A stretch of DNA of 64,000 nt from Thermus sp. CCB_US3_UF1 (GTDB taxonomy: Bacteria > Deinococcota > Deinococci > Deinococcales > Thermaceae), in assembly GCF_000236585.1 (NCBI RefSeq), contig NC_017278.1:558001-622000 (forward strand). The letters are read 5' to 3'. The translations under genes and the position numbers were made by a program. Positions within the stretch are counted from its first letter, which is position 1; every line of letters begins with the position of its first letter. Under the pieces are notes generated by a model that made no database searches, had not been told where the DNA came from, and worked only from the letters and a program-made list of their open reading frames with translations. Shown in pieces: positions 1-64,000 of the stretch.

Positions 1-585
1 GAAGACGCTATGCTTGGGCTCTCCGGTGATGAAGAGGTCGGCCTCCACCCGGCCCACCAGGCCCGCCGCCCCTCCGGAGACGATCACCACCTCCACCACG
101 GTGTCCGCCCCCCCCTGGTGCACCAGGGGCTGCATGCCCGTGAGCTGGCCCAGCCGGTCCGCCACCTGGACCAGGGGGGTGGGGAAGGGGAAGCGGCCCT
201 TTACGCCCACGTCGTAAGGCTCCAGGTCCCCTAGGCCCAGGGCCCGGGCGAGCTCGTGGTTGTTCCCCACCTCGGGGTGGGCGTCCAGGGGTAGGTGGGC
301 GGCGTAGAGGTTGATCCCACCCCGGAAGAGGAGTTCCAGCCGCCTTTTGTGGTGGCCGGTGATGGGAAAGGGGCGGCCCCAGAAGAGGCCGTGGTGGACC
401 AGGAGGAAGTCCACCCCCTCCTCGAGGGCCTTCTGGAAGATGGCTTCTCCAGCGTCCACCGCCGCCCCCACCTTGGTGACTTCCCCCTTGCCTTCCACCT
501 GTAAGCCGTTCAGGGAGGGGTCCTGGGGGAAGTCCTGGAGGCGGAGGTAGGCGTTCAGGTAGCGCACCAGCGCGTCCCGCTCCAT
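1..585 (-). CDS. Nif3/YbgI-family dinuclear metal protein, 3' end outside window
   Basis: Reading from the ATG at 585 gives 195 codons open to base 1, so the C-terminus is missing. The protein begins MERDALVRYLNAYL and carries the family's N-terminal landmarks: NGLQVEG, the metal-binding LLVHHGLFWG, AAHLPLDAH and, near the cut, ITGEPKHSVF. Nif3-like proteins are hexameric with a two-metal site, often labelled 'GTP cyclohydrolase 1 type 2 homolog', but their physiological substrate is unsettled. It is transcribed away from the S9 peptidase gene. Family assignment is firm; function is not. Confidence 0.9.
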   Translation of the reverse strand, partial: MERDALVRYLNAYLRLQDFPQDPSLNGLQVEGKGEVTKVGAAVDAGEAIFQKALEEGVDFLLVHHGLFWGRPFPITGHHKRRLELLFRGGINLYAAHLPLDAHPEVGNNHELARALGLGDLEPYDVGVKGRFPFPTPLVQVADRLGQLTGMQPLVHQGGADTVVEVVIVSGGAAGLVGRVEADLFITGEPKHSVF

Positions 586-635
586 GGGCTCCAGCTTACT
601 ACCCTGCCGAGGGCCCCTGAAGAATGACCGGTCAG

Positions 636-641
636 TATCAT
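636..641 (+). promoter_or_regulatory. -10 box for leaderless S9 peptidase gene
   Basis: TATCAT lies six bases before the ATG at 648. This spacing is typical of leaderless Thermus transcripts and favours that start over the in-frame ATG at 624. I see no convincing -35 box. Confidence 0.5.
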
Positions 642-647
642 GGGGTC

Positions 648-2456
648 ATGGGACCCGAAGTCCTCCTAAAGGTGCGCTTTCTCTCCGACCTCACGGAAGG
701 CCCCGAGGGCCTGCCCCTTTTCCTCCTCACCGAGATCCAGGAGGGGGAGCCGCCCAAGTACCTTTCCCGCCTGGCCCTCTTTGACGGCGCCTTGCGCTTC
801 CTCACCCAGGAGGAGGCCAGGAAGCCCCGCTACGCCCACCCCTACGTCTACTTCCTGCGCCGGGTGGGGGAGGTCCAGGAGCTTTTCCGTCTGGACCTTC
901 GGGGGGGAGAGGCGGAGCGGCTTACGCAGACCGCCGGGGTGTTGGACTACGCCCTAGGGCCAGAGGGCCAGGTGGCCTTTTTGGCCCTGAAGGAAGCCCC
1001 CAAACCGGGGCTTCCCCGGACCTTTTCCGGCTGGCCCTTCAAGCTGGATGGCCGGGGCCTCCTCCCCGAAGGCCAGGTGGCCCTCTACCTCCTGCACGGG
1101 GGGGAGGTGCGCCTCCTTTTGGACCGCTACCCTGCCCCCAAGGAGATGGTCTTCGCCCCCGAGGGCCTGTACCTGGTCATGCCCGAGGATCCCCAGGCCC
1201 AGGCGGGGTGGCGGGACACCCTGTACCGGCTTAGGGAGGGGGGGTTGGAGAAGGTCTGGGGGGGCGTGGGCCCCATCTTTGCCCTGGAGTGGAGCCCGGA
1301 AGGGCTTTTCTTCCTGGGCCACGCCTTTGAGCGGGGCGGGGGGACCGAGGCCAGGCTCTACCACCTGCGGGATGGGGGGGTCCGGGTTCTCCTGGAGGGG
1401 AGCCTGCAGAACTCGGTGAACGCCGACCTGCGCTTCGGGGCCCATTTCCAGGGGCCCAAGTGGACGGAGGAAGGGGTGTACCTGGTGCGCACCGAAGGGG
1501 GAGAGGGGAGGCTCTACCGGGTGGGCCTGGACGGCCAGGCGGAGGCCCTTTCGGCTTCGGGGAGCGTCCTGGCCTTTGCCCGCACCCCCAAGGGCCTTTT
1601 CCTCCTCACCGAGGACTTTACCCGTCCAGCTCGCCTCGAGGGCCCCCTGGGGGTTTACGACCCCAACGAGGGCCTCTCCTTGCCCCTGGCGGAGCCCCAG
1701 GCCACGGCCTGGCAGAGCCCTGAGGGGCATAGGGTGCCGGGCTGGGTCCTGCTGCCCGAGGGGGAAGGCCCCCACCCCGTCATCCTCTACATCCATGGGG
1801 GGCCCCACACCGCCTTTGGCCGGGCCCCCATGCTGGAGTTCGCCCTCTACCGCCAGGCGGGGTACGCGGTGGCCTTCGCCAACCCTCGAGGCTCCACCGG
1901 TTACGGCCAGGACTTTGCCCTTCTGGAAGGGGCCTGGGGGGAGCGGGACGAGCGGGACCTCCTGGGCTTCCTGGACCACGTCCTGGCCCACTTTCCCCTG
2001 GACCCCGAGCGGGTGGGGGTGGCCGGGGGGAGCTACGGGGGGTACATGACCAACTGGCTCACCGCCCGCCACCCCGGGCGCTTCAAGGCGGCGGTCACCG
2101 ACCGGAGCATCTGCAACTGGCTCAGCTTCTTTGGGGCCAGCGACATCGGGCCCCGCTTCACCTACCTGGAGCTCTTCGCCAAACCCTGGGAGCGGCCCGA
2201 GGTCCTGTGGGAGAAAAGCCCCCTGCGCTACGTGCACCAGGTGCGCACCCCCACCTTGGTGGTCCACGCCGAAGGGGACCACCGCTGCCCCATGGACCAG
2301 GGGGAGACCTGGTACACCGCCCTTTGGCACCTGGGGGTCAAGACCCGCTTCCTGCGGGTTCCCGAGGAGGGGCATGAGCTTTCCCGCTCGGGCCGCCCCG
2401 ATCGGCGCCTGGCCCGGCTGAGGGCGTACCTGGACTGGTGGCGGGAAAACCTCTAG
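648..2456 (+). CDS. S9 family prolyl oligopeptidase / acylaminoacyl-peptidase-like
   Basis: This 602-residue protein has the S9 layout: an N-terminal beta-propeller-like region of about 330 residues followed by an alpha/beta-hydrolase domain. The hydrolase part shows YIHGGPH (oxyanion region), the nucleophile motif GGSYGGY with Ser462, Asp544 in HAEGDH and His576 in EEGHEL, completing the triad. S9 enzymes cut short peptides after proline or release blocked N-terminal residues; which applies here cannot be told. There is no signal peptide, so it should be cytoplasmic. I prefer the start at 648 because of the -10 box six bases upstream; 624 is the alternative. A hairpin terminator follows. Confidence 0.9.
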   Translation: MGPEVLLKVRFLSDLTEGPEGLPLFLLTEIQEGEPPKYLSRLALFDGALRFLTQEEARKPRYAHPYVYFLRRVGEVQELFRLDLRGGEAERLTQTAGVLDYALGPEGQVAFLALKEAPKPGLPRTFSGWPFKLDGRGLLPEGQVALYLLHGGEVRLLLDRYPAPKEMVFAPEGLYLVMPEDPQAQAGWRDTLYRLREGGLEKVWGGVGPIFALEWSPEGLFFLGHAFERGGGTEARLYHLRDGGVRVLLEGSLQNSVNADLRFGAHFQGPKWTEEGVYLVRTEGGEGRLYRVGLDGQAEALSASGSVLAFARTPKGLFLLTEDFTRPARLEGPLGVYDPNEGLSLPLAEPQATAWQSPEGHRVPGWVLLPEGEGPHPVILYIHGGPHTAFGRAPMLEFALYRQAGYAVAFANPRGSTGYGQDFALLEGAWGERDERDLLGFLDHVLAHFPLDPERVGVAGGSYGGYMTNWLTARHPGRFKAAVTDRSICNWLSFFGASDIGPRFTYLELFAKPWERPEVLWEKSPLRYVHQVRTPTLVVHAEGDHRCPMDQGETWYTALWHLGVKTRFLRVPEEGHELSRSGRPDRRLARLRAYLDWWRENL

Positions 2457-2462
2457 GGCTTG

Positions 2463-2492
2463 CCCCCCTGCCCTAGGGCAGGGGGGCTTTTC
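2463..2492. terminator. Bidirectional hairpin terminator
   Basis: A perfect 24-bp palindrome (2463-2486) made of a C6 run, TGCCCTAGGGCA and a G6 run is followed by CTTTTCC on the plus strand. It lies between the convergent S9 peptidase and DUF3467 genes. Confidence 0.75.
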
Positions 2493-2498
2493 CTCGGC

Positions 2499-2765
2499 CT
2501 AAGCTTGTCCCTCGGCCACGGGCTCGGGGATGGGGCCGAAGGTCTCCTCGTAGCGGGCCACGTTCTCCGCTAGGCTGCGCAGGAGGGCCTTGGCGTGCTG
2601 GGGGCTGGTGATGACCCGGCTCACCACCATGGCCCCTCCCTGGGGCTGGAGGAGGGCAAAATCCAGGATGAACTCGTTCTTGGTGTGGGCGATGAGGGCC
2701 AGGTTGGTGTAGCGGCCCAGGGCGGTATCCTTGTCGATCTGGATGTCCAGTTTCATCTCGGTCAT
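2499..2765 (-). CDS. DUF3467 domain protein
   Basis: An 88-residue protein matching the DUF3467 family over nearly its full length: the strand-rich start (YTNLALIAHT), the EFILDFALLQPQGG core and the C-terminal helix VSRVITSPQHAKALL...ENVARYEE. The family's biochemical role is unknown to me. It is the last gene of a minus-strand unit and its ATG overlaps the stop of the roadblock gene upstream (ATGA), implying translational coupling. The association with three roadblock proteins is the only functional hint. Confidence 0.8.
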   Translation of the reverse strand: MTEMKLDIQIDKDTALGRYTNLALIAHTKNEFILDFALLQPQGGAMVVSRVITSPQHAKALLRSLAENVARYEETFGPIPEPVAEGQA

Positions 2766-3109
2766 GCCAACGCCTCCTCTATCTTGGGCAACGCCTTCTT
2801 CAGGGCCAGCCGCACCCGGCCCAGGCTTTTCACCCCGTCCAGAAAGAGGAGGAGGTGGTGGCCGGATAGGGGCACCAAGAGGAGCGCGCCCTCCGGGTAC
2901 TCTACCATGATCTCCTCCACCGCCTCCTGGTTCAGGCTCTGGGCCAGGGCCTTGGCCGTGCCCAGGACCGTGGCCGCCCGGGCGGAGAGGAGGGTGGCCT
3001 CGGGGGCCCCTTCCTCCCGGACCTCCTCCACCACAAACCCTTCCTCGCTGAGGAGGGCCACCGCCCGTACCCCCCGGGTTTCCTTCAGCTCCTTCAGGAT
3101 CTCGTCCAC
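2762..3109 (-). CDS. Roadblock/LC7 domain protein (paralogue 1)
   Basis: A 115-residue single-domain protein. It opens with a helix (DEILKELKETRG), then the strand pair VRAVALLSEEGFVVEEV, a long central helix and GALLLVPLSGHHLLLFLDG, which is the roadblock/LC7 (MglB-like) fold signature. Such proteins dimerise and typically act as partners or GTPase-activating proteins of small Ras-like GTPases such as MglA. No GTPase gene is adjacent. It overlaps the DUF3467 gene by 4 bp and follows a second roadblock gene by 14 bp. Confidence 0.75.
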   Translation of the reverse strand: MDEILKELKETRGVRAVALLSEEGFVVEEVREEGAPEATLLSARAATVLGTAKALAQSLNQEAVEEIMVEYPEGALLLVPLSGHHLLLFLDGVKSLGRVRLALKKALPKIEEALA

Positions 3110-3123
3110 CGTGCCTCCTCCCG

Positions 3124-3453
3124 TTACAGGTTCTGGATCTTCAGGGCAATGCGGGAGAGCTCCTGGCCCACGGCCTTGCGGTCCATACCCCGCTCCAGGA
3201 CCGCTCCCAGAAGGTACTCCCCCACCTTGAGGGCCAGGAGCTCCTGCTGCTCGGTGGCCAAGGTGAAGCGCCGTACCTCCCCGGAGAGGGCCTCCGCCAA
3301 GGGGGTAAGGTGCCGCACCACGGAGGCCAGCTCCGCGGCCAGGACCTCGGCCGGGGGGGATCCACGGCCCAACGCCTCGATGACCAGGCCGTCCAAACCG
3401 GTAAGCACCGCCCGGCGCACCCCGAGGGCGGCCAGGCTTTCTAGGTAAGCCAT
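3124..3453 (-). CDS. Roadblock/LC7 domain protein (paralogue 2)
   Basis: This 109-residue protein shows the roadblock pattern: helix SLAALG, strands VRRAVLTGLDGLVIEAL, the helix EVLAAELASVVRHL, then FTLATEQQELLALKVGEYLLGAVLE. It overlaps the upstream roadblock gene by 13 bp, so it was probably co-translated with it. It is divergent in sequence from both neighbours, pointing to an old duplication and possible heterodimers rather than a recent repeat. The specific partner is unknown. Confidence 0.75.
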   Translation of the reverse strand: MAYLESLAALGVRRAVLTGLDGLVIEALGRGSPPAEVLAAELASVVRHLTPLAEALSGEVRRFTLATEQQELLALKVGEYLLGAVLERGMDRKAVGQELSRIALKIQNL

Positions 3454-3827
3454 CCCGTCACCTCCGCCAAGCGCTCGGCCACCTGGGTCGCCTGCAGGCG
3501 GGCCTGGCCCAGGTTGGCCTCAGGCCCCATGAGGACCAGGAGGAAGAGGCTTTCCTGGGGGGTAAGGCCTGGGGTTGCCCGCGCCATCCGGGCATAGCCT
3601 ACCACGGGGTGGCCCACCACCAGGAGTTCCTGGATCTGGGGGGAACCCAGGGCGCCGGCGTAGGCCCGCCCTGCCTGGCGTAGGAGGGCGGCGTGCTCGG
3701 CGATGGCTGCCTCGAGGTCCACCCGCCGCCGCCGCACCCCTTCCACCAGCAACCCGTCCAGGGTACCCAGGGCGGCGGCGAAGCTCCCCTCCACCCGGTC
3801 CAGAAGGCTTTGCAGGAGTTCTTCCAT
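3441..3827 (-). CDS. Roadblock/LC7-like protein (paralogue 3)
   Basis: A 128-residue protein that begins MEELLQSLLDRV, then strands AAALGTLDGLLVEGV, a long helix (AAIAEHAALLRQAGRAY), QELLVVGHPVVGYARM and ESLFLLVLMGPEANLGQARL. The fold pattern resembles roadblock/LC7 domains, though less clearly than the two following genes. It lies 3 bp after recR in the same unit. The run recR, then three roadblock genes, then DUF3467 suggests co-transcription; no direct link between RecR and the roadblock proteins is implied. Confidence 0.65.
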   Translation of the reverse strand: MEELLQSLLDRVEGSFAAALGTLDGLLVEGVRRRRVDLEAAIAEHAALLRQAGRAYAGALGSPQIQELLVVGHPVVGYARMARATPGLTPQESLFLLVLMGPEANLGQARLQATQVAERLAEVTGWLT

Positions 3828-3830
3828 GGA

Positions 3831-4415
3831 TTAGATGGGTTTGCGCCCCTCCAGGGCCCGGCCCAGGGTGACCTCGTCCACGTACTCCAGGCTTCCCCCC
3901 ACGGGAAGGCCGTAGGCCAGCCGGGTGGCCTTCACCCCCCGGCGCTTCAGCTCCTCCGCCAGGTACAAGGCGGTGGCCTCGCCTTCCACGGTCATGGAGG
4001 TGGCCAGCACCACCTCCCTCACCCCGGCCAGCCTCGGCCAGAGGCTTTCCAGGTTGAGTTCCCGGGGCCCCACCCCCTCCAGGGGGTTCAGGGCCCCCCC
4101 CAGGACATGGTAGACCCCGGGGAACTCCCCGCTCCGCTCCAGGGCGAAGAGGTCGGCCACGCTCTCCACCACCGCCAAGAGGCCGCGGTCCCGGCCCTCG
4201 TCCTGGCAGATGGGGCAAAGCTCCCCCTCGGCCAGGTTGCCGCAGACCCGGCAGAGGCCCAAGGCTTCCAGGCCCGCCAAGGCCTCCCTTAGCTCCCCCG
4301 CCTCCTCCCGGTGGAAGGCCAGGTGCAAGGAGAGCTTCTGCGCCGTCTTGGGGCCGATCCCTGGCAGGCGGGAGAGGGCCCGGGCCAGCTTGAGGAGGCG
4401 CTCAGGGTAGCGCAT
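3831..4415 (-). CDS. recR: Recombination mediator protein RecR
   Basis: A 194-residue protein of normal RecR length. The N-terminal helix-hairpin-helix reads LSRLPGIGPKTAQKL. A C4 zinc finger follows (CRVCGNLAEGELCPIC), then the Toprim domain beginning LLAVVESVADLFALE and containing YHVLGGALNPLEG. The C-terminal GLPVGGSLEYVDEVTL Walker-B-like motif is intact. RecR forms tetrameric clamps and works with RecO and RecF to load RecA on gapped DNA. It starts 1 bp after the ebfC stop, the classic ebfC(ybaB)-recR pairing. Confidence 0.97.
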   Translation of the reverse strand: MRYPERLLKLARALSRLPGIGPKTAQKLSLHLAFHREEAGELREALAGLEALGLCRVCGNLAEGELCPICQDEGRDRGLLAVVESVADLFALERSGEFPGVYHVLGGALNPLEGVGPRELNLESLWPRLAGVREVVLATSMTVEGEATALYLAEELKRRGVKATRLAYGLPVGGSLEYVDEVTLGRALEGRKPI

Positions 4416-4416
4416 C

Positions 4417-4734
4417 CTAGAAGAGCTTGCCCAGCATCTGCCCCACGCCGCCCAGCTCCCGGCTCATCTCCTTCTCCGAGAGCTCGTGGGCCTTCTTCTG
4501 GGCATCCTGGATGGCCACCAAAAGGAGGTCTTCCAGGCCCTCCAGGTCGTCCCGGAAGGCCTCGAGGACCTCGGGCTTCAGGCGCACGGCCAGGATCTTC
4601 CCGTGGCCGTTGGCCTCCACCTCCACCAGACCCTGGGCGGTGCCCACCACGGTCAGGGTTTCCAGGCGCTCCTGGATCTCCGCCGCCTTCTTCTGTGCTT
4701 TCTGGGCCTCCTTCAAGAGCTTCTGCAGGTTCAT
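4417..4734 (-). CDS. ebfC: YbaB/EbfC nucleoid-associated protein
   Basis: A 105-residue protein starting MNLQKLLKEAQKAQ at 4734, with a GGGGGAGGGAG ribosome-binding site upstream. The amphipathic N-terminal helix rich in Lys and Gln, the VEVEANGHGKILAVRL strand pair and the C-terminal helix are the YbaB/EbfC signature. The family forms DNA-binding dimers, and neighbourhood with recR is conserved in bacteria. A much longer upstream reading of the same frame runs antisense through hemB and is rejected. Confidence 0.93.
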   Translation of the reverse strand: MNLQKLLKEAQKAQKKAAEIQERLETLTVVGTAQGLVEVEANGHGKILAVRLKPEVLEAFRDDLEGLEDLLLVAIQDAQKKAHELSEKEMSRELGGVGQMLGKLF

Positions 4735-4749
4735 GCTCCCTCCCCCATG

Positions 4750-4757
4750 AGTATAGT
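4750..4757. promoter_or_regulatory. Overlapping back-to-back -10 boxes, ebfC and hemB
   Basis: AGTATAGT reads TATAGT on the plus strand (4752-4757), seven bases before the hemB ATG at 4765. On the minus strand it reads TATACT (4755-4750), upstream of the ebfC ribosome-binding site. The two promoters share four bases, so RNA polymerase cannot occupy both at once. Confidence 0.6.
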
Positions 4758-4764
4758 GGAAGCC

Positions 4765-5745
4765 ATGGAGCGCCCAAGAAGGCTTCGTTCCCCCCTCTTG
4801 CGCCGCCTGGTGGCCGAGGTGGACCTCTCCCCCCGCCACCTCATCCTCCCCCTCTTCGTCAAGGAAGGGGGGGAGCCGGAGGAGGTGGCCTCCATGCCGG
4901 GGGTCTTCCGCCATCCCCTTTCCCGCCTGCCCCAGGTGGGGGAGGCGGCCTTGGAAGCCGGTCTGGGCGGGGTGATCCTCTTTGGCGTCCTGCCCGAGGA
5001 GGCCAAGGACCCCTGGGGCCAGGGGGCCTACGCGGAGGAGGGGGTGGTCCAGCGGGCCATCCGCCTCCTCAAGGAGGCCTTCCCCGAGCTTTTGGTCCTG
5101 GCCGACACCTGCCTCTGCGAGTACACGGACCACGGCCACTGCGGGGTGGTGCGCCAGGGGCCCCTGGGGTTTTACGTGGACAACGACGCCACCTTGGACC
5201 TCCTGGCCAAGACCGCCCTTTCCCAGGCCCAGGCGGGGGCGGACGTGGTGGCCCCCAGCGCCATGATGGACGGCCAGGTGCAGGCCATCCGCCAGGCCCT
5301 GGACCAAGGCGGTTTCCCCCACGTGCCCATCCTGTCCTACGCGGTGAAGTACGCCTCCGCCTTCTACGGCCCCTTCCGCGAGGCGGCGGCCAGCGCCCCC
5401 CAGTTCGGGGACCGTTCCGGTTACCAGATGGATCCCCGGGCGGGCCTGTGGGATGCCCTGCGGGAGGCCCGGCTGGATGACCTCGAGGGGGCCGACCTCC
5501 TCATGGTCAAGCCCGCCCTTCCCTACCTGGACGTGCTCCACGCCCTGAGGGAGCGCTTCGCCAAGCCCCTTTTCGCCTACCAGGTCTCGGGGGAGTACGC
5601 CATGCTCAAGGCGGCGGCCCTAAGGGGCTGGCTGGAGGAAAGGCGGGCGGTGCTGGAAAGCCTTTATGCCCTTAGGCGGGCCGGGGCCCAGGGGATCCTC
5701 ACCTACTACGCCCTGGAAGCAGCCCGCTGGCTCAAGGAAGGCTAG
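4765..5745 (+). CDS. hemB: Delta-aminolevulinic acid dehydratase (porphobilinogen synthase)
   Basis: A 326-residue enzyme that condenses two 5-aminolevulinate molecules to porphobilinogen in heme and corrin synthesis. The zinc-site cysteines Cys116, Cys118 and Cys126 sit in DTCLCEYTDHGHCG. The two Schiff-base lysines are Lys195 (SYAVKYAS) and Lys249 (LMVKPALPYLD). The metal-site cysteines mark the zinc-dependent type. A start at 4747 is possible, but the -10 box TATAGT seven bases before 4765 supports a leaderless start there. It overlaps the convergent MFS gene by 4 bp. Heme supply fits the cytochrome-rich island downstream, though that link is inference. Confidence 0.96.
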   Translation: MERPRRLRSPLLRRLVAEVDLSPRHLILPLFVKEGGEPEEVASMPGVFRHPLSRLPQVGEAALEAGLGGVILFGVLPEEAKDPWGQGAYAEEGVVQRAIRLLKEAFPELLVLADTCLCEYTDHGHCGVVRQGPLGFYVDNDATLDLLAKTALSQAQAGADVVAPSAMMDGQVQAIRQALDQGGFPHVPILSYAVKYASAFYGPFREAAASAPQFGDRSGYQMDPRAGLWDALREARLDDLEGADLLMVKPALPYLDVLHALRERFAKPLFAYQVSGEYAMLKAAALRGWLEERRAVLESLYALRRAGAQGILTYYALEAARWLKEG

Positions 5746-6944
5746 CCTGCGGTCTGGCGGCCATCCTGGGGTGCGGGGATGCCCCCGGTGAGCAGGGTGT
5801 AAAGGGCCGCCAGGCTTACCATGCCCCCGGCCAACAGGAAGACCATGGGGGCTCCCATGGGCCCTTCCAAGGCCCCGCCCAGCATGGTGCCGATGAGGAC
5901 CGCGGCGTTCATCACCGCGCCGAAGGCGGCGAAGATCCGCCCGCGCATCTCCTGGGGGGTGTTGAGCTGCAGGATGGAGCGGGCGGGGACGATGAAGGTC
6001 ATGTTGAGGAACCCACCCAGGAAAAAGGCCACCAGGACCCAGGCGAAGGTGGGGAAGAGGCCCACCGAAGCCTCAAAGAGCCCAAAGAGGAGGAGGCCAT
6101 AGAGGAAAAGCTTTTCCCGGGGCAGGCGGGCCAGGAGCCGGGGCATGGCCAGCCCCCCCAGGATGGCCCCCAGGGCCAAGGCCGCCTCCATGAAGCCAAA
6201 CCCGGCCGAGCCCACCCCCAGCCACTTGATGGCCAGCACCACCCCCAAGGCGGTTTCCACCGAGCCGAAGGCGGCGGCGGCGAAGAGGGTGCCCACGGTC
6301 CGGCGGATGGCCGGGTGGCGGCGGAGGTGGCCCAGGCCTTCCTTCACCCGGGCGAAGAAGCCGGCCTTGGGGATATGGTCGGGCTTCAGGGGAGGAAGCC
6401 CCATAAGGATGAGCCCCGAGGCCAGGTACGTGATGGCGTCCAGGTAGAAGGCAAAGGCCGGCCCCACCGCGGCCACCAGTACCCCGGCTGCCCCCACGAA
6501 GAGCACCTCGGAGAGCCGGTCGGCCAGGAGGATCAGGCTGTTGGCCTCGTCCACCTCCTCCTTGGGGACCAGGTCGGGTACCACCGCGTTCTGGATGGGG
6601 TCGTGCAGGTCACGAAGGAGCTCGATGAGGAAGACCAGGAGGAGGAGGGCCGGCAGGCTCTTGGCCCCCAGGAGGGGGATGAGGGCCACCAGGGGGGCCC
6701 GCAGCAGGTCGGACCAGACCAGGAGGGCCTTCCGGTCCTGGGTGTCGGCCCAGGCGGAGAGCAGGGGGGAGAAGACCACCGTTCCCAGGAGCTGCACCCC
6801 CAGGACCAAGGACACCCAAAGGGCGTTTTCCGTGAGCAGGTAGACCAGGACCAGGAGGGCCACCCGGTGGATCTTGCTTCCCGCCTGGGAAACCAAGTAG
6901 GAAAGGATCAGCCGGGCAAAGGCGGGGTGCCGCAAAGCCTTCAT
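5742..6944 (-). CDS. MFS transporter
   Basis: A 400-residue protein with about twelve hydrophobic segments in two six-helix halves. The cytoplasmic loop after helix 2 carries SAWADTQDRKAL, a variant of the MFS motif A (G-x3-D-x2-GR/KR). The start reads MKALRHPAFARLILSYLVSQ, typical of the EntS/DHA3-like branch whose members export siderophores or drugs. The substrate cannot be inferred. It has its own near-consensus promoter overlapping the end of the upstream gene, so it is probably transcribed independently of that gene. Confidence 0.85.
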   Translation of the reverse strand: MKALRHPAFARLILSYLVSQAGSKIHRVALLVLVYLLTENALWVSLVLGVQLLGTVVFSPLLSAWADTQDRKALLVWSDLLRAPLVALIPLLGAKSLPALLLLVFLIELLRDLHDPIQNAVVPDLVPKEEVDEANSLILLADRLSEVLFVGAAGVLVAAVGPAFAFYLDAITYLASGLILMGLPPLKPDHIPKAGFFARVKEGLGHLRRHPAIRRTVGTLFAAAAFGSVETALGVVLAIKWLGVGSAGFGFMEAALALGAILGGLAMPRLLARLPREKLFLYGLLLFGLFEASVGLFPTFAWVLVAFFLGGFLNMTFIVPARSILQLNTPQEMRGRIFAAFGAVMNAAVLIGTMLGGALEGPMGAPMVFLLAGGMVSLAALYTLLTGGIPAPQDGRQTAG

Positions 6945-6962
6945 AAAACCCCTTTCCCGGGG

Positions 6963-6990
6963 ATTATACCAAGGAGTGGGGTTTGGTCAA
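6963..6990 (-). promoter_or_regulatory. Promoter of the MFS transporter gene
   Basis: On the minus strand TTGACC (6990-6985) and a perfect TATAAT (6968-6963) are separated by 16 bp. The -35 box overlaps the stop codon of the upstream 571-residue gene. An AAAGGGG ribosome-binding site precedes the ATG at 6944. Confidence 0.8.
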
Positions 6991-8702
6991 GGGTTTCCAA
7001 CTACCAAGTAGGCCAGGCGCTGCCCTTCCCGGGCCAGGACCACCGCCCCTCCCGGCAGGCGGTAGACCAATAGGTCCCTAAGCCGCCGGGGCACCTCCCC
7101 CGCCTGGCCCACGTACACCGCGTCCTCCCGCAGCCTCACCGACAGGATGGTCTGCCCCACCCTGAGGCCCGCGGGCTCGGGGGTGAGGGGGAGGAAGTGG
7201 ACCTCGCCCCCCAGGGTCTCCCGGGTGGGGGGGCGGCGGCCCAGATACTCCCTTAGGGTCTCGGCCAGTACCTTGGCCTCTTCCCCGTGCCCCAGGGCCT
7301 GGCCCACCTCCTGGAGCAGGGGGGCGGGGTCGGTGGGCCCCAGGCGTTTCAAGGTAAGCTCCAGCCCTTTGCGGGCGAAGTCTTGCAGGGCCTCCTCCGG
7401 GGCTTGGCGGTACTTCTCCGCCAGGGCGGGGCCGAAGGCCTCCCGCTGGAATTCCCCCTTGAGCCGGGCGGAAAGGGCGCGGAGGAGGCGCAGGTAGGCG
7501 TACGCCCCCTGGGGGGAGAGAAGGAGGGCGAGGACCCGGCCTTCGGCCAGGAGCTCGTAGAGCCTCAGGCCGCTGCGGGCTTCCAGGCGCAGGTGCAAAA
7601 GGTCCCCCTCGCGCACCGCCCAGACCTCGAGGTCCTCCCAGGGGATTGCCAGGCTGTCCTCCAGGGCGTGGTCCTCCCCCGCTAGGCCCAGGTGCCAGGT
7701 TCCTTCCACCTGGCTTAGGGTCAGGGTCAGGGGCCCCAAGACCACCCGCCCCGGGCTTAGGCGCAGGGTGAGGAGGCCTTCCTCGCCTTGGCCGGGCTCA
7801 GGCACCTTGGGCCAGGGGGTTTCCCCTTGGGGGACGGGGAGGAGGTTGAGGAGGGCCAAGAGCTTTTCCGCCGCCACGCGGAAGCGGCCCCGTTCCTCCT
7901 CCAAAAGGAGCTCCCGCCGCCTTTCCTCCCGGGCCTCCTGCCGCAGGCGCTCCTCCAGGCGGGCGATCTCCTGGGCGCTGGCCCCAAGCCGCTTGGCCTC
8001 CTCCAGGGCCCGCTTCAGGGCCAAAAGGTCTTTCCTTGGTGGCAGGCCGTAGGCTTCTTCCCACTCCAGGAGGCGGTTGAGGAAGCGGCGCACGTAGGCC
8101 CGGGTTTCCTCCGGGGGCAGGGGGAGGTCCTGGGGAAGGTGGAGGGCGGTTTCCAGAAACTCCAGGAGGAGGCGGCTGGCCACCTCGGGGTCCTCGAGGT
8201 CCAGGAGGCTGTCGGAAAGGGAAGGGATGGGGAAGCGGGGGCTGAAGCGGGAGAGGTTGAAGTCCCGCTTGAAACCTTCCTGTTCCCGGTAGTGCAGGTA
8301 GTTTTGCAAAAAGGCGTAAAGGAGCCTCAGCTCCTCCCGCCGCCCCGCGAGGAGCTCCCGGGCCCGCACCTTGGCCTCCCGGCCGGCCATGAGCCGCCAG
8401 ACCTTCAGGGCTAAGGCCTTGGGGCCTTCCTCCCCGTGGGAGGGGGGGTGGGCCTCGGCTTCCTCCGGTATCCAGGTGGGCAGGTCCAGGGGGGCTGGGG
8501 TCCCCTCCTGGGGGCGGCGTAGGGCGCGGAAGCGGGCGTCGGCCTGGCGGAAGCGCTTGGCCAAGGGGCCGGGCAGGCGGGCCTGGGCCAGGAGGGCGCG
8601 GAGTTCCAACAGGGCCCGCTTTCCCCCCTTGGGGGTACGGCCGGCCACCAGGTCCTCCACCCGGTACTCGTAGAGGTCCACCAGGTCGGAGAGGCGCTCC
8701 AC
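6987..8702 (-). CDS. Uncharacterised 571-residue coiled-coil protein
   Basis: I do not recognise a family. The protein begins at a GTG (8702). Residues 1-160 are charged and helical. About residues 230-300 are a strongly charged Glu/Arg/Lys/Ala stretch (LEERLRQEAREERRRELLLEEE), very likely a coiled coil. A strand-rich region with LTLRLSPGRVVLGPLTLTL follows, and the last 80 residues again look like beta structure. No signal peptide or membrane segment is seen, so it should be cytoplasmic. A -10 box TAGGAT six bases before the GTG supports a leaderless start. It is divergently transcribed from the PP2C-kinase operon, which suggests but does not prove a signalling connection. Confidence 0.7.
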   Translation of the reverse strand: MERLSDLVDLYEYRVEDLVAGRTPKGGKRALLELRALLAQARLPGPLAKRFRQADARFRALRRPQEGTPAPLDLPTWIPEEAEAHPPSHGEEGPKALALKVWRLMAGREAKVRARELLAGRREELRLLYAFLQNYLHYREQEGFKRDFNLSRFSPRFPIPSLSDSLLDLEDPEVASRLLLEFLETALHLPQDLPLPPEETRAYVRRFLNRLLEWEEAYGLPPRKDLLALKRALEEAKRLGASAQEIARLEERLRQEAREERRRELLLEEERGRFRVAAEKLLALLNLLPVPQGETPWPKVPEPGQGEEGLLTLRLSPGRVVLGPLTLTLSQVEGTWHLGLAGEDHALEDSLAIPWEDLEVWAVREGDLLHLRLEARSGLRLYELLAEGRVLALLLSPQGAYAYLRLLRALSARLKGEFQREAFGPALAEKYRQAPEEALQDFARKGLELTLKRLGPTDPAPLLQEVGQALGHGEEAKVLAETLREYLGRRPPTRETLGGEVHFLPLTPEPAGLRVGQTILSVRLREDAVYVGQAGEVPRRLRDLLVYRLPGGAVVLAREGQRLAYLVVGNP

Positions 8703-8708
8703 GCCCCC

Positions 8709-8720
8709 ATCCTATACAAT
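8709..8720. promoter_or_regulatory. Abutting divergent -10 boxes
   Basis: Minus-strand TAGGAT (8714-8709) lies 6 bases before the GTG at 8702. Plus-strand TACAAT (8715-8720) lies 7 bases before the ATG at 8728. Both genes would be leaderless and their promoters must interfere. Confidence 0.55.
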
Positions 8721-8727
8721 GGAGCCG

Positions 8728-9483
8728 ATGCGCCTCGCCCCTCGCTTCAGCGTGGCCGCCGTTTCCCACGTGGGCCGCCGCCAGAACAACGAGGACTTCC
8801 ACCGGGTGCTCCGCCTGGAGGTGCCCCAGGGCCACCTTTTGCTTTTGGCCGTGGCCGACGGCATGGGGGGGATGGAGGCGGGGGAGTGGGCCAGCAAGGT
8901 GGCCATAGAAGCCCTTTCCGAAGCGGCCCGGGCCTACGCCGAGCACCTTAAGGGGGGCCGGCCCGCGGTGGGCCTATCCCGGGTGATGGAGAAGGCCTTC
9001 GCCCTGGCCCAACGGCGGGTGGAGAAGGAGGCGGAAAAGCCCGGGCGCAAGGGGATGGGCACCACCCTTACCGCCTTTTTGTACGCCGACTGGCTCAAGG
9101 AGGGGGTGGTGGGGCATATCGGCGACTCCCGGGCCTACCACCTGACCCCTAGGGGGCTGGTGCGCCTCACCGAGGACCACTCCTGGGTGGCGGAGCGGGT
9201 TAAGGAGGGGGTCCTGACCCCCACCGAGGCCGAGCGCCACCCCTACCGGAACGTCCTGACCCGGGCCCTGGGCTTGCCCGAGGCCCGCTATGACCTCAAG
9301 GGGGTGCACCTGGCCCCGGGCGAGGGGGTGCTTCTGGTAACCGATGGGCTTTACGGCCTGGTGCCTGAGGTGGAGTGGCAGCTGGGCAAGGACCTCCAGG
9401 CCTCCTTGGAGGCCCTGGTGTCCGAGGCCTTGCGCCGGGGCGGGGACGACAACGTCACCGCCGTGGCCCTGAGGGTGGGGTGA
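8728..9483 (+). CDS. PP2C-family (PPM) Ser/Thr protein phosphatase
   Basis: A 251-residue stand-alone phosphatase with the PPM metal-binding motifs in order: VGRRQNNEDF, VADGMGGMEAG, GTTLTAFLY, GHIGDSRAY, LTEDHSW, LLVTDGLYG and GGDDNVTAVAL. It dephosphorylates phospho-Ser/Thr using Mn2+/Mg2+. The stop overlaps the start of the adjacent Ser/Thr kinase, so the two are translationally coupled and probably antagonise each other. The ATG at 8728 is chosen for its -10 box; 8719 is three codons earlier. It lacks a membrane segment and should be cytoplasmic. Confidence 0.93.
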   Translation: MRLAPRFSVAAVSHVGRRQNNEDFHRVLRLEVPQGHLLLLAVADGMGGMEAGEWASKVAIEALSEAARAYAEHLKGGRPAVGLSRVMEKAFALAQRRVEKEAEKPGRKGMGTTLTAFLYADWLKEGVVGHIGDSRAYHLTPRGLVRLTEDHSWVAERVKEGVLTPTEAERHPYRNVLTRALGLPEARYDLKGVHLAPGEGVLLVTDGLYGLVPEVEWQLGKDLQASLEALVSEALRRGGDDNVTAVALRVG

Positions 9484-11432
9484 TGGCCTTCCTCCTGGCG
9501 TTTCTCTTGGTCCTGCTGACCGCGGCCCTGGCCTCGAGGCTTTCCCCCTGGCCCCTTTTCTTCCTCCTCGCCCTCCTCGCCGGGGCGGCCTGGGCCACGG
9601 GGGTGCGGGCCGAGGCCCTCCTGCCTTGGCTCCTCCTGGCCCTGGGCAGCATGGCTGCCCCTAGGGTCTACCTGGCCCCCCGGCGCCGGGCCCGCCGGGC
9701 CCCCCGTCAAGGGCGGCCCACCCGGGTCAAGACCACGGAGGAGGCCCAGGCCCTGGCCCAGCGCTACGAGGTCCTGGAGAAGGTGGGGGTGGGGGGGATG
9801 GCCACGGTCTACAAGGCCAAGGACCGGAAGACGGGCCGGGTGGTGGCCCTCAAGGTGCCCCAGGAGCGCTTCGTGGGCGACCCCCGCTTCGTGCGCCGCT
9901 TCCACCGGGAGGCCGAGGTCCTCTCCAAGATGGACCACCCCAACATCGTCAAGGTGTTTGACCACGGCCAGGTGGACGGGGTCCACTTCATCGCCATGGA
10001 GTACCTGGACGGGGAGGGGTTGGACAGGCTCATTGAGGAACGCCGCCTCAACCTGAGGCAGGCGGCGGCCATCCTGGCCCGGGTGGCGGACGCCCTCAAG
10101 CACATCCACGCCCAGGGCATCGTCCACCGGGACATCAAGCCGGGGAACATCATGGTCCTCAAGGGGGCCCTGAAGGAGGACGGGGTGGACCCCCGGGGGG
10201 TGCGCCTCATGGACTTCGGCATCGCCGCCGGCAAGGTCCTGACCCGCCTCACCATCACCGGGGCCCGGATCGGGACCCCGGTCTACATGAGCCCGGAGCA
10301 GGCCAAGGGGCAGAAGCTGGACCACCGCTCGGACATCTACTCCCTGGGCATCGTCCTCTACGAGGCCCTTACCGGACAGCCCCCCTTCACCGGGGGGTAC
10401 GAGACCGTGATCCACCAGCAGATCTTCCAGGTCCCCACCCCTCCCAAGCAGCTCAAGCCCGAGATCCCCCAGGCCCTGTCCGACCTGGTCCTGAGGATGC
10501 TGGAAAAGGACCCGGCCAAGCGCCCCACCCTAGACGAGGTCATCCAGGGGCTTTCCGGATCCTGGGAGGAGGAAAAGGGGCTGCCCCAGCCCTACTACCT
10601 CCTTCTGGGCGTGGAGGCCAAACGGGGGGTGGTGCGCCTTTTGGACGTCCAGGGGACGGCGGCCAGGCTCCTTTCCGGCATCGGTTCCGCCCCGGGCCAC
10701 TTCCCCGCCCCTCCCTTGGCCGTGGCCGCCGACCCCGAGGGGGGGATCTGGGTTTCCGTCTTTGAGCACGGGGCCAAGCTGCTCCACCGCTTCTCCCCCG
10801 AGGGGGAGCTGCTCCTCTCCGCGGGGCCCTACGGGATGAAGCCTGGGGAGTTCCTCTTCCCCGTGGCCCTGGCGGTGGCGGACGGAAGCCTTTTCGTCCT
10901 GGACGGGGAGACCGCCACCATCAGCCGCCTGGACCTGAAGGGGCAGTACCTGGGGCGGTTTGGGGGCCAGGGCCTGGGGCGGGGCAGCTTCCAGGACCCC
11001 AAGGCCCTGGTGGTGGCCGGGGAGTACCTTCTGGTCCTGGACTACGGCAACCGTCAGGTGCAGCGCCTTACCTTGGAGGGCCGCTACCTTTCCCGCTATG
11101 CCTTCCGCCGCTCCAAGGAGAGCGAGGAGCTGCGGCTCCTCGGGGGGGTGGGGGCGGGGGAAGGGCGGATCTACCTCTACGACGTGGAGGCGGCCAAGGT
11201 GCGGGCGGTGGACCCCTCGGGGGCCCTCCTGGCCTCCTACGCCCTCCCCCTTTTGGAGGGGGAGGACCGGATGAGCCTGGTGGAGCTTCTGCCCTGGGAC
11301 GGGGTGCTCTACGCCGCCCGGCGGGGTAGCAGCCGCGTGCACCGCATCGACCTCAGGACGGGGGAGGCCTTGCCCCCTCTGGAGGTCTACGCCCCGGTGC
11401 GCGCCCTGGCCCTGTGGAAGAACCCCCTATGA
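9483..11432 (+). CDS. Membrane Ser/Thr protein kinase with C-terminal NHL propeller
   Basis: A 649-residue protein. Residues 1-62 contain three hydrophobic segments, followed by a basic stretch. The Hanks-type kinase domain (about 90-360) is complete: GVGGMATVYKAK, VVALKVP, HRDIKPGNIM, MDFGIA, GTPVYMSPEQ and the HRSDIYSLGIVLYE region. From about residue 380 to the end NHL-like repeats occur (GQYLGRFGGQGLGRGSF, LLVLDYGNRQVQRL), predicting a beta-propeller. The usual external PASTA sensor is absent. With helices only at the N-terminus, the propeller should be on the same, cytoplasmic, side as the kinase. It overlaps the PP2C stop and the next response-regulator start. Confidence 0.92.
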   Translation: MAFLLAFLLVLLTAALASRLSPWPLFFLLALLAGAAWATGVRAEALLPWLLLALGSMAAPRVYLAPRRRARRAPRQGRPTRVKTTEEAQALAQRYEVLEKVGVGGMATVYKAKDRKTGRVVALKVPQERFVGDPRFVRRFHREAEVLSKMDHPNIVKVFDHGQVDGVHFIAMEYLDGEGLDRLIEERRLNLRQAAAILARVADALKHIHAQGIVHRDIKPGNIMVLKGALKEDGVDPRGVRLMDFGIAAGKVLTRLTITGARIGTPVYMSPEQAKGQKLDHRSDIYSLGIVLYEALTGQPPFTGGYETVIHQQIFQVPTPPKQLKPEIPQALSDLVLRMLEKDPAKRPTLDEVIQGLSGSWEEEKGLPQPYYLLLGVEAKRGVVRLLDVQGTAARLLSGIGSAPGHFPAPPLAVAADPEGGIWVSVFEHGAKLLHRFSPEGELLLSAGPYGMKPGEFLFPVALAVADGSLFVLDGETATISRLDLKGQYLGRFGGQGLGRGSFQDPKALVVAGEYLLVLDYGNRQVQRLTLEGRYLSRYAFRRSKESEELRLLGGVGAGEGRIYLYDVEAAKVRAVDPSGALLASYALPLLEGEDRMSLVELLPWDGVLYAARRGSSRVHRIDLRTGEALPPLEVYAPVRALALWKNPL

Positions 11433-12073
11433 GGGTCTTGCTGGTGGAGGACGACCCCGGGGTCAGGGAGGCCCTGGAGCTGGGCCTGGCCCTGGAGGGG
11501 CACGAGGTGCGGAGCGCCTCCCGCCCCAAGGAAGCCTTGGCCCACCTTCCCTGGGCCGAGGCGGTGGTGCTGGACGTGCTCCTGCCCGAGGGGGATGGGT
11601 TTAGCCTCCTCAAGGAGATCCGGGCCCGCTCCGAGGTGCCCGTGCTCATGCTCACCGCCTTGGATGCCGTGGAGTGGCGGGTCAAGGGGCTTAGGGAGGG
11701 GGCGGACGACTACCTGGTGAAGCCCTACAGCCTGCAGGAGCTCCTGGCCCGCCTCGAGGCCCTCCGCCGCCGGGTGCGGCGGGGGGAGGAGGTCTTGGCC
11801 TACGGGGACCTCCGCCTCTACCCCAGGCGGATGGAGGCCTACCGGGGGGAGAGGCGGCTTGCCCTGGGCCCCAAGGCCTTCCTCCTCCTCAAGGCCTTCC
11901 TGGAGGCTCCGGAGGAGGTGCTCTCCAAGGAGGCCCTGATGCTCCGGGTCTGGGGGGAGCCGGTGGAGCCCGCCACCTTGGAGGTCCACCTCTCCGCCCT
12001 GCGCAAGGCCCTGGGGGAGCCCAACCCCATCCAGACGGTGCGCGGGTATGGCTACCGCCTTTTCCTCCCTTAG
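11429..12073 (+). CDS. OmpR/PhoB-family response regulator
   Basis: A 214-residue two-domain regulator. The receiver has the acidic pair in VEDDPG, phospho-acceptor Asp49 in VLDVLLPEGDG, TALD and the conserved Lys in DDYLVKPYS. The C-terminal winged helix contains LGPKAFLLLKAFLE, LEVHLSALRKALGE and IQTVRGYGYRL. The ATG overlaps the kinase stop (ATGA) and is preferred to the upstream in-frame ATG at 11414. The following histidine kinase overlaps by 26 bp and is its presumed partner. Targets are unknown; the two exported proteins downstream are candidates. Confidence 0.95.
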   Translation: MRVLLVEDDPGVREALELGLALEGHEVRSASRPKEALAHLPWAEAVVLDVLLPEGDGFSLLKEIRARSEVPVLMLTALDAVEWRVKGLREGADDYLVKPYSLQELLARLEALRRRVRRGEEVLAYGDLRLYPRRMEAYRGERRLALGPKAFLLLKAFLEAPEEVLSKEALMLRVWGEPVEPATLEVHLSALRKALGEPNPIQTVRGYGYRLFLP

Positions 12074-13353
12074 GGGAAGGCTCTTTGCCCTCCTCTTCCT
12101 GGCCCTTCTCCTCCTGGCCCTGCCCTTGGCCTTCCTCTCCGCCCGGGAGGCCGGGCGGGCGGCCAGCGAGGACCTGCGCCGGGCCCTTTACACCCGGCTC
12201 TACCTCCTGCGGGAAGAGGGGCCCAGGGAGGCGGAGGCCCTTCTTCTGGAACTTTTCCGCCTGGCCCAGGTCTACGGGGGTGGGACGGGGTTTGTGGTCC
12301 GGGGGGAGGGGGTGGCCTTCACCGAGGAGCCGCCCCCGCCCCTTCCCCCAGGGTTGCGGGAGGCCCTGGCGGCGGGCCGGGCCTACCAGGGGGTCTGGCA
12401 GGGGGCGTTGTACGTGGCCCTGCCGGGGGAGGGGGGAGGGTTTGGCCTGGCGGTCCCCCTGGAGGGGGCGGCGGGGCTGGGGCGGCGCCTCCTCCTCCTC
12501 TACGCCACCTGGGGCGGGGGGGTGTTCCTCCTGGTCTTCCTCCTGGCGGCCTTGGGCTTCGCCTGGGCCTTGCGCCCCCTTTCCGCCCTGGCCCGGTCCT
12601 TGGCTGCCCGCTCCCCCCAGGACCTGAGCCCCCTGCCCGAGCCAGGGGTGGCGGAGCTAAAGCCCGTGGTGGAAGCCCTCAACGGCCTCCTGGCCCGGGT
12701 GGAGGGGCTTTTGGGGGAACTGGGGGAAAAGGAAGCGGCGGCCCGCCGCTTCGCCCGCCACGCCTCCCACGAGCTCCGCACCCCCCTCACCGCCCTGAAG
12801 GGCTACCTAGAGGTGCTCCGCCGGGCCCCGGAGCCCAGGGCCCTGGAGGGGGCCTGGCGCCAGGCCGAGCGGATGGAGCGCCTTCTCCAGGGCCTCCTCC
12901 GCCTCTCCCGCCTCGAGGCCGCCCACCTTCGCCCAGAGCCCCTGGACCTGCGGGCGTTTTTGGCGGAGCGGGGGGTGGCCGTGGAGGGGGAAGGGGTGGT
13001 CCTGGCCGACCCCGAGCTCCTGGCCCTGGCGGTGGAGAACGTGCTGGAGAACGCCCGCCGCCACGGGGGCCCCCCGGTGCGGGCCCAGCTCCTTCCCCAA
13101 GGGGAGGGGGTTTGGCTATGGCTGGTGGACTCGGGCCCGGGCTTCCCCCAAGACCTCCTCCCCCGGGCCCTGGAGCCCTTCGTCCACGGGGGGGGAGGGG
13201 ACGGGGCTGGGTCTGGCCCTGGTGGCGGCGGTGGCCCGGGCCCACGGGGGAAGGGCGGCGGTGGCCAACCGGGCGGGGGCGGCGGTGGGCCTTTACCTGC
13301 CTTTGGCTTCCCTTAAGCTTTCCCCCGGTGCGCCCTTTGGCGGGGAGGGCTAG
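12048..13353 (+). CDS. Sensor histidine kinase, frameshifted in the ATPase domain
   Basis: The N-terminus has a membrane helix (FALLFLALLLLALPLAF), an external segment of about 110 residues, a second helix, a HAMP-like linker and the DHp motif RHASHELRTPLTALKG with His241. The ATPase domain starts normally (N-box NVLENARRH, G1 DSGPGF). After FVHG the frame is lost at a run of eight G (13188-13195), and the sequence as written ends in low-complexity Gly/Pro at 13316. Reading seven G instead restores a textbook G2 box (GTGLGLALV), then AHGG, and ends at the TAG at 13351. As written the kinase lacks G2 and should be inactive. It may be a sequencing error, a mutation or a slippage site. Confidence 0.85.
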
Positions 13354-13377
13354 CCTCCCCTTTGGGAGGTGAAGGCG

Positions 13378-13926
13378 ATGAAGCGAACCCTTTTCGGACT
13401 CCTCCTTCTGGCGGCGGGCCTTTCCCTGGCCCAGGGGACGGACTACCGGCAGGCGGCCCTGGCGGCCCATGCCCTGGCCCGGTTGCAGGCGGTGGCCCAG
13501 GCGGCCCAAGGGGAGGAAAAGCTCCTCAAGTGGGCCCAGGAGGTAAAGGCCCGGGCGGAGCGGGACTACGAGGCCAAGGCCTACTTCAAGGCGGCCCGGG
13601 AGGCCCAGGCCGCCCTCCTCCTCTTCCGCGCGGCCCGAGGGCAGGCGGCGCCCACGCCCCCCGCTTCCCACCGGGGGTGGGACCACCGGAGGTGGGACCG
13701 GGGCCCGGGCTTCGGCCCTAGGCCTGGCCTCGAGGCCCGCCTGGCCCAGCGGGCCCCCGGGGCGGTGGAGCGGGCGGAAAAGGAGCTGGCCTACTACCGG
13801 GGGCAGGATCCCCTGGTCAAGGACCTGATCGCCGAGGCCAAGGGCAGGCTGGCCAAGGAACCGGGCCGGGCCCTCCTCCTGGCCCAGGCGGCCTTGGCCC
13901 TGATCTCCGCCGAACGGGGGTTCTAG
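13378..13926 (+). CDS. Small exported helical protein of unknown function
   Basis: A 182-residue protein with a clear signal peptide (MKRTLFGLLLLAAGLSLAQG, cleavage near Ala-Gln). The mature part is Ala/Arg-rich and helical, interrupted by a Trp/Arg/Gly/Pro stretch near residues 95-118 (HRGWDHRRWDRGPGF). The ATG at 13378 is chosen because GGAGGTG lies seven bases upstream; a GTG at 13369 is the alternative. I recognise no family. Position after the two-component genes suggests co-transcription and perhaps an envelope role. Confidence 0.65.
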   Translation: MKRTLFGLLLLAAGLSLAQGTDYRQAALAAHALARLQAVAQAAQGEEKLLKWAQEVKARAERDYEAKAYFKAAREAQAALLLFRAARGQAAPTPPASHRGWDHRRWDRGPGFGPRPGLEARLAQRAPGAVERAEKELAYYRGQDPLVKDLIAEAKGRLAKEPGRALLLAQAALALISAERGF

Positions 13927-14358
13927 GTGAGGATGCGGGGAGGGTGGGCCGCTTTGCTCCTGGCCTGGGGCCTGGCCTGGGCAGAGGGGTCCCCCCCTCC
14001 ATCGGAGGCGGCCTTTCTCCGCTGCCGCGAGGTGGTGGGGGGCCTCGAGGTCCAGGCCCTTTACCAGGGGGAGGGCGCCACCCTGGTCCTCCTGGGCAAG
14101 GGGCGCCCCCTGCTCCTGGTGGCCCTGGAGGAGGGCCGCCCCCTGCCCCACGCCGGCCCTCCCCGGGGCAAGCCCATGGCCCGGCGCCCCTTCCCTTTCC
14201 TGAGGGAGCTTTCCCTGGCCCGCCGGGTGGTGGTCCTGGCCGGGGAGTACCGCTGCTTCGTCCTCCACCGGGGGCGGGTGGTGGGGGTGTTGCGGCTGGG
14301 GCCGGACCTGGAGCCCCTGCCCCTTTTCCCGCCTCCGGAGGGGCCGCCAGCCCCTTAG
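13927..14358 (+). CDS. Small exported protein of unknown function
   Basis: A 143-residue protein starting at the GTG immediately after the preceding stop, or at the ATG at 13933. A signal peptide (GGWAALLLAWGLAWAEG) is followed by a Pro-rich start and a beta-rich region containing two cysteines (FLRCREVVGG and EYRCFVLHRG), which could form a disulfide in the periplasm. The C-terminus is Pro-rich. No family recognised. It closes the signalling block; a G+C-rich terminator hairpin follows. Confidence 0.6.
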   Translation: MRMRGGWAALLLAWGLAWAEGSPPPSEAAFLRCREVVGGLEVQALYQGEGATLVLLGKGRPLLLVALEEGRPLPHAGPPRGKPMARRPFPFLRELSLARRVVVLAGEYRCFVLHRGRVVGVLRLGPDLEPLPLFPPPEGPPAP

Positions 14359-14360
14359 CC

Positions 14361-14395
14361 CAGGGGGGCCGGGGACGCCCCCGGCCCTTGGTTTT
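14361..14395 (+). terminator. Rho-independent terminator
   Basis: A hairpin with arms GGGCCGGGG and CCCCGGCCC and a short loop is followed by TTGGTTTT. It ends the run of genes beginning with the PP2C gene. Confidence 0.65.
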
Positions 14396-14400
14396 AGAAT
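14395..14400 (+). promoter_or_regulatory. -10 box of the addBA operon
   Basis: TAGAAT ends nine bases before the addB ATG at 14410, predicting a 5' leader of only a few bases. It directly follows the terminator T-run. Confidence 0.5.
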
Positions 14401-14409
14401 GGGCCCCAT

Positions 14410-16611
14410 ATGAAGCCCGGCCTCTACCCCGTCCTGGGCCCCCCCGCTTCCGGGAAGACCCGCCTGGCCCTGGAGCTGGCCCGGGGGGCCCTGGCCCGCA
14501 GGCAGCGGGTCGTGTGGGTGGGGCTTCCCCACCAGCGGGCCTACCTCTACCGCCTCCTGGGGGAGGAAGGGGCCTTTTTGGGGCTGGAGTTCCTCTCCTT
14601 CCAGGCCCTCTACTACCGGGTCCTGGCGGAGGCGGGGCGGCTTGGACCCTTGCTGCCGGGGGCGGGCCGGGTGGCCCTGGTGGCCGAGGCCTTGCGGGCT
14701 TTCTCCCCGGAGGTGGCCCCGGGGGAGGCGCGCCTTTTTGCCCGGGCCATCGCCGAGCTGAAGCGGTTTGGCCTATCCCCCTTCGCCCTGCCCAAGGAGG
14801 GGGAGGCGGGGCGGCTGCGCCGGGTTTACTTCCGCTACGAACGGCTCAAGGGCAGGGCCCTGGACTACGACGATTTCCGCCACCGCGCCCTAAGGGCCCC
14901 CCTCCGCCTTTTCCCCCCGCCGGGCCTGGTGGTGGTGGACGGCTTTCGGGAAATCGGCCCCCTGGACCTCCGCTTCCTCCGCCGCCTGGCGGCCCAGGTG
15001 CCGGTCCTCCTCACCCTGGAGCGCCTGCCCGAGGGGCTGGAACCCTGGCGGGAGCTTTCCCCCAGGCCCGTGCGGAAGCGGGTCTGGGCCCTAGCCAACC
15101 CGGTGGAGGAGGCCCGCTACCTCCTCCGGGCCCTGAAGCGGGCCCTGGCCCCCAGGGCCTTAGGGGGGGAGGGGCTTTCCCCGGAGGAGATCCTGGTGGT
15201 GGCCCCCGAGGGGCGGATCGGGGGGCTTCTCCTCCTCCAAGAGGAGTACGGCCTGCCCCTATCGGACGGGCGGGAGCGGGCCCTGGCCGAGGGGGAGGAA
15301 GGGGAAAGGGTCCTGGCCCTCCTCAACCCCGTGCCCACGGGGCGGGACCTTTTGGCCCTGGGCTTCACCGCCTTGGGGCGGAGGGCCTTGCGCCTGGGCC
15401 TGGCCGGGGAGGAGGCCCTGGCGGTCTTGGCCGAGCGGGAGGGCCTTCTGGAGGAATGGCGGGCCTTCTTGGCCCTGCGCACCCCTGGCCCCGACCTCCT
15501 GGCCTGGGGGGAGGCGGTCCTGGAGCGGCTGGGGGTGGCGGCCAAGGAGCCTTTCCTCGCCCGGCTCCGCCTGGCCCTGGGGGTGGACCGGGCTAACCCC
15601 TTGGCCTGGTGGCGGAGCCTCCTCTTGGACGAGACCTTGCCCCCGGAGCCGGTCCGGGGCGTTCCCCTCCTCCCCCCCTTGCGGGCCACGGGGGTGCGGG
15701 CCCGGCGGGCCTACGTCCTGGAGTGGGTGGCGGGGCGGTACACCCTGGGGGAAGGGGAGGACTACTTCCTCCTGGAGGAGCTGAGGGAACGGGGGCTTCT
15801 GCGGAGCCTGCCGCGGCGGCTTCGCGGCCTGGATCCCCTCTTCCAAGCGGAGATGGCCACCCGGGGGGAGGAGGTCTTCCTCCTCTACCCGGAGGCGGGG
15901 CTTTCCGGCCTCTACGAGCCCCTGGAAAGGGGAGAAAGGCCCCCGCCCCTGCCGCCCGCCAGCGCCCTCGAGGTCCTCCCCCAGGAGCCCTTCCCCCTTT
16001 CCCCCCTCCGCGCCTCCGGCCCCCCTCCCCACCTGGAGGCCCTGCGCCGCCTGCGGGAGTGCCCCTTCCGGGCCTATGCCGAGCGGTTTGGCCTGCGGGA
16101 AGGGGGGGAGGCCCTGGGCTGGCACCTTTTCCCGGAGGGGAAGGAGGCCCTTTCCCGCCACCCCGAGGTGGGGCCCTGGCTCCAGGCCCATGGGGCCCAC
16201 CTGGAGGGGATGCGCTTTTGGGTGTGGTGGCAGGGAGCCCACTTTCCCCTGCGCCTGGACGGGGTGCGGCGGGAAGGGGGGACGATCCACCTCTACCGCC
16301 TCCTGCCCCGGGGGGCCGAGCCCGATCTGGGGCCGCAGCGGCGCTGGACGGAGTGGTACGCCCTGGGGGCCTTGCTGCAGAGGGGGGATGTGGAGGCGGT
16401 GCACCTTTGGGTCTGGCCTTTCCTGGGTACACCCCGTCCCTATCGTCCCAGGCCCTTCCGCAAGGGGGAGTCCATCCCCGCCTTGAGGGAGGTCAGGGAC
16501 CAGGCTGAGAAAGCCCTTGCCCTTTGGCACCAGGGGGTGTTTTCCCCGAGGCCTGGCCCCCACTGCTACGCCTGCGGCCTGGCCGATGTCTGCCGCAAGG
16601 AGGACGCATGA
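14410..16611 (+). CDS. addB: AddB-like subunit of an AddAB-type helicase-nuclease
   Basis: A 733-residue protein. The N-terminus carries a Walker A (GPPASGKTRLALELA) and an AddB/RecC-like helicase fold. The C-terminus has the four-cysteine iron-sulfur pattern of AddB: one Cys in LRECPFRAY and three in HCYACGLADVC. Between them, where the RecB-type nuclease motif D...DYK is expected, the sequence reads LDGVRREGGTIHLYRLL, so the second Asp and the Lys are missing and the nuclease looks inactive. It is a few hundred residues shorter than Bacillus AddB. It overlaps addA by 4 bp. The complex resects double-strand breaks for RecA. Confidence 0.8.
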   Translation: MKPGLYPVLGPPASGKTRLALELARGALARRQRVVWVGLPHQRAYLYRLLGEEGAFLGLEFLSFQALYYRVLAEAGRLGPLLPGAGRVALVAEALRAFSPEVAPGEARLFARAIAELKRFGLSPFALPKEGEAGRLRRVYFRYERLKGRALDYDDFRHRALRAPLRLFPPPGLVVVDGFREIGPLDLRFLRRLAAQVPVLLTLERLPEGLEPWRELSPRPVRKRVWALANPVEEARYLLRALKRALAPRALGGEGLSPEEILVVAPEGRIGGLLLLQEEYGLPLSDGRERALAEGEEGERVLALLNPVPTGRDLLALGFTALGRRALRLGLAGEEALAVLAEREGLLEEWRAFLALRTPGPDLLAWGEAVLERLGVAAKEPFLARLRLALGVDRANPLAWWRSLLLDETLPPEPVRGVPLLPPLRATGVRARRAYVLEWVAGRYTLGEGEDYFLLEELRERGLLRSLPRRLRGLDPLFQAEMATRGEEVFLLYPEAGLSGLYEPLERGERPPPLPPASALEVLPQEPFPLSPLRASGPPPHLEALRRLRECPFRAYAERFGLREGGEALGWHLFPEGKEALSRHPEVGPWLQAHGAHLEGMRFWVWWQGAHFPLRLDGVRREGGTIHLYRLLPRGAEPDLGPQRRWTEWYALGALLQRGDVEAVHLWVWPFLGTPRPYRPRPFRKGESIPALREVRDQAEKALALWHQGVFSPRPGPHCYACGLADVCRKEDA

Positions 16612-19211
16612 GGCTCTACGTGGCCTCGGCGGGTACCGGCAAGACCCATGCCCTGGTGAGGGAGCTCCTGGACCTGGTGGCCCAGGGGGTGCCCCTGCGG
16701 CGGGTGGCGGCCCTCACCTTCACCCGCAAGGCCGCCGAGGAGCTGAGGCGAAGGATCGAGGCCCAGGTGCGGGCCTTGGCCCCCCAGGACCCCCTGGCCC
16801 AGGAGGCCCAGCGGGAGGTCTACGGGGCGGTCTTCACCACCCTCCACGGCTTCATGGCCGAGGCCCTGCGCCACACCGCCCCTCTCCTCTCCCTGGACCC
16901 CGATTTCGCCGTCTTGGACGAGCTGGTGGCCGAGGCCTTCTTTCGGGAAGAGACCAGGAGCCTCCTCTACCTGAGGGGCCTGGATCCCGGCCTGGAGGAG
17001 CTCCTCTTTGCCCTTTACAAAAAGCGCTCCCTGGCGGATAGGCTCTACCCTGCCCCAGGGGCGGAAGGGGTCTGGGCCCTCTTCCAGGAGGCCCTGGAGG
17101 GCTACCGCCGCCGCACGCGGGAGGCCCTGGGGCCTTCGGACCTCGAGGCCCTGGCCCTCCGCCTTCTGGACCACCCCGTGGCCGTGGGGCGGGTGGTGGA
17201 GCGCTTTCCCCACATCCTCCTGGACGAGTACCAGGATATCAACCCCCTTCAGGGCCGCTTCTTCGCCGCCTTGGAGGCGGCGGGGGCCAGGCTGGTGGCC
17301 GTGGGGGACCCCAAGCAGTCCATCTACCTCTTCCGCAACGCCCGGGTGGAGGTCTTCCGCCAAGCCCTGGAGAGGGCCGAGGAGCGGCGGGAGCTTCGGG
17401 AAACCTGGCGCCACGCCCGGGCGGTGGCTCAGCTCCTCAACCGCTTTGTGGCCCTTTTCCCCGAAGGGGAGAGGGTGGAGGTGGTTCCCCAGCGGGCCGA
17501 GGAGGGCCGGGTGGAGGTCCACTGGGTGGTGGGGGAGGGGGAGCTTGCGGACAAGCGCCGCCATGAGGCCCACCTCTTGGCCCGTCGCCTTCGGGAACTC
17601 GCCGCCGAGGGGTATGCCTTTTCTGAGATGGCGGTGCTGGTGCGCAGCCGCCAGAGCCTGCCCCCCTTGGAGGGCGCTCTCCGCGCCCTGGGGGTGCCCT
17701 ACGGCCTAAGGCGGGGGCGGAGCTTCTTCACCCGGCCCGAGGTGCGGGACCTCTACCACGCCCTGAGGCTTTCCCTCCTGGAAGGCCCTCCTTCCCCCGA
17801 GGAGCGCCTCTCCCTTCTCGCCTTCCTGCGGGGGCCTTTTTTGGGTTTGGACCTGGGAAGCCTGGAGGAGGCCCTCCGAGCGGAAGACCCCTTGCCCCTC
17901 CTGCCCCCCATGGCCCAGGAGCGCCTGGCCTGGCTTAAGGGCCTGGCGGGCCGGCGCCCCCTCGAGGCCCTCAAGCTTTTGGCCCGGGAGGAGACCTTCC
18001 TGAGGCGGCTTTCCCCCCGGGCCCGGGCCAACCTGGACACCCTTCTCCTCCTGGCCTCCGCCGAGCGCTTCCCCGACCTCGAGGCCCTTTTGGAGTGGCT
18101 GCAGGCCCGCGCCAAGGACCCCGAGGCCTCGGAGCTGCCCGAGGGCGGCGAGGGGGTGAACCTCCTCACGGTCCACGCGGCCAAGGGCCTGGAGTGGAGG
18201 GTGGTGGCGGTCTTTGACCTGGCCCGCGGGGAACGGCCTAACCAGGAACCCCTCCGGGTGGGGCTTTCCGGGGAGGTGGCCCTGGAGGGCACCCCGGCCT
18301 ACCAAGCCCTGGGGCAGGCCTTGGCCCAGGCCGAGGAGGAGGAGGCCCTTCGCCTCCTCTACGTGGCCCTTTCCCGGGCCCGGGATGTCCTCCTGGTCAC
18401 GGGGAGCGAATCGGCCCGCCCGGGCCCATGGGCCCGGGCCCTGGACCGCCTGGGCCTGGGCCCCAAGGACCAGGACCCCTGGGTGCGCCGCCACCTCTTC
18501 CAGGAGCCTCCTCCCCCCTTGCCCCGGGAGGGGCCGGAAGGGGAGGCCAACCCCGCCCCCTACGCCACCTGGAGCCTCCCGCCCAAGCCCTTCCCCCAGG
18601 TCTACTCCCCCAGCGCCCACCGCAAGGCCGAGGCGGAGCCCAGACCCCTGGCCGAGGCCCTGGAGGCCGAGGCCCTACCCGAGTTCGCCCGGGCCGTGGG
18701 CACGTTGGTCCACTACGCCCTGGCCCGCCACCTGGATCCGGAGGACGAGGGGGCCATGGCCGCCCTCCTCCTGCAGGAGGTGGCCTTCCCCTTGGCCCAG
18801 GAGGGGGAGAGGCTTTTGGCGGAGGTGCGGGCCCTTTTGCGGGGGTATAGGGCCCTCCTGGGCCCGGTCCTCCCGCCCCTCGAGGCCCGGGAGGAGGACT
18901 ACGCCGAGCTCCCCCTGGTCCTGCCCCTCATGGGCACCGTCTGGTACGGGGTCCTGGACCGCCTTTACCGGGTGGGGGGGCGCTGGTACCTGGAGGACTA
19001 CAAGACCGACCGGGAGGTGGACCCCGAGGCCTACCGCCTCCAGCTTGCCCTCTACTGGGAGGCGGTGCGCCGGGCCTGGGGGGTGGAGGCCGAGGCCCGG
19101 CTCGTCTACCTGCGCCACCGCCGGGTCCAACCCTTTACCCCTGAGGAGCTGCGGGAGGCCCTGGCCGGGCTGGAAACGGAACACCCCCCCGAGGGGGCCT
19201 CGGGGGGGTAA
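16608..19211 (+). CDS. addA: AddA-like UvrD-family helicase/nuclease
   Basis: An 867-residue SF1A helicase with a C-terminal RecB-type nuclease. Helicase motifs: YVASAGTGKTHAL (I), FTRKAAEELRRRI (Ia), ILLDEYQDINPLQ (II), VGDPKQSIYLFRNA (III), VNLLTVHAAKGLEW (V) and LLYVALSRARD (VI). The nuclease domain near the end has GTLVHYALARHL, then Asp in GVLDRLYRV and the catalytic EDYKTDR, so it looks active. The start at 16608 overlaps the addB stop and places the Walker A near residue 10, as in AddA. With AddB it should form the double-strand-end processing enzyme used in place of RecBCD. Confidence 0.92.
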   Translation: MRLYVASAGTGKTHALVRELLDLVAQGVPLRRVAALTFTRKAAEELRRRIEAQVRALAPQDPLAQEAQREVYGAVFTTLHGFMAEALRHTAPLLSLDPDFAVLDELVAEAFFREETRSLLYLRGLDPGLEELLFALYKKRSLADRLYPAPGAEGVWALFQEALEGYRRRTREALGPSDLEALALRLLDHPVAVGRVVERFPHILLDEYQDINPLQGRFFAALEAAGARLVAVGDPKQSIYLFRNARVEVFRQALERAEERRELRETWRHARAVAQLLNRFVALFPEGERVEVVPQRAEEGRVEVHWVVGEGELADKRRHEAHLLARRLRELAAEGYAFSEMAVLVRSRQSLPPLEGALRALGVPYGLRRGRSFFTRPEVRDLYHALRLSLLEGPPSPEERLSLLAFLRGPFLGLDLGSLEEALRAEDPLPLLPPMAQERLAWLKGLAGRRPLEALKLLAREETFLRRLSPRARANLDTLLLLASAERFPDLEALLEWLQARAKDPEASELPEGGEGVNLLTVHAAKGLEWRVVAVFDLARGERPNQEPLRVGLSGEVALEGTPAYQALGQALAQAEEEEALRLLYVALSRARDVLLVTGSESARPGPWARALDRLGLGPKDQDPWVRRHLFQEPPPPLPREGPEGEANPAPYATWSLPPKPFPQVYSPSAHRKAEAEPRPLAEALEAEALPEFARAVGTLVHYALARHLDPEDEGAMAALLLQEVAFPLAQEGERLLAEVRALLRGYRALLGPVLPPLEAREEDYAELPLVLPLMGTVWYGVLDRLYRVGGRWYLEDYKTDREVDPEAYRLQLALYWEAVRRAWGVEAEARLVYLRHRRVQPFTPEELREALAGLETEHPPEGASGG

Positions 19212-19222
19212 GGGGAAGGGGG

Positions 19223-19609
19223 CTAGCGCTTGGAGTACTGGGGTGCCCGCCGGGCCTTGTGCTTGCCGTACTTCTTCCGCTCCACCACCCGCGCGTCCCG
19301 GGTGAGGAAGCCCAGGGGCTTGAGCTTGGCCCGGTAGTCGGGGTTGTAGCGGAGGAGGGCCCGGGCCACCCCCAGCTTGATGGCGTCCACCTGGCCGCTC
19401 TTCCCGCCCCCGCTCACGGTGATGTAGGCGTCAAAGCGGCCCAGGGCGTCCACCGCCCGCAGGGGCTCCAGGGCCGCCACCGCCCGCACGATCCCCTGGA
19501 AATAGTCCTGGAAGTCCTGGCCGTTGACGGTGACCTTGCCGTTTCCGGGCCTGAGGAAGACCCGGGCCACCGCCTCCTTGCGCCTGCCGGTGCCGTAGTA
19601 CTGCTCCAT
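19223..19609 (-). CDS. rpsI: 30S ribosomal protein uS9
   Basis: 128 residues starting [17 protein letters not shown], the same length as T. thermophilus S9, and ending in the basic tail [13 protein letters not shown] that contacts P-site tRNA. The ATG at 19609 overlaps the rplM stop (TGATG), so the two are translationally coupled. It is convergent with addA, with an 11-bp gap. Confidence 0.99.
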
Positions 19610-20034
19610 CACTTGACCTCCAGCTTCTGGGGCTTCTGGGCCTGGTGGGGGTGGGTGGGCCCGGCGTAGACCTTGAGCCGCTTGAAGAGCCTGCGGCCCA
19701 AGGGCCCCTTGGGGAGCATCCCCTTCACCGCGTGCTCCAGCACCCTCTCGGGGTGGGTGGCCAGCATCTTCTCCGCGGGGATCTCCTTAAGGCCCCCTTG
19801 GTAGCCGCTGTAGCGGGTGTAGATCTTCTGCTTGAGCTTCTTGCCGGTGAGGCGGATCTTGTCCGCGTTCACCACCACCACGAAGTCCCCCATGGCCAGG
19901 TTGGGCGTCCAGTCGGGGCGGTGCTTGCCCCGCAAGAGGGTGGCGATCTGCGTGGCGAGCCGCCCCAGGGTCTTGCCCTCGGCGTCTATGAGAACCCAGC
20001 GGGGTTCCGTCTCCTTCGGCACGTACGTCTGCAT
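19609..20034 (-). CDS. rplM: 50S ribosomal protein uL13
   Basis: 141 residues with the L13 core [16 protein letters not shown], the [10 protein letters not shown] motif and [19 protein letters not shown]. It is an early-assembly protein of the large subunit. The ATG at 20034 follows AAGGAGGG. A GTG three bases earlier is possible, but family alignment favours the ATG. It is the first gene of the rplM-rpsI operon, and a strong hairpin lies in its leader. Confidence 0.99.
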
Positions 20035-20073
20035 CACCAGGGCCCTCCTTATGGTGCCTCGCTATAGCACCCC

Positions 20074-20108
20074 GTTCTTGACGGGGGATCGGGGGACCCC
20101 GCAAGAAC
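20074..20108 (-). promoter_or_regulatory. Hairpin in the rplM-rpsI leader
   Basis: On the plus strand GTTCTTG (20074-20080) plus CGGGG (20082-20086) pair with CCCCG (97-101) and CAAGAAC (102-108), a 12-bp stem with one bulged A and a ten-base loop. It ends about 40 bases before the rplM start. It may be an L13 autoregulatory leader, but I cannot match it to a known Rfam leader by eye. Confidence 0.5.
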
Positions 20109-20163
20109 GCCAAAGAAGACTTTACCATAAACCCTAGCCCCTCCGCCAGATGTGGTAGGCTGA

Positions 20164-21819
<1,656 letters not shown>

Positions 21820-21825
21820 CCCAGG

Positions 21826-22851
21826 TTAGGCCAGGAGGCTCGCGCACTGCCGGGCCACCCGGCCCGAGTACCCCTTCTCCAGGGCAAAGCGGAGGGCGGC
21901 CCCCTCCTCCTCGGGGGTGAGGGGGCGGCCCAGGTGGTGGGCCACCGCCCTCAGGTAAAGCCCCTTGTCAAAGGGCGGGAAGGTGAGGACCAGGCCGAAG
22001 CGCTCCGAGAGGGCCAGGGTGTCCTGGAGGGCGTCCCAGGCCTGGGGGCCTTCCCCGGGGAGGGGGTTTTCCCCCAGGTGGCGCACCAGGTGGCGGCGGT
22101 TGGAGGTGGCCAGGAGGAGGACGTTTTCCGGTGGGCCCTCCAGGCTTCCCTCCAGGAGGGCTTTCAGGTGATGGAAGGCCTCGTCCTCGGGGTCCAGGGA
22201 GAGGTCGTCCAGGAAGAGGAAGAAGCGGTGGGGCAAGAGGGCCAGGGTTTGCAGAAGGCGCTCCAGGTGGGCCAGGGCCCCGGTTTCCACCTCCACCATC
22301 CTGGCCCCTTCCAGGCGCAAAAGACCCTTGGCCGCGGTGCTCTTTCCCGTGCCCCGGGCCCCGTAGAGGAGGGTGTGCAGGGCGGGCCTGCCCTGGAGGA
22401 AGCGGCGGGCGTTTTCCTCTAGGGCCTCCCGCTGGGCCTCGTACCCCAGAAGCTCTCCTTCCCGGGGGAGGCGGGGGGAGGGGATGGGCTGGACCTCGCC
22501 CCCGAAGCGGAAGGCGCGGTAAAGGGCGAAGGGGTAGGGGCCGTGGGCCTGGAGGACCCGCACCAGGGCCTGGGGGTCGCGGGCCAGGAGGGCGGCCAAG
22601 GCCCCTTCCTCGGCGGGGTGGGGGGGGCGTTCCCCCAGGTCGCCCAGGGGGAAGTCCCGGCGCAGCCTGAGGAGCTTGGCGTGGAGGGCCTCGAGGTCCA
22701 TCCGGATCAGGTCCAGCACCCCAGGGGTGGGCCTCAAGGCCCGCCAGGCCCAGGGGGCCTTAAGGAGGCCCTGGGCCAGGGCGTAGCCCCAGGGTTCCCC
22801 CCGGGGCAGGTCCAGGGCCAGGAGGTCTATGGGGGTTTGGGGGTGTTCCAT
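21826..22851 (-). CDS. DUF815-type AAA+ ATPase
   Basis: A 341-residue protein with Walker A GARGTGKSTAAKGLL and Walker B FFLFLDDLSLD, followed by the sensor segment LLATSNRRHLV, typical of DUF815 ATPases of unknown role. The start at 22851 is chosen because TATCAT lies seven bases upstream. Any longer reading would translate the tRNA-Lys gene immediately upstream, which is clearly wrong. No partner gene is nearby. Confidence 0.8.
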   Translation of the reverse strand: MEHPQTPIDLLALDLPRGEPWGYALAQGLLKAPWAWRALRPTPGVLDLIRMDLEALHAKLLRLRRDFPLGDLGERPPHPAEEGALAALLARDPQALVRVLQAHGPYPFALYRAFRFGGEVQPIPSPRLPREGELLGYEAQREALEENARRFLQGRPALHTLLYGARGTGKSTAAKGLLRLEGARMVEVETGALAHLERLLQTLALLPHRFFLFLDDLSLDPEDEAFHHLKALLEGSLEGPPENVLLLATSNRRHLVRHLGENPLPGEGPQAWDALQDTLALSERFGLVLTFPPFDKGLYLRAVAHHLGRPLTPEEEGAALRFALEKGYSGRVARQCASLLA

Positions 22852-22858
22852 GGGCTCC

Positions 22859-22864
22859 ATGATA
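22859..22864 (-). promoter_or_regulatory. -10 box of the DUF815 gene
   Basis: Minus-strand TATCAT ends seven bases before the ATG at 22851, in the space after the tRNA terminator. It indicates a leaderless transcript separate from the tRNA. Confidence 0.5.
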
Positions 22865-22871
22865 GGGCGAA

Positions 22872-22891
22872 GCCCCGGGTTTCCCCGGGGC
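22872..22891 (-). terminator. Terminator hairpin after tRNA-Lys
   Basis: GCCCCGGG and CCCGGGGC form an 8-bp stem with a four-base loop just downstream of the encoded CCA end. Confidence 0.55.
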
Positions 22892-22895
22892 CCCT

Positions 22896-22971
22896 TGGTG
22901 GGCCGCACAGGACTCGAACCTGTAACCCACCGATTAAGAGTCGGTTGCTCTACCGGTTGAGCTAGCGGCCC
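22896..22971 (-). tRNA. tRNA-Lys(CTT)
   Basis: A complete 76-base cloverleaf can be folded: acceptor arms GGGCCGC/GCGGCCC, D-arm GCTC...GAGC, anticodon stem ACCGA/TCGGT with loop CTCTTAA (anticodon CTT), and T-arm CAGG/CCTG with TTCGAGT. The 3' ACCA is encoded. It is served by its own near-consensus promoter. Confidence 0.95.
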
Positions 22972-22985
22972 AAGCGCCAAACATG

Positions 22986-23014
22986 AGTCTAGCCTCCTCC
23001 TTTTGCCCTGTCAA
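22986..23014 (-). promoter_or_regulatory. Promoter of tRNA-Lys
   Basis: A perfect TTGACA (23014-23009) and TAGACT (22991-22986) are separated by 17 bp on the minus strand. The -35 box overlaps the stop codon of the thiamine pyrophosphokinase gene. Confidence 0.85.
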
Positions 23015-23625
23015 GGGAAGAGGTAGAGGAGGGCCCGGCCCTCCTCCACCCGGACCCGGATGGGGCCCAGGGCCCGGTTCTCCAGGGTCAGGGTGGTGGC
23101 CTCGAGGGGGGTGGGGTGAAGGGGGTAGCGGGCCCCCTCCACCCCCAGGGTGGCCCTGGGGAAGGGGAGGAGGCTGAAGGGCTCGCCTTCCCCCAAGGGG
23201 AAGCGGTGTTCCCCGGGCAGGAGGGGGTAGGCCCAGGCCAGGCCGTCCGTGAGGGCCGCCCCAACCCCCTGTTCCCGCAGGGCAAAGGCCAGCTCCAGGT
23301 GGGCCAGGGTATGGTCCAGCCGGCCCCCTATTCCCCCCAGGAGGAGGACCTCCTCGGCCCCCAGCTCCAGGGCCTTCCGTACCAGGGCCTCCCCGTCCGT
23401 GAGCTCCTTTTCCCGGGGCAGGACCTCCTTGGGGCTGGGGAGGGCTTCCTGGAGCCAGGGAGGGCTGGAGTCAAAGTCCCCCAGCCAGAGCTCCGGGGCG
23501 AGCCCCAGGGCCAGGGCATGCCGCGCCCCCGAGTCCGCGGCCAGGAGGCGGTAGCCCCGAAGCCGCACCTTGAGGCCCTCCGTGGCCAGGAGGGGACCGC
23601 CCAAAAGCAGGGCAAAGCGCCTCAT
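23011..23625 (-). CDS. Thiamine pyrophosphokinase
   Basis: A 204-residue protein that transfers pyrophosphate from ATP to thiamine. Diagnostic motifs are LLAADSGARHAL, LGDFDSSP, ELTDGEALVRKAL and LLGGIGGRLDHTLAH, followed by the C-terminal beta domain. The ATG at 23625 overlaps the stop of the ABC ATPase gene by 4 bp. Its coupling to an ABC ATPase makes thiamine salvage a reasonable, unproven, reading of this pair. Confidence 0.9.
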   Translation of the reverse strand: MRRFALLLGGPLLATEGLKVRLRGYRLLAADSGARHALALGLAPELWLGDFDSSPPWLQEALPSPKEVLPREKELTDGEALVRKALELGAEEVLLLGGIGGRLDHTLAHLELAFALREQGVGAALTDGLAWAYPLLPGEHRFPLGEGEPFSLLPFPRATLGVEGARYPLHPTPLEATTLTLENRALGPIRVRVEEGRALLYLFP

Positions 23626-24572
23626 CCCCCCAAGGCTACCGCCCGCTTGGGGTCCAGGTGGAGCCCCACCTCCGTCCCCTCCTCCGGTCCTGCTGGGGCT
23701 TCCAGGTAAAGCCGCACCCCCTTGGCCCGGACCCAAAGCCCCACCCGGGCCCCGAAGAAGAGCCGCTCCTCCACCTTCCCCCTGAGGGGCCCTCCCAGGC
23801 CCAGGGCCTGGGGGGGTAGGAGGTGGGGCTTGGGGGGTAGGCCCAGGGCCTGGCTTTCCTCCGGGGAAAGGAGGTTCTTGTGCCCCAGGAAGCGGGCGGT
23901 CCAGGCATCCTGGGGCCGGGTGTAGACCTCCTCGGGCCGGCCCACCTGGACCAGCCGGCCCTCCCGCATCACCGCCACCCGCCCCGCCAGGAGGAAGGCC
24001 TCCTCCTGGTCGTGGGTGACCACCAGGGTGGTGATCCCTTCCGCCCGCAGGGTGCGGCGGAGGAAGAGGAGGAGTTCCTCCCGCAGGCGTAGGTCTAAAG
24101 CCCCCAGGGGCTCGTCCAGGAGGAGGAGCCTGGGCCTTGGGGCCAGGGCCCGGGCCAGGGCCACCCGCTGTTGCTCCCCTCCAGAAAGCTCCTGGGGGCG
24201 TTTCCGGGCGTGGGGGGTGAGCTCCATCCGCCTGAGGAGTTCCTCCACCCGGGCTTCCCGTGCCGCCTTGGGCCAGCGGGCCTCCACCAGGCCAAAGGCC
24301 AGGTTCTCCGCCACCGTGAGGTGGGGGAAGAGGGCGTAGTCCTGGAAGAGGAAGCCCACCCCCCGGCGTTCCGGGGGTAGGGGGGTGAGGTCCTGGTCCC
24401 GGAAGCGCACGAAGCCCCTGTCGGGGGGAAGGAGGCCGGTGATGAGCCTAAGGAGCGTGCTCTTGCCGCTGCCCGAGGGGCCGAGGAGGGCCAGGACCTC
24501 CCCCTCTTGGACCTCGAGGGCCACCGCCAGGCGGAAGCCGGGAAAGGACTTCTCCAGGGAAAGGGCCAGCAC
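23622..24572 (-). CDS. ABC transporter ATP-binding protein (ThiQ/FbpC/PotA-like)
   Basis: 316 residues. The nucleotide-binding domain has Walker A LLGPSGSGKST, Q-loop FLFQDYALFPHL, signature LSGGEQQRVALARAL, Walker B LLLLDEPLGALD and H-loop VVTHDQEEA. About 80 C-terminal residues resemble the TOBE regulatory domain of iron, polyamine and thiamine importers. No permease or binding protein gene is adjacent, so it must serve a transporter encoded elsewhere. Coupling to thiamine pyrophosphokinase suggests thiamine or a precursor. It begins at a GTG (24572) after GGAGGG. Confidence 0.82.
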   Translation of the reverse strand: MLALSLEKSFPGFRLAVALEVQEGEVLALLGPSGSGKSTLLRLITGLLPPDRGFVRFRDQDLTPLPPERRGVGFLFQDYALFPHLTVAENLAFGLVEARWPKAAREARVEELLRRMELTPHARKRPQELSGGEQQRVALARALAPRPRLLLLDEPLGALDLRLREELLLFLRRTLRAEGITTLVVTHDQEEAFLLAGRVAVMREGRLVQVGRPEEVYTRPQDAWTARFLGHKNLLSPEESQALGLPPKPHLLPPQALGLGGPLRGKVEERLFFGARVGLWVRAKGVRLYLEAPAGPEEGTEVGLHLDPKRAVALGG

Positions 24573-24587
24573 CCCTCCATTAAACGA

Positions 24588-24614
24588 AACCCCGGGGCCC
24601 TAGGCCCCGGGGTT
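24588..24614 (-). terminator. Terminator of cytochrome c552 gene
   Basis: AACCCCGGGGCC and GGCCCCGGGGTT form a 12-bp stem with a three-base loop, followed on the minus strand by TTCGTTT. It separates the cytochrome gene from the ABC ATPase gene. Confidence 0.8.
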
Positions 24615-24626
24615 CCCCAAGGGGTC

Positions 24627-25073
24627 CTACTTCAGGCCCAGCTTCTTGCGCTCCTCCAGCACCTGCTGGGGGGTAAGCCGCTTGGCCCGGAGGGCCTTGA
24701 CCTCGTCGGCGGTGAAGGGCTTGAAGCCCTGGACCTTCTTGTCATCCCCCCAGGCGGTGGCGATGTGGTTGAGGAGGGCGGCGATCTCCTCGTCCTTCAG
24801 GCCGTTGTAAGCGGGCATGGCCCCGTTGTACTTCATGCCCTTGACCTCGATCTGCCCCTGCAGGCCCCAAAGGAGGACCTGGATGAGGAATTCCCGCCCG
24901 CCCTTCAGGGCCAGGATCTCGGCCACGTGCCCCGCCAGGGGCGGGAAGGCCCCCGGTATGCCTTGGCCCGTGGCCTGGTGGCAGCCCGCGCACTGGGTGT
25001 AGAGTTTGGCGCCATCCGCCTGGGCTAGGGCCAGGCCGCCGAGAAGGAGAAAAGCCATAAGGGTCCGCTTCAT
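24627..25073 (-). CDS. cycA: Cytochrome c552
   Basis: A 148-residue exported protein. A signal peptide (MKRTLMAFLLLGGLALAQ) precedes a mature chain beginning ADGAKLYTQCAGCHQATGQG with the single CxxCH heme site. The Met axial-ligand region is MKYNGAMPAY, and the long C-terminal extension (LTPQQVLEERKKLGLK) is characteristic of Thermus c552. It carries electrons to the ba3-type oxidase in the periplasm. The ATG at 25073 follows GGAGGG. It has its own TTGACG/TACCCT promoter and lies divergent to the sox operon, whose products would supply it with electrons. Confidence 0.96.
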   Translation of the reverse strand: MKRTLMAFLLLGGLALAQADGAKLYTQCAGCHQATGQGIPGAFPPLAGHVAEILALKGGREFLIQVLLWGLQGQIEVKGMKYNGAMPAYNGLKDEEIAALLNHIATAWGDDKKVQGFKPFTADEVKALRAKRLTPQQVLEERKKLGLK

Positions 25074-25091
25074 CTTTACCCTCCGGGGTAT

Positions 25092-25120
25092 AGGGTAGTT
25101 TGTCCCTTGTTTCCCGTCAA
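25092..25120 (-). promoter_or_regulatory. Promoter of cytochrome c552 gene
   Basis: TTGACG (25120-25115) and TACCCT (25097-25092) are spaced by 17 bp on the minus strand, followed by GGAGGG and the start codon. Confidence 0.8.
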
Positions 25121-25176
25121 GGGCCTGGGCTTTAGGCAAGCTTTAGCCGGCTGGGGCATGGGGAAGGGTCCTCTAT

Positions 25177-25196
25177 TAGGTATACAGGCATACCTA
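25177..25196. promoter_or_regulatory. Dyad repeat, possible operator
   Basis: TAGGTAT (25177-25183) and ATACCTA (25190-25196) are perfect 7-bp inverted arms around six bases. It lies between the cycA and sox promoters, about 55 bp upstream of the sox -35 box. Confidence 0.5.
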
Positions 25197-25224
25197 TGCC
25201 GCTCAGGGGTACTTGGTGAGCTTA

Positions 25225-25243
25225 GGCACAAAAAGAGTGTGCC
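25225..25243. repeat. Inverted repeat upstream of sox promoter
   Basis: GGCACA (25225-25230) and TGTGCC (25238-25243) flank an A-rich seven-base loop, ending seven bases before the sox -35 box. It could be an operator. Confidence 0.4.
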
Positions 25244-25250
25244 CGAGGGC

Positions 25251-25279
25251 TTGATTTTGGGCTGACAGCCTGATAAGGT
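25251..25279 (+). promoter_or_regulatory. Promoter of the sox operon
   Basis: TTGATT (25251-25256) and TAAGGT (25274-25279) are exactly 17 bp apart, about 35 bp before the first sox gene. A palindrome TGGGTGTACCCA (25291-25302) lies in the early transcribed region and could bind a repressor. Confidence 0.75.
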
Positions 25280-25314
25280 ACAAATGTCCTTGGGTGTACC
25301 CAGGCGGTGTAAAG

Positions 25315-25746
25315 ATGTACGTATACCGGGTACTTTGGACGCTCCTCCTCGCGGGCCCCTTGGCCTTGGCGGCCCTGGACGCGAGCCGTTGGTATCCCTT
25401 CGCCCAGGCCCAGGATCTAGCCAGGGAGTACAGCCGGGTACTCATGGTGTACTTCCATAGCCCCACCTGCCCTTACTGCGACCAGATGAACACCTTCGTC
25501 CTCTCTGACCCCGGGGTGAGCCAGCTTTTGGAAGAGCGCTTCCTGGTGGCCTCTGTGAGCACCGCGACCCCGGAGGGGCAGGAGCTTTCCCGGCGCTTCC
25601 GCGTGCCGGGTACCCCTACCTTCGTCTTCCTCGTCCACCGCAAGGGGGCGTGGGAAGAGGTGGGCCGGCTTTTTGGCAGCCGGCCCCGGGCGCAGTTCCT
25701 CTCGGAGCTGCGCCAGGTGTGCGCCAAGGGAGGTGTGTGTGAATAG
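25315..25746 (+). CDS. Periplasmic thioredoxin-like protein, SoxW type
   Basis: A 143-residue protein with an N-terminal hydrophobic segment (VLWTLLLAGPLALAAL) and a thioredoxin fold with active site SPTCPYCDQM and the cis-Pro segment VPGTPTF. SoxW-type thioredoxins keep Sox proteins, chiefly SoxY, reduced in the periplasm, with electrons relayed by a CcdA-like membrane protein; one is encoded at 35511. It is the first gene of the operon. The ATG at 25315 is preferred to an in-frame ATG at 25294, which would precede the likely signal. It overlaps soxY by 8 bp. Confidence 0.82.
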   Translation: MYVYRVLWTLLLAGPLALAALDASRWYPFAQAQDLAREYSRVLMVYFHSPTCPYCDQMNTFVLSDPGVSQLLEERFLVASVSTATPEGQELSRRFRVPGTPTFVFLVHRKGAWEEVGRLFGSRPRAQFLSELRQVCAKGGVCE

Positions 25747-26191
25747 GCGAGCGTTTCTGAAGGCTACCGGTGCGGCCCTGGGGGCGGTGGCCCTGGCCGG
25801 GCTTCCCGCCCGGGCCCAGGCCCTGGAGGGTGAGGACTTGGCCAACCTGGAGAAGGCCCTGAAGGAAGCCCTGGGCAAGGGGTTCAAGGACCTCACCCCC
25901 TCCAACCTGGTGAAGCTCACCATGCCGGCCATCGCGGAGAGTGGGGCCAACGTGCCCGCGGAGGTGGAGGTCAACCTGCCCCCAAGCCAGGTAAAGGCCA
26001 TCCATCTCTTCGCCGACAAGAACCCCACCCCCAGGCTGGTGAGCTTCATGCCCATGAAGGCCATGGCCTACTACGCCACCCGGGTGCGCCTGGCGGAAAC
26101 TAGCGCGGTGAGGGCCGTGGTGGAGACCACCGACGGCAGGCTGCTTCTGGCCTCGGCCAGCACCCGGGTGACCGTGGGCGGCTGCGGCTAA
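25739..26191 (+). CDS. soxY: Sulfur carrier protein SoxY
   Basis: 150 residues. A Tat-type signal (NRRAFLKATGAALGAVALAG) leads an immunoglobulin-like domain and the C-terminal swinging arm ending VGGCG. The penultimate Cys is the attachment point for thiosulfate and sulfur intermediates. The start is a GTG at 25739 after GGGAGGTG. SoxY travels as SoxYZ between SoxAX, SoxB and SoxCD. It is 18 bp upstream of soxZ. Confidence 0.96.
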   Translation: MNRRAFLKATGAALGAVALAGLPARAQALEGEDLANLEKALKEALGKGFKDLTPSNLVKLTMPAIAESGANVPAEVEVNLPPSQVKAIHLFADKNPTPRLVSFMPMKAMAYYATRVRLAETSAVRAVVETTDGRLLLASASTRVTVGGCG

Positions 26192-26209
26192 GGAAAGGAG
26201 GAACCCGAG

Positions 26210-26536
26210 ATGCCCATCCGTACCATCGTCCGTCTGACCCCGGCCAAGCCCAAGGCCGGCGAGGAAGTCCGGCTCCAGGCAGTGGCCCAGCACCCCAACG
26301 AGCCCGGCACCCGCCGGGACGAGAAGGGAAACCTCATCCCCGCCAACTACATCAACCTGGTGGAGGTCTACTTTGAGGGGGAAAAGGTGGCCGAGGCCCG
26401 CCCCGGCCCCTCCACCAGCGCCAACCCCCTCTACGGCTTCAAGTTCAAGGCCGAGAAGCCCGGCACCTTCACCGTGAAGCTCAAGGACACCAGCGGGGAC
26501 ACCGGGGAGGGGCAGGTCAAGCTGGAGCTGGCCTAA
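26210..26536 (+). CDS. soxZ: SoxYZ carrier subunit SoxZ
   Basis: A 108-residue Ig-fold protein without signal peptide (MPIRTIVRLTPAKPKAGEEV...). SoxZ pairs with SoxY and is exported by riding on SoxY's Tat signal. The QHPNEPGTRRDEKGNLIPANYI segment and the ending GEGQVKLELA fit the family. It is preceded by AAAGGAGGAA. Confidence 0.95.
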   Translation: MPIRTIVRLTPAKPKAGEEVRLQAVAQHPNEPGTRRDEKGNLIPANYINLVEVYFEGEKVAEARPGPSTSANPLYGFKFKAEKPGTFTVKLKDTSGDTGEGQVKLELA

Positions 26537-26580
26537 GGTGGGGCGCCCGGGGGACCGGGCGCCTTTATGGAGGTGGGTAT

Positions 26581-27360
26581 ATGGTCTGGAGGGCGTGGTG
26601 TACGCTGGCCCTGGTCCTTCTTCTTCCCCTGGCCCTGGCCCAGGATGCCGACCCGCGGGAGGAGGCCAAGCGGCAAAAGGAGCTCCTCCTCAAGACCGCA
26701 GGCATCCTTCCCACGGAGCTGGTGGTGGAGCAAGGCCGGGAGCTTTTCGGTCGCAAGGGGCCTTCGGGCAAGACCATGGCCGAGTGCGACTTTGGCCTGG
26801 GCAAGGGCGTGCTGGAGGGGGCTGCGGCCCGGCTTCCCCGTTACTTCCTGGACACGAACCGGGTGGAGGACCTGGATAGCCGCATCCTCACCTGCATGAC
26901 CCGGGTGCAGGGGTTTAAGCCCGAGCAGATCCGGCGCTCCGAGGTGGTGGCCGTGGCCTTTTACATCGCCAGCAAGTCCACGGGCCAGCGGATCCAGGTC
27001 CGCCTTCTCTTCCCCCAGGAGCGGGAGCTTTACGCCCTAGGGGAGAAGCTCTTTTACGCCCGCACCGGGGCCAGGGACGTGGGGTGCGCCACCTGCCACG
27101 TCACCTACGTGGGCCGGCGGGCAGGGGTCTTGCCCTATGCGGACGTCCTGGGCAAGGACCAGTCCTGGACCCACTGGCCCGCCTACCGCTACTCCAACGA
27201 CCAAACCTGGACCATGCAGGACCGGATCCGGGCCTGCTACGGCAACATCGCCCACCCGCCCCCGGACCTTTACTCCTTGCCCATCCTGGCCCTCGAGGTT
27301 TTCCTGGCCTACCGCAACAACGGGGCCGTGGTGGAGGAGTGGCCCGCCTTTGTGCGCTAA
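26581..27360 (+). CDS. soxA: Cytochrome c SoxA, copy 1
   Basis: 259 residues with a signal peptide (ending LPLALAQD). One heme motif, CATCH at 169-173, and the conserved RIRACYGN cysteine, proposed as the axial heme ligand and sulfur-handling Cys in SoxA, are present. The additional N-terminal CxxCH of diheme SoxA is absent; a lone TCMTRVQG remains. SoxA and SoxX oxidatively couple thiosulfate to SoxY. It starts 8 bp after a GGAGGTG site. A second, divergent soxA lies at 30218. Confidence 0.92.
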   Translation: MVWRAWCTLALVLLLPLALAQDADPREEAKRQKELLLKTAGILPTELVVEQGRELFGRKGPSGKTMAECDFGLGKGVLEGAAARLPRYFLDTNRVEDLDSRILTCMTRVQGFKPEQIRRSEVVAVAFYIASKSTGQRIQVRLLFPQERELYALGEKLFYARTGARDVGCATCHVTYVGRRAGVLPYADVLGKDQSWTHWPAYRYSNDQTWTMQDRIRACYGNIAHPPPDLYSLPILALEVFLAYRNNGAVVEEWPAFVR

Positions 27361-27369
27361 GGAGGGAGC

Positions 27370-27939
27370 ATGAGAAAGGTCGTTTTCGCCCTGATGGTCC
27401 TTTCCCTGGTGGCCTTGGCCCAGCGTTACTTCCAGGACCAGGAACTGGAGCGCATCAAGACCGCGGGCAGGGCCTACGCTGAGGTTTTCCTCAACCAGCG
27501 TCCGGACCAGGCCCTCTGCTCCCTCCACAAAAACCGCCTCCCCGCTGACCTCCTGCCCCAGTTCCTGGAGGCCCAGCGGGCCCAGATCCGCTACCCGCAA
27601 AACGGCAAGCTCATGGGGGATTGGAAGAAGGGCGGGGCCATCTTCAACAACCTGCAGAAGGCCAACTGCTTCTCCTGCCACTTCGGCTCCCCCGTGCACC
27701 TGGGGGGGGACGTGGGCCCCAGCCTGGAGAAGTACGGTCTCAAGCGGGGCCAGTCCGAGGCGGTCCAGCGCTACACCTACGAGGTCATCTACAACGCCTG
27801 GGCCTTCTTCCCTTGCACGGTCATGTACCGCTTCGGGGCCCAGGGCCTCCTGACCCCGGAGGAGATCGCCGACGTGGTGGCCTACCTCCTGGACCCCGAG
27901 TCCGACTTCAACACCAAGCCCGCGGTGGGGTCTAAATGA
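27370..27939 (+). CDS. soxX: Cytochrome c SoxX, copy 1
   Basis: 189 residues with a signal peptide (MRKVVFALMVLSLVALAQ), the heme site CFSCH at 100-104, the VGPSLEKYG segment, and a Met ligand candidate in FFPCTVMYRFGA. The N-terminal extension (QALCSLHKNRLP) is shared with copy 2 and resembles type-2 SoxX. SoxX is the electron-accepting monoheme partner of SoxA. It overlaps soxB by 4 bp. Confidence 0.92.
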   Translation: MRKVVFALMVLSLVALAQRYFQDQELERIKTAGRAYAEVFLNQRPDQALCSLHKNRLPADLLPQFLEAQRAQIRYPQNGKLMGDWKKGGAIFNNLQKANCFSCHFGSPVHLGGDVGPSLEKYGLKRGQSEAVQRYTYEVIYNAWAFFPCTVMYRFGAQGLLTPEEIADVVAYLLDPESDFNTKPAVGSK

Positions 27940-29657
27940 ACCGCAGGGACTTCCTCTTCCTCCTTTCCGTCCTAGGGGGCCTGGGGCCCAGGGCCCTGGC
28001 CCAGGTGCGGGAGGACCCTGCCCGCCTTTACGACCTCCCCCCCTACGGGGAGGCCACCCTCCTCTACTTCTCCGACCTCCACGGCCAGGCCTTCCCCCAC
28101 CACTTCATGGAACCCCCCAACCTCATCGCCCCCAAGCCCCTGATGGGCCGCCCCGGCTACCTCACCGGGGAGGCCATCCTCCGCTACTACGGGGTGGGGC
28201 GGGGCACGCCCTTGGCCTACCTCCTCTCCTACCTGGACTTTGTGGAGCTGGCCCGCGCCTTTGGCCCCATCGGGGGGATGGCCGCCCTCACCGCCCTTAT
28301 CCGCCAGCAAAAGGCCCAGGTGGAAGCCGCAGGCGGGCAGGCCCTGGTCCTGGACGGGGGGGATACCTGGACCAACTCCGGGCTTTCCCTGCTCACCCAG
28401 GGAGAGGCCATCGTGGAGTGGCAGAACCTCACCGGGGTGGACCACATGGTCTCCCACTGGGAGTGGACCTTGGGGCGGCAAAGGGTGGAGGAGCTCCTCA
28501 AGAAGTTCCGGGGGGAACACCTTTCCTACAACGTGGTGGACGAGCTCTTTGGCGACCCCCTCTTCCCCGCCTACCGCATCCATACCCTGGGGGGGTACGC
28601 CGTGGCCGTGGTGGGGGCCACCTACCCCTACGTGAAGGTTTCCCACCCCGAGGGCTTTACCGAAGGGCTTTCCTTCGCCCTGGACGAGAAGCGCCTGCAG
28701 GAGACGGTGGACGCGGCCCGGGCCGAGGGGGCGGACGCGGTGGTCCTCCTCTCCCACAACGGCCTGCAGCTGGATGCCGCCCTGGCGGAAAGGGTGCAGG
28801 GGATTGACCTGATCCTCTCCGGCCACACCCACGACCTCACCCCCTTGCCCTGGCGGGTAGGGAAGACCTGGATCGTGGCGGGAAGCGCGGCGGGAAAGGC
28901 CCTCATGCGGGTGGACCTGAAGCTCCGCCGGGGCGGGGTCGCCAACCTGCGGGTCCGGGTCCTGCCCGTCCTGGCCCAGCACCTGCCCAAGGCGGCGGAC
29001 GTGGAGGCCTGGCTGGAGGCCCGGATGGCCCCCCACCGCGCCCACCTCTTGGAAGCCTTGGCCGTTGCCGAAACCCTCCTCTACAAGCGGGATACCCTCT
29101 ACTCCACCTTTGACCAGCTGGTGGGGGAGGCGGTGAAGGCCCTCTACCCCGAGGTGGAGGTGGTCTTCAGCCCCGCGGTGCGCTGGGGGACCACCATCCT
29201 TCCCGGGCAGGCCATCACCCGCGACCACCTTTACGCCTTTACCGGGTTCACCTACCCCGAGCTCTACCTCTTCTGGCTGCGGGGGGAACAGATAAGGAAC
29301 GTCTTGGAGGACATCGCCAGCAACGTCTTCAGCCCCGACCCTTTCTACCAACAAGGGGGGGATGTGAGCCGCACCCACGGGCTCCGCTACGCCTTGGACC
29401 CCGATGCCCCCCTGGGGCGCCGGGTCCAGAGGGTGGAGGTGGGGGGAAGGCCCTTGGACCCCGGCCGCCGCTACCTGGTGGCCGCCTACGGGGGGCGGCT
29501 CCAGCGGGCGGGGGAGGCCAGGGCCGGCTACGAGCCCAAGCCCATCTACGCCCTCTTGGAGGCCTACCTCAAGGGGGTGGGGAGGGTTAGGGTTCTCCCC
29601 GAGCCCAACGTGCGGGTTCTGGGGCGCAACTACCGCATACCGGAGGTGAGAGGATGA
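27936..29657 (+). CDS. soxB: Thiosulfohydrolase SoxB
   Basis: 573 residues with a Tat signal (MNRRDFLFLLSVLGGLG). It is a binuclear manganese hydrolase of the 5'-nucleotidase superfamily: metal ligands in YFSDLHGQ (Asp47, His49), LDGGDTWTNSG, MVSHWEWTLG, LLSHNG and LSGHTHD are all present. It hydrolyses the sulfonate from SoxY-bound thiosulfate, releasing sulfate. It overlaps both neighbouring soxX genes by 4 bp, so copy 1 and copy 2 pairs belong to one transcript. Confidence 0.96.
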   Translation: MNRRDFLFLLSVLGGLGPRALAQVREDPARLYDLPPYGEATLLYFSDLHGQAFPHHFMEPPNLIAPKPLMGRPGYLTGEAILRYYGVGRGTPLAYLLSYLDFVELARAFGPIGGMAALTALIRQQKAQVEAAGGQALVLDGGDTWTNSGLSLLTQGEAIVEWQNLTGVDHMVSHWEWTLGRQRVEELLKKFRGEHLSYNVVDELFGDPLFPAYRIHTLGGYAVAVVGATYPYVKVSHPEGFTEGLSFALDEKRLQETVDAARAEGADAVVLLSHNGLQLDAALAERVQGIDLILSGHTHDLTPLPWRVGKTWIVAGSAAGKALMRVDLKLRRGGVANLRVRVLPVLAQHLPKAADVEAWLEARMAPHRAHLLEALAVAETLLYKRDTLYSTFDQLVGEAVKALYPEVEVVFSPAVRWGTTILPGQAITRDHLYAFTGFTYPELYLFWLRGEQIRNVLEDIASNVFSPDPFYQQGGDVSRTHGLRYALDPDAPLGRRVQRVEVGGRPLDPGRRYLVAAYGGRLQRAGEARAGYEPKPIYALLEAYLKGVGRVRVLPEPNVRVLGRNYRIPEVRG

Positions 29658-30214
29658 AGCGAAAAGCGCTTTTGGCCATGGGGCTTCTGGCTTTTGGGCT
29701 GGCCCTTTCCCAGGTGAGCCCCTTCCGGGCCCGCCTCGAGGCCGCCCTAGGGAGCGGGGGGCGGGAGTTCGCCCAGGTGATGCTCTCCCAGGACCGGGGC
29801 CAGGCCCTTTGCAGCCAGTACCGGGACAGACTCCCCCCCGACCTCATACCCCAGTTCCTGGCCGAGCAGAAGGCCCTCATCAAGTACCCCAAAAGCGGTA
29901 AGCTCCTGGGGGACTGGAGGAACGGGGAGAAGGTCTTCACCGACCCTAAGCGGGGCAACTGCTACGCCTGCCACGCGGGCGACCCCAAGGAGGTGGCCTA
30001 CGGCACCATGGGCCCCTCCCTCACCGGCTACGGCCAGCGGGGCACCTCGGAACCCGTGGTCCGCTACACCTACGAGAAGATCTACAACGCCTGGGCCTTC
30101 GTGCCCTGCTCCCTCATGTACCGGGGCGGGGTCCATGGCCTCTTCACCCCGGAGGAGACCGCCGACCTGGTGGCCTACCTCCTGGACCCCAACTCCCCCA
30201 TCAACCGGAGGTGA
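29654..30214 (+). CDS. soxX: Cytochrome c SoxX, copy 2
   Basis: 186 residues with a signal peptide and heme site CYACH at 103-107. It parallels copy 1 closely in layout (GQALCSQYRDRLPPDLIPQF versus QALCSLHKNRLP; YNAWAFVPCSLMY versus YNAWAFFPCTVMY) but is clearly diverged, so the duplication is old. It lies between soxB and a second soxA, giving a mirror-image gene order. Confidence 0.9.
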   Translation: MKRKALLAMGLLAFGLALSQVSPFRARLEAALGSGGREFAQVMLSQDRGQALCSQYRDRLPPDLIPQFLAEQKALIKYPKSGKLLGDWRNGEKVFTDPKRGNCYACHAGDPKEVAYGTMGPSLTGYGQRGTSEPVVRYTYEKIYNAWAFVPCSLMYRGGVHGLFTPEETADLVAYLLDPNSPINRR

Positions 30215-30217
30215 GCG

Positions 30218-31021
30218 GTGAAGGACAAGCGAACCCGCATCCTTTTCCTTTCCCTGAGCCTGGCCGCCCTGGGGGGGCTCTTGGGCTACACCCAGCAGCC
30301 CAAGCCCCTGGACCCCTTTGAGGAGGCCATGCGCCAGCGGCAGATGTACCTGGAGACCTTCGGGGTTCTCCCCGGGGAGCTTTACGTGGAGGAGGGCAAG
30401 GAGCTCTTCTTCCGCAAGGGCCCCAGCGGCAAGACCCTGGAGGAGTGCGACTTCGGCCTGGGCAAGGGCAAGCTGGAGGGGGTCTACGCCGTCTTGCCCA
30501 AGTACTTCCCCGATAGCCGCAAGGTGGAGGACCTGGAAAGCCGGGTCTACACCTGCATGCAGACCGTCCAGGGCTACAAGCCCCAGGCCATCAAGCGGGA
30601 GGAGGTCAAGGCCATCACCACCTACATCGCCAGCTTCTCCTCCAAGGCCAAGATGCAGGTGGTGCCCAAGCACCCCCAGGAGCTGGCCATGTACAACCTG
30701 GGGCGGGAGCTATGGTACGCCCGCGCCGGGGCGCGGGACATGAGCTGCGCCGTCTGCCACGACCAGTATGCCGGCCAGCGGGTGCGCCTCTCCCCGGTGC
30801 GGAGCCCCAAACAAGGTCTAGGGAGCGAGTGGCCCGCCTACCGCTTTGAGGCGGACAAGCTCTACACCATGGAGGACCGCATCGCCTTCTGCTACGAGTC
30901 CATCGCCATCCCTGCTCCCGCCTTCTACTCCGAGCCCTACATCGCCCTGACCCTGTACATGCTGGCCGAGGCCACCAAGGCCGGGCGTTCCTTTGAGGAG
31001 TTGCCCTTCTTCACCCGCTAG
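30218..31021 (+). CDS. soxA: Cytochrome c SoxA, copy 2
   Basis: 267 residues starting at a GTG after GGAGGTGAGC. The N-terminus (ILFLSLSLAALGGLLGYTQQ) may be an uncleaved anchor or signal. Heme site CAVCH is at 177-181, and the axial-ligand cysteine region reads RIAFCYES, differing from RIRACYGN of copy 1. TCMQTVQGY matches the degenerate first-heme position. It likely pairs with the adjacent SoxX copy 2; whether the pair differs in substrate is unknown. Confidence 0.88.
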   Translation: MKDKRTRILFLSLSLAALGGLLGYTQQPKPLDPFEEAMRQRQMYLETFGVLPGELYVEEGKELFFRKGPSGKTLEECDFGLGKGKLEGVYAVLPKYFPDSRKVEDLESRVYTCMQTVQGYKPQAIKREEVKAITTYIASFSSKAKMQVVPKHPQELAMYNLGRELWYARAGARDMSCAVCHDQYAGQRVRLSPVRSPKQGLGSEWPAYRFEADKLYTMEDRIAFCYESIAIPAPAFYSEPYIALTLYMLAEATKAGRSFEELPFFTR

Positions 31022-31023
31022 CC

Positions 31024-31455
31024 ATGCGCCGCCGCCACCTCCTCGCCCTTCTGCCCCTCCTTCCCCTGGCCCGGGCCCAGGGAGGGGAGGGGTGGGTGCA
31101 GGCCTTCGGGGCCTTCCTCCAGCGGGTGCCTCCCGCGAGCTACCTGGTCTACCCCACGGAGGCCAAGGACCTCCTCCTCTTTGAGCCCTTCGTTCTGGAC
31201 GTGCGCACCCTGGAGGAGCGGAAACGGGGCTACATCCCGGGCTCGGTGCACATCTACGCCGGCCAGGTGCCCGACCGCCTTTCGGAACTTCCCAAGGACA
31301 AGGAGGCCCTGATCCTGGTCTACTGCAACTCGGGGAGCGTGTCCATGGTGGTGGCGGCCTACCTGCGGGCCCTGGGCTACAAGAACGCCAAGAACATCGC
31401 CCACGGTTTCAAGGGCTGGCTGGACGCCGGCCTGGAAGTGGAGGGAGGATCATGA
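31024..31455 (+). CDS. Periplasmic rhodanese-like sulfurtransferase
   Basis: 143 residues: signal peptide (HLLALLPLLPLARAQ), then one rhodanese domain with FVLDVRTLEERKRGYIPGSVHI and the active-site loop VYCNSGSVS containing the catalytic Cys. Rhodaneses move sulfane sulfur between thiols. It overlaps the DUF302 gene by 4 bp. Its position in the sox operon suggests a role in handling persulfide or sulfur intermediates. Confidence 0.85.
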   Translation: MRRRHLLALLPLLPLARAQGGEGWVQAFGAFLQRVPPASYLVYPTEAKDLLLFEPFVLDVRTLEERKRGYIPGSVHIYAGQVPDRLSELPKDKEALILVYCNSGSVSMVVAAYLRALGYKNAKNIAHGFKGWLDAGLEVEGGS

Positions 31456-32306
31456 AACGAATTCTGGTTTTGACGGCGGCCCTTCTGGGCTTTTCCCTGG
31501 CCCAGTCCCTGGTGGTGGAGGTCCGCGGGTCCTTGGAAGCGGTGGAGGCCAGGACCCTGCGGGCCTTGAGGGAGGCGGGCCTCGAGCCCGACCGGGTCCT
31601 GAACCTGGGGGAGCAGGTGCGCCAGGTGACGGGCCCCGGCTTCCCCGATTACCGCCTGGTGGTGCTCAAGCCGGAGGCGGGCAGCGTGGAGGCGGCCTCC
31701 AAGAACCCCATGGCCGCCATCGTCCTGCCCCCCACGGTCTTCATCACCGGGGAAGGGGGGCGCTACACGGTGGGCACCCTGGATGGCAGGCTCCTCTTCG
31801 GCATGCTGGGGGTGTACGGGGGGGCGGTGGAGCGGTTGGTGTGGCGCCTCGAGGCCGCCCTGGGCCGCCTGGGCCCCGTGCGCCAGGTGGCCCCGGCCAT
31901 GATGCCCGATCCCCGAAGCGGCATGATGCCCGCCCTGCTCTACCGGGTCCCTGGGGCCAAGCTGGAGGACGTGGTCCTCATGGTGGAGACCGAGCTCACC
32001 TCCGCCGGGCTCAACCTCTTGCCCAACGTGCGGGTGGGCCCGGTGACGGTGATCATGCCCTGCAAGAGCGAGTGGGCCCGGGTGATGTTCCTCACCCAGC
32101 CCGCGGGCGGGTTCGCCGCCCCCTGCCGCTTCTTCGCCATGCCCATGGGGGAGGATGTCCTGGTGGGGGCCATAGACCCCATGCTGATGACCATCATGCC
32201 TGGGGTCATGGGTAGCCCCGCGGTTACAATGCTGCAAGAGGCCAGGCAGGTGATGCTGGGAATCCTGGAAGCCGTGGGCGGGGTTCCCCATCGCCTTGGC
32301 CCATGA
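31452..32306 (+). CDS. DUF302-like exported protein
   Basis: 284 residues with a signal peptide (VLTAALLGFSLAQ). Two halves can be seen: an N-terminal domain of about 150 residues with a TlpA-unlike beta/alpha pattern, and a C-terminal DUF302-like domain (VVLMVETELTSAGLNLLPNVRVG...). The C-terminal part holds Cys in IMPCKSEW and AAPCRFFAMP. Function unknown; members occur near sulfur oxidation genes. It lies 12 bp upstream of soxF. Confidence 0.65.
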   Translation: MKRILVLTAALLGFSLAQSLVVEVRGSLEAVEARTLRALREAGLEPDRVLNLGEQVRQVTGPGFPDYRLVVLKPEAGSVEAASKNPMAAIVLPPTVFITGEGGRYTVGTLDGRLLFGMLGVYGGAVERLVWRLEAALGRLGPVRQVAPAMMPDPRSGMMPALLYRVPGAKLEDVVLMVETELTSAGLNLLPNVRVGPVTVIMPCKSEWARVMFLTQPAGGFAAPCRFFAMPMGEDVLVGAIDPMLMTIMPGVMGSPAVTMLQEARQVMLGILEAVGGVPHRLGP

Positions 32307-32318
32307 GGAGGAAAGAGT

Positions 32319-33608
32319 ATGGCGAAGGTGAACCGGCGGGATCTTCTCAAGGCGGGCGCGGCCCTGGCCGCCACAGGGGCCCTTGGGGGCGGGGCCTGGG
32401 CCCAGGAGTTCTATAGCCGTCCCCCCACCCTCCTGCCCCGCACCCGCAAGCCGCGGGTGGTGGTCATCGGCGGGGGCTGGGGCGGAACCACAGTGGCCCG
32501 GAAGCTGGTGCAGGCGGGGGTGGAGGCCGAGGTGGTCCTGGTGGAACAGCGGCCCATCTTCATGTCCTGCCCCATGTCCAACCTCTACCTGGCCGGGGCT
32601 AAGCCCCTGGAGTGGATGGTCTTTGACTACACCAACGTGGTGGAGGACGGGGTGGTCTTCGTCCAGGAGAGGGTTTTGGACATCCAGCGGGACAAGCGCC
32701 TCATCCGCACCACCGGGGGCTACCTAGGCTACGACTTCCTGGTCCTGGCCCCGGGGATTGACTACATGTACGAGGCCATCCCCGGCTACACCGAGGCCAA
32801 GCACCTCCTGCCCGTGGGCTTCAAGCCCTTTGAGCACATCGCCCTCCGCCGCATGCTGGACCGGTTTGACGAGACGGGCGGGGAGCTGGTCATGTACATC
32901 CCCAACCCCCCCTACCGCTGTCCCCCGGGGCCCTACGAGCGGGCGGCCATGCTGGCCTGGCGGATCAAGAGCAAGGGGGTCAAGGGCAAGATCATCGTCC
33001 TGGACGCCAACCCCCAGCCCATCTCCAAGGCTGCGGGCTTCCTGGCCGCCTTCAACGACCTCTACAAGGGCGTCTTGGAGTACGTGCCCAACACCCGCAT
33101 CACCGGCATCGATTACGCCAAGAAGCAGGTCCTCACCGAGCTGGGGGAGGTGCCCTTCACCCTGGCCAACATTATCCCCCCCATGAAGGCGGGGGAGCTG
33201 GTGCGCATCGCCGGCCTGGGGGAGCGCTGGGCCAACATTCGCCTGCCCTACTTCCTCTCGGAAAAGGACGACCGGGTCTACCTGCTGGGGGACATCGTGG
33301 GCAACACCCCCTACCCCAAGAGCGGGATGGTGGCCTACGTTTCCGGCACCATCGTGGCCCGGCACCTGGCGGAGCGGCTTAAGGGCAAGCCCTTGGCCCA
33401 GATCCCCTACGAGCTTCCCACCAACATCTGCTACTCCTTCGTGGACTCGGAGGAGGCCATCTGGGTGGCCCACCAGCACTCCTGGGACGAGGCGGCCAAG
33501 CGCATCGTGCAGCAGAGCAGCGTGGACAACCAGCGCTCCAAGGCCAATGGCCAGGCGGCTTATGGCTGGGCCGAGGGCATCTGGAACGATATGTTTGGCC
33601 CGGCCTGA
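32319..33608 (+). CDS. soxF: Sulfide dehydrogenase flavoprotein (SoxF/FccB)
   Basis: 429 residues with a Tat signal (NRRDLLKAGAALAATGALGG) and FAD-binding VVVIGGGWGGTTVARKL. The redox-active cysteines of flavocytochrome c sulfide dehydrogenase appear as Cys84 (MSCPMSNLY) and Cys371 (NICYSFVDS), and the C-terminal FCSD flavin domain is present. It oxidises sulfide, or keeps SoxYZ active, passing electrons to a cytochrome c. No separate FccA/SoxE heme subunit is adjacent. A strong terminator follows. Confidence 0.92.
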   Translation: MAKVNRRDLLKAGAALAATGALGGGAWAQEFYSRPPTLLPRTRKPRVVVIGGGWGGTTVARKLVQAGVEAEVVLVEQRPIFMSCPMSNLYLAGAKPLEWMVFDYTNVVEDGVVFVQERVLDIQRDKRLIRTTGGYLGYDFLVLAPGIDYMYEAIPGYTEAKHLLPVGFKPFEHIALRRMLDRFDETGGELVMYIPNPPYRCPPGPYERAAMLAWRIKSKGVKGKIIVLDANPQPISKAAGFLAAFNDLYKGVLEYVPNTRITGIDYAKKQVLTELGEVPFTLANIIPPMKAGELVRIAGLGERWANIRLPYFLSEKDDRVYLLGDIVGNTPYPKSGMVAYVSGTIVARHLAERLKGKPLAQIPYELPTNICYSFVDSEEAIWVAHQHSWDEAAKRIVQQSSVDNQRSKANGQAAYGWAEGIWNDMFGPA

Positions 33609-33617
33609 ACCCCTTGG

Positions 33618-33648
33618 GCCCCGCCCCCAAAAGGGGCGGGGCTTTTTT
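33618..33648 (+). terminator. Strong rho-independent terminator after soxF
   Basis: A 10-bp G+C stem (33618-33627 with 33633-33642), five-base loop and six T residues. It divides the sox operon into soxW-soxF and soxCD parts. Confidence 0.92.
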
Positions 33649-33676
33649 GTCCCTGCCAGATACACTAGGAGGGTAT

Positions 33677-34960
33677 ATGGACCGAAGGAAGTTTTTCCGG
33701 CTGCTTGGTGCGGGAGGGCTTTTGGGCTTCCTCAAGGCCAAGGCCCAGACCCCTCCCTGGGACGAGGAGACCTTCGCCCCCATGCGCACCCTGGGGGCCC
33801 CCCTTTCCGAGTACGGCGGGCGGAGCCCCTACGAGGAAGGGGTGGTGCGCTACATCTCCCCCAACCTGCGCACCCGGCACTCGGGGGCCGACTTTGCCCC
33901 CCTGGAGAAGCTGGAAGGGGTCATCACCCCCAACGGCCTCCACTTTGAGCGCCACCACGGGGGGGTGCCCCAGGTGGACCCCGCCAAGTACCGCCTGGTG
34001 ATCCACGGCATGGTGGAGCGGCCCCTGGTCTTCACCCTCGAGGACCTCAAGCGCTTCCCCTCCGTGACCCGCACCTACTTCATTGAGTGCGCGGGCAACG
34101 GGCAAAACGGCTACCGCAACCCCCCTGACCCCAACCTCACGGCCACCCGCAGCCGCGGCCTGGCCTCCAACGCCAGCTGGACCGGGGTGCCCCTGGCCCT
34201 TCTCCTCAAGGAGGCCGGGGTGAAGCCCGGGGCCAGGTGGCTGATCCCCGAGGGGATGGACGCCGCGGCCTACACCCGTTCCCTGCCCCTGGAGAAGGCC
34301 ATGGAAGACGTCCTGGTGGCCTATGCGCAAAACGGCGAGGCCCTGCGCCCGGAACAGGGCTACCCCGTGCGCCTGGTGGTGCCGGGCTGGGAGGGGAGCA
34401 TCCAGGTGAAGTGGCTTCGGCGCATCCTGGTCACCGACCTCCCCGCCATGGCCAAGGACGAGACCAGCGAGTACACCGACGTCATGGCCGACGGCAAGGT
34501 CCTGGCCTTCACCTGGGTCATGGACCCTGAGTCCATCATCACCTACCCCTCGGGGTTGCAGCGGATCCGGCCTGGCTTCCACGAGATCCGCGGCCTGGCC
34601 TGGAGCGGGTACGGGCGCATCACCAAGGTGGAGATCTCCTTGGACGAGGGCAAGACCTGGCGCCAGGCCACCTTGGAGCCCCCTGTGGAGCGCTACGCCT
34701 TCGTGCGCTTCAAGATGCCCTGGTACTGGGACGGGAAGGAGGTGGTCCTCTGGAGCCGGGCCTGGGACGAGAAGGGCAACACCCAGCCCACCCGGGAGGC
34801 CTTCTTCAAGAAGTGGGGCAGGAACAACCGCTACCACTACAACGCCATCCAGGCCTGGCGCATCCTTCCCGATGGCCGGGTGGTAAACGGGGACCGCCCC
34901 CTGGGCCAGGAGGCCTTCGGGCCCGCGGGGGGCTGTGGCGGGGAGGTGTTCGATGTTTAG
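33677..34960 (+). CDS. soxC: Sulfane dehydrogenase molybdenum subunit SoxC
   Basis: 427 residues with a Tat signal (MDRRKFFRLLGAGGLLGFLK). It is a sulfite-oxidase-family molybdopterin protein: the Cys in YFIECAGNGQNG coordinates Mo, followed by SNASWTGVPLALLLKEAG and the C-terminal dimerisation domain (SLDEGKTWRQATLE). With SoxD it oxidises SoxY-bound sulfane sulfur, allowing full thiosulfate oxidation without sulfur globules. The ATG at 33677 follows AGGAGGG; TACACT at 33661 may be a -10 box giving promoter activity after the terminator. It overlaps soxD by 8 bp. Confidence 0.94.
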   Translation: MDRRKFFRLLGAGGLLGFLKAKAQTPPWDEETFAPMRTLGAPLSEYGGRSPYEEGVVRYISPNLRTRHSGADFAPLEKLEGVITPNGLHFERHHGGVPQVDPAKYRLVIHGMVERPLVFTLEDLKRFPSVTRTYFIECAGNGQNGYRNPPDPNLTATRSRGLASNASWTGVPLALLLKEAGVKPGARWLIPEGMDAAAYTRSLPLEKAMEDVLVAYAQNGEALRPEQGYPVRLVVPGWEGSIQVKWLRRILVTDLPAMAKDETSEYTDVMADGKVLAFTWVMDPESIITYPSGLQRIRPGFHEIRGLAWSGYGRITKVEISLDEGKTWRQATLEPPVERYAFVRFKMPWYWDGKEVVLWSRAWDEKGNTQPTREAFFKKWGRNNRYHYNAIQAWRILPDGRVVNGDRPLGQEAFGPAGGCGGEVFDV

Positions 34961-35501
34961 GCGCCTTGGGGTCCTGTTGGCCCTTTTGGGCCTGGCCGTG
35001 GGGGCCCGCTACCAGCTGGGTACCCCCATCAGCGAGGAACTGGTGGCCCAGTACGATCTGAGGCCCGTGGTCCTGCCCGATGGCCGGGGCCTGCCCCCGG
35101 GGGAGGGCAGGGTGGAGGAGGGGGAGCGCATCTACGCGGAGAAGTGCGCCTCCTGCCACGGGGGCCGGGGGGAAGGGTACCCCTTCAACCGCCTGGTGGC
35201 CGAGCCTTTCCCCATCACCCCGGACACCGACCCGGTGGAGTTCGCCATCGGCAACTACTGGCAGTACGCCACCACCCTGTACGACTACATCCGTCGGGCC
35301 ATGCCCTTCGGGGCCCCGGGCACCCTCACGGACCAGGAGGTCTACCACCTGGTGGCCTGGCTCCTCTACATGAACGGCATCATCGAGGCCGACACCCCCA
35401 TCAACCAGAAGACCCTGCCCCAGGTGCGGATGCCGGCCCGGGAACTCCTGGACCTGGACCCTGAGACCAAGCGCCGCTTCCCCTGGCTCACCCTGCCCTA
35501 G
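34953..35501 (+). CDS. soxD: Sulfane dehydrogenase cytochrome subunit SoxD
   Basis: 182 residues with a signal peptide (FRRLGVLLALLGLAVG) and one heme site CASCH at 65-69. The axial Met is probably in RRAMPFGAPG. It is shorter than diheme SoxD of Paracoccus and has only one heme. It accepts electrons from SoxC. The start ATG at 34953 lies inside the end of soxC after GGGGAGG. Confidence 0.9.
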   Translation: MFRRLGVLLALLGLAVGARYQLGTPISEELVAQYDLRPVVLPDGRGLPPGEGRVEEGERIYAEKCASCHGGRGEGYPFNRLVAEPFPITPDTDPVEFAIGNYWQYATTLYDYIRRAMPFGAPGTLTDQEVYHLVAWLLYMNGIIEADTPINQKTLPQVRMPARELLDLDPETKRRFPWLTLP

Positions 35502-35510
35502 GATGAAGGC

Positions 35511-36179
35511 ATGAGCCTTTCCCTTGGTGCGGCCTTTTTGGCGGGGGTGCTCTCCTTCCTCTCCCCTTGCGTGCTCCCCCTGGTCCCCACCTACCTCTTC
35601 TACCTGGGGGGGGAGCGGGGGCGCCCCCTTTTCAACGCCCTCTTCTTCGTTCTGGGCTTCGGGGTGGTCTTCTTCCTCCTGGGCCTGCCCTTCACCCTTC
35701 TTGGGGGGCTTCTCTTTGAGCACCGGCAGACCTTGGCCCGGGTGGGTGGGGGGGTGCTCCTCCTCCTCGGCCTCTACATGCTGGGCCTCCGCCCCCGCTG
35801 GGGGGTGAACCTGCGCTACGAGGGGGAGACGGGGCGCCCCTGGGGGGCCTTCCTCCTGGGGGCCACCCTGGGCCTGGGCTGGACCCCTTGCATCGGCCCC
35901 ATCCTGGGGGCCATCCTCACCCTGACCGCGGTGGGGGGCGGGGTGGGGTTTCTCCTGGCCTATATCCTGGGCCTGGCCCTGCCCTTCCTCCTGGTGGCCC
36001 TCTTCGCCGAGCGGCTCAAGGGCTGGCTCAGGCGGGCGGGGCGGCTTTCCCACCATGTGGAGCGCCTGGCGGGGGTGGTCCTCCTCCTGGTGGGGGCCCT
36101 GCTCCTCACCGGCACCTACTCCTCCCTGAACGCCTTCTTCCTGCGCATCACCCCCGAGTGGCTGCAGAAGTACCTCTAG
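35511..36179 (+). CDS. ccdA: CcdA-type thiol:disulfide membrane transporter
   Basis: 222 residues, six hydrophobic segments, with the paired Cys-Pro motifs of the CcdA/DsbD core: LSPCVLPLVPTYLF in helix 1 and GWTPCIGPILGAI in helix 4. It moves reducing power from cytoplasmic thioredoxin to periplasmic thioredoxins, here probably the SoxW-like protein and CcmG. Gene order soxD-ccdA-ccm connects sulfur oxidation with cytochrome c maturation. Confidence 0.93.
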   Translation: MSLSLGAAFLAGVLSFLSPCVLPLVPTYLFYLGGERGRPLFNALFFVLGFGVVFFLLGLPFTLLGGLLFEHRQTLARVGGGVLLLLGLYMLGLRPRWGVNLRYEGETGRPWGAFLLGATLGLGWTPCIGPILGAILTLTAVGGGVGFLLAYILGLALPFLLVALFAERLKGWLRRAGRLSHHVERLAGVVLLLVGALLLTGTYSSLNAFFLRITPEWLQKYL

Positions 36180-36225
36180 CCCCGGGACCCTTGTCCTTGG
36201 GGGATACCCCTAAACTGGTAGAAGC

Positions 36226-36804
36226 ATGCTCTTGCGCCTTCAGGCCCTCTCCAAGCGCTTTGGCCGGGACTGGGTGATCCGGGACCTCTCCTTCACCCTG
36301 GAGCGGGGGGAGGTGGTGGCCCTCCTGGGCCCCAACGGTTCCGGCAAGACCACCCTCCTCAGGCTCATGGCCGGCCTCCTCAAGCCCACCCGAGGCCGGG
36401 TGGAACGGGGGGGGAGGCCCCTTTTCCTGGCCAACCCTCCGGCCTTCCACCGGCACCTCACCGCTGGGGAGCACCTCCGCTATGACCTCCTCTTCCACGG
36501 CTTCCACGGCCAGGAAGGGGACTGGCGGGGGGCCTTGGCCCGGTTTGGCCTGCCCGAGGACCTGCCCCTTGCGGCCTTCTCCAGCGGGATGCGCAAGCGG
36601 CTTGCTCTGGCCCGCCTTTCCCTCCTAAAGCCCGACATCTGGCTCCTGGACGAACCGGAAACCGCCTTGGACGGGGAGGGGCGGGGGCTACTTCTGGAGG
36701 TGCTGGCCGAGGCCAGGGGACAAGGGGGGGTGGTCCTGGCCACCCACGACCGGGCCCTGGCGGAGGGGGTGGCGGACCGCACCCTGGAGCTGGGGGCGGC
36801 ATGA
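36226..36804 (+). CDS. ccmA: Heme exporter ATP-binding protein CcmA
   Basis: A 192-residue ABC ATPase of CcmA size with Walker A LLGPNGSGKTTLLRLMAG, signature FSSGMRKRLALARL, Walker B WLLDEPETALD and ATHD H-loop. With CcmB and CcmC it releases heme-loaded CcmE. A candidate -10 box TAAACT lies at 36211-36216, nine bases upstream of the start. It overlaps ccmB by 4 bp. Confidence 0.92.
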   Translation: MLLRLQALSKRFGRDWVIRDLSFTLERGEVVALLGPNGSGKTTLLRLMAGLLKPTRGRVERGGRPLFLANPPAFHRHLTAGEHLRYDLLFHGFHGQEGDWRGALARFGLPEDLPLAAFSSGMRKRLALARLSLLKPDIWLLDEPETALDGEGRGLLLEVLAEARGQGGVVLATHDRALAEGVADRTLELGAA

Positions 36805-37523
36805 GGCCTTCCCTGCGCGCCGCTCAGGCCCCGGGGAAGGGGGTGGCCTTGACGGGGCTCCGGCGGGTCCTGGTGTTGGCCCTGCGCGACCTGCGCCTCG
36901 AGGTCCGGGACCGGGCGGGCCTCCTCTCCGTTCTGGCCTTCTTCACGGTGATGCTTTTCATCATGGCCCTGGCCTTGGGGCCGGAGGAGGGGCCCTTGCG
37001 CCGGGCGGCCCCGGGGGTCTTGTGGGTGGCCCTGGCCTTTGCCAGCACCCTCCTTTCCACCCGGGCCTTCGCCCTGGAGGTGGAGGACGCCACCCTGGAT
37101 GACCTCCTCCTCACCCCTGGGAGCAAGGAGTGGATCTACCTGGGCAAGCTCCTTTTCCAGATGCTCCTCCTCCTCCCCTTGGGCCTCTTGGCCCTCTTCA
37201 TGGCCGGGGGGCTTTTCTACCTTCCCCTGGAGCGGGGGTTGCCCCTTGGCCTAACCCTGGCCCTGGGGATGCTGGGCTACGCCAGCGTGGCCACCTTCTA
37301 CGCCGGGCTTCTCGCCCGCCTGCGGGGGCGGGAGGTCCTCCTGCCCCTCCTCCTCTTCTCCCTGGTGGTCCCCGTGGTCCTGGCGGCGGTCCGGGCCACC
37401 ACGGGGTTGGTGGAAGGCCTGCCCCTGGAGGAGGTGGCCTCCTGGTGGCAGCTCCTTTTGGTCTTTGACGTGGTCTACCTGACGGCCAGCGCCCTGCTCT
37501 TCCCCGTGGTCATGGAGGGGTAG
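36801..37523 (+). CDS. ccmB: Heme exporter membrane protein CcmB
   Basis: 240 residues with about six membrane helices. The ALRDLRLEVRDRAGLLSVLAFF start and LEVEDATLDDLLLTP loop are typical of CcmB. It carries roughly 20 extra N-terminal residues; the true start may be a downstream codon. It is followed by a 56-bp gap before ccmC. Confidence 0.9.
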   Translation: MRPSLRAAQAPGKGVALTGLRRVLVLALRDLRLEVRDRAGLLSVLAFFTVMLFIMALALGPEEGPLRRAAPGVLWVALAFASTLLSTRAFALEVEDATLDDLLLTPGSKEWIYLGKLLFQMLLLLPLGLLALFMAGGLFYLPLERGLPLGLTLALGMLGYASVATFYAGLLARLRGREVLLPLLLFSLVVPVVLAAVRATTGLVEGLPLEEVASWWQLLLVFDVVYLTASALLFPVVMEG

Positions 37524-37579
37524 GGGGCGCACAAACTTTTCACCCTGGACGGCTATGCTGAAGCTTGTGGAGGCAAACC

Positions 37580-38266
37580 ATGCTGAAGGCAGCTAACCCA
37601 GATCGGCCAGATCTCCTCACCTGGGCCTTTTTAGGTCTGGGCCTTCTCCTCCTCCCCGCGGGGCTTTACGTGGCCCTCGCGGCCCCGCCCGATGTGAACC
37701 AGGGGTACCTGGTCCGCATCATGTACCTGCATGTCCCCACGGCTTGGCTTGGGTATCTGGCCTTCTTCGTCACCTTCCTCTACTCCGTCCTCTACCTTTT
37801 CCGCCAGGATCCCCGCCACGACCGGATGGCCCTGGCCAGCGCCGAGATCGGCCTGGTCTTCATGGGCTTGGCCCTGGTCACCGGGATGCTTTGGGCCCGG
37901 CCCACCTGGGGGGTGTACTGGACCTGGGAGCCCAGGCTCACCACCACCGCCATCCTCTTCGCCGTCTACGTGGGCTACTTCCTCCTGCGGGGGGCCATTG
38001 AGGACCCGGAGCTAAGGGCCAAGGCGGCGGCCGCCGTGGGCATCCTGGGGTTCCTCAACGTGCCCATCAGCTATATGTCGGTGAAGTGGTGGCGGAGCCT
38101 GCACCAGACCCAGTCCATCGACCTCACCACGGGCCGGATTGAGATGGAGCCCGCCATGCTCCAGGCCCTGCTCTTCAACCTCCTCGTCTTCACCCTCCTC
38201 TACGTGGGCTTCGTCCGCTTCCGGGGCTTTTTGGCCGCTTGGGAGGCCAGGAAGGAGGAAGCGTGA
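37580..38266 (+). CDS. ccmC: Heme-handling protein CcmC
   Basis: 228 residues, six membrane helices and the heme-handling WWD-type motif (ARPTWGVYWTWEPRLT). His residues near LHVPTAW and WWRSLHQTQS are the expected heme ligands. The ATG at 37580 follows TGGAGG; TATGCT at 37554-37559 may be a -10 box. CcmC loads heme on CcmE. Confidence 0.95.
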   Translation: MLKAANPDRPDLLTWAFLGLGLLLLPAGLYVALAAPPDVNQGYLVRIMYLHVPTAWLGYLAFFVTFLYSVLYLFRQDPRHDRMALASAEIGLVFMGLALVTGMLWARPTWGVYWTWEPRLTTTAILFAVYVGYFLLRGAIEDPELRAKAAAAVGILGFLNVPISYMSVKWWRSLHQTQSIDLTTGRIEMEPAMLQALLFNLLVFTLLYVGFVRFRGFLAAWEARKEEA

Positions 38267-38361
38267 GCGAGGTCTTCGTCACCTGGGTCTACGCCCTCAC
38301 CTACCTCACGGTCTTCGGCTACCTGGCCTACCTCTTCTGGCGTTACCGGAGGGTGCGGTGA
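38263..38361 (+). CDS. ccmD: CcmD-like small membrane protein
   Basis: A 32-residue peptide from the GTG at 38263: one hydrophobic helix (TWVYALTYLTVFGYLAYLFW) followed by a basic tail RYRRVR. It overlaps the end of ccmC by 4 bp and the start of ccmE by 4 bp. Position, size and topology are those of CcmD, which ties CcmE to CcmABC. Sequence is too short for a motif-based call. Confidence 0.8.
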   Translation: MSEVFVTWVYALTYLTVFGYLAYLFWRYRRVR

Positions 38362-38782
38362 GAACCAAGTACGTCCTGGGGGTGCTCCTCATCCTGGGGG
38401 CCTTGGCCTACATGGTCTTCGGGGGGCTGGGCCGGAACCTGGTTTACTTCCTCACCCCTTCCGAGTACCTGCAGGACCAAAGCCGGTACCAGAACCGTCC
38501 CGTGCGCCTGGGGGGCCTGGTGAAGGAGGGGACGGTGCGCTACGACAAGGACCGCCTCGAGCTCCGCTTCACCCTCACGGACGGCGTGGCCGAGGTACCC
38601 GTGGTGCACAGGGGCACCCCCCCGGGCATGTTCAAGGAGGGCCAGGGGGTGGTGGTGGAGGGCCGGTTCCGCGAGGGGGTCTTCCAGGGCAGCAACCTCC
38701 TGGTGAAGCACTCGGAGAGCTACCAGGCCCCCAAGGCGGGCTGGACCCCGGAAGAGGTGCGCAAGCTCATTGAGGAGGCCAA

Positions 38783-38786
<4 letters not shown>
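38358..38786 (+). CDS. ccmE: Heme chaperone CcmE
   Basis: 142 residues from the GTG at 38358: an N-terminal anchor (YVLGVLLILGALAYMVFGG), an OB-fold with PVRLGGLVKEGTV, and the heme-attachment motif VKHSESY, in which His forms the covalent heme bond and Tyr is an axial ligand. A flexible tail ends TPEEVRKLIEEAK. It overlaps both ccmD and ccmF by 4 bp. Confidence 0.95.
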
Positions 38787-40710
<1,924 letters not shown>

Positions 40711-40714
<4 letters not shown>

Positions 40715-41247
40715 GGACCTGGCTCTGGGTCCTCCTCCTCCTCTTCCTGGGGGGGCTTTTCCTCTGGGGGATGCAGCGCAACCCCCGGGAACTCCCCTCG
40801 GTCCTGGCCCGGGAGCGCCGTCCTGCCCCCGACTTCACCCTGCCCGTCCTGCCCCCCTACCGGGAGGCCTGGGGGGAAACCTTCCGCCTTTCCCAGCACC
40901 TGGGAAAGCGGCCCGTCGTCCTCAACTTCTGGGCCAGCTGGTGCTACCCCGCCTGCTACGAGGAAGCCCCGGTGCTGGAGGCCCTGTGGCGGCGCTACCG
41001 GGACCGGGTCCTCTTCCTGGGGGTGAACACCCAGGACCAGGAGCCAGGGGCCTTGCGGTTTGTGGCCCAGTTCGGCCTCACCTTTCCCCAGGTCTTTGAC
41101 CCTCGAGGCCGGGTGGGGGTGGACTACGGCATGTACGGGGTGCCGGAAACCTTTGTCATCGACGCCCAGGGCCGGGTCATGGTCCGCCACGCGGGGGCCA
41201 TTGACCAGGCCACCCTGGAAAAGTACCTGGCGGAGGCCCTGCCATGA
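40711..41247 (+). CDS. ccmG: CcmG/DsbE-type thioredoxin with unusual CxxxC site
   Basis: 178 residues: an anchor helix (LWVLLLLFLGGLFLWGM), then a TlpA/ResA-type thioredoxin domain with VVLNFWASWC and cis-Pro VPETFVID. The active site reads WCYPACYEE, with three residues between Cys78 and Cys82 rather than the usual two. CcmG reduces apocytochrome CxxCH cysteines before heme ligation. It starts at a GTG overlapping ccmF. Confidence 0.9.
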
Positions 41248-41663
41248 GGTGGCTGGCGTTGCTCTTCCTGTTCCTTTCGGCCTGGGCCCAAAGCGGCCCG
41301 CCCCCCGACCTTTCCCCCGAGGTCTTCGCCATCGCCCGGGAGCTCCGCTGCCCCGTCTGCCAGGGGGAGTCGGCGGCGGAGTCCAACGCCGGGGTGGCGG
41401 TGGAGATGCGCCGCATCATCGCCGAGATGCTGCAGCAGGGAAAGACGGAGGCAGAGATCAAGGCCTTTTTCGTGGACCGCTACGGCGACTGGATCCTCTA
41501 CGAGCCCCCCAGGCGCGGGGCAACCCTTTGGGTCTGGGTCCTGCCCCTCGTGGGCCTTTTCCTCCTGGGGCTTGGCCTTTTCGCCTACTTCCGCCCCAAG
41601 CGGCCCCTGCCCCCTGAGCTTTTAGAGGAGGCGGAGCGCCGCCTGAAGGAGCCCCCTGCATGA
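41244..41663 (+). CDS. ccmH: Cytochrome c maturation protein CcmH (CcmL/NrfF type)
   Basis: 139 residues with a signal peptide, the redox motif ELRCPVCQGES, the three-helix bundle segment VEMRRIIAEMLQQGKTEAEIKAF, FVDRYGDWILYEPPR and one C-terminal anchor. It is the short form without fused TPR domain; the TPR part is in the next gene. It resolves mixed disulfides with apocytochrome. Confidence 0.94.
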   Translation: MRWLALLFLFLSAWAQSGPPPDLSPEVFAIARELRCPVCQGESAAESNAGVAVEMRRIIAEMLQQGKTEAEIKAFFVDRYGDWILYEPPRRGATLWVWVLPLVGLFLLGLGLFAYFRPKRPLPPELLEEAERRLKEPPA

Positions 41664-42640
41664 TGGCCACCCTGATCTTCCTGGTCTTGCTCCTCCTGGG
41701 CCTCCTTTTGGCCCTAAGGCCCCTCTTGGGCCCTAAGGAACCCTTCCCCGAGCCCCCGAGGCGGGAGGAGCTCTTGAGGGAGCTCTCTGTCCTCCAGGAG
41801 GAGGTGGCGGCCCTGGAGGGGGAAGAGCGGAAGCTGGCCCTGGCCCGTATGGTGGAGCTGGAGCGGGCCCTGGAGGGCTGGCGCCCCCCGGAACCCCGTC
41901 CCTTCAACCCCCTGCCCGTGGCCCTGGCCTTGGGGGTGGTCCTCCTCCTGGGGGTGGGGCTTTGGCGCTACAGCCTGCCCCGCCTGCCGGGGGAGACCAC
42001 GGTGACGCAAAGGGCCGAGGCCCGGGAACTCAAGGCCCTGCAGGACAAGGCCAGGCGCACCGGGGCTGTGGAGGACCTCCTGGCCTGGGGCCGGCGGGCC
42101 TATGAGGTGCAGGCCTGGGACCAGGCCGCCGAGGCCTACCTGGAGGTGCTGAAGAAAGACCCCCGGAATGTGGAGGCGGTGCGCCGGGTGGGGATCCTCC
42201 TCTTCATGGGAGGCCGGCTGGAGGAGGCGGAGATGTTCTTGCAGATCGCCCAGCACGCCGACCCCAAGGCGGCGGAGGGCTGGCTTTTCCTGGGGAACCT
42301 CTACTTCCAAAAGGGGGAGAACGGGGCGGCCATCGCCGCCTGGGAGCGGTACCTGGAGGTGGGAGGGGAGGCCAGGGAAAGGGTGGAGGGCCTCATCGCC
42401 ATGGCCAAGGCCCAGGCCCAAGGGGCCAAGGACGGCCTAAGCGTCTACCAGGCCCGCTGCGCCCTCTGCCACGGGGCCCAAGGGGAAGGGGGGGTGGGGC
42501 CCAGGCTCAAGGGGAACCCCATCCTGAAATCCCCGGAGGCGGTGCGGGAGATCGTCCTCAAGGGACGGGGCCAGATGCCCCCGGTGCCCCTGGGGGAGGA
42601 GGAGCTTAAGACCCTTCTGGACTACCTTGCGGGGTTATGA
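41660..42640 (+). CDS. CcmI-like TPR protein fused to a cytochrome c domain
   Basis: 326 residues. Residues 1-25 and about 85-105 are membrane helices flanking a charged segment, as in CcmI. About 130-250 are TPR repeats (WDQAAEAYLEVLKKDPRN; GWLFLGNLYFQKGENGAAIAAW). From about 255 there is a class I cytochrome c domain with CALCH at 267-271, GVGPRLKG and the Met ligand GRGQMPPVPLGEEE. Ordinary CcmI has no heme. The fusion places a cytochrome at the heme ligation machine, either as a redox partner or as a terminal electron carrier. Confidence 0.85.
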   Translation: MMATLIFLVLLLLGLLLALRPLLGPKEPFPEPPRREELLRELSVLQEEVAALEGEERKLALARMVELERALEGWRPPEPRPFNPLPVALALGVVLLLGVGLWRYSLPRLPGETTVTQRAEARELKALQDKARRTGAVEDLLAWGRRAYEVQAWDQAAEAYLEVLKKDPRNVEAVRRVGILLFMGGRLEEAEMFLQIAQHADPKAAEGWLFLGNLYFQKGENGAAIAAWERYLEVGGEARERVEGLIAMAKAQAQGAKDGLSVYQARCALCHGAQGEGGVGPRLKGNPILKSPEAVREIVLKGRGQMPPVPLGEEELKTLLDYLAGL

Positions 42641-43191
42641 AGCGGAGGGACCTTTTCTTCTATGTGCCCCTGGCCGTGGCGGGGGGGTTTTTTGCCTGGT
42701 TTGGCGTGCGCACCTACAACCTGCGCTTCCGCCCCCGTCCCGAGGCGGGGGAACCCGTCTGGCGGGAAGGGGCCAGGGTGGCCGTGGCCCGGCGGGGGGA
42801 GCTTGGGGTGTGGCAGGCCAAGCCCTTCGCCTATCCCTTGCCCCAAGGGGATCTCAAGGCCTTTCTCCTGCGCCTGCCCGCCCCGGCCCCGGGGGGGCTT
42901 TCCCTGGGCCAGGAGCACTACATCGCCTTCAGCCGCATCTGCACCCACCAGGCCTGCACCCTGAACTTCGTCCCCGACCCCGAGGTGGCCTCCCTCCTCT
43001 ACAACTTCCGCTACGAGCGGCCCTTTCTGGGCTGCCCGTGCCACTTTGGGGCCTTTGACCCCCTCCTGGGGGGGAAGGCCATCTATGGCCCGCCCCGTTA
43101 CCCCCTGCCCCGGCTACGGCTGGAGGCCCAAGGGGAGACCCTTTACGCCACCGGGCACGAGGTGCCCCTAAGGCCCATGGAGGGCCTATAG
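42637..43191 (+). CDS. Rieske [2Fe-2S] protein
   Basis: 184 residues with an N-terminal membrane anchor (LFFYVPLAVAGGFFAWFGV) and the two cluster-binding loops ICTHQACTL and GCPCHFGAFD. It overlaps the CcmI-cytochrome gene by 4 bp. No cytochrome b gene is adjacent, so it is not part of a visible bc complex operon here; it may serve one encoded elsewhere or an alternative redox pair with the fused cytochrome. Confidence 0.9.
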   Translation: MKRRDLFFYVPLAVAGGFFAWFGVRTYNLRFRPRPEAGEPVWREGARVAVARRGELGVWQAKPFAYPLPQGDLKAFLLRLPAPAPGGLSLGQEHYIAFSRICTHQACTLNFVPDPEVASLLYNFRYERPFLGCPCHFGAFDPLLGGKAIYGPPRYPLPRLRLEAQGETLYATGHEVPLRPMEGL

Positions 43192-43192
43192 T
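43187..43192 (+). promoter_or_regulatory. -10 box of PLP enzyme gene
   Basis: TATAGT overlaps the stop codon of the Rieske gene and ends six bases before the ATG at 43199, indicating a leaderless transcript distinct from the ccm operon. Confidence 0.6.
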
Positions 43193-43198
43193 GGACCC

Positions 43199-46067
<2,869 letters not shown>

Positions 46068-46078
<11 letters not shown>

Positions 46079-46096
46079 GGCGGGGTGTGCTACACT
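46068..46096 (+). promoter_or_regulatory. Promoter of rpsT-thx
   Basis: TTGCCC (46068-46073) and TACACT (46091-46096) are 17 bp apart. The leader contains a small hairpin TGCCC/GGGCA (46109-46123), then GAGGGGAG before the rpsT start. Confidence 0.75.
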
Positions 46097-46135
46097 TAGG
46101 CCTGGTCTGCCCCTAGAGGGCACGAGGGGAGAACA

Positions 46136-46429
46136 ATGGCGCAGAAAAAGCCCAAGAGGAACCTTTCCGCTCTCAAGCGGCACCGGCAGTCCCTGAAGCG
46201 CCGGCTTCGCAATAAGGCCAAGAAGTCGGCCATCAAGACCCTGAGCAAGAAGGCCGTCCAGCTGGCCCAGGAGGGCCAGGCAGAGGAGGCCATCAAGATC
46301 CTGCGCAAGGCCGAGAGCCTCATCGACAAGGCGGCCAAGGGTTCCACCCTGCACAAGAACGCCGCCGCCCGCAGGAAGTCGCGGCTCATGCGCAAGGTGC
46401 ACAAGCTTCTTTCCGCGGTAAGCGCCTAA
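46136..46429 (+). CDS. rpsT: 30S ribosomal protein bS20
   Basis: 97 residues, very basic, [18 protein letters not shown]..., matching T. thermophilus S20 almost residue for residue but with a shorter C-terminus (ending LLSAVSA). It is a helical protein buried in 16S rRNA. The thx gene follows 10 bp later. Confidence 0.98.
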
Positions 46430-46439
46430 GGAGGGCAGC

Positions 46440-46523
46440 ATGGGCAAGGGCGACCGTCGCACCCGCAGGGGCAAGATCTGGCGGGGCACCTACGGCAAGT
46501 ACCGCCCCCGCAAGAAGAAGTAA
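46440..46523 (+). CDS. 30S ribosomal protein bTHX
   Basis: A 27-residue peptide starting [19 protein letters not shown] and ending RPRKKK, the Thermus-specific small-subunit peptide Thx that fills a cavity in the 30S head. AAGGAGGGCAGC precedes the ATG. It is co-transcribed with rpsT. Confidence 0.96.
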
Positions 46524-46537
46524 GCCCAAAGGGGCCG

Positions 46538-46561
46538 GAAGCCTAGGCCGGCCTAGGCTTC
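46538..46561. terminator. Palindromic bidirectional terminator
   Basis: A perfect 24-bp palindrome (arms GAAGCCTAGGCC and GGCCTAGGCTTC) lies between convergent thx and the PATAN gene, overlapping the latter's stop. There is no T-run, so strength is uncertain. Confidence 0.5.
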
Positions 46562-47293
46562 GCCTTCCTTTTCCATCTCCCAGGTGAGGTCCCTCAGGAG
46601 CCACCCCCGCCCCTGGGGGGTGAGTTCCCCGCTGCCGATGGCCTGCACCAGGTAACGGCGCACCAGGCCCACGGGCACCCCGGAGGCGATCACCTCCCCC
46701 AGGTTGCGGGTGCCGTCCAGAAGGGCCTGGAGCCCACCGAACTCCTCCAGGGTCTTGCCCTTTTTCCCCTGGTAGCGGATGCGCAGGGCGTACCAGGCGT
46801 AGCGGCGCAAGGGGTACAGGTCCCCCTCCCGGACCCCCATGTAGGCCCGCTCCATGGCGATGAGGAGGGGAACCTCCCAGGCCTTGGCCGCGGCCCGGAC
46901 GCTTTTTCCTCCCTGGAAGACCTCGTAGGGGGAGGTGGGGCGGATGGCCTCCAGGACCCGGCTGGGGGAGTCCACCAGGGTGCGGAAGCGGTCCCACTCG
47001 TCGTTCACCCGGGCCCATTCCCCCAGGAGGGTGGAGAAGGGCAGGAGGGGTTTTTCCGCGGCCGGGGCTCCCGGTTGGAAGCGGAAGGGGCCTTCCTTGG
47101 GGTGCAAGGGGAAGGTGAAGAGGGCCTCGAGGCCCTCCCAGTCCAGGATGGCCGCCCCCACCACCTCCCCAGCGGAAAAGCGCAAGGAGAGGGGCAAAAA
47201 CCCCACCCTCAGCTCCAAGACCCCTGAACGCCGGTGGGCGTGGATGAGCTCCAGAAGCTCGGTGAGGGGGATGGTGTTCAGGTTTCCTTCCAA
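46553..47293 (-). CDS. DUF4388/PATAN-domain protein
   Basis: 246 residues. The N-terminal 90 match the PATAN/DUF4388 domain (MEGNLNTIPLTELLELIHAHRRSGVLEL, FSAGEVVGAAIL). The rest is helical with no recognised domain. PATAN domains occur in bacterial signalling proteins, often linked to motility or Ras-like GTPases. The start overlaps thrB by 16 bp, implying co-transcription. Confidence 0.75.
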   Translation of the reverse strand: MEGNLNTIPLTELLELIHAHRRSGVLELRVGFLPLSLRFSAGEVVGAAILDWEGLEALFTFPLHPKEGPFRFQPGAPAAEKPLLPFSTLLGEWARVNDEWDRFRTLVDSPSRVLEAIRPTSPYEVFQGGKSVRAAAKAWEVPLLIAMERAYMGVREGDLYPLRRYAWYALRIRYQGKKGKTLEEFGGLQALLDGTRNLGEVIASGVPVGLVRRYLVQAIGSGELTPQGRGWLLRDLTWEMEKEGEA

Positions 47294-48156
47294 AAGTATC
47301 CCTCCCCTAGGCCTAGGACCAGGGTACGCCCTTCCCCCCGGTAGGCTTCAAGGGCCCGGGCCACGGGGGCCTCCTCCCCGGCCCGCACCAGGGCCGCCAC
47401 CGTGGGGCCGGCCCCGCCCACGAAGGCGGCCAGGGCCCCGGCCTCCAAGGCCCCCTGGATGGCCTCCAGCACCCCGGGCATCAGGTGGGCCCGGCGCGGC
47501 TGGTGGAGCCGGTCCCGGCTGGCCTCCCGCAGGGCTTCCAGCCTACCCGTGCACAGGGCGGCGGGCCAGAGGGCGCTCCGGGCCAGGTTGAAGACCGCCT
47601 CCTCCAGGGGGACGCTGGGGGGAAGGGCGGCCCGGGCCAAGGGCGTGGGCACCTCGTAAGGGGGCACGGCCAGGACGAAGCGCACCCCTTCAGGCCTGGG
47701 CAGGGGGATGGCCAAGGGGGGCTCGCTCAGGGCGGCCACAAACCCCCCGTAGACCGCGGGGGCCACGTTGTCGGGATGGCCCTCCAGGCGGGCGGCCACC
47801 TGGAACACCCCTTCCCGCCCAAGCCGCCCCCCGGAAACCCGGTCCGCCAAGGCCACCCCCGCCACCAAGGCGGCGGAGGAGCTCCCCATGCCGCGGGCCA
47901 GGGGGATGGGGTTGAAGGCGCGGATGGCCAGGGGCTCCGCCTTCAGGCCCAAGGCGGCCATCCCCGCCCGGTAGCCTTGGTGGATCAGGTTGTCCGTTCC
48001 CGCCACCTGGCCTTCCCCTTCGTAGAAGAAGGCGTCTTCCCGGGCCGGCTCCGCCTCCACCTCCAGGTAGAGGTCCAGGGCCACCCCCAAGGCGTCAAAC
48101 CCCGAGCCCAGGTTGGCCAGGGTGGCGGGGACATAGAGGCGGGCTAGGTGTCCCAT
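47278..48156 (-). CDS. thrB: Homoserine kinase
   Basis: 292 residues, GHMP kinase family: LYVPATLANLGSGFDALG at the start, ATP loop PLARGMGSSSAALVAGVAL, and the C-terminal AAFVGGAGPTVAALV motif. It phosphorylates homoserine in threonine synthesis. The family's usual length is about 290-310. The upstream spacer to 48247 holds divergent regulatory elements of the peptide cassette. Confidence 0.95.
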   Translation of the reverse strand: MGHLARLYVPATLANLGSGFDALGVALDLYLEVEAEPAREDAFFYEGEGQVAGTDNLIHQGYRAGMAALGLKAEPLAIRAFNPIPLARGMGSSSAALVAGVALADRVSGGRLGREGVFQVAARLEGHPDNVAPAVYGGFVAALSEPPLAIPLPRPEGVRFVLAVPPYEVPTPLARAALPPSVPLEEAVFNLARSALWPAALCTGRLEALREASRDRLHQPRRAHLMPGVLEAIQGALEAGALAAFVGGAGPTVAALVRAGEEAPVARALEAYRGEGRTLVLGLGEGYFWKET

Positions 48157-48170
48157 AAGTCCTACACCGC

Positions 48171-48197
48171 CCCCAGAATACCAGGAGCTTTCTGGGG
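48171..48197. repeat. Inverted repeat upstream of the Cys-rich peptide promoter
   Basis: CCCCAGAA (48171-48178) and TTCTGGGG (48190-48197) are perfect 8-bp arms around 11 bases. It ends two bases before the -35 box at 48200 and lies in the thrB upstream region, so it could be an operator for one or both genes. Confidence 0.55.
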
Positions 48198-48199
48198 TC

Positions 48200-48228
48200 T
48201 TGACAAGAAGAAGAAGAAGCCCTATCCT
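48200..48228 (+). promoter_or_regulatory. Near-consensus promoter of the peptide cassette
   Basis: A perfect TTGACA (48200-48205) and TATCCT (48223-48228) are separated by 17 bp of repeating AGA. GGAGGTG follows, six bases before the ATG at 48247. It is one of the best sigma-A promoters in the window. Confidence 0.85.
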
Positions 48229-48246
48229 TGGAATGGAGGTGATATA

Positions 48247-48537
48247 ATGAGGCTGGCCATTCTAGGAGGGCTTGTGTTTATGGTCTTGGGTTTGCCGGTG
48301 GCCATGGCTCAGGCCATGCCCTTCCCTCAAGAAGGGCCTTCTTGCCCATTGCCGGGCGATGAGATGGTGAAACCTTTTGAGAAAGCGGGGGTGGAGGAGC
48401 AGGTTTTGCCCCTCAGCTGTGGCGCCCAGCCTTGTCTGGATCCGGGGGATGGCGGGGGTGGCGGAGGTGGATCAAGCCTCAATCCTGTCTGCTTCCTTGT
48501 CTCTTGTCTGTCGACAGGTTTGCCGACCGGTTGTTGA
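48247..48537 (+). CDS. Exported Cys-rich peptide, frame broken by 7-bp duplication
   Basis: As written, 96 residues: signal peptide (MRLAILGGLVFMVLGLPVAMA), a Pro-rich mature start, a Gly run (DGGGGGGGSS) and the C-terminus VCFLVSC...TGC. At 48496-48509 the 7-mer CTTGTCT is repeated in tandem. Removing one copy continues the frame to the TAG at 48626 (124 residues), giving cysteines at 82, 86, 90, 98, 107, 115, 119 and 123, spaced 3-3-7-8-7-3-3, ideal for an antiparallel helical hairpin. The existing protein retains only the first one of these. I know no family. Ribosome-binding site and promoter are excellent. Confidence 0.75.
   Translation: MRLAILGGLVFMVLGLPVAMAQAMPFPQEGPSCPLPGDEMVKPFEKAGVEEQVLPLSCGAQPCLDPGDGGGGGGGSSLNPVCFLVSCLSTGLPTGC
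48496..48509 (+). repeat. Tandem 7-bp duplication CTTGTCT x2
   Basis: Two adjacent perfect copies (48496-48502 and 48503-48509) shift the frame of the Cys-rich peptide gene. One copy would restore an open frame of 125 codons ending 11 bases before the next gene. Confidence 0.9.
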
Positions 48538-48639
48538 GTATGCTTGTAGGCGCGTTGGGGGTGCGTGGTCTTGCGAGGCCGTTTCGCGAATTGTTTGTAC
48601 CGAGGTTTGCCAAAATGTTTGTAGGTAGGAGGTGCTGCT

Positions 48640-49008
48640 ATGGATAGATTTCAAAGGCTTTGGGGTTTTGCAAAGAGAACGCTAGCCTTGGGCATTTCTG
48701 TTGGGCTAGGGCTCTTAGCCCTCCGGTTTGAGGGTGTCCTCGGACCCGCTACCTTTGCCCTTGGGGTTATCTCCGGGGCCCTGTTGGACTATGTCTCCCT
48801 TGGGCAGGTGCGCTTAACGAACAGGAAAGAAGTGGTGGCTCTCCTAGCAGCCACTTTGGCGGTTGGTTATTTCGTTGAGCTGGTTAGCCCGGGGTACTGG
48901 ACCCGTTTCCTTCAAGGACCCGCCGGTACCCCGTATTTTTTGGGGCTTTTCCTGGGCGAGCTCCTTTTCTACTCATATAGCAAGGCCGAGGGTAAGGTTA
49001 TCCGCTGA
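48640..49008 (+). CDS. Small membrane protein, unknown, partner of Cys-rich peptide gene
   Basis: 122 residues with about four hydrophobic segments (TLALGISVGLGLLALRF, LGPATFALGVISGALLDYV, VVALLAATLAVGYFVELV, FLGLFLGELLFYSYS). AGGAGGTG lies five bases upstream. It begins 11 bp after the stop of the restored peptide frame, so co-transcription is likely. Codon use is looser than in neighbours (many NNT codons; G+C is 43 per cent over 48601-48660), suggesting transfer. Function unknown; immunity, export or anchoring are possibilities only. Confidence 0.7.
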   Translation: MDRFQRLWGFAKRTLALGISVGLGLLALRFEGVLGPATFALGVISGALLDYVSLGQVRLTNRKEVVALLAATLAVGYFVELVSPGYWTRFLQGPAGTPYFLGLFLGELLFYSYSKAEGKVIR

Positions 49009-49028
49009 ATGAGGGCAGGAGGAGGCGC

Positions 49029-50477
49029 TCATACCCGGGAAAAGGGCCAGGGCGCCTGCCCTCCTTCCAAAAGCCTCCGCGCCCGGGGAAGAGCCTCCGC
49101 CACCTCCCGGGCGAGGAGCCCCACCCCCTTTTCCCCGGCCCGGAGGTCCCCGGCCAGGCCGTGGAGGTAAACCCCAAGCCGGGCGGCGTCAAAGGGGGCA
49201 AGCCCCGCCGCCATAAGGGCGGCGATGGCCCCCGAGAGGACATCCCCCGTGCCGCCGGTGGCCAGGGCGGGGTTGCCCGTGGGGTTGACGGAAAGCCGCC
49301 CCCCCTCGGCCACCACCGTGGGGTTACCCTTGAGGACCACCACCTGGCCCGTGGCCTCGGCCAGGGCCCTGGCGGCCCCCAAGGGGTCCTTGGCCACCCC
49401 CTCCGGGGGCAGGCCGAGAAGCCGTCCCGCCTCCCCGGCGTGGGGGGTGAGGACGGCCCGCACCCCGGCCCGGCGGTAGAGCTCCACCACCTCCGGGTGC
49501 AAGGCGTCGGCGTCCAGCACCGTGGGCAGGTGGGCTTGCAGGGCCTCCAGGGCCCAGGCCCGCCCCCAGGCCCCCCCGCCCATGCCCACCGCCAGGGCCT
49601 CCACCCTCATGGGGGGAAGGCTGGGGGCGTTCACGGGGTGGAAGACGGCCTCGAGGGGCTCCAGGGGCGTGCCCTCCGGGGCCACCAGGTGCACCAGGCC
49701 CGCCCCCATGCGGTAGGCCCCCAGGGCGGCCAAAAGGGGCGCCCCGGCGTAGCGGAGCCCCTCCCCCCGGTACCCGCCCAGGACCCCCACCCGGCCCACG
49801 CTGCCCTTGTGGGCCGTGAGGGGCCGGGGGGGGAGGAGGGGGCGCAGGGCCTCGGGGGTGGCCACCTCGGGCAGGTCCTCCCTTTGCAGGAGGTGGCGGG
49901 GCAGGCCGATCTCCGCCAGGTAAAGTTGGCCGCAGGCCTCCCGGTTGAGGAGGTGGGGGGTTTTGAGGGCGGCGAAGGCCAGGGTGGCCGTGGCCCGCAC
50001 GTGGGGGGCGTAGGGGAGGCCGGAGGGCAGGTCCAGGGCGAGGATGGGGAGGCCGCTGGTGTTCATCCTCTCCACAAGCCCTGCGTAGAGGCCCTCCAGG
50101 GGTCGCTTGAGCCCGGTGCCGAAGAGGGCGTCCACCAGCACCTCCCCCCCCTTCCAGCTGGCCTCCTCCAGGGGGCGGATCTCCAGGCCGTGGGCGGCCA
50201 GGGCCTGCCGGGCCAGAAGGGCATCCCCTTCCTGCCCTTCCGCCGCGTAGACCCGCACCGCCACCCCTTCCAGGTGGAGGTGGCGGGCCAGGACCAGCCC
50301 GTCCCCGCCGTTGTTGCCCTTGCCCGCCAGGACCACCGCGGGGGCCTGGCCAAAGAGCTTTCGGTAAAGCCGGGCCGCCTTCATCCCCGCCCACTCCATG
50401 AGGAGAAGGGTAGGGTAACCCAGGGCCGCCGCCTTCTGGTCGGCTTCCCGCATGGCCTCGGGGGTGAAAAGCCTCAT
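49029..50477 (-). CDS. nnr: Bifunctional NAD(P)H-hydrate epimerase/dehydratase
   Basis: 482 residues. The N-terminal YjeF_N epimerase domain has GKGNNGGDGLVLARHL and LALDLPSGLPY. The C-terminal ribokinase-like dehydratase has VGMGGGAWG, TVLDADALH, LTPHAGEAGRLLG and the catalytic GTGDVLSGAIAALMA. It repairs hydrated NAD(P)H, relevant at high temperature. TAGGCT ends seven bases before the ATG at 50477, implying a leaderless transcript. Confidence 0.95.
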   Translation of the reverse strand: MRLFTPEAMREADQKAAALGYPTLLLMEWAGMKAARLYRKLFGQAPAVVLAGKGNNGGDGLVLARHLHLEGVAVRVYAAEGQEGDALLARQALAAHGLEIRPLEEASWKGGEVLVDALFGTGLKRPLEGLYAGLVERMNTSGLPILALDLPSGLPYAPHVRATATLAFAALKTPHLLNREACGQLYLAEIGLPRHLLQREDLPEVATPEALRPLLPPRPLTAHKGSVGRVGVLGGYRGEGLRYAGAPLLAALGAYRMGAGLVHLVAPEGTPLEPLEAVFHPVNAPSLPPMRVEALAVGMGGGAWGRAWALEALQAHLPTVLDADALHPEVVELYRRAGVRAVLTPHAGEAGRLLGLPPEGVAKDPLGAARALAEATGQVVVLKGNPTVVAEGGRLSVNPTGNPALATGGTGDVLSGAIAALMAAGLAPFDAARLGVYLHGLAGDLRAGEKGVGLLAREVAEALPRARRLLEGGQAPWPFSRV

Positions 50478-50484
50478 CCCCTTC

Positions 50485-50490
50485 AGCCTA
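50485..50490 (-). promoter_or_regulatory. -10 box of nnr
   Basis: Minus-strand TAGGCT ends seven bases before the start codon at 50477. Confidence 0.5.
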
Positions 50491-50500
50491 CCGCGTTACC

Positions 50501-51247
50501 ATGGGGATGGTGGAGCGCCTGGAAGAAGCGCGGCGGAGGCTTAGAGAGGCCCAGCGGGTGGCGGTCCTCACCGGGGCCGGCATCTCCAAGCCCTCGGGCA
50601 TCCCCACCTTTCGCGACGCCGAGGGGCTTTGGCGGAACTTCAACCCCCTGGACTACGCCACCCCCGAGGCCTACGCCCGGAACCCGGAGAAGGTCTGGGC
50701 ATGGTACGCCTGGCGCATCGCCAAGGTACGGGAGGCTAGGCCCAACCCCGCCCACCTGGCCCTGGTGCGCCTCGAGGAGGCCCTGGCCGCCCGAGGGGGG
50801 AGCTTCCTCCTGGTAACCCAGAACGTGGACGGCTTGCACGCCCGCGCGGGGAGCCGGAGCTTGGTGGAGTTCCACGGCAACCTCCTGCGGGCCCGCTGCG
50901 AGGCCTGCGGGGAGCGGTTTCCCCTGCCCGACCCCTTTACCCCCCCACCCTTCTGCCCCCGGTGCGGCCACAGGGCCCGGCCCGATGTGGTCTGGTTTGG
51001 GGAGTTTCTGCCGGAAGGGGCTTGGGCGCAGGCGGAGAGGGCCTTCGCCGAGGCTGACTTCGCCTTGGTGGTGGGCACCAGCGCCGAGGTGGAGCCCGCC
51101 GCCTCCCTGGGGCGCATCGCCTACGCCGGGGGGGCCTACCTGGTGGAGGTGAACCCCGAGCCCACCCCCCTCACCCCCCTGGCCCACCTTTCCCTGCGCA
51201 CGGGGGCGGTGGAGGGGCTGGAGGCGCTCTTGAACGATGGGGGTTAG
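50501..51247 (+). CDS. cobB: Sir2-family NAD-dependent protein deacylase
   Basis: 248 residues with GAGISKPSGIPTFR, the NAD-binding TQNVDGLHARAG, catalytic His in EFHGNLLRARC, and a four-Cys zinc site (CEACG...FCPRCG). VVGTSAEVEPAASLG and VEVNPEPTPLT complete the Rossmann core. It removes acyl groups from lysines using NAD. Start could be ATG 50501 or 50507. It overlaps the next gene by 11 bp. Confidence 0.94.
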   Translation: MGMVERLEEARRRLREAQRVAVLTGAGISKPSGIPTFRDAEGLWRNFNPLDYATPEAYARNPEKVWAWYAWRIAKVREARPNPAHLALVRLEEALAARGGSFLLVTQNVDGLHARAGSRSLVEFHGNLLRARCEACGERFPLPDPFTPPPFCPRCGHRARPDVVWFGEFLPEGAWAQAERAFAEADFALVVGTSAEVEPAASLGRIAYAGGAYLVEVNPEPTPLTPLAHLSLRTGAVEGLEALLNDGG

Positions 51248-51773
51248 GGGCTTTCTTCGGGTTTTGGCCGATCTTTGCACCCTGGCCCGGGCGGCGGTGG
51301 TGCTCCTGGTCCTCCTCCGGGTGGGCCAGGGGCCGGAGGCCTTGGCCCAGGTGATCCGCCTCCTCCTCTTGGGCTGGACCCTGGACGTGCTGGACGGGGT
51401 TTTGGCCCGGGCCTCGAGGCGGCCCTCCCCCTTGGCCCTCTGGGACTACCCCTTGGATGCCGGCCTGGCCTGGGCCGGTTGGGCCTACCTGGCGGGAGCG
51501 GGCCTGGTCCCCTTGCCCCTGGCCTGGGCCCATGGGGTCCTCACCCTGGTCCTCCTCCTTCGCTACCCCAGGAAGAGCCTTGCCATGCTCCTCCAGGTCC
51601 TTCCTACCTTTGCCCCCTTTCTCCTGGCCCACCGCTTGGCCCCGGAGGCCTTCCGGGAAGCCCTCCTTTGGGCCTTGCTTGCCCTCCTTCTGGACGGAAG
51701 GCGGTTTTTGGGGGTGGTGCGGGAGTTTATGGAGGACGTGGGGCTTGGGGTGCCTTCTCCGAGGCGGCCTTAG
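51237..51773 (+). CDS. CDP-alcohol phosphatidyltransferase-like membrane protein
   Basis: 178 residues with about five hydrophobic segments. The motif LDVLDGVLARASRRP...WDYPLD matches D-x2-DG-x2-AR...D-x3-D of CDP-alcohol phosphatidyltransferases, except that the usual Gly four residues before the third Asp is replaced. It may make a phospholipid head group or be a divergent member. It overlaps der, convergent, by 4 bp. Confidence 0.7.
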   Translation: MGVRGFLRVLADLCTLARAAVVLLVLLRVGQGPEALAQVIRLLLLGWTLDVLDGVLARASRRPSPLALWDYPLDAGLAWAGWAYLAGAGLVPLPLAWAHGVLTLVLLLRYPRKSLAMLLQVLPTFAPFLLAHRLAPEAFREALLWALLALLLDGRRFLGVVREFMEDVGLGVPSPRRP

Positions 51774-53068
51774 CCTTCCTCCCGCCTGCCGCGGAAGACC
51801 AGGCGGAAGGGGATCTCCTTCAGGCCCAGGTCCTCCCCGATGCGGTTTCTCAGGTAGTTCTCAAAGGCCCGGGTGACGAACTCGGGGTGGTTGACGAAGA
51901 AGACGAAGGTGGGCGGGGCCACCTCCGGCTGGGTGGCGTAGAGGAGCTTGAGGGGCCTTCCCTTGAAGTTGGGGAGCTGGACCTTGGCCGTCCACACGGA
52001 AAGCCAGCGGTTCAGCTCCGAGGTGGGGACGCGGGTGTGGCTTAGCTCGTGGAGGCGTACCGCCTCGGCGAAGATCCGGTCCAGGTTCTGCCGGGTGAAG
52101 GCCGAGGTGTAGACCCGGGGCAGGTGGTCCAGGTGGATAAGCTTCTCCCGCAGGCCCCGCCGCACCTTGGAGGCCTCCTCCTTCCCCACCAGGTCCCACT
52201 TGGTGATGACCAGGAGGACGGGTTTCCCCTCCTCCATGGCCTGGTTGGCCAGCTTGAGCTCCCGGTCCCCCACCTGGAAGGGGTCCACCACCAGAAGGAC
52301 CACGTCGGCCTCGGCCATGGCCCTTAGGCTCCGTCCGATGGCCAGCTCCTCCACCAGGCTCTCGGGGCGCTTGCGGATGCCCGCGGTGTCCACCAGGACG
52401 AAGCGGTGGCCCCCGAAGAAGAACTCCACGTCAATGGCGTCCCGGGTGGTGCCGGGCTCCTCGGATACGATGACCCGCTCCTCCCCCAGGATGGCGTTGA
52501 GGAGGCTGCTCTTCCCGGCATTGGGTCGGCCCACGATGGCCAGCCGGATGGCCGCCACCTCGGGCTCGGACTCGATCTGCCGCACGGGCAGCTTGGCCCA
52601 GATGGCTTCCAGGAGCGCCTCGAGGCCCCGGGCGTGGGCGCTGGAGGTGGGAATGGGGTCCCCGAAGCCCAAGGCGTAGAGGGGGCCTAGGTAGGCCTCG
52701 TGCTTGGGGTCGTCCACCTTGGTGGCCACCAGCACCACCGGCTTGCCCTTCTTGCGCAGGTACTCCGCCACCTCGTAGTCCGCCTGGGTGAGCTCGGCAC
52801 GGCCATCCACGGCAAAGAGGACCAGCTCCGCACTTTCCAGGGCCTGGTCTACCTTTTCCTGGATTTTTTTCTCCCAGTGGTCCCCCGACCATAGCCCTCC
52901 CGTGTCCACCAGGAGGAAGCGGCCCCGGTCGGTTTCCACCACGCCTTCCTTCAGGTCGCGGGTGACCCCGGGTACGTCGGCCACCACCGCGCTCCTCTTC
53001 CCCAGGAGGCGGTTGAAGAGGCTGGATTTGCCCACGTTGGGCCTACCCACGATCACGACCTTGTGCAT
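51770..53068 (-). CDS. der: Ribosome-assembly GTPase Der (EngA)
   Basis: 432 residues with two tandem GTPase domains: G1 GRPNVGKSSLFN and GRPNAGKSSLLN, G3 VDTGGLW and VDTAGIRKR, G4 in ATKVDD and ITKWDL. The C-terminal KH-like domain follows (NRWLSVWTAKVQLP). First-domain G4 reads TKVD, an accepted variant of NKVD. It acts in 50S assembly. The ATG at 53068 is chosen from family alignment; longer upstream reading is antisense to the acyltransferase gene. Confidence 0.96.
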   Translation of the reverse strand: MHKVVIVGRPNVGKSSLFNRLLGKRSAVVADVPGVTRDLKEGVVETDRGRFLLVDTGGLWSGDHWEKKIQEKVDQALESAELVLFAVDGRAELTQADYEVAEYLRKKGKPVVLVATKVDDPKHEAYLGPLYALGFGDPIPTSSAHARGLEALLEAIWAKLPVRQIESEPEVAAIRLAIVGRPNAGKSSLLNAILGEERVIVSEEPGTTRDAIDVEFFFGGHRFVLVDTAGIRKRPESLVEELAIGRSLRAMAEADVVLLVVDPFQVGDRELKLANQAMEEGKPVLLVITKWDLVGKEEASKVRRGLREKLIHLDHLPRVYTSAFTRQNLDRIFAEAVRLHELSHTRVPTSELNRWLSVWTAKVQLPNFKGRPLKLLYATQPEVAPPTFVFFVNHPEFVTRAFENYLRNRIGEDLGLKEIPFRLVFRGRREEG

Positions 53069-53085
53069 CTTCACCCCAAGCAAGA

Positions 53086-53107
53086 GGGGTGGGAAGCTTC
53101 CCACCCC
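53086..53107. repeat. 22-bp perfect palindrome upstream of der
   Basis: Arms GGGGTGGGAAG and CTTCCCACCCC lie in the der leader, 17 bp before its start codon. It could be an RNA hairpin or a protein site. A minus-strand -10 candidate TAGACT at 53123-53118 lies upstream of it. Confidence 0.6.
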
Positions 53108-53133
53108 GCCTTCCCCCAGTCTACCACAGGGGG

Positions 53134-53139
53134 TATGCT
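53134..53139 (+). promoter_or_regulatory. -10 box of acyltransferase gene
   Basis: TATGCT ends eight bases before the ATG at 53148, consistent with a leaderless or nearly leaderless message. Confidence 0.45.
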
Positions 53140-53147
53140 GACAGGGT

Positions 53148-53717
53148 ATGCGCGCCTTGGCCGGTTGGCTTCTCCGGCTTGGGGGCTGGCGGTACCACAT
53201 GCCGCCCCCGCCCTGCAAGCGGTACGTCCTGATCGGGGCCCCGCACACCTCCAACTGGGACTTCTTCGTGGGGATCCTGGCCCTTTGGGCCCTGGGGATC
53301 CGGGCGCGGTGGCTGGGGAAGAAGGAGCTTTTCCGTCCCCCCTTGGGCTGGCTCCTTACCCTTATGGGAGGCATTCCCGTGGACCGCTCCCGCCGGAAGG
53401 GCCTGGTGGACCAGGTGGCGGCCATCCTGAGGGAAAGGGAGGTGGCCATCCTCATCACCCCCGAGGGCACCCGGGGCAAGGCCCCCTACTGGCGCACGGG
53501 CTTCTACTACATGGCCCTTAAGGCCGGGGTTCCCATCGCCTTGGGTTACGCCGATTTCCACCGGAAGGAGGTGGGCGTCGGGGGGTACCTCTGGCCCACG
53601 GGGGACCTGAAGCGGGACTTTGCCGCCATCCGCGCCTTCTACCAGGACAAGGTCGGTTTGCGGCCAGAAAAACAGGGCCCCATCCGCATCCGGGAGGAAG
53701 AGGAAGAGGTGGCCTAA
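53148..53717 (+). CDS. PlsC-like lysophospholipid acyltransferase family protein
   Basis: 189 residues with the acyltransferase motifs in order: IGAPHTSNWDF (H-x4-D, catalytic), GGIPVDRSRRKG and ITPEGTRGKAPYWRTGF, then GVPIALGYADF. It is shorter than classical PlsC and resembles glycerol acyltransferase family members of unknown acceptor. No clear membrane helix beyond the N-terminal patch. Ends GluGlu-rich. Confidence 0.85.
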   Translation: MRALAGWLLRLGGWRYHMPPPPCKRYVLIGAPHTSNWDFFVGILALWALGIRARWLGKKELFRPPLGWLLTLMGGIPVDRSRRKGLVDQVAAILREREVAILITPEGTRGKAPYWRTGFYYMALKAGVPIALGYADFHRKEVGVGGYLWPTGDLKRDFAAIRAFYQDKVGLRPEKQGPIRIREEEEEVA

Positions 53718-53741
53718 CGGGGTCGGTGGGGCGTTTTCCGC

Positions 53742-53747
53742 TAGACT
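53742..53747 (+). promoter_or_regulatory. -10 box of DUF4870 gene
   Basis: TAGACT ends six bases before the ATG at 53754; leaderless arrangement. Confidence 0.55.
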
Positions 53748-53753
53748 GCTCCC

Positions 53754-54119
53754 ATGGGACCACCTAGCCCCTTTTCCGATGCCGCACGGACCTGGGCCGC
53801 GGTGGCCCACCTGGCCCCCCTCCTGGGGTACTTCGTCCTCATCGGCCAGATCCTCCTTCCCCTGGCCGTCCTCCTCTGGGGGCCCAAGGATCCCTTGGTC
53901 CAGGCCCACGCCAAGGAGTCCCTAAACGGCCAGATCAGCTACACCCTGTACGGCCTGGCCCTATGGCTTCTGGCCCTCACCGTGGTGGGCCTGGTCCTGG
54001 CGGTGCCCCTGGCCCTGGGCCTGGTGCTGCTGGTCCTTTGGAACATGGTCCAAGGGGCCTTGGCCGCAGGCCGGGGGGAGGCCTACGCCTACCGCCTCAT
54101 CCTGCGCCTGGTGCCCTGA
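53754..54119 (+). CDS. DUF4870 small membrane protein
   Basis: 121 residues. The pattern AARTWAAVAHLAPLLGYF, PLVQAHAKESLNGQISYTLY and two further hydrophobic helices is the DUF4870 (Tic20-like) signature. Function is not established. It overlaps acpS, on the other strand, by 23 bp at its 3' end. Confidence 0.85.
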   Translation: MGPPSPFSDAARTWAAVAHLAPLLGYFVLIGQILLPLAVLLWGPKDPLVQAHAKESLNGQISYTLYGLALWLLALTVVGLVLAVPLALGLVLLVLWNMVQGALAAGRGEAYAYRLILRLVP

Positions 54120-54474
54120 CCTCCAGGACCACCACCGCCAGGGCGTGGCCCCGCTCGTGGCTTAAGGAGAGGTGGGCCAGGAAGCCCTCCCCCTCGAGGC
54201 GGGCGGAAAGCCCAGGGGCGAAGCGCAGGACGGGCCTTCGCCCCTCCATGCCCACCCAGACCTCCTTCCAGGCAAGACCCTCGGGCCAGCATTTCTGGAA
54301 GGCCTCCTTGGCCGCCAGCCGGGCGGCCAGGCTGGGAGCGGGGTCCTGGTGGCGGAGGGCGTAGGCCAGCTCCTCCTCGGTGAAAAGCCGCCTCAGGGCC
54401 CTTTCCCCGTGGCGCTCCAGGAGCCTGCGCACCCGGGCGATCTCCACCAGGTCGGCACCCACGGCCCGGATCAC
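54097..54474 (-). CDS. acpS: Holo-[acyl-carrier-protein] synthase
   Basis: 125 residues with GADLVEIARVRRLLERHG (catalytic Asp8), FTEEELAYAL and AARLAAKEAFQK (catalytic Glu), and the C-terminal HLSLSHERGHALA. It transfers phosphopantetheine from CoA to acyl carrier protein. The GTG start at 54474 follows GGGGGAGGTGGG; a -10 box TAGACT is at 54508-54503 on the minus strand. Confidence 0.95.
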   Translation of the reverse strand: MIRAVGADLVEIARVRRLLERHGERALRRLFTEEELAYALRHQDPAPSLAARLAAKEAFQKCWPEGLAWKEVWVGMEGRRPVLRFAPGLSARLEGEGFLAHLSLSHERGHALAVVVLEVRAPGAG

Positions 54475-54512
54475 GGACCCACCTCCCCCTCCATCGGGTT
54501 CCAGTCTACGCC

Positions 54513-56942
<2,430 letters not shown>

Positions 56943-56965
<23 letters not shown>

Positions 56966-57497
56966 ACGCCCAAAGCTTCTCCACGATCTCCGCCACCACC
57001 TCCTCCACCCGCCGGTGATCCGTGGATACGTGCACGTGGGCTTCCCGGTAGATGGGGGTGCGCGCTTGCAGGAGGGTGCGGATGCGCTCCAGGGGGTTTT
57101 CCACCTGGAGCAGGGGCCTTTCCCCAGGCTTGCGGGTGGCCCGTTCCAGGATGGTTTCTGGGCTGGCCCATAGGGCCACCACCGGGCCCCTATGCAAGAG
57201 GGCCTGGCGGTTTTCCGGGTCCACGAAGGTACCCCCCCCCAGGGCCAGGACCAGGTAGTCCTTGCCCACCAGCTCCCGCACCGCCTCCTTTTCCATGCGC
57301 CGGAAGGCCTCCTCCCCCAGGTGGCGGAAGATGTCGGGGATGGGGAGGCCGGTGCGCCGCTCGATGTAGCGGTCCAGGTCGATGAAGTGGAGCATGAGGG
57401 CCCGGGCCAGCTCGCGGCCGATGCGGCTTTTCCCCACCCCCATGAAGCCGGTGAGGCTCACGAAGGTGGCGGGGCGGGGGACCTCGAGGCGGGCCAT
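56943..57497 (-). CDS. aroK: Shikimate kinase
   Basis: 184 residues with Walker A GFMGVGKSRIGREL, shikimate-binding Asp in FIDLDRYIE, the GGG motif ALGGGTF and the lid arginine in TRKPGERPLL. It makes shikimate 3-phosphate. It lies 15 bp after aroC. Confidence 0.97.
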
Positions 57498-57512
57498 GGG
57501 CCTATCCTACGC

Positions 57513-58664
57513 CTAGTAGGCCAAGGCCCGCGCCTTGTACCGCTCCACGCGCTCCTGGATTTCTTCTAGAGTATCCCCCCCAAACTTCTCCAGGTAAGCC
57601 TGGGCCAGAACGATGGCGCAGAGGGCGTAGAGGATCACGCTGGCCGCGGGGACGGCGGTGGTGTCCGAGCGTTCCCGGGCGGCGTCCGCGGGCTCGTGGG
57701 TGACCACGTCCACCGTGGGCAGGGGCCGCATCAGGGTGGCGATGGGCTTGAGGGCGGCCCGGACCACCAGCTCCTCCCCCGTGGTCATCCCCCCTTCCAG
57801 CCCCCCTGCCCGGTTGGTTCTGCGGTGGAAGCCCCGTTCCGGGGTCCAGTAGATGGGGTCGTGCACCTCCGAGCCCCGGCGCATGGCGTTTTCAAAGGCG
57901 GGCCCGATCTCCACCCCCTTGACCGCAGGGATGGAAAGGGCCATCTGGGCCAGGCGGCCATCCAGCTTCCGGTCCCAGTGCACATGGCTGCCCAGGCCCG
58001 GTACCAGGCCGCGGAAGCGGGCCTCAATGACCCCGCCCAGGGTGTCCCCTTCCGCCTTGGCCTGGTCGATGCGGCGGATCACCTCGGCCTCGGCCTCGGG
58101 GTCGGTCATGCGCAAGGGGCTTTCCTCAATGCGGGGGAGAAGGTCCCAGGAAAAGGGCACCCCGCTCCAAACCCCGGCCATCCCCGGCACGTACCCCACC
58201 CCCTCCACCCCCAGGAGGCTGAGGAGCTTCAGGGCCACCGCCCCCACGGCCACCCGCATGGCGGTCTCCCGGGCGCTGGCCCGCTCCAGCACGTCCCGTA
58301 GGTCCTTGTGGCCGTACTTGATCCCCCCGGCCAGGTCGGCGTGGCCGGGGCGGGGGGCGGTGAGGGCCCGTTTCCGCGGTTCGTTCCCCGGGGCCGGGTC
58401 CATGACCTCCAGCCAGTTGCGGTGGTCGGCGTTGCGTAGGGCCAGGGCCACCGGGGCCCCGGTGGTGCGGCCGGCCCGCACCCCCGCCCGGAACTCCACC
58501 CGGTCGGTTTCGATGACCATACGCCGCCCCCGTCCGTACCCCTTTTGGCGCTTTTCCAGCCAGGGGTTGATGTCCGCCTCGCTTAGGGGGAGGCCCGCGG
58601 GAAGCCCCTCGATGATGGCCAGAAGCTCGGGGCCGTGGGACTCGCCTGCGGTCAGGAACCTCAT
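57513..58664 (-). CDS. aroC: Chorismate synthase
   Basis: 383 residues, FMN-dependent, with TAGESHGPELLAIIEGLPAG, RQKGYGRGRRM, RPGHADLAGGIKYG and GLEGGMTTGEELVV. It makes chorismate, the aromatic branch point. TACAAT ends six bases before the ATG at 58664, so it is leaderless and starts the aroCKB unit. Confidence 0.98.
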   Translation of the reverse strand: MRFLTAGESHGPELLAIIEGLPAGLPLSEADINPWLEKRQKGYGRGRRMVIETDRVEFRAGVRAGRTTGAPVALALRNADHRNWLEVMDPAPGNEPRKRALTAPRPGHADLAGGIKYGHKDLRDVLERASARETAMRVAVGAVALKLLSLLGVEGVGYVPGMAGVWSGVPFSWDLLPRIEESPLRMTDPEAEAEVIRRIDQAKAEGDTLGGVIEARFRGLVPGLGSHVHWDRKLDGRLAQMALSIPAVKGVEIGPAFENAMRRGSEVHDPIYWTPERGFHRRTNRAGGLEGGMTTGEELVVRAALKPIATLMRPLPTVDVVTHEPADAARERSDTTAVPAASVILYALCAIVLAQAYLEKFGGDTLEEIQERVERYKARALAY

Positions 58665-58670
58665 GGGGAC

Positions 58671-58676
58671 ATTGTA
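58671..58676 (-). promoter_or_regulatory. -10 box of aroCKB
   Basis: Minus-strand TACAAT, six bases before the aroC start codon. Confidence 0.6.
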
Positions 58677-58695
58677 GGGAGGAAAGGCGTCCAGG

Positions 58696-58727
58696 GGAAG
58701 GCGGGGGCTAGAGCTCCCCCGCCTTCC
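58696..58727 (-). terminator. Hairpin after the pil operon
   Basis: GGAAGGCGGGGG (58696-58707) and CCCCCGCCTTCC (58716-58727) form a 12-bp stem with an eight-base loop, 12 bp beyond the pilQ stop. There is no T-run, but position suits a terminator. Confidence 0.65.
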
Positions 58728-58739
58728 AACCCCTTCGCC

Positions 58740-60998
58740 TTAGCGGGAAGCGGTTTCCTTCAGGATATCGGCGGTGATGACCACCAGAAGCTCCCGGTCG
58801 GTGTTTTCCTGGGTGCGCTGCTTGAAGAGTTCCCCGATCAAGGGGATATCCATGAGGAGGGGCACCCCTTGCTGGACCTGGTTGCTCTCCTGGGAGGTGA
58901 GGCCGCCAAGGACCACGGTCTGGCCGTCCCGCACCCGCATGGTGGTGGTCACCACCTGCTTGGTGAAGCGGTCCACGTCCCCGTCCACGGGGTTGCGCTG
59001 GACGTTGCCGGAAACCTCGGCCTTGATGTTGAGGAGGATCTGCCCGTCGGCGGTGATCTGGGGCGTGACCTCCACGATGATGCCGATGTCAAAGGGTACC
59101 CGCTCCACCCGGTCCCCCACGATGCGGCGGATGAGGAAGGTTTCCCCGGACTGGAGGCGGGCGGTCTGGTTGTTGAGGACGGTCTGGTTCACGTCCCTAA
59201 GGGCCCGGGAAAGCCCCTGGCGCTGGAGGGCCTCGAGGGTGGCCAGGATGTTCAGGGCCGCCAGGCTGCGGGTGCTGTCAAAGATCAGGGAAAGCCCGGA
59301 GTCCAGGATGCTGGCCACCACGTTGCCCCCGGCCACCGTGTTCCACTTCAGGCCCAGGTTCTGGGTCAGGTTGGCCTGGACCTCTTGGATGCGTACCCGG
59401 AGGTTTACCTGGGGCACTGCCTGGTCCAGCTTGGGGATCAGCCCCTCCACCAGGGCCAGGTCCTCCTGCGTACCCGTGACGATCAGGGTGTTGGTGCGCT
59501 CATCCGCCACCACCGTGGCTTGGCGCTGGGGCTGGGCCTGGGCTTGGCCTTGGGCCTGGCCTTGACGGGCCTGGAGGGCCTCCTGGAGCACCTTGGCCAG
59601 GTCGGCGGCCTTGGCGTTGGAGAGCTGGTAGGCCCGCTGGAAGACCGGGGGGCCTTGTTCCGGGGCCCGGTCGATCTGGGCCAGGAGGTTTTCCACCTCG
59701 GCCAGCTGCCTTTCTGTGCCCCGCACGGAAAGGACGGACTGGCCGGGCACGGTCTGCACCACGATCCCCGGTACCTCCCGGGCCAGGAAGGGGGCCACCT
59801 TCTCCGCGTCGGCGAAGCGCAGGGGGTAAAGCCTGCGGGTGGTGGCCTCCTGGGGCGGGGGAGCCGCTTGAGGGGCCACGTCGGCCGCCTTCAGGATCTC
59901 GGCGAAGAGGGCCTGTTCGGCCTCAGTGGCCTCCAGGAGGAGGGCTTTGGGGTTGCCGGGGACGCTTTCCAGGCGGGCCTTGGGCAGTTCCCGGCTCAGG
60001 AGGGGCCGAAGGCGGGCCTCCACCTCGGCGTAGGTGAGGTTCTGCAAGGCGTAGACCCGGCGCACGGTGGCCACGGGCTTGGGCAGGTCGGCGGCCTCGA
60101 GGAGCCCCTTTAGGCGGGCATGGTCCTCCTCGGTGGCCAGGACGATGGCCCGTTTGGGGTCGGTGGGGAGGACGCTCACCTGGGCCCCGGGCACCTGGGC
60201 CTGGAGGAAGGAGAGGAGCTCGGGGAAGGTGGCGTGGCTGAGGGTGTAGGCGCGCTCCACCCGCGGCCTGGGCAGGCTTAGGGCGGGAAGGGGGCGGAAA
60301 TCGATCCCCGCCCGCTGCAGGATGTCGGAGAAGCGGGCGTGCTGTTCCGGGGTGGCCAGAACGGAAAGGATGGCCTTGAGCCGGCCCCCTTCCTCCACCA
60401 CGATCCAGTTCACGCTAAGCCCGGCGGCTTCCCGGGAGAGGAAGGGCAGGAGGTCGTTTTGCACCCAACCCTTGGCGGCCTCCACGCTGGAGGTGACCTG
60501 GACCTGCCCCCCTTGGCCCTGCACCGCCTGGCGGTAGGCCGCCTCGGGGATGCCCACCACGTAGGGCCTGCGCTCCGCCGCCCCGGCCCGGCTTGGGGCG
60601 TCCACCAAGGCGGTGATCACCTGGGTGGGGGCCACCACCACCACGTCCGGGGGCAGGAAGAGGTAGTCCAGGTTGAACTGGGTGCCGTAGGTGGCGAAGA
60701 GGAGGTCCCAGGCTTCCCGGAAGGCCTTCCCTTGGAAGTCCACCTTCACGTTGGGCAGGGGGGGCAGGGCCTTGGCCGGGTCCCCGGAGGCGTCGTAGGC
60801 CCGGTAGATGAAGGGCTGCAGGCCCACGCTCCGCGCCAGGGCCTCCAACACCACGTCCAGGGGCAGGGTGAGGCCAGCCCGCACCTGGCTTTCGGAAACC
60901 TTCAGGTTCACCTTGGCTTCAAACCGGGGGTCCTGGGGGAGGCTTCCCGCCAGGGCGGAAAGGCCCAGGGCCACCAGGGCCCAGGTTAGGGGTTTCAT
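58740..60998 (-). CDS. pilQ: Type IV pilus / DNA-uptake secretin PilQ
   Basis: 752 residues with signal peptide (PLTWALVALGLSALAGSLP). Repeated secretin N-domains are visible (SHATFPELLSFLQAQVPGA, QNLTYAEVEARLRPLL, RFADAEKVAPFLAREV), then a linker rich in Gln (GQAQGQAQAQPQRQ), and the C-terminal secretin gate (VEVTPQITADGQILLNIKAEVS; VVLGGLTSQESNQVQQGVPLL). It forms the outer-membrane channel for pili and transforming DNA. The ATG at 60998 follows AAAGGA. Confidence 0.97.
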   Translation of the reverse strand: MKPLTWALVALGLSALAGSLPQDPRFEAKVNLKVSESQVRAGLTLPLDVVLEALARSVGLQPFIYRAYDASGDPAKALPPLPNVKVDFQGKAFREAWDLLFATYGTQFNLDYLFLPPDVVVVAPTQVITALVDAPSRAGAAERRPYVVGIPEAAYRQAVQGQGGQVQVTSSVEAAKGWVQNDLLPFLSREAAGLSVNWIVVEEGGRLKAILSVLATPEQHARFSDILQRAGIDFRPLPALSLPRPRVERAYTLSHATFPELLSFLQAQVPGAQVSVLPTDPKRAIVLATEEDHARLKGLLEAADLPKPVATVRRVYALQNLTYAEVEARLRPLLSRELPKARLESVPGNPKALLLEATEAEQALFAEILKAADVAPQAAPPPQEATTRRLYPLRFADAEKVAPFLAREVPGIVVQTVPGQSVLSVRGTERQLAEVENLLAQIDRAPEQGPPVFQRAYQLSNAKAADLAKVLQEALQARQGQAQGQAQAQPQRQATVVADERTNTLIVTGTQEDLALVEGLIPKLDQAVPQVNLRVRIQEVQANLTQNLGLKWNTVAGGNVVASILDSGLSLIFDSTRSLAALNILATLEALQRQGLSRALRDVNQTVLNNQTARLQSGETFLIRRIVGDRVERVPFDIGIIVEVTPQITADGQILLNIKAEVSGNVQRNPVDGDVDRFTKQVVTTTMRVRDGQTVVLGGLTSQESNQVQQGVPLLMDIPLIGELFKQRTQENTDRELLVVITADILKETASR

Positions 60999-61009
60999 AA
61001 GGATTCCTT

Positions 61010-61974
61010 TCACTGACCACCTCCACCTTGTGCGTCCAGTAGGGGGATCTCCAGGGTTTCGTCCTTGAGGGCCAGGACCACGCGGTCGCCCTCGATGCGG
61101 CGGACCACCGCCTCGCTTCCGGGCAAGGGGCTGCCCACGGGCAGGACCAGATACCCGTCCTTGGTTTCCAGGATGGCCACGCTTACGGGTCCCAGCAGGG
61201 TACCCGAAAGCCTCAAGCCCCGCTCCTCCACCAGGGCCTGCAAGGGCCCCTTGCTGGGAGTCTCGGGCGCAGGGGGTTCGGAGGGTTTCCCCGGGGCTTG
61301 GACGGCCTCCTGGGGCAAGGGGGTTTCCACCAGGCCCTCGGGCGCGGCGGGCGCCACCGGGGATTCCACCCGGGCCGGGGGCACATCGGCCCTGGGGGTG
61401 GGGGCGAGGACCTTGGGGGCCGGCAGGGCCCCGGAGGTGCCCGGCAGGGGCCTGGGGGCGGGGCTCACCCTGGGGGTGGGTAGGGGCGTACCTTGGCTCA
61501 CCCGCACCGGCTGGCCTGTGGGCACCGGCTGGGGTACAGGGGCGGGGCTTACCCCGGGGGTGGGTAGGGGAGCGGGCGCGGGGACCTCCACCACCAAGGG
61601 GACGAAGGGGTTGGGGGGTGGGGTTTCCCGGGAGGCCCGGGGCAGGGGCAGGGGGGCGGGCTCCGGGGTTGGGGCCGGTGCCGTAACCGTGGTCGTGGAC
61701 GCCCCCCCTTTGGGGGCTGCCTGGGGCGCTGGGCTTTCGGGGTGGTTTCCGCCAGGGGGGGGATGGGAGGGGCTTCGATGGCCTTGGGGGCCTCCTGGGG
61801 CGTCGGGGTAGGGGTGGGGGGGAGGGCGGCCTCCCCGGGGGTCTGGGCGGGCAGGTAGAACCCCACGTACCAAAGGGTGACGGCGCCCACCAGGAGGAGG
61901 CCAGCCAAGGGGATTTTTGTGGACTGGGGCAGGTTGCGCCAAGCCTCGGCGAGGCGGGCTAGGGTTTCCTTCAC
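61010..61974 (-). CDS. pilW: PilW-type pilus/competence protein, probable frameshift
   Basis: It begins at the GTG at 61974 after GGAGGTG: MKETLARLAEAWRNLPQ, then one membrane helix (IPLAGLLLVGAVTLWYVGFYLP) and a Pro/Thr-rich stretch. That frame becomes codon-poor after about 61702. The adjacent frame then carries a long Pro-rich linker and a C-terminal domain (LRLSGTLLGPVSVAILETKDGYLVLPVG) to 61010. One extra base, most simply in the run of seven C (61702-61708, plus strand), joins them into about 321 residues. It lies between pilO and pilQ as in other Thermus pilMNOWQ clusters. Confidence 0.75.
61456..61570 (-). repeat. Imperfect 31-bp direct repeat in pilW linker
   Basis: 61456-61486 and 61540-61570 match at 29 of 31 positions and encode similar Pro-rich segments (LPTPGVSPAP and LPTPRVSPAP). 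It looks like an internal duplication of the linker. Confidence 0.7.
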
Positions 61975-62579
61975 CGTTCACCTCCTTGGCCTTGCTGGCC
62001 TCCCTCGGTTTGGGCCTCGAGGTCCTTGGCCAACATGTAGAGGGTCAGGGTCAGGCTGGTGGAGAGGAGGGGGTTGAGGTCCTGGCCCTGGACGCTCAGG
62101 TTCAAGCCCGAAAGGGAGCTGAAGCGGGAAAGCCCCTCCAGCCGCCTCAGGTAGGCGTAGGTTTCGGGGAAGGGGGCCTCGAGGGAAAGGGCCAGGTTGA
62201 CGGCCCGCACCTCGGGCACCGGGGCCGAGGTGGGGGAGCGGGTAAAGGAGCGCACGCTGACCCCGCTCCGGGCGGCCTCGCCCAGGATTTCCGAGAGGAC
62301 CTGGGCCAGGCGCTCCTCCCGGGGCAGGGCCCGGAGGAAGGCCTGGCGCTCGGCCTGGAGCGCTGCGATGGCGGCGCGGAGTTCGGGCAGGGCCCGCTGG
62401 GCCTGGCGGCCCCGGTCCCTTTCGGGGATCAAGGTGGCGATCTCCTGCCGCACCAGCTCGGTTTCCTGCCGTAAGGGCACGATGAGGAGGAAGTACCACA
62501 GGAGGGCCACCGCCAGGGTGAGGGCAATGGAGATCAGGGCCCATTCCCGCTGTCCCAGCTTAGCGAGCACCTTCCTCAC
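61971..62579 (-). CDS. pilO: Type IV pilus inner-membrane protein PilO
   Basis: 202 residues: one N-terminal membrane helix (WALISIALTLAVALLWYFLLIVPL), a coiled coil (ETELVRQEIATLIPERDRGRQ) and a ferredoxin-like domain (VNLALSLEAPFPETYAYLRRLEGL). It pairs with PilN in the alignment complex. It overlaps pilN by 20 bp and pilW by 4 bp. Confidence 0.95.
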   Translation of the reverse strand: MRKVLAKLGQREWALISIALTLAVALLWYFLLIVPLRQETELVRQEIATLIPERDRGRQAQRALPELRAAIAALQAERQAFLRALPREERLAQVLSEILGEAARSGVSVRSFTRSPTSAPVPEVRAVNLALSLEAPFPETYAYLRRLEGLSRFSSLSGLNLSVQGQDLNPLLSTSLTLTLYMLAKDLEAQTEGGQQGQGGER

Positions 62580-63183
62580 CTCCCACCGCGCCTACCCGGG
62601 CGCTGAAGGTGTAAAGCCCCCGGTTCTGGTCCAGGGAGGCCCCCTGGAACTCTATGCCGAAGCGGGGGGAGGCCTCAAAGGCCTGGATGAAGCCCACCAG
62701 GGCCGCTTGGTTTAGGGCCTCGCCCTGGAGGTTGAACTCCACCCGGATCTTCTTGCCGTCGAAGGCGCCGCTTTGCGCTTGCTGGTTGGCCTCTTCCTCC
62801 GTAAGGGCCCGGGTGCCCACCGAGCGCAGGGCCACGGGGAACCGCCCCCCTTCCCGAGGGATCTGGCCGATGAAGGCCGCCAGGTACTCCGACCAGGGAA
62901 CGAAGTTCTTGCGCAGCCCCTCCCGGATGGCCAGGAGGGCCTCGAGGGTTCGCCTTTCCTGCTGCAGGCGGTTTTGCTCCTGGATGAAGGGCCTTAGGGC
63001 CTCCACCTCGGCCCGCAGGGTGTCCCGTTCCTGCTGGGCTAAGGAGAGCTCGGTCTGGGCGGTGTAGTGGAGGAAGCCCAGGGTCAGAAGGACCACCAGG
63101 GCGAAGAGGGCGGCCACCAGCCGCCACCAGCCGGGTTCCACCCGGCGGCGCAGGTTTTTGGGCAGGAGGTTGAGCCTAATCAA
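62560..63183 (-). CDS. pilN: Type IV pilus inner-membrane protein PilN
   Basis: 207 residues starting MIRLNLLPKNLRRRVEPG, the conserved PilN cytoplasmic motif (I-N-L-L-P) that binds PilM. One helix (LVAALFALVVLLTLGFLHY), coiled coil, then a periplasmic ferredoxin-like domain. It overlaps pilM by 8 bp. Confidence 0.95.
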   Translation of the reverse strand: MIRLNLLPKNLRRRVEPGWWRLVAALFALVVLLTLGFLHYTAQTELSLAQQERDTLRAEVEALRPFIQEQNRLQQERRTLEALLAIREGLRKNFVPWSEYLAAFIGQIPREGGRFPVALRSVGTRALTEEEANQQAQSGAFDGKKIRVEFNLQGEALNQAALVGFIQAFEASPRFGIEFQGASLDQNRGLYTFSARVGAVGGEEGAR

Positions 63184-64000
63184 GGGGACTCACCCCCCTT
63201 AGGGCCAGGCCTATGGGCACCATCAGCTCGGGGCCCAGCTCCTTTAGCTTTTCCAGGTCAAAGCGCTTGGGGTCCACCTGGATGCCCTGCCAGGGGTCTG
63301 GGGTGGTGAAGCTGACCCCCAGGGTATCGGTGAGCAGGGTGGCCAGGCCCCGCAGGCGGCTACCTCCCCCGTAGAGGTAGCCCACCTCAGGGTGGATATC
63401 CCCCAGCTGCACCCGGAAAAACTCCAGGCTTCTTCGGATCTCCTGGGTGAGGTCCACCAAGATGGGGCGGATGGCGTCGTAGATGCGGGCGGGGCTATAG
63501 CGCTCCCGTTCGGCGTCAAAGTCCAAAAGGAGCTCCTCGTCCTCGGTGGGGATGGTGGCCAGGCCATAGGTGCGCTTGACCTCCTCGGCGGTGAGGAAGT
63601 CCAGGCCGAAGGCCTTGCCGATGGCCTCGGTGAAATCCTTGCCCGAAAGGGTGAGCACCCGCACCGCCAGGGGCCGGTCCCCCCGGGTCAGGACCAGGCT
63701 GGTGCTCTCGGCCCCGATCTCCACCGCCACCGCCACCCGCTCGGGCTCGGCGCCGAGCTCGGCTTCCAAGGGGTAGAGGCCGGCGAAGGGCTTTACGTCT
63801 AGGACCACCGGCATCAGGCCGGCCCCCCGCAAGGCCTCCAGGAGCCCGGCCACCGCTTCCTGCCGCGCCACCCCAACCATCACCTCGGTCTGCTCCCCCT
63901 CGGAAACCTCGGAGAGGGGCTCGAGGGGGGCGAAGTCCAAGACCACCTCATCTATGGGGAAGGGGATGTAGCGTTCGGCTTCCCAGCGGACCGCCTCCTC
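63176..64000 (-). CDS. pilM: Pilus assembly ATPase-like protein PilM, 5' end outside window
   Basis: 274 residues are visible and the frame is open to base 64000, beginning in the segment WEAERYIPFPIDEVVLDF. It has the actin-like ATPase fold with VAVEIGAESTSLVLTRG and YLYGGGSRLRGLATLL. PilM is cytoplasmic and docks PilN's INLLP motif. The N-terminus is missing only because of the window edge. Confidence 0.95.
   Translation of the reverse strand, partial: EEAVRWEAERYIPFPIDEVVLDFAPLEPLSEVSEGEQTEVMVGVARQEAVAGLLEALRGAGLMPVVLDVKPFAGLYPLEAELGAEPERVAVAVEIGAESTSLVLTRGDRPLAVRVLTLSGKDFTEAIGKAFGLDFLTAEEVKRTYGLATIPTEDEELLLDFDAERERYSPARIYDAIRPILVDLTQEIRRSLEFFRVQLGDIHPEVGYLYGGGSRLRGLATLLTDTLGVSFTTPDPWQGIQVDPKRFDLEKLKELGPELMVPIGLALRGVSPLD

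What the first reader, a model, noticed from the sequence alone, without database searches (positions are those of the whole stretch)
13188..13195. Histidine kinase disrupted at a G8 run exactly before its G2 box
Seen: with eight G the frame runs into low-complexity sequence. With seven G the next codons give GTGLGLALV, then AHGG and a normal end at 13353. Known: Thermus dnaX uses transcriptional slippage on a homopolymer, so a G run could yield a mixture of active and inactive kinase. Alternatives are a sequencing error or a simple mutation. If real, the response regulator would be partly uncoupled from its sensor.
Basis: partly seen in the sequence, partly recalled or inferred. Interest (0 to 1): 0.55.

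Follow-up and report, generated by a model that had tools for sequence, protein, structure and literature searches.

The report
Probable sequencing error in kinase gene
A sensor-kinase gene of a hot-spring bacterium looks broken at a run of eight G's, but every related species found to have the gene has it intact, and the same published genome also shows the DNA primase gene broken at a similar run, so this is most likely an uncorrected sequencing error or else a simple one-base mutation.

Summary
The window is the Thermus sp. CCB_US3_UF1 chromosome. The histidine-kinase frame from 12048 meets G8 at 13188-13195 and runs into a Gly/Pro-rich tail ending at 13316; the expected C-terminus (EGTGLGLALV...AHGG...) lies in another frame and ends at 13353. 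In 24 of 24 orthologues (26 other Thermus genomes searched) the frame is continuous, with never more than six G there. So there is no conserved recoding site.

G8 is ordinary here: 427 overlapping matches genome-wide. In 482 gene pairs compared with one relative (864 kb of this genome), this genome shows three frame breaks, each at a G/C run of 7-9: this kinase, an SbcD-type gene and dnaG. Primase is essential (recalled), so the dnaG break is probably not in the living DNA. Three of 482 falls within published homopolymer-error rates for Illumina assemblies; this genome is 454 reads corrected with Illumina. The upstream protein and shifted tail remain conserved, so the break is recent or unreal.

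Verdict: probably an assembly error (0.62); a recent real indel is the main rival (0.28). Transcriptional slippage and phase variation lack support but are not excluded without reads and cDNA.

The parts
13188..13195 (+). Run of eight G at which the kinase reading frame changes in the deposited sequence
   Evidence: Sequence; frame change against G003; 24 of 24 orthologues continuous with at most six G there
12048..13316 (+). Histidine kinase ORF as deposited: HisKA complete, HATPase_c cut before the G2 box, then a Gly/Pro-rich tail out of the ancestral frame from about 13195 to 13316
   Evidence: ORF; Pfam HisKA, and HATPase_c 2-62/111 on the part up to 13187
13195..13353 (+). C-terminal part of the kinase in the other frame (G2 box GTGLGLALV to stop 13351-13353)
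   Evidence: Translation; matches 24 of 24 orthologues; Pfam HATPase_c 71-110/111, E 1.7e-4, below the curated cut-off for this short piece
11414..12073 (+). Intact OmpR/PhoB-type response regulator directly upstream, overlapping the kinase start; ATG 11429 is a likelier start
   Evidence: ORF; Pfam Response_reg and Trans_reg_C; present in 24 of 24 orthologous loci at 85-91% identity
13381..13926 (+). Downstream neighbour: small protein with a signal-like N-terminus, function unknown; conserved neighbour, not part of the frame break
   Evidence: ORF; match downstream of the kinase in 24 of 24 orthologous loci, one of them (L024) over 63 residues only

Best explanation
The G8 is most likely an uncorrected single-base homopolymer error in the deposited Thermus sp. 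CCB_US3_UF1 assembly. The living strain would then carry an ordinary, intact membrane sensor histidine kinase paired with the intact response regulator at 11414-12073. Shown: the frame break in the deposited sequence, continuous frames in the orthologues, and two further breaks at long G/C runs in this assembly, one of them in dnaG. Inferred: that the break is not in the cell's DNA.
For: The break is private to this genome: 24 of 24 orthologues are continuous. In 482 gene pairs this genome shows three frame breaks, at G/C runs of 7, 8 and 9; inside the aligned stretches there are 1000 runs of 6, 359 of 7, 77 of 8 and 3 of 9, so the break rate climbs with run length. One break splits dnaG after residue 429 of 569, where 24 of 26 other Thermus genomes have one continuous match; primase is essential in bacteria studied (recalled). 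The genome was made from 21x 454 reads with Newbler and corrected with Illumina reads (PMC4599208, passages). 3 of 482 (0.6%) lies within the 0.32-1.02% of genes with homopolymer errors reported for an Illumina assembly and below the 2.13-2.78% for 454 (PMC3277595, passages). PMC3711429 expects singleton frameshifts validated by protein matches to be sequencing errors rather than genuine indels (passage). The kinase is not decaying upstream: pN/pS median 0.32 against 15 relatives, 0.36 among relatives.
Against: The authors say that putative errors were corrected by consensus of 454 and 115x Illumina reads. 454 errors are reported to be biased towards A/T rather than G/C runs. Real slippage mutations also prefer long runs, so the dependence on run length does not separate the two. 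In the short tail pN/pS is somewhat higher for the window (median 0.52) than among relatives (0.38), as a recent loss could give. No raw reads could be seen.
Confidence: 0.62

Rival explanations
1. A real, recent one-base insertion by replication slippage has inactivated the kinase in this strain (a young pseudogene). The product would keep the phosphoacceptor histidine and the N, G1 and F regions but lose the G2 box, leaving the response regulator without its own kinase or with a protein able only to dephosphorylate it (inferred).
For: Long G runs are mutable (general knowledge). The break falls in a regulatory gene that a cultured strain could plausibly lose (inferred). Tail pN/pS is slightly raised (0.52 against 0.38).
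Against: The same class of break hits dnaG in the same assembly. No decay upstream. The response regulator remains intact.
Confidence: 0.28
2. A contingency (phase-variable) locus: the run changes length by replication slippage, so cells in a population switch the kinase on and off.
For: Poly-G tracts do this in other bacteria, for example Campylobacter (PMC539331, passage). An earlier survey lists T. thermophilus as the only genome above 50% G+C with over-represented poly-C/poly-G tracts of 7 or 8 in genes (PMC2831843, one passage).
Against: No orthologue has a run of 7 or more there and none of 24 is out of frame. Runs of eight are common in this genome and 78 of the 80 aligned runs of length 8-9 show no break.
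Confidence: 0.05
3. Transcriptional slippage on the G8: RNA polymerase makes transcripts of mixed run length, so some kinase is complete and some truncated.
For: Thermus RNA polymerase slips on nine A in dnaX, with about half of the product affected (PMC1088944 and PMC5009743, passages). The shifted tail is still conserved.
Against: The run is not conserved. The RNA from the run onward folds about as well as shuffles (z -1.05; 30 of 200 shuffles as good). E. coli RNA polymerase needed at least 7 T, and more A, in one study (PMC6260861, passages); no data on G runs appeared in the passages seen. 78 of 80 aligned runs of length 8-9 show no frame break, where strong slippage would be harmful.
Confidence: 0.03

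Closest known systems
Homopolymer-associated frameshift errors in 454/Illumina assemblies (PMC3277595, passages)
   Same: Single-genome frame break at a long homopolymer; more frequent at longer runs; about 0.6% of compared genes here
   Different: 454 errors are described as biased to A/T runs, here all three are G/C runs in a G+C-rich genome; raw reads not checked
Thermus thermophilus dnaX transcriptional slippage (PMC1088944, PMC5009743, passages)
   Same: Same genus; a homopolymer inside a coding sequence
   Different: dnaX has nine A and a continuous long ORF in the DNA; here G8, the DNA itself is out of frame, and no run is conserved in relatives
Poly-G contingency loci, e.g. Campylobacter (PMC539331, passage)
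   Same: G run inside a coding sequence
   Different: No run-length variation found among 24 orthologues beyond 2-6 G with the frame kept; population variation not testable
OmpR-family regulator plus HisKA/HATPase_c sensor kinase pair (CpxA/QseC-like by profile and PDB matches)
   Same: Gene order and domains as in 24 Thermus orthologous loci
   Different: HATPase_c is split between two frames in the deposited sequence

Membership tests
Sensor histidine kinase (HisKA/HATPase_c) | HisKA phosphoacceptor domain | tested here: met
   PF00512 E 3.3e-16, residues 233-291
Sensor histidine kinase (HisKA/HATPase_c) | Complete ATP-binding domain including the G2 box in one frame | tested here: not met
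   As deposited, HATPase_c reaches only profile positions 2-62 before the run (2-75 with the out-of-frame tail); the rest lies in another frame. The G003 orthologue reaches 2-110 of 111
Transcriptional-slippage recoding (dnaX type) | Slippery run conserved among relatives | tested here: not met
   0 of 24 orthologues have 7 or more G
Transcriptional-slippage recoding (dnaX type) | Transcripts of mixed run length | not testable with these tools
   No cDNA data
Poly-G contingency locus | Relatives or siblings with on and off run lengths | tested here: not met
   24 of 24 orthologues of other species in frame; siblings of the same strain not available
Homopolymer assembly error | Break private to one genome, at a long run, with other such breaks in the same assembly, some in genes that cannot be lost | tested here: met
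   that dnaG cannot be lost is recalled
Homopolymer assembly error | Raw reads disagree with the consensus | not testable with these tools
   No reads available

The most novel reading that the evidence does not exclude
The G8 is real, and this Thermus tolerates frame-breaking G/C runs in several genes (kinase, sbcD-type, dnaG) because its RNA polymerase or ribosome slips on them often enough to supply working protein, comparable to the poly(A) rescue reported for insect endosymbionts (recalled; only its reference entry was seen).
Probability: 0.03. Interest if true: 0.65.

Novelty: not a real feature. Interest (0 to 1): 0.1.

Why it matters
Mainly as a caution: in this G+C-rich genome long G runs are common, and 3 of 482 compared genes (0.6%) carry frame breaks at them in the deposited sequence, so claims of pseudogenes or recoding at such runs need the reads first. 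If the break were real, it would mark a very recent loss, or switching, of a sensor kinase conserved in 24 of 26 other Thermus genomes.

Tried and rejected
A codon-usage test of the frame on both sides of each G/C run of 7 or more (window plus 400 kb) was too weak to use: of the runs of length 8, 34 came out unshifted, 29 unclear and 0 shifted, so it did not flag the finding's own G8 either. It flagged three runs of length 7 in the 400-kb sample; none is among the breaks, and I did not look at them one by one. It was replaced by the homology test.

RNA structure after the run as a slippage stimulator was tested and gave nothing. A programmed +1 ribosomal shift of the prfB kind was considered only from memory: there is no stop codon at the site and no conservation.

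The one scan of genome contigs gave 5 Thermus loci, on contigs of the same lengths as those of G018, G023, G013, G009 and G024, so they add nothing independent, and 3 distant kinases that were not used. No second assembly of this strain or species was available.

Papers: searches were seen as listings; one search returned no paper and none of the listed titles (3 papers) concerns this kinase. These cover only the held open-access library, so no claim is made about the rest.

Rows dropped or against: pairs under 60% identity or under 80 bits were dropped before counting. The reverse direction (genes of this genome against G003) gave 15 frame changes in 489 pairs; some lie at gene edges or in weak matches and were not sorted, so no rate is claimed for G003. 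The test sees changes of frame only, not in-frame stops. In one search the upstream pN/pS used the 15 of 24 relatives whose match has exactly 1140 bases, and one of them (L033, 1.03) is an outlier, perhaps misaligned; the tail used all 24.

Full report
What is there. The window is bases 558001-622000 of a contig of 2,243,772 bases, in a genome of 2,263,488 bases; these are the chromosome and genome lengths printed for Thermus sp. CCB_US3_UF1 (PMC4599208, passages seen). At 11414-12073 lies an intact OmpR/PhoB-type response regulator, and from 12048 a histidine kinase. At 13188-13195 the kinase meets eight G. As written, the frame continues into a Gly/Pro-rich tail to 13316; the expected C-terminus with GTGLGLALV lies in the frame that starts at 13195 and ends at 13353. 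Pfam's HATPase_c is divided between the two: positions 2-62 upstream, 71-110 in the shifted tail.

Relatives. Of 26 other Thermus genomes searched, 24 have an orthologue at 69-83% identity; the two without (G017, G020) are the least complete, at 87% and 65%. In 24 of 24 the kinase is one continuous frame through the glycine box to a stop at the equivalent place. The G run directly after the His codon is 5 long in 13, 6 in 9 and 2 in 2 of the 24, never 7 or more. The break is thus confined to this one genome, and the run is where it is because the conserved glycines make a G run there in most species. The response regulator (85-91% identity) and the downstream gene flank the kinase in all 24 loci, the latter in L024 over 63 residues only.

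How common such runs and breaks are. Eight G in a row match 220 + 207 times, overlaps counted, in this genome. To learn how often such runs break genes, genes predicted in 1.6 Mb of the relative G003 were compared by tblastn with 864 kb of this genome, window included: 482 pairs, 151,328 residues aligned, 7 frame changes. In four of the seven the gene is continuous here and changes frame in G003. Three are breaks in this genome: the kinase (G8), an SbcD-type gene (G9) and DnaG primase (run of 7). Inside the aligned stretches there are 1000 G/C runs of length 6, 359 of 7, 77 of 8 and 3 of 9, so the breaks fall on 0, 1, 1 and 1 of these. A first, smaller round (464 kb against 800 kb, 134 pairs) had shown the kinase break and one that belongs to G003.

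DnaG. NCBIfam names the G003 protein dnaG (TIGR01391). In this genome the match is split (residues 1-429 and 414-568 of 569 in two frames), while 24 of 26 other genomes have one continuous match; of the other two, G024 is split elsewhere and the incomplete G020 has only a fragment. The SbcD-type gene is continuous in 23 of 26 others; G008 is split too, G017 has an in-frame stop and G020 no match. Primase, including its helicase-binding end, is essential in bacteria studied (recalled), so a break there in the assembly of a growing strain points to sequence error. G003 shows the same kind of break in genes that look like threonyl- and glycyl-tRNA synthetase (names by inspection of the sequence, not by a family search).

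Error or mutation. The genome was assembled from 21x 454 reads with Newbler and corrected with 115x Illumina GA IIx reads. Genes with homopolymer errors made up 2.13-2.78% of a 454 and 0.32-1.02% of an Illumina assembly in one comparison (PMC3277595, passages); 3 of 482 is 0.6%. PMC3711429 expects singleton frameshifts validated by protein matches to be sequencing errors rather than genuine indels (passage). Against this, the same comparison found 454 errors biased to A/T, and the genome's authors say that putative errors were corrected. Selection does not decide: upstream pN/pS is not raised (median 0.32 against 15 relatives, 0.36 among them), and the 52-residue tail shows 0.52 against 0.38 (24 relatives). 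The break is therefore recent or unreal.

Slippage and phase variation. Thermus dnaX uses nine A (PMC1088944, PMC5009743, passages). Nothing comparable is conserved here; the RNA from the run onward is not unusually structured (z -1.05); and 78 of 80 aligned runs of length 8-9 show no frame break. T. thermophilus was noted earlier as the only genome above 50% G+C with over-represented poly-G/C tracts of 7 or 8 in genes (PMC2831843, one passage), so such runs are normal in the genus. Neither hypothesis can be excluded without reads and cDNA.

What would follow. If G8 is an error, the pair is an ordinary two-component system; its signal is not known from anything found here (profile and PDB matches are to general CpxA, QseC and PhoR-type kinases). 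If G8 is real, the protein keeps the phosphoacceptor domain but lacks the G2 box, so it should not bind ATP normally; it might still dephosphorylate the regulator (inferred, from general knowledge of histidine kinases).

Conclusion. Most likely an uncorrected homopolymer error (0.62), next a recent real indel (0.28); phase variation 0.05, slippage 0.03.

Noticed in passing
G000:C2:782169-783871 (L221, L225), outside the window: dnaG (DNA primase) is split between two frames at a G/C run of 7 in this assembly; 24 of 26 other Thermus genomes have one continuous match.
   Followed up: partly
G000:C2:877802-878879 (L251), outside the window: An SbcD-type nuclease gene is split between two frames at a G9 run; continuous in 23 of 26 other Thermus genomes, also split in G008.
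   Followed up: partly
G003 stretches compared: The relative G003 shows frame changes in genes that look like threonyl-tRNA synthetase, glycyl-tRNA synthetase and a ClpC-type protein (by inspection), so that assembly too probably holds homopolymer errors.
   Followed up: no
G024:C3:125120-126828 (L222, L224): dnaG is also split in genome G024, at another place (residues 333-342).
   Followed up: no
window 13381-13926: A small protein with a signal-like N-terminus follows the kinase in 24 of 24 orthologous loci; a candidate member or target of the regulatory unit.
   Followed up: no
window 108-115, 4094-4101, 22620-22627, 27702-27709, 35606-35613, 36407-36414, 40357-40364, 45027-45034, 49826-49833, 50144-50151, 56164-56171, 57232-57240, 61755-61762: Thirteen further G or C runs of length 8-9 in the window; none was flagged as a frame break by the codon test, and the kinase was the only break found in the window by comparison with G003.
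   Followed up: partly
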